A stretch of DNA of 6,981 nucleotides from DRGV01 sp018903055 [NCBI: bacterium] (GTDB lineage: Bacteria; UBP18; UBA7526). Shown piece by piece: positions 1 through 6,981 of this stretch. Location of the stretch: assembly GCA_018903055.1 (NCBI GenBank), contig JAHIPW010000085.1, forward strand, positions 1-6,981, written 5' to 3'. Under the pieces are notes generated by a model. It was not told the origin of the DNA. It saw only the letters and a program-made list of their open reading frames with translations, and searched no databases. How positions within the stretch are numbered: position 1 is the stretch's first letter; every line of letters begins with the position of its first letter. The translations under genes and the position numbers were made by a program.

Positions 1-2
1 AG

Positions 3-1379
3 CACCGGGCAAGGGAACTGGGGATGGATAAGAAAGAGCTTCCTAGTGAAGGGGTGGTCACGGGCTATGGTCGCATAGATGGAAGGAGGGCCTGCCTCTT
101 TGCCCAGGACTTCACTGTTGCCGGAGGCTCCTTAGGAGAGATGCACGCCCAGAAAATATGTAAGGTCATGGACCTGGCTATGAAGATGGGCGTCCCCCTG
201 ATCGGGATGAATGACTCGGGAGGAGCGCGGATTCAGGAAGGGGTGGATTCTCTAAAAGGTTATGGAGATATATTCTATAGGAATACCATTGCCTCTGGAG
301 TAATTCCCCAGATCTCGGTCATCCTGGGTCCCTGCGCGGGAGGAGCGGTCTATTCCCCCGCCATTACTGACTTCACCTTCATGGTAAAGGGGATTTCCCG
401 GATGTTCATCACTGGTCCGGATGTGGTAAAGACCGTTACTGGTGAGGATATTAGTCAGGAGGATCTGGGAGGAGCCATGGCCCACAGTCAATTATCCGGG
501 GTGGCCCATTTTGCCTGTGAATCAGAAGAGGAGGCCTTCAGTCTCCTGAAAAAGCTCTTAAGTTACATTCCCTCCAATAACCTTGAAGAGCCGGCAATGG
601 TCGATTTGGGTGACGATCCCAATCGGCGGGATGAAACCCTGGCCAATCTGATTCCCGCCAATCCCAAGAAGCCCTATGATATAAGGGATGTCATTGAAAA
701 GGTAATGGATGCGGGAGAGTTTTTTGAGATCCAATCCGACTTTGCCCCCAATATGGTCATCGGTTTTGCCCGGCTCAATGGCTATGCCGTAGGGATTGTT
801 GCCAATCAGCCCAAGGTCTTAGCCGGGGTATTGGATGTCAACTCCTCTGATAAGGCAGCTCGTTTTATAAGGTTCTGCGACTCCTTCAATATCCCCCTGA
901 TTACCCTCGTCGATGTTCCGGGATACCTGCCGGGGACGGAGCAGGAGCATGGGGGAGTGATAAGACATGGAGCAAAACTCTTGTATGCCTACTCCGAGGC
1001 CACAGTTCCCAAGTTAACCGTCATCCTGAGAAAAGCCTATGGAGGGGCCTATATTGGGATGTGTTCCAGACACTTGGGAGCAGATGCTGTCTATGCCTGG
1101 CCTATGGCAGAGATTGCGGTCATGGGTCCCCAGGGAGCAGCGGAAATCATCTATAGGAAAGAGATCGCATCTTCTAAGAAGCCTCAAGAGGTCTTGGCAA
1201 AGAAGGTGGCGGAGTATACAGAGAAGTTTGCCAATCCCTATGTTGCTGCCCGCCGGGGATATGTAGATAAGGTCATTGAGCCCTATGAGACCAGACCCCA
1301 GCTCATAAGGGCCTTGGAGATGTTCTCCTCAAAGGGAGAATCGAGACCCCAGAAGAAACATGGGAATATACCGTTGTAA
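3..1379 (+). CDS. mmdA: Acyl-CoA carboxylase/decarboxylase carboxyltransferase subunit (MmdA/PccB family), 5' partial
   Basis: Transfers the carboxyl group between carboxybiotin on a carrier protein and an acyl-CoA, probably propionyl-CoA/methylmalonyl-CoA, in the cytoplasm. The frame is open to the window edge: HRARELG precedes the ATG at 24 and fits the family segment just before the first conserved block, so that ATG is an internal Met. About 55-65 N-terminal residues are missing against a usual ~510-520. Numbering from that Met, the N-terminal crotonase-like half has VVTGYG (11-16), [10 protein letters not shown] (64-73) and the oxyanion-loop [12 protein letters not shown] (102-113). The C-terminal half has VDVPGYLPG (296-304), [18 protein letters not shown] (313-330), GGAYIGM (340-346) and [15 protein letters not shown]. 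Ile344 sits where PccB-type enzymes typically have Asp, which favours an MmdA-like or generic acyl-CoA carboxylase over classical PccB. The symbol is therefore family-level. It heads a run of biotin-enzyme genes. Family certain, exact substrate not. Confidence 0.93.
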
Positions 1380-1387
1380 AAGTAACC

Positions 1388-1486
1388 AGATATCAGTTTT
1401 CAGATATCTGATTTCAGATTGCTGATGTAATCAGCAATAACTTACTACAAAACAAACTGATATCTGACTTCTGACATCTGATATCT
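1388..1486. repeat. Heptamer-period imperfect inverted repeat filling the gap before the small biotin carrier
   Basis: The gap is built from 7-base words. On the left, C recurs every 7 bases at 1387, 1394, 1401, 1408, 1415 and 1422 (agatatc, agttttc, agatatc, tgatttc, agattgc). On the right there are four units, ctgatat, ctgactt, ctgacat and ctgatat (1457-1484). The halves are complementary: agatatcag (1388-1396) matches ctgatatct (1478-1486) perfectly, the interior only imperfectly. A tighter hairpin lies in the middle (1418-1438). No T-tract follows, so it is not a classical terminator. It would be transcribed as a long imperfect stem between two cotranscribed genes. Confidence 0.75.
1418..1438. 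other. Perfect 9-bp inverted repeat with 3-nt spacer (hairpin or possible operator)
   Basis: Arms attgctgat (1418-1426) and atcagcaat (1430-1438) are exact reverse complements around a gta spacer. The size and symmetry resemble a dimeric regulator's operator, but the site is embedded in the larger 7-base-period inverted repeat and may simply be its apex. No promoter elements are recognisable beside it, and no T-run follows that would make it a terminator. Confidence 0.4.
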
Positions 1487-1502
1487 CCGAGTGAAGGGAG
1501 GG
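1487..1502 (+). promoter_or_regulatory. Ribosome binding site of the small biotin carrier, inside a shared leader motif
   Basis: ccgagtgaagggagg (1487-1501) ends in a strong GGGAGG Shine-Dalgarno core four bases before the ATG at 1506. The same 15-base motif, with 13 of 15 identities, lies directly before the biotin carboxylase start (1940-1954). This supports both starts and suggests a repeated sequence doubling as a ribosome binding site. Confidence 0.6.
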
Positions 1503-1505
1503 TGA

Positions 1506-1772
1506 ATGGCGAGTTTTCCTATTCCCAGGGTACCCATTATTACTCCCCACCAGATTATTATTATTGCCCCCATTACGGGAATAATAATAGACATTAAAAA
1601 GAGGGTAGGCAATAGAGTAAAAGCCGGGGATACACTCCTTATCCTGGAGGCTATGAAGATGGAGAATGAGATTGTAACTCCAGGCCCAGGGGTGGTAAAA
1701 GAGATAAAGATTAAGAAGGGCCAGAGAGTCAAGGCTGGTCTTCCTTTAGCAGTCATCACCCCTTCAAAGTAG
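1506..1772 (+). CDS. Minimal biotin carboxyl carrier protein (88 aa, biotinyl domain only)
   Basis: Carries biotin that shuttles CO2 between a biotin carboxylase and a carboxyltransferase. The motif EAMKMENEI places the biotinylated Lys at residue 51, about 37 residues from the C-terminus as in other biotinyl domains. The second half of the hairpin-like fold is visible as GVVKEIKIKKGQRVKAGLPLAVI (residues 62-84, split here for length: GVVKEIKIKK then GQRVKAGLPLAVI). Only about 17 residues precede the domain, so there is no long Ala/Pro linker as in typical MmdC or AccB. The N-terminal half is strikingly Ile-rich (IIIIAPITGIIIDI). The start is fixed by a GGGAGG site and the lack of other upstream in-frame starts. 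It lies 126 bp after the carboxyltransferase gene, the usual place for an MmdC-type partner, yet the cluster holds a second carrier further on. Carrier function is clear; which complex it serves is inferred. Confidence 0.9.
   Translation: MASFPIPRVPIITPHQIIIIAPITGIIIDIKKRVGNRVKAGDTLLILEAMKMENEIVTPGPGVVKEIKIKKGQRVKAGLPLAVITPSK
1557..1588 (+). other. Hairpin in the early coding region of the small biotin carrier
   Basis: attattatt (1557-1565) and aataataat (1580-1588) are exact reverse complements; three further C-G pairs can form in the 14-base loop with one bulged G. It lies about 50-80 bases inside the gene, in an ATT triplet run encoding Ile residues. It may be only a by-product of the Ile-rich coding sequence. 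Confidence 0.35.
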
Positions 1773-1783
1773 GAAAGAAGAAG

Positions 1784-1940
1784 AGTACAAAAGTAAGAAA
1801 GTGAGCCCCGAAGGACAAGCCTACGGGACAGGCAGGTGAGAAAGTGGGAAAGTGAGATAGTAGGTTATCAGTTTTTACTTTTTACTTTTTCATTTTTACT
1901 TGTTACTTGTTTCCGTCGTAGACGGATTACTTGTTATTTC
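1784..1940. repeat. Compound octamer/heptamer word array in the gap before the biotin carboxylase gene
   Basis: Purine-rich octamers open the gap: agtacaaa, agtaagaa, agtgagcc (1784-1807). A GC-rich insert of 27 bases follows, then ggtgagaa, agtgggaa, agtgagat, agtaggtt (1835-1866). The second part switches to pyrimidine-rich heptamers: tttttac, tttttac, tttttca, tttttac, ttgttac, ttgtttc (1872-1913). After a 13-base palindrome come ttacttg and ttatttc (1927-1940). The AGT-rich left half is roughly complementary to the ACT-rich right half, so the transcript could fold across the gap. Translated artificially this array gives a fake hydrophobic leader for the next gene. Confidence 0.75.
1913..1925. 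other. 13-base palindrome ccgtc-gta-gacgg
   Basis: Perfect 5-bp arms (1913-1917 and 1921-1925) around gta. It interrupts a run of acttgtt heptamers: two copies lie just upstream and a third just downstream, as if the palindrome had been inserted into the array. The gta spacer is the same as in the 1418-1438 inverted repeat. It lies about 34 bases before the biotin carboxylase start. Function unknown. Confidence 0.45.
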
Positions 1941-1958
1941 CGAGCGAAGCGAGGAGAG

Positions 1959-3467
1959 ATGTTTAAGAAGATACTCATTGCCAATAGAGGAGAGATTGCT
2001 GTCCGGATCATTCGCGCCTGCCGGGAACTGGGCATCCAGACCGTGGCTGTCTATTCCTCAGTCGATAGAGCGAGCCTCTACGTCAAGCTGGCGCATGAGG
2101 CCTATTTATTAGGAGGACCCCAGCCCAAGGAAAGCTACCTCAATATGGAAAAGATTATCGAGATTGCCAAGTCGAGTGGTGCCCAGGCCATTCATCCGGG
2201 ATATGGCTTCTTGGCAGAAAATCCCAGGTTTGTCAAGTTATGTGAGAAGAACAGAATAAAGTTTATCGGCCCGGACTCCCTCACCATGGAGATGGTGGGT
2301 AATAAGCTTTTGGCCCGAAGAATTGTGGAGGAAGCCGGGGTTCCCGTAATACCCGGTTCAAAGGAACCAATAAAGAATAATAAAGAAGCCCGGGATTTAG
2401 CCCGCAGATTAGGGCTTCCGGTAATAATCAAGGCGGTCTATGGTGGAGGAGGAAGAGGACTACGTCGGGTGAATAGATTAAAAGAACTCTCTTTTCTCTT
2501 AAAGGTGGCAAGATTAGAAGCTCGGGTTTCCTTTGACGATCCTTCTCTCTATATAGAGAAGTATATCAGGAATCCCAAGCACATCGAGGTCCAGATATTA
2601 GCCGATGAACGGGGAAGGATGGTCCATTTAGGAGAGAGGGACTGTACCATACAGAGAAGGTATCAGAAGTTATTGGAAGAGACACCCTCTCCCGTAGTCG
2701 ATGAAGGTTTAAGGAATAAATTGGGAGAGGCAGCAATAAAAGCTGCCCGGGCCGTAGGATACACCAATGCGGGGACGGTAGAGTTCATTCTGGATGAAAG
2801 GAAGAACTTCTATTTCATTGAGATAAATGCTCGTATCCAGGTAGAGCATTCAGTAACTGAGCGAGTAACGGGCATCGATCTGGTTAAGACCCAGATAAGA
2901 TTAGCTGATGGTGAGAAATTGCATCTCAAACAGAAAGATGTTTCTATAGTTGGATGTGCTATGGAGTGTCGAATTAATGTCGAAGACCCCCTGAATGACT
3001 TTGCCCCTTCCCCGGGAACGATCGGAAACCTGAGATTTCCGGGAGGACTGGGAGTGAGGGTGGACAGCTCTATCTATTCCGGATATACTATTCCTCTATA
3101 CTATGATACCCTAATCGCTAAGCTTACTGTCTGGGGGAAGGATAGGAAAGAGGTGATAGGAAGGATGGGGGCCGCTTTGAATGAATTCATCATCGAAGGA
3201 GTGAAGACCACCATCCCCCTGCACAAGGCTATCTTATGTGAAAAGGACTTTCAGAGGGGAAGGATAAGCCTCTCCTTTATTGAGAGGCATAAATTACTTA
3301 AAAGATTAAAGGCGAGTAGTCAAACCTCAGAGAAGATTGCAGTCATTACTGGTTGTCTTCTTGCCTATCAGGAAAGGAAGAAGACTCCACTAAAGAAGAA
3401 GAGAGAAAATCTCTGGAAAAGAGGATTTACCGAAAGCAAGTGGCAAACGAGGTTAAGGAAGATATGA
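1959..3467 (+). CDS. accC: Biotin carboxylase (AccC/PccA-type ATP-grasp subunit), 502 aa
   Basis: Uses ATP and bicarbonate to carboxylate biotin on its carrier protein. The order is N-terminal domain ILIANRGEIAVRIIRA (5-20) and HPGYGFLAEN, ATP-grasp domain with K158 and the glycine loop GGGGRG, then ERDC, K237, E275, E288, N290, R292, Q294 and E296, and the C-terminal domain with SPGTIGNLRFPGG and YYDTLIAKL. All residues I can match to E. coli catalysis and ATP binding are kept except Tyr235 for the usual His (RRYQK instead of RRHQK); the near-invariant EHPVTE reads EHSVTE. The protein exceeds a bare AccC (~450 aa) by about 50 residues, a Lys/Arg-rich tail such as precedes the carrier part in fused acyl-CoA carboxylase alpha chains. 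Start chosen at ATG 1959 (MFKKILIANRG) after GAGG/GGAG; an open frame reaches back to GTG 1836 but only translates repeats. The next gene overlaps by 4 bases. Confidence 0.95.
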   Translation: MFKKILIANRGEIAVRIIRACRELGIQTVAVYSSVDRASLYVKLAHEAYLLGGPQPKESYLNMEKIIEIAKSSGAQAIHPGYGFLAENPRFVKLCEKNRIKFIGPDSLTMEMVGNKLLARRIVEEAGVPVIPGSKEPIKNNKEARDLARRLGLPVIIKAVYGGGGRGLRRVNRLKELSFLLKVARLEARVSFDDPSLYIEKYIRNPKHIEVQILADERGRMVHLGERDCTIQRRYQKLLEETPSPVVDEGLRNKLGEAAIKAARAVGYTNAGTVEFILDERKNFYFIEINARIQVEHSVTERVTGIDLVKTQIRLADGEKLHLKQKDVSIVGCAMECRINVEDPLNDFAPSPGTIGNLRFPGGLGVRVDSSIYSGYTIPLYYDTLIAKLTVWGKDRKEVIGRMGAALNEFIIEGVKTTIPLHKAILCEKDFQRGRISLSFIERHKLLKRLKASSQTSEKIAVITGCLLAYQERKKTPLKKKRENLWKRGFTESKWQTRLRKI

Positions 3468-3946
3468 AATTCCGGGTTGTTATTGGCAGTAGTCACTATC
3501 AGGTAGAGGTAAATGACCCCGGAATAGTTATTGTGAACGGCCGACCATATCATGTCGACTTGGACCAAGACTCTCTTCTGGTCAATAAACGCTCCTATGA
3601 GATCTCCTCTTTACAAGAGGAGAACGGTCTTCCTACCCTAATCTCTGTCAATCAGGAGACTTATCGTTTAGAAATAGAGGAGGCGGAGAAGGCCGCTCCC
3701 CGGCGAAAGATAGGAAGATTAAAAGAGAAAGAGGAAGGAGCCATTACCTCCCCCATGAGCGGACAGATAATAAGCGTCGAGGCTAATGAGGGAGATCAGG
3801 TAGGGAAGGACGAGGTCATTCTCATCCTGGAGGCCATGAAGATGGAGAGCGAGGTCTTCAGTCCCAAAGAGGGAAGAATAAAGGAGATTCGGGTAGCCAA
3901 AGGAGATATGGTAAATACTGGAGATGTTCTGGCGGTTATAGAATGA
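3464..3946 (+). CDS. Biotin carboxyl carrier protein with N-terminal BT-like domain (160 aa)
   Basis: Second biotin carrier of the cluster. Residues 1-75 or so (MKFRVVIGSSHYQVEV onward) look like a short beta-rich domain similar to the region joining biotin carboxylase and carrier in fused propionyl-CoA carboxylase alpha chains; this is a resemblance in pattern only. A charged linker (EKAAPRRKIGRLKEKEE) follows, then a C-terminal biotinyl domain with ITSPMSGQI and EAMKMESEV, biotin Lys126, 35 residues from the end. The ATG at 3464 overlaps the biotin carboxylase stop as ATGA, so translation is probably coupled, with AAGGAAG just upstream. A TTG at 3353 in the same frame would add 37 charged residues from inside accC and is rejected. 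The tight coupling makes this the natural partner of the biotin carboxylase. The role of the other carrier is then open. Confidence 0.92.
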   Translation: MKFRVVIGSSHYQVEVNDPGIVIVNGRPYHVDLDQDSLLVNKRSYEISSLQEENGLPTLISVNQETYRLEIEEAEKAAPRRKIGRLKEKEEGAITSPMSGQIISVEANEGDQVGKDEVILILEAMKMESEVFSPKEGRIKEIRVAKGDMVNTGDVLAVIE

Positions 3947-4020
3947 TGCTACAGGCTACATGCCACCGGCCACAGGCTTCAAGAAGCTTGCAGCCTGCGG
4001 CTTGCAGCTTGAAGCAAGTC
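3944..4020. repeat. Eleven-unit imperfect heptamer array starting at the carrier stop codon
   Basis: The stretch divides without remainder into 7-base words: tgatgct, acaggct, acatgcc, accggcc, acaggct, tcaagaa, gcttgca, gcctgcg, gcttgca, gcttgaa, gcaagtc. The first word contains the TGA stop of the carrier gene. Words 2-5 belong to one family (acaggct) and 7-10 to another (gcttgca). gcttcaag (3976-3983) and cttgaagc (4008-4015) are exact reverse complements, so the second part can form a stem with a 24-base loop that itself pairs partly. It ends 24 bases before the CoA-transferase start. Confidence 0.8.
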
Positions 4021-4032
4021 CGTCTGTATTTC

Positions 4033-4040
4033 AGGGGGAG
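4033..4040 (+). promoter_or_regulatory. Ribosome binding site that fixes the CoA-transferase start
   Basis: agggggag lies directly before the GTG at 4044. It supports GTG as the start, because the ATG at 3960 lies inside the heptamer array and has no comparable site. Confidence 0.6.
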
Positions 4041-4043
4041 AGA

Positions 4044-5231
4044 GTGAAGAAGCCATTAAAAAGAATTAGGGTCTTAGACTTTACCCGGGTATTGGCTGGG
4101 CCATACTGCGCTATGATGCTCTGTGACATGGGAGCAGAGGTGATAAAGGTTGAAAGGCCCGGAACTGGTGACGATGCCCGCTTCTTCGGCCCCTTCATCA
4201 AAGGAGAAAGCGGTTACTATATGAGCCTCAACCGGGGAAAGAAGTCCATCGCTTTAAACCTGAAGCACAAAAAAGGAAAAGAGATTGTAAAAAAATTAAT
4301 AAAGAAGGTAGATATCGTCTTGGAGAACTTTCGTCCGGGAACCATGGAGAAGTTGGGCTTTGGCTATCAAGATATAAAGAAAATAAACCCCAAGATAATC
4401 TATGCCTCAACCTCTGGCTATGGCCAGACCGGGCCCATATCCCGGATGGCGGGATATGACATCGTTGCCCAGGCAGTGGGCGGGATAATGTCCATTACTG
4501 GCCCTCCCAATGGCCTACCAACAAGGGTGGGGACCTCCATCGCTGATATCCTGGCCGGGATGTTCACCGCCTATGGAGTGATGATCGCCTTATATAACCG
4601 AGGTAAGACGGGAAAGGGTGCCCAAATCGATGTGGCCATGGTTGACTCTGTGGCTAGTGTTTTGGAGAATGCCATCATAAGATACCTTGCTACGGGAAAA
4701 TCACCAAAGCCCATCGGCTCGCGACATCCCTCCCTGGCGCCCTTTGACATGTTTAAGGCCAAGGATGGCTATATGGTAATCGCCATCGGTAATGAGAAAC
4801 TATGGCATAGCTTCTGCCAGGCGATAGGAAGGGATGACCTCCTGAAAGATCCCAGGTTTATAAATAATAAGAAGAGACTAAAGAATGAGAGAATCCTCAA
4901 ATCTCTGATTGAGCGATGGACGAGGAAGAAGACGGTCAAGAAACTTTTGGTCGTCTTCAATGAATTGGGCATTCCCTGTGGCCCAGTAAATAGTATGGAG
5001 AGAATGGTTCGCCATCCCCAGATCCTATTTCGTAATATGATCCAGGAAATTAAACATCCTGTAGCAGGAAAGATAAAGATGGCGGGAATTCCACTAAAGA
5101 TGGCTGGATTCTCGGATAAAATTCCTGGTCGATCACCGTTACTGGGAGAGCATACGGAGGAGATCCTCAAAAAATATCTCAGGTATGGCCCGAAGAGAAT
5201 TAAAGCATTAAAGAACGAGGGCGTGATTTAG
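4044..5231 (+). CDS. CaiB/BaiF (class III) CoA-transferase family protein, 395 aa
   Basis: Class III enzymes move CoA between an acyl-CoA and a free acid through a mixed anhydride on an active-site Asp. The sequence runs in family order: RVLDFTRVLAGPYC and LCDMGAEVIKVERPG (N-terminus, CoA-binding region), GYYMSLNRGKKSIALNL, DIVLENFRPGTMEKLG, IYASTSGYGQTGP, GYDIVAQAVGG with the probable catalytic Asp139, TRVGTSIADILAGMFTAYG, GAQIDVAMVDS, then a C-terminal part with GIPCGPVNSMERMVRHPQ. Length matches the family (about 380-430). GTG is chosen as start because its MKKPLKRIRVLDF gives the normal family N-terminus; the 28 residues read from ATG 3960 come from the repeat array. The family also includes racemases such as alpha-methylacyl-CoA racemase, so substrate and even reaction are uncertain. 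It lies 97 bp after the biotin carrier and 133 bp before the oxidoreductase, suggesting handling of an acid or acyl-CoA shared by the cluster. Confidence 0.92.
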   Translation: MKKPLKRIRVLDFTRVLAGPYCAMMLCDMGAEVIKVERPGTGDDARFFGPFIKGESGYYMSLNRGKKSIALNLKHKKGKEIVKKLIKKVDIVLENFRPGTMEKLGFGYQDIKKINPKIIYASTSGYGQTGPISRMAGYDIVAQAVGGIMSITGPPNGLPTRVGTSIADILAGMFTAYGVMIALYNRGKTGKGAQIDVAMVDSVASVLENAIIRYLATGKSPKPIGSRHPSLAPFDMFKAKDGYMVIAIGNEKLWHSFCQAIGRDDLLKDPRFINNKKRLKNERILKSLIERWTRKKTVKKLLVVFNELGIPCGPVNSMERMVRHPQILFRNMIQEIKHPVAGKIKMAGIPLKMAGFSDKIPGRSPLLGEHTEEILKKYLRYGPKRIKALKNEGVI

Positions 5232-5255
5232 GCACAGACGCCAAGAATGTTGAAA

Positions 5256-5321
5256 CGGAGAAAGGGGGAAACGGAGACACGGAGAAAATCTCCGATTCAC
5301 CGATTCGCCGATTCACCCTTT
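5256..5321. repeat. Octamer-period array in two opposing halves around a hairpin
   Basis: Left half, purine-rich octamers: cggagaaa, gggggaaa, cggagaca, cggagaaa (5256-5287). Right half: ctccgatt, caccgatt, cgccgatt, then a decayed caccctt (5290-5320). At the junction cggaga (5280-5285) and tctccg (5289-5294) form a perfect 6-bp hairpin with an aaa loop. A T6 run occurs only at 5324-5329, 30 bases past the stem, so it does not look like an intrinsic terminator. The rest of the gap up to the start at 5365 shows nothing recognisable besides a GAGAGG site at 5350-5355. Confidence 0.75.
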
Positions 5322-5364
5322 CATTTTTTCTGTGGCAATCTTGCGCATCGAGAGGTTTAGAAAG

Positions 5365-6981
5365 ATGAGTTACGGATACCAGGGAAAGATACTGGAAGTC
5401 GATCTAACCACTCAGAAGATATCCCAAAGAAAGGTAAAGGAAGAGGATGTTAAGAAGTACTTCATGGGAAGCGGCCTGGCGGCTAAGATATTATCTGAAG
5501 AGGCAGATCTAAGCCTCGATCCCTTTGACCCCGCTAATCCCTTGATCTTTATGGCCGGCCTCTTGACCGGGACCATGGTTCCTACGGCCTGTAAGTTAAG
5601 TGTCTGTAGCAAGAGCCCTCTTACCGGGATATGGAATGAGGCCACCGTGGGGGGTCACTGGCCGGCCCACTTCAAATTCACGGGATATGATGGGATAATC
5701 ATCAGAGGAAAATCAGATAAACCGGTCTATCTCTGGATTAATGATGCGAAATGCGAAATGCGAAATGCGGAAAGTGTTTGGGGAAGGGATACTTTCGAGA
5801 CCAGTGAGCTGTTGAAGAAGGAGACGGATGATAAGGCGCTTGTAGCGGCAATCGGCCAGGCAGGAGAAAACCTGTCCAGAATGGCCAGCATTGTCTTTGA
5901 TGGAATGAATGCTCGAATCGCTGCCCGGGGTGGACCGGGAGCGGTAATGGGTTCTAAAAATTTAAAGGCCATCGTAGTAAAAGGAAATAAAAGACCAGAG
6001 ATTAAGGATTGGGAAGGCTTAAGGGAACTATTGAAGAAGGAGATCCCAATAATAAAGGAGAAGGCAAAAGGGTTGAGCGAATTTGGCACTGCTGGAGGGG
6101 CTGTAGCAGTAGAGGCCTTCGCCGATCTCCCCATTAAGAACTGGCAACTCGGCTCCTGGGAAGAGGGGATTAAGAAGATATCCGGACAGAGGATGAGGGA
6201 GAGAATATGGGTGAGACACTATCACTGCTATTCCTGTCCTATAGGTTGTGCCAAGATTGTCAAAGGCAATGGAAAGTATGGGAAGTTCTATGGCCACTAT
6301 CCGGAGTATGAAACGGTGGGAATGCTGGGAGCAAACTGTTTGAATGATGATCTGGAACTCCTGGCCTATGTAAACGAGTTGTGTAATAAATTTGGACTGG
6401 ATACCATTTCCACTGGTTCGACTATTGCCTTTGCCATGGAGTGCTATGAGAAAGGGAAGATTACAAAAGAGGATACTGGTGGTTTAGAGATAAAGTGGGG
6501 AGATTCTAAGGCCATGATTACTTTAATAAATCAGATTGCTAAAAGAGAAGGATTTGTAGGAGAATATCTTGCAGATGGACCGGTTGAGGCAGCAAAAAAG
6601 ATTGGCAAAGGCACAATGGAATTTGTTTCCCAGACAAAGGGACTTGACTATCCGGCTCACGATCCAAGGGGACATTTCTCCATGGCCCTCTCCTATGCTA
6701 CGAGTGTAAGGGGGGCCTGCCACTTAGAGGGCCTAACTTATTTTCTCGATAGAGGATTGAAGATAGAGGACCTGGGATATACAGAACCACCAGACCAGTT
6801 TCAGGAGGATGGCAAGCCGCAGATCACTTATAACTTGCAGAACTTCTTAAGTGTCTATAACCCCTTGGGGATCTGTAAGTTTTTGATGGGAAGGGCGGAG
6901 CCCTCCCAGATTGCCAGGTGGGTCAATAGGGTCACTGGTTTTGAGATGGACATGAAAGAACTCTTAAAAATCGGAGAGAGG
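5365..6981 (+). CDS. aor: Aldehyde:ferredoxin oxidoreductase (tungsten-pterin AOR family), 3' partial
   Basis: Interconverts aldehydes and carboxylic acids with ferredoxin as electron partner; cytoplasmic, oxygen-sensitive, using a tungsten bis-pterin cofactor and one [4Fe-4S] cluster. The frame is open for 539 codons to the window edge; the family is about 600-640 aa, so 60-100 residues are missing. Visible: N-terminal domain GYQGKILEVDLTTQKIS, FMGSGLAAKIL, SKSPLTGIWNEATVGG, FTGYDGIIIRG and ARGGPGAVMGSKNLKAI; cluster Cys288, 291 and 295 (CYSCPIGC, CX2CX3C) and probable fourth ligand Cys504 in NPLGICKF; YPEYETVGMLG; FGLDTISTG; DPRGHFSMALSYATS; RGACHLEG with His453. The first three Cys fall at the same numbers I recall for the Pyrococcus furiosus enzyme. 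ATG 5365 has GAGAGG at 5350-5355 and gives the normal family N-terminus. A perfect 7-bp tandem repeat lies in the gene at codons 127-135. Other family members (GOR, BamB-like) are less likely but not excluded. Confidence 0.93.
   Translation, partial: MSYGYQGKILEVDLTTQKISQRKVKEEDVKKYFMGSGLAAKILSEEADLSLDPFDPANPLIFMAGLLTGTMVPTACKLSVCSKSPLTGIWNEATVGGHWPAHFKFTGYDGIIIRGKSDKPVYLWINDAKCEMRNAESVWGRDTFETSELLKKETDDKALVAAIGQAGENLSRMASIVFDGMNARIAARGGPGAVMGSKNLKAIVVKGNKRPEIKDWEGLRELLKKEIPIIKEKAKGLSEFGTAGGAVAVEAFADLPIKNWQLGSWEEGIKKISGQRMRERIWVRHYHCYSCPIGCAKIVKGNGKYGKFYGHYPEYETVGMLGANCLNDDLELLAYVNELCNKFGLDTISTGSTIAFAMECYEKGKITKEDTGGLEIKWGDSKAMITLINQIAKREGFVGEYLADGPVEAAKKIGKGTMEFVSQTKGLDYPAHDPRGHFSMALSYATSVRGACHLEGLTYFLDRGLKIEDLGYTEPPDQFQEDGKPQITYNLQNFLSVYNPLGICKFLMGRAEPSQIARWVNRVTGFEMDMKELLKIGER
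5744..5769 (+). repeat. Perfect heptamer tandem repeat (atgcgaa, 3.7 copies) inside the oxidoreductase gene
   Basis: Three exact copies of atgcgaa (5744-5764) plus atgcg (5765-5769). Because 7 is not a multiple of 3, the copies are read in three frames and give NDAKCEMRNAES. The encoded segment fits the family without obvious insertion, in a variable surface stretch before VWGRDTFE. Gain or loss of one copy would shift the frame and truncate the enzyme early. Confidence 0.85.

Follow-up and report, generated by a model that had tools for sequence, protein, structure and literature searches.

Introduction

Heptamer repeats have been noted for decades in cyanobacteria, Xanthomonas, Beggiatoaceae and other bacteria, and we know of no agreed origin for them. 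The STRR heptamers of filamentous cyanobacteria are 7-bp tandem words in spacers and are able to form hairpins, as between hupS and hupL (PMC2670836), where an RNA-level role in folding, mRNA stability or product ratio has been proposed. The spacers described here likewise carry 7-bp tandem words able to form hairpins. They differ from STRRs in their host, which belongs to a candidate phylum (nearest named relative a UBP18-labelled MAG) and not to the cyanobacteria, in the additional presence of octamers and decamers with many word families per genome, and in the gain and loss demonstrated here at orthologous sites.

Intervening sequences (IVSs) of rRNA genes have complementary borders that form a stem-loop, replace a small hairpin loop and may carry an S23/IVP ORF (PMC4990558). 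They lie within 16S or 23S genes, and RNase III cuts them out of the RNA. The elements in our window and their ORF-bearing relatives also have complementary ends; unlike rRNA IVSs, the window elements lie between protein genes, have arms of periodic words, and most copies are without an ORF. In the source genome's own 23S gene no IVS was found, the gene giving a single unbroken match of 3017 bases.

Other heptamers have been described separately. In two Xanthomonas genomes GGGAATC occurs at 186 and 183 sites, 89 % and 93 % of them intergenic, with inverted pairs in 70 and 75 cases; in the accessible parts of the reports, GGGAATC and the GGGGA(C/T)T repeat of Nostoc are treated mainly as G-quadruplex-forming repeats, and IVP is not mentioned there. 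A PF05635-type protein structure has been solved from X. campestris (XCC0516, 2gsc), and the literature examined gives no function for the PF05635 protein. TAACTGA heptamers of Beggiatoaceae are intergenic and near start codons, some relatives have a shorter, repeat-free spacer at the same gene pair, and spread by some mobile element was considered; unlike the arrays described here, they are direct repeats of a single word and were proposed as translational-regulator sites (PMC4679880, available part). No published link between heptamer arrays and IVP genes was recognised in the open-access literature searched. Here we argue that each gap of the studied gene cluster probably holds a mobile hairpin element with tandem-word arms, in a version that lacks the ORF.

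Gene Layout and Periodicity of the Gaps

The window, which is the whole stretch of 6,981 nucleotides that was analysed, contains six genes on the forward strand, the strand of all coordinates below. An accD-like carboxyltransferase gene (24..1379; PF01039, E 1.5e-191) lies 5' of gap 1 and is followed by genes for a biotinyl carrier protein (1506..1772; PF00364), a biotin carboxylase (1959..3467; PF02786, PF00289, PF02785), a second biotinyl carrier overlapping the latter (3464..3946; PF00364), a CoA-transferase of family III (4044..5231; PF02515) and an aldehyde ferredoxin oxidoreductase that continues past the window end (5365..6981; PF01314, PF02730). A gap is absent where the biotin carboxylase and second biotinyl carrier genes overlap (3464-3467), so "every gap" means the four real ones; these sit between protein genes, outside 16S and 23S rRNA genes. 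Neither the ORFs nor a domain search revealed an IVP ORF in the window.

As a control for periodicity, every region was dinucleotide-shuffled 300 times. Gap 1 (1380-1505) reached z 6.7 at lag 7 and 4.5 at lag 14, gap 2 (1773-1960) 4.6 at lag 7 and 5.0 at lag 8, gap 3 (3947-4043) 5.5 at lag 7 and 4.0 at lag 14, and gap 4 (5232-5364) 6.9 at lag 8 and 5.0 at lag 16, while the six genes reached at most 1.7 at lags 7 and 8. Tandem Repeats Finder detected arrays in all four gaps, with degenerate 7-bp words in tandem in gaps 1-3 and 8-bp words in gap 4 as well as in part of gap 2. A sequence-only reading had claimed a period of 7 or 8 for every gap, and this was borne out in 4/4 non-overlapping gaps (z 4.6 to 6.9), the genes being without it. 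Its further expectations, a genome-wide phenomenon with a lag 7-8 peak limited to spacers, also held in the sampled part of the source genome, where lags 7 and 8 were enriched in spacers.

At other lags the six genes gave z values up to 3.5 (lag 9, last gene). Within the aldehyde oxidoreductase gene, the heptamer at 5744-5769 was considered as an insertion and ruled out, as orthologs align there gap-free.

Hairpin Structure of the Gaps

Complementary ends forming a stem-loop are present in all window gaps. Each gap is one imperfect hairpin with its two arrays as arms (fold z -3.3 to -3.8); the two words of a gap, taken as unrelated in the sequence-only reading, are in fact imperfect reverse complements that fold as one long hairpin. 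The 5' arms were delimited by repeats, periodicity and fold, the 3' arms by repeats and fold, and that of gap 3 by fold.

In gap 1, CAGATAT/CAGATTT-type heptamers (1387..1426) pair with CTGATAT/CTGACTT-type heptamers (1457..1486; fold z -3.33). The tail CCGAGTGAAGGGAGGGTGA (1487..1505) carries the next gene's ribosome site, as judged from its sequence and ortholog comparison, and the orthologous gap in the related genomes G3 and G4 ends in a near copy of it. In gap 2 the 5' arm consists of GTGAGAAA/GTGGGAAA-type octamers (1836..1863) and the 3' arm of TTTTTAC-type heptamers (1873..1904; fold z -3.83), followed by the tail CCGAGCGAAGCGAGGAGAG (1940..1958), whose sequence includes a ribosome site. 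Beside and within the octamers lies a GC-rich palindrome (about 1805..1835), which recurs next to GTGAGAAA octamers at other loci (dispersed family 1). The claim that arrays fill the space from stop codon to ribosome site does not hold for every base; it fails for this palindrome and for the non-periodic terminal tails of gaps 1 and 2 (CCGAGTGAAGGGAGG and CCGAGCGAAGCGAGG), which bear the ribosome site. Gap 3 has arms of GGCTACA-type (3947..3979) and GCTTGCA/GCCTGCG-type heptamers (3984..4016; fold z -3.78). In gap 4, GGAGAAAC-type octamers (5251..5285; fold z -3.70) face CACCGATT-type octamers (5289..5323) with regular mismatches, and GCACAGACGCC... (5232..5247) is possibly left over from an outer hairpin, with its partner at about 5328-5341, based on the fold and on orthologs compared by eye.

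Such hairpins could act as RNA, the transcribed spacers being selected to fold, to stabilise mRNA or to set the ratio of operon products. The predicted RNA folds of the gaps are stable, dispersed hairpins show an orientation bias, and the sense strand folds slightly better than the antisense strand in the genome's own 141 co-directional spacers of 40-350 nt (p 1.1e-6) and is the better folded one in 47 of the 74 hairpin spacers. Of 156 spacers with an array or hairpin, 151 are flanked by co-directional genes; since 650 of 688 spacers are co-directional anyway, this says little for an RNA role. If pairing in RNA were under selection, G.U should be favoured, but in the 74 co-directional hairpin spacers G.T mismatches (282) equal A.C mismatches (278), and RNA-level selection is thus not visible. 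In addition, arms on plasmids (see below) contain 57 A.C vs 36 G.T mismatches, and orthologous spacers are empty or different. The RNA-folding or mRNA-processing role suggested earlier is therefore unsupported, and we regard it as quite unlikely.

Gain, Loss and Word Turnover Among Relatives

The source genome was compared with related MAGs, of which one labelled UBP18 is the nearest named relative. Among 41 comparisons of its array spacers with orthologous spacers, 24 were different, 16 were empty and one was the same, so the predicted turnover of words between relatives was seen. Similar hairpins are dispersed at unrelated loci, near-identical copies sharing about 90 % identity. One species pair (L160 vs L163) differs by an extra hairpin at the junction of another hairpin's two arms; in the MFE fold the base at the insertion point is unpaired and adjoins the apical stem, outside the terminal loop.

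Elements are gained and lost, and the arrangement is not due to slippage alone. Replication slippage with template switching at random spacer palindromes, building arrays in place without any mobile element, would agree with the unit-wise arrays, the imperfect arms and the many different words. Nevertheless, it is an unlikely account of hairpins that are about 90 % identical at unrelated loci, of one complete additional hairpin lodged between another's arms, and of arms and ORF that are present or absent at the same plasmid junction. Dispersed copies and empty sites contradict slippage as the whole story; it may account for the lengthening of arms.

The short dispersed palindromes with orientation bias also recall REP/BIME-like palindromes that an IS200-type (RAYT) transposase moves, or the MITEs of a transposon that escaped detection, and ATAATA flanks one insertion on both sides (L268 vs L159), as TACTAAG flanks an element in Nostoc MS1 (both judged by eye). 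Among the insertions compared by eye, no consistent target-site duplication was found. We consider this origin very improbable: no match to the transposase domain PF01797 was found in G000-G003 (53-93 % complete), while the same search was positive in 5 of 14 control genomes, and the arms are tandem words that vary between copies, not fixed terminal repeats.

The exact F1 word pattern was present in 6/6 family genomes and 0/187 others (reversed control 0/193), the F5 pattern in 5/6 family genomes and 0/139 others, and the F8 pattern, sought in 145 genomes, in G003 and a single outsider. These counts speak against the idea that the same words occur in other phyla; the words are largely lineage-specific, and the construction is what is shared. 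One relative, G2, has no intact full-length IVP match and few arrays in its sampled spacers, a contrast given by a single genome, 82 % complete, in which the F1 word is still present 5 times.

IVP ORFs Between Periodic Arms

Some copies of the element enclose an ORF for the 23S-rRNA-intervening-sequence or four-helix-bundle protein (PF05635; IVP, Avd-like). IVP genes were present in 6/6 family genomes and 20/54 other genomes, and the domain was confirmed. Complementary arms were found at four of six family loci tested; of 300 dinucleotide shuffles, each of the four outscored no fewer than 299. With looser gap costs only one of the four intact family loci beat the shuffles, while all four did with the stricter costs also used for plasmids. 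A small home-made IVP profile gave no match in loci L034-L138 and L269, and two scans of viral contigs yielded one relative each, which gives no hint of a shared phage module.

On named plasmids of other phyla, 19 of 21 IVP ORFs had complementary flanks beyond shuffles and two were without significant inverted flanks; 15 of the 19 were simply bracketed by two arms of period 7 to 9, and at 6 of the 21 the flanks matched better in direct orientation. As a control on three of these plasmids, none of 113 other genes reached the score (nearest 34 vs 35). The lag-7 score was at least 9 in 22 of 42 plasmid flanks and the lag-8 score in 13 of 42, vs about 1 % of shuffled flanks. On the Pseudanabaena, Treponema and Gemmatirosa plasmids a complete hairpin precedes the ORF and another array follows it, which means that the ORF does not simply occupy a loop there. 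For three plasmid elements the corresponding site is empty in a relative or on a sister plasmid, arms and ORF being present or absent at the same junction. The PCC 7003 element, which has an IVP ORF, lies at a cas10/cmr3 junction (NZ_CP016476). One ORF-less hairpin matches what an ORF-bearing one would be with its arms joined (L161 vs L032/L166), the only hairpin family that ties an arms-only copy to an ORF-bearing copy by sequence.

The four words of the window are linked to ORF-bearing elements by analogy of architecture, and the window copies would be arms-only derivatives of IVP-bearing elements. In such a mobile hairpin element the IVP protein, or a relative acting in trans, might help movement, the tolerated sites would be the stretch that separates a stop codon from the following ribosome site and the interior of other hairpins, and the periodic arms would probably lengthen by unit-wise slippage in a hairpin. 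The window elements are probably part of a widespread class of hairpin elements to which the cyanobacterial STRR heptamers also belong; this kinship, suspected from the sequence, is supported because IVP ORFs on Nostoc, Dolichospermum, Planktothrix and Euhalothece plasmids lie between STRR-type words, in arms of the same construction.

A wider proposal is more tentative, though quite possible: IVP/Avd-like genes and intergenic heptamer or octamer arrays may form one class of mobile hairpin elements across bacteria, with tandem-word arms and without a transposase or reverse transcriptase of their own, with other hairpins and the junctions of operon genes as insertion sites. The IVSs of rRNA would then be members residing in rRNA helices, and STRRs arms-only remains. 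If true, a bacterial repeat type noted for decades gains an identity. If arrays and IVP belong together, the arms are the likely substrate of the protein and the protein is the likely mover of the repeats; repeat origin and protein function could be tested at once, with the empty plasmid sites as assay targets.

Diversity-generating retroelements combine Avd with a reverse transcriptase and a variable repeat; G000-G003 (53-93 % complete) gave no match to the reverse transcriptase domain RVT_1. Three of four IVPs matched the Avd model NF033474, none of them reaching its cut-off, and two of four matched bAvd (PF22296), one of them above the cut-off.

Periodic hairpins in the window and its genome

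The sequence-only reading had described period-7 and period-8 words in every gap of the window, which spans the whole of contig C71 (6981 bases), one of 191 in a 1.09-Mb MAG. This held: all four real gaps (1380-1505, 1773-1960, 3947-4043, and 5232-5364) were periodic at lag 7 and/or lag 8 to a degree far exceeding dinucleotide shuffles, unlike the genes. These genes encode a carboxyltransferase, two biotinyl carriers, a biotin carboxylase, a family III CoA-transferase, and an aldehyde ferredoxin oxidoreductase; in the first, a UBP18-labelled MAG among the nearest relatives and a second MAG were equally 92% identical. Each gap folds into a single long imperfect hairpin with numerous, evenly spaced mismatches (z = -3.33, -3.83, -3.78, and -3.70 for gaps 1-4; 0 of 200 shuffles each). 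The tails before the start codons at 1487-1505 and 1940-1958 are CCGAGCGAAGCGAGG-type, contain the ribosome site and recur in the family, i.e., the source genome G000 and the related MAGs G1-G5. An ATGCGAA heptamer (3.7 copies, 5744-5769) lies within the aldehyde oxidoreductase gene, with no alignment gap there in orthologs.

In addition to the window we sampled 60 of the 191 contigs, for a combined 338,737 bases (43,393 N), and predicted genes with a home-made hexamer model. With N runs unmasked, lag identity was 0.338, 0.305, 0.286, and 0.301 at lags 7, 8, 10, and 14 in spacers (n = 173, 31.5 kb), and 0.265, 0.255, 0.253, and 0.255 in genes. With N runs masked, 33.3 kb of spacer contained 44 lag-7 and 31 lag-8 arrays, 256 kb of genes 18 and 7, and five shuffles of the spacers none, so that the lag-7/8 excess put forward for this genome was recovered in its sampled spacers. 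Spacers of G3 and G1 resembled these, with 27 lag-7 and 23 lag-8 arrays in 20.9 kb for G3 and 6 and 4 in 3.6 kb for G1; one array of each kind was found in G2 (17.0 kb) and in G4, where the sample was just 3.1 kb.

DNA-level palindromes

Hairpins were counted in spacers that contain no N, are 60-350 nt long and are flanked by co-directional genes; a symmetric DNA score of at least 36 was reached in 31/125 spacers of the source genome, 32/102 of G3, 5/15 of G1, 1/17 of G4, and 5/115 of G2. The earlier suggestion of a role in RNA folding did not find support here. Mismatches in these 74 hairpin spacers were G.T in 282 cases versus A.C in 278, while RNA selection would prefer G.U; the hairpins are therefore a DNA-level palindrome or the neutral remains of one. 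RNA-level selection on transcribed hairpin spacers is improbable, even though the sense strand folded slightly better than the antisense in 141 co-directional spacers of the source genome (p = 1.1e-6) and was the better-folding strand in 47 of the 74 hairpin spacers. This advantage may be due to G-rich 5' arms, as G exceeded C in 53 of the 74, fell below it in 14 and equalled it in 7. The arms of the plasmid loci described below (A.C 57, G.T 36) again gave no sign of RNA selection.

Gain, loss, and spread among relatives

Orthologous spacers were identified via both flanking proteins, with extrapolated boundaries. The ortholog of gap 1 measures 6 nt in G2 and holds another heptamer family in G3 and G4. 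For gap 2, the orthologous spacer does not exceed 11 nt in G2 or 5 nt in G4. For gap 4, G2 has 14 nt, and both G3 and G4 have a CACGGATT-type hairpin. The word turnover between relatives foreseen by the sequence-only reading was evident in 41 comparisons from 34 distinct array spacers of the source genome: 16 orthologs were empty (<40 nt), 24 differed (7 with another array, 17 without an array at threshold), and 1 was the same. In comparisons within genera, 3 of 15 were the same.

At the gap 4 ortholog, G3 carries an additional hairpin of roughly 100 nt exactly at the junction of the 5' and 3' words of the G4 hairpin (L160:15189 versus L163:7464); in the minimum-free-energy fold of the G4 spacer the insertion point falls on an unpaired base next to the apical stem, outside the terminal loop. 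A different type of element, a GC-rich palindromic insert flanked on each side by ATAATA, is present in G4 and absent from G3 (L268 versus L159:748).

Near-identical hairpins also occur at unrelated loci, e.g., one of 116 nt (89-94%) at eight sites in the sampled contigs of the source genome. This nested hairpin (GTTGGTAGTTGGGTTAGGG..., e.g., L149:4398-4513) is partial in some copies and, judged by eye, is enclosed at several loci by the arms of other array hairpins. Single linkage gave twelve hairpin families, oriented relative to flanking genes 68 with the majority and 12 with the minority; this bias is indicative only, because by construction the majority cannot fall below half, and several hairpins are chained together in the largest family (24 to 5). 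That an IS200-type (RAYT) transposase or an undetected transposon moves the hairpins is very unlikely: PF01797 had no match in G000-G003, genomes that are 53-93% complete. A reverse transcriptase search (PF00078) gave none in these four either.

Hairpins carrying an IVP gene

In G5 an orthologous hairpin has an ORF between its arms, the two facing tandem arrays, and this ORF belongs to PF05635/TIGR02436, the 23S rRNA intervening-sequence or four-helix-bundle protein (IVP). An arms-only hairpin (L161) corresponds to the joined arms of the G5 element (45/55 positions on the 5' side, 71/83 in the 3' alignment). The gaps of the window are probably arms-only members of a class of hairpin elements whose full members carry an IVP.

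PF05635 was found in 26 of 60 genomes (6/6 of the family, 20/54 others) and in 0 of 14 control genomes. Matches in G000-G005 numbered 8, 8, 4, 10, 10, and 2; five of the eight in the source genome were over the cut-off, and the four of G2 were partial, broken or weak. Arms were tested at 6 of the 8 located family matches; two weak fragments situated at the very start of G3 contigs were excluded. In four the ORF was surrounded by complementary arms, with a separate word at each locus; the remaining two belong to G2 and are either degenerate or truncated at a contig end. With the costs used for plasmids the four loci scored 29, 48, 42, and 58, matched or exceeded by 1, 0, 0, and 0 of 300 shuffles and by 18, 4, 11, and 1 of 468 genes (the gene itself included where part of the set); with looser costs only one of the four beat its own shuffles. 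Upstream of one G2 remnant (L237), a GGTGAACGGTTAACGG array appears inside the upstream gene. Another genome, G013, has 19 PF05635 matches, many of them arranged as half-length, divergent pairs separated by a few hundred bases (e.g., C2:122174-122711, C3:162853-163181), perhaps palindromic copies of the gene.

rRNA intervening sequences (IVSs) are described in PMC4990558 as having complementary borders, replacing a small loop and being able to encode an IVP ORF. Passages of PMC2670836 present the cyanobacterial STRRs as 7-bp repeats forming intergenic hairpins of unknown function, and Xanthomonas heptamers frequently occur as inverted pairs (PMC4692102). The window hairpins, IVSs, and STRRs have their architecture in common; all three may also have a single origin.

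IVP elements on plasmids of other phyla

Searching 72,556 plasmids by tblastn with family IVPs returned 48, 23, and 29 records, from which 21 loci were taken by rank and taxon, flanks not being a criterion. Complementary flanks were present in 19, each outscoring 298 or more of its 300 dinucleotide shuffles. Of these, 11 had 7 as the better period on one or both sides, 6 had 8, 1 had 9, and 1 (the weak locus of Bernardetia, Bacteroidota) had none. Of 42 plasmid flanks, 22 had a lag-7 score of at least 9 and 13 a lag-8 score that high, versus 8 and 9 of 840 shuffled ones. Among 113 other genes on three plasmids none reached the same-stretch IVP score, the nearest being an IS701 transposase on one plasmid (34 versus 35).

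By reading, 15 of the 21 loci had the plain order arm-ORF-arm: in Cyanobacteriota in Leptolyngbya, Nostoc, Brasilonema, Picosynechococcus, Calothrix, Euhalothece, Planktothrix, Gloeocapsa, Dolichospermum, and Tolypothrix, and outside them in Azospirillum (Pseudomonadota) and Chlorohelix (Chloroflexota). Loci of Pseudanabaena, Treponema, and Gemmatirosa are compound, with an entire hairpin on the upstream side of the ORF and another array on its downstream side. Complete array hairpins adjoin the IVP ORF in the upstream flanks of L308, L297, and L310, so elements can be compound. Oscillatoria has 8-base arrays in the same orientation on both sides, no arms flank the ORF in Nostoc commune HK-02, and the direct flank match exceeded the inverted one in 6 of 21 loci. 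Similar paired arms were seen by eye in non-IVP spacers of Desulfohalobiaceae (L067), Desulfatitalea (L112), and Terriglobia (L095).

Empty sites were found as well, with breakpoints for Picosynechococcus and Nostoc UHCC 0302 read by eye since automatic ones were wrong or rough. The cas10-cmr3 junction is 12 nt in Picosynechococcus PCC 7002 (pAQ6) versus arms and ORF in PCC 7003, and the UHCC 0302 element on plasmid 5 is absent at plasmids 4 and 6. The element of Nostoc MS1 is absent from Trichormus variabilis and Nostoc NIES-3756; compared with T. variabilis it is a 479-nt insert between stop codon and ribosome site, with TACTAAG on both sides. In 19 annotated loci the IVP ORF runs in the same direction as the downstream gene in 16 and opposite in 3. 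Several plasmid IVP ORFs lie within defence operons: L295 (cas10/cmr3), L297 (cas6/cas4), L309 (helicase/DNA methylase), and L312 (drmD/MmeI).
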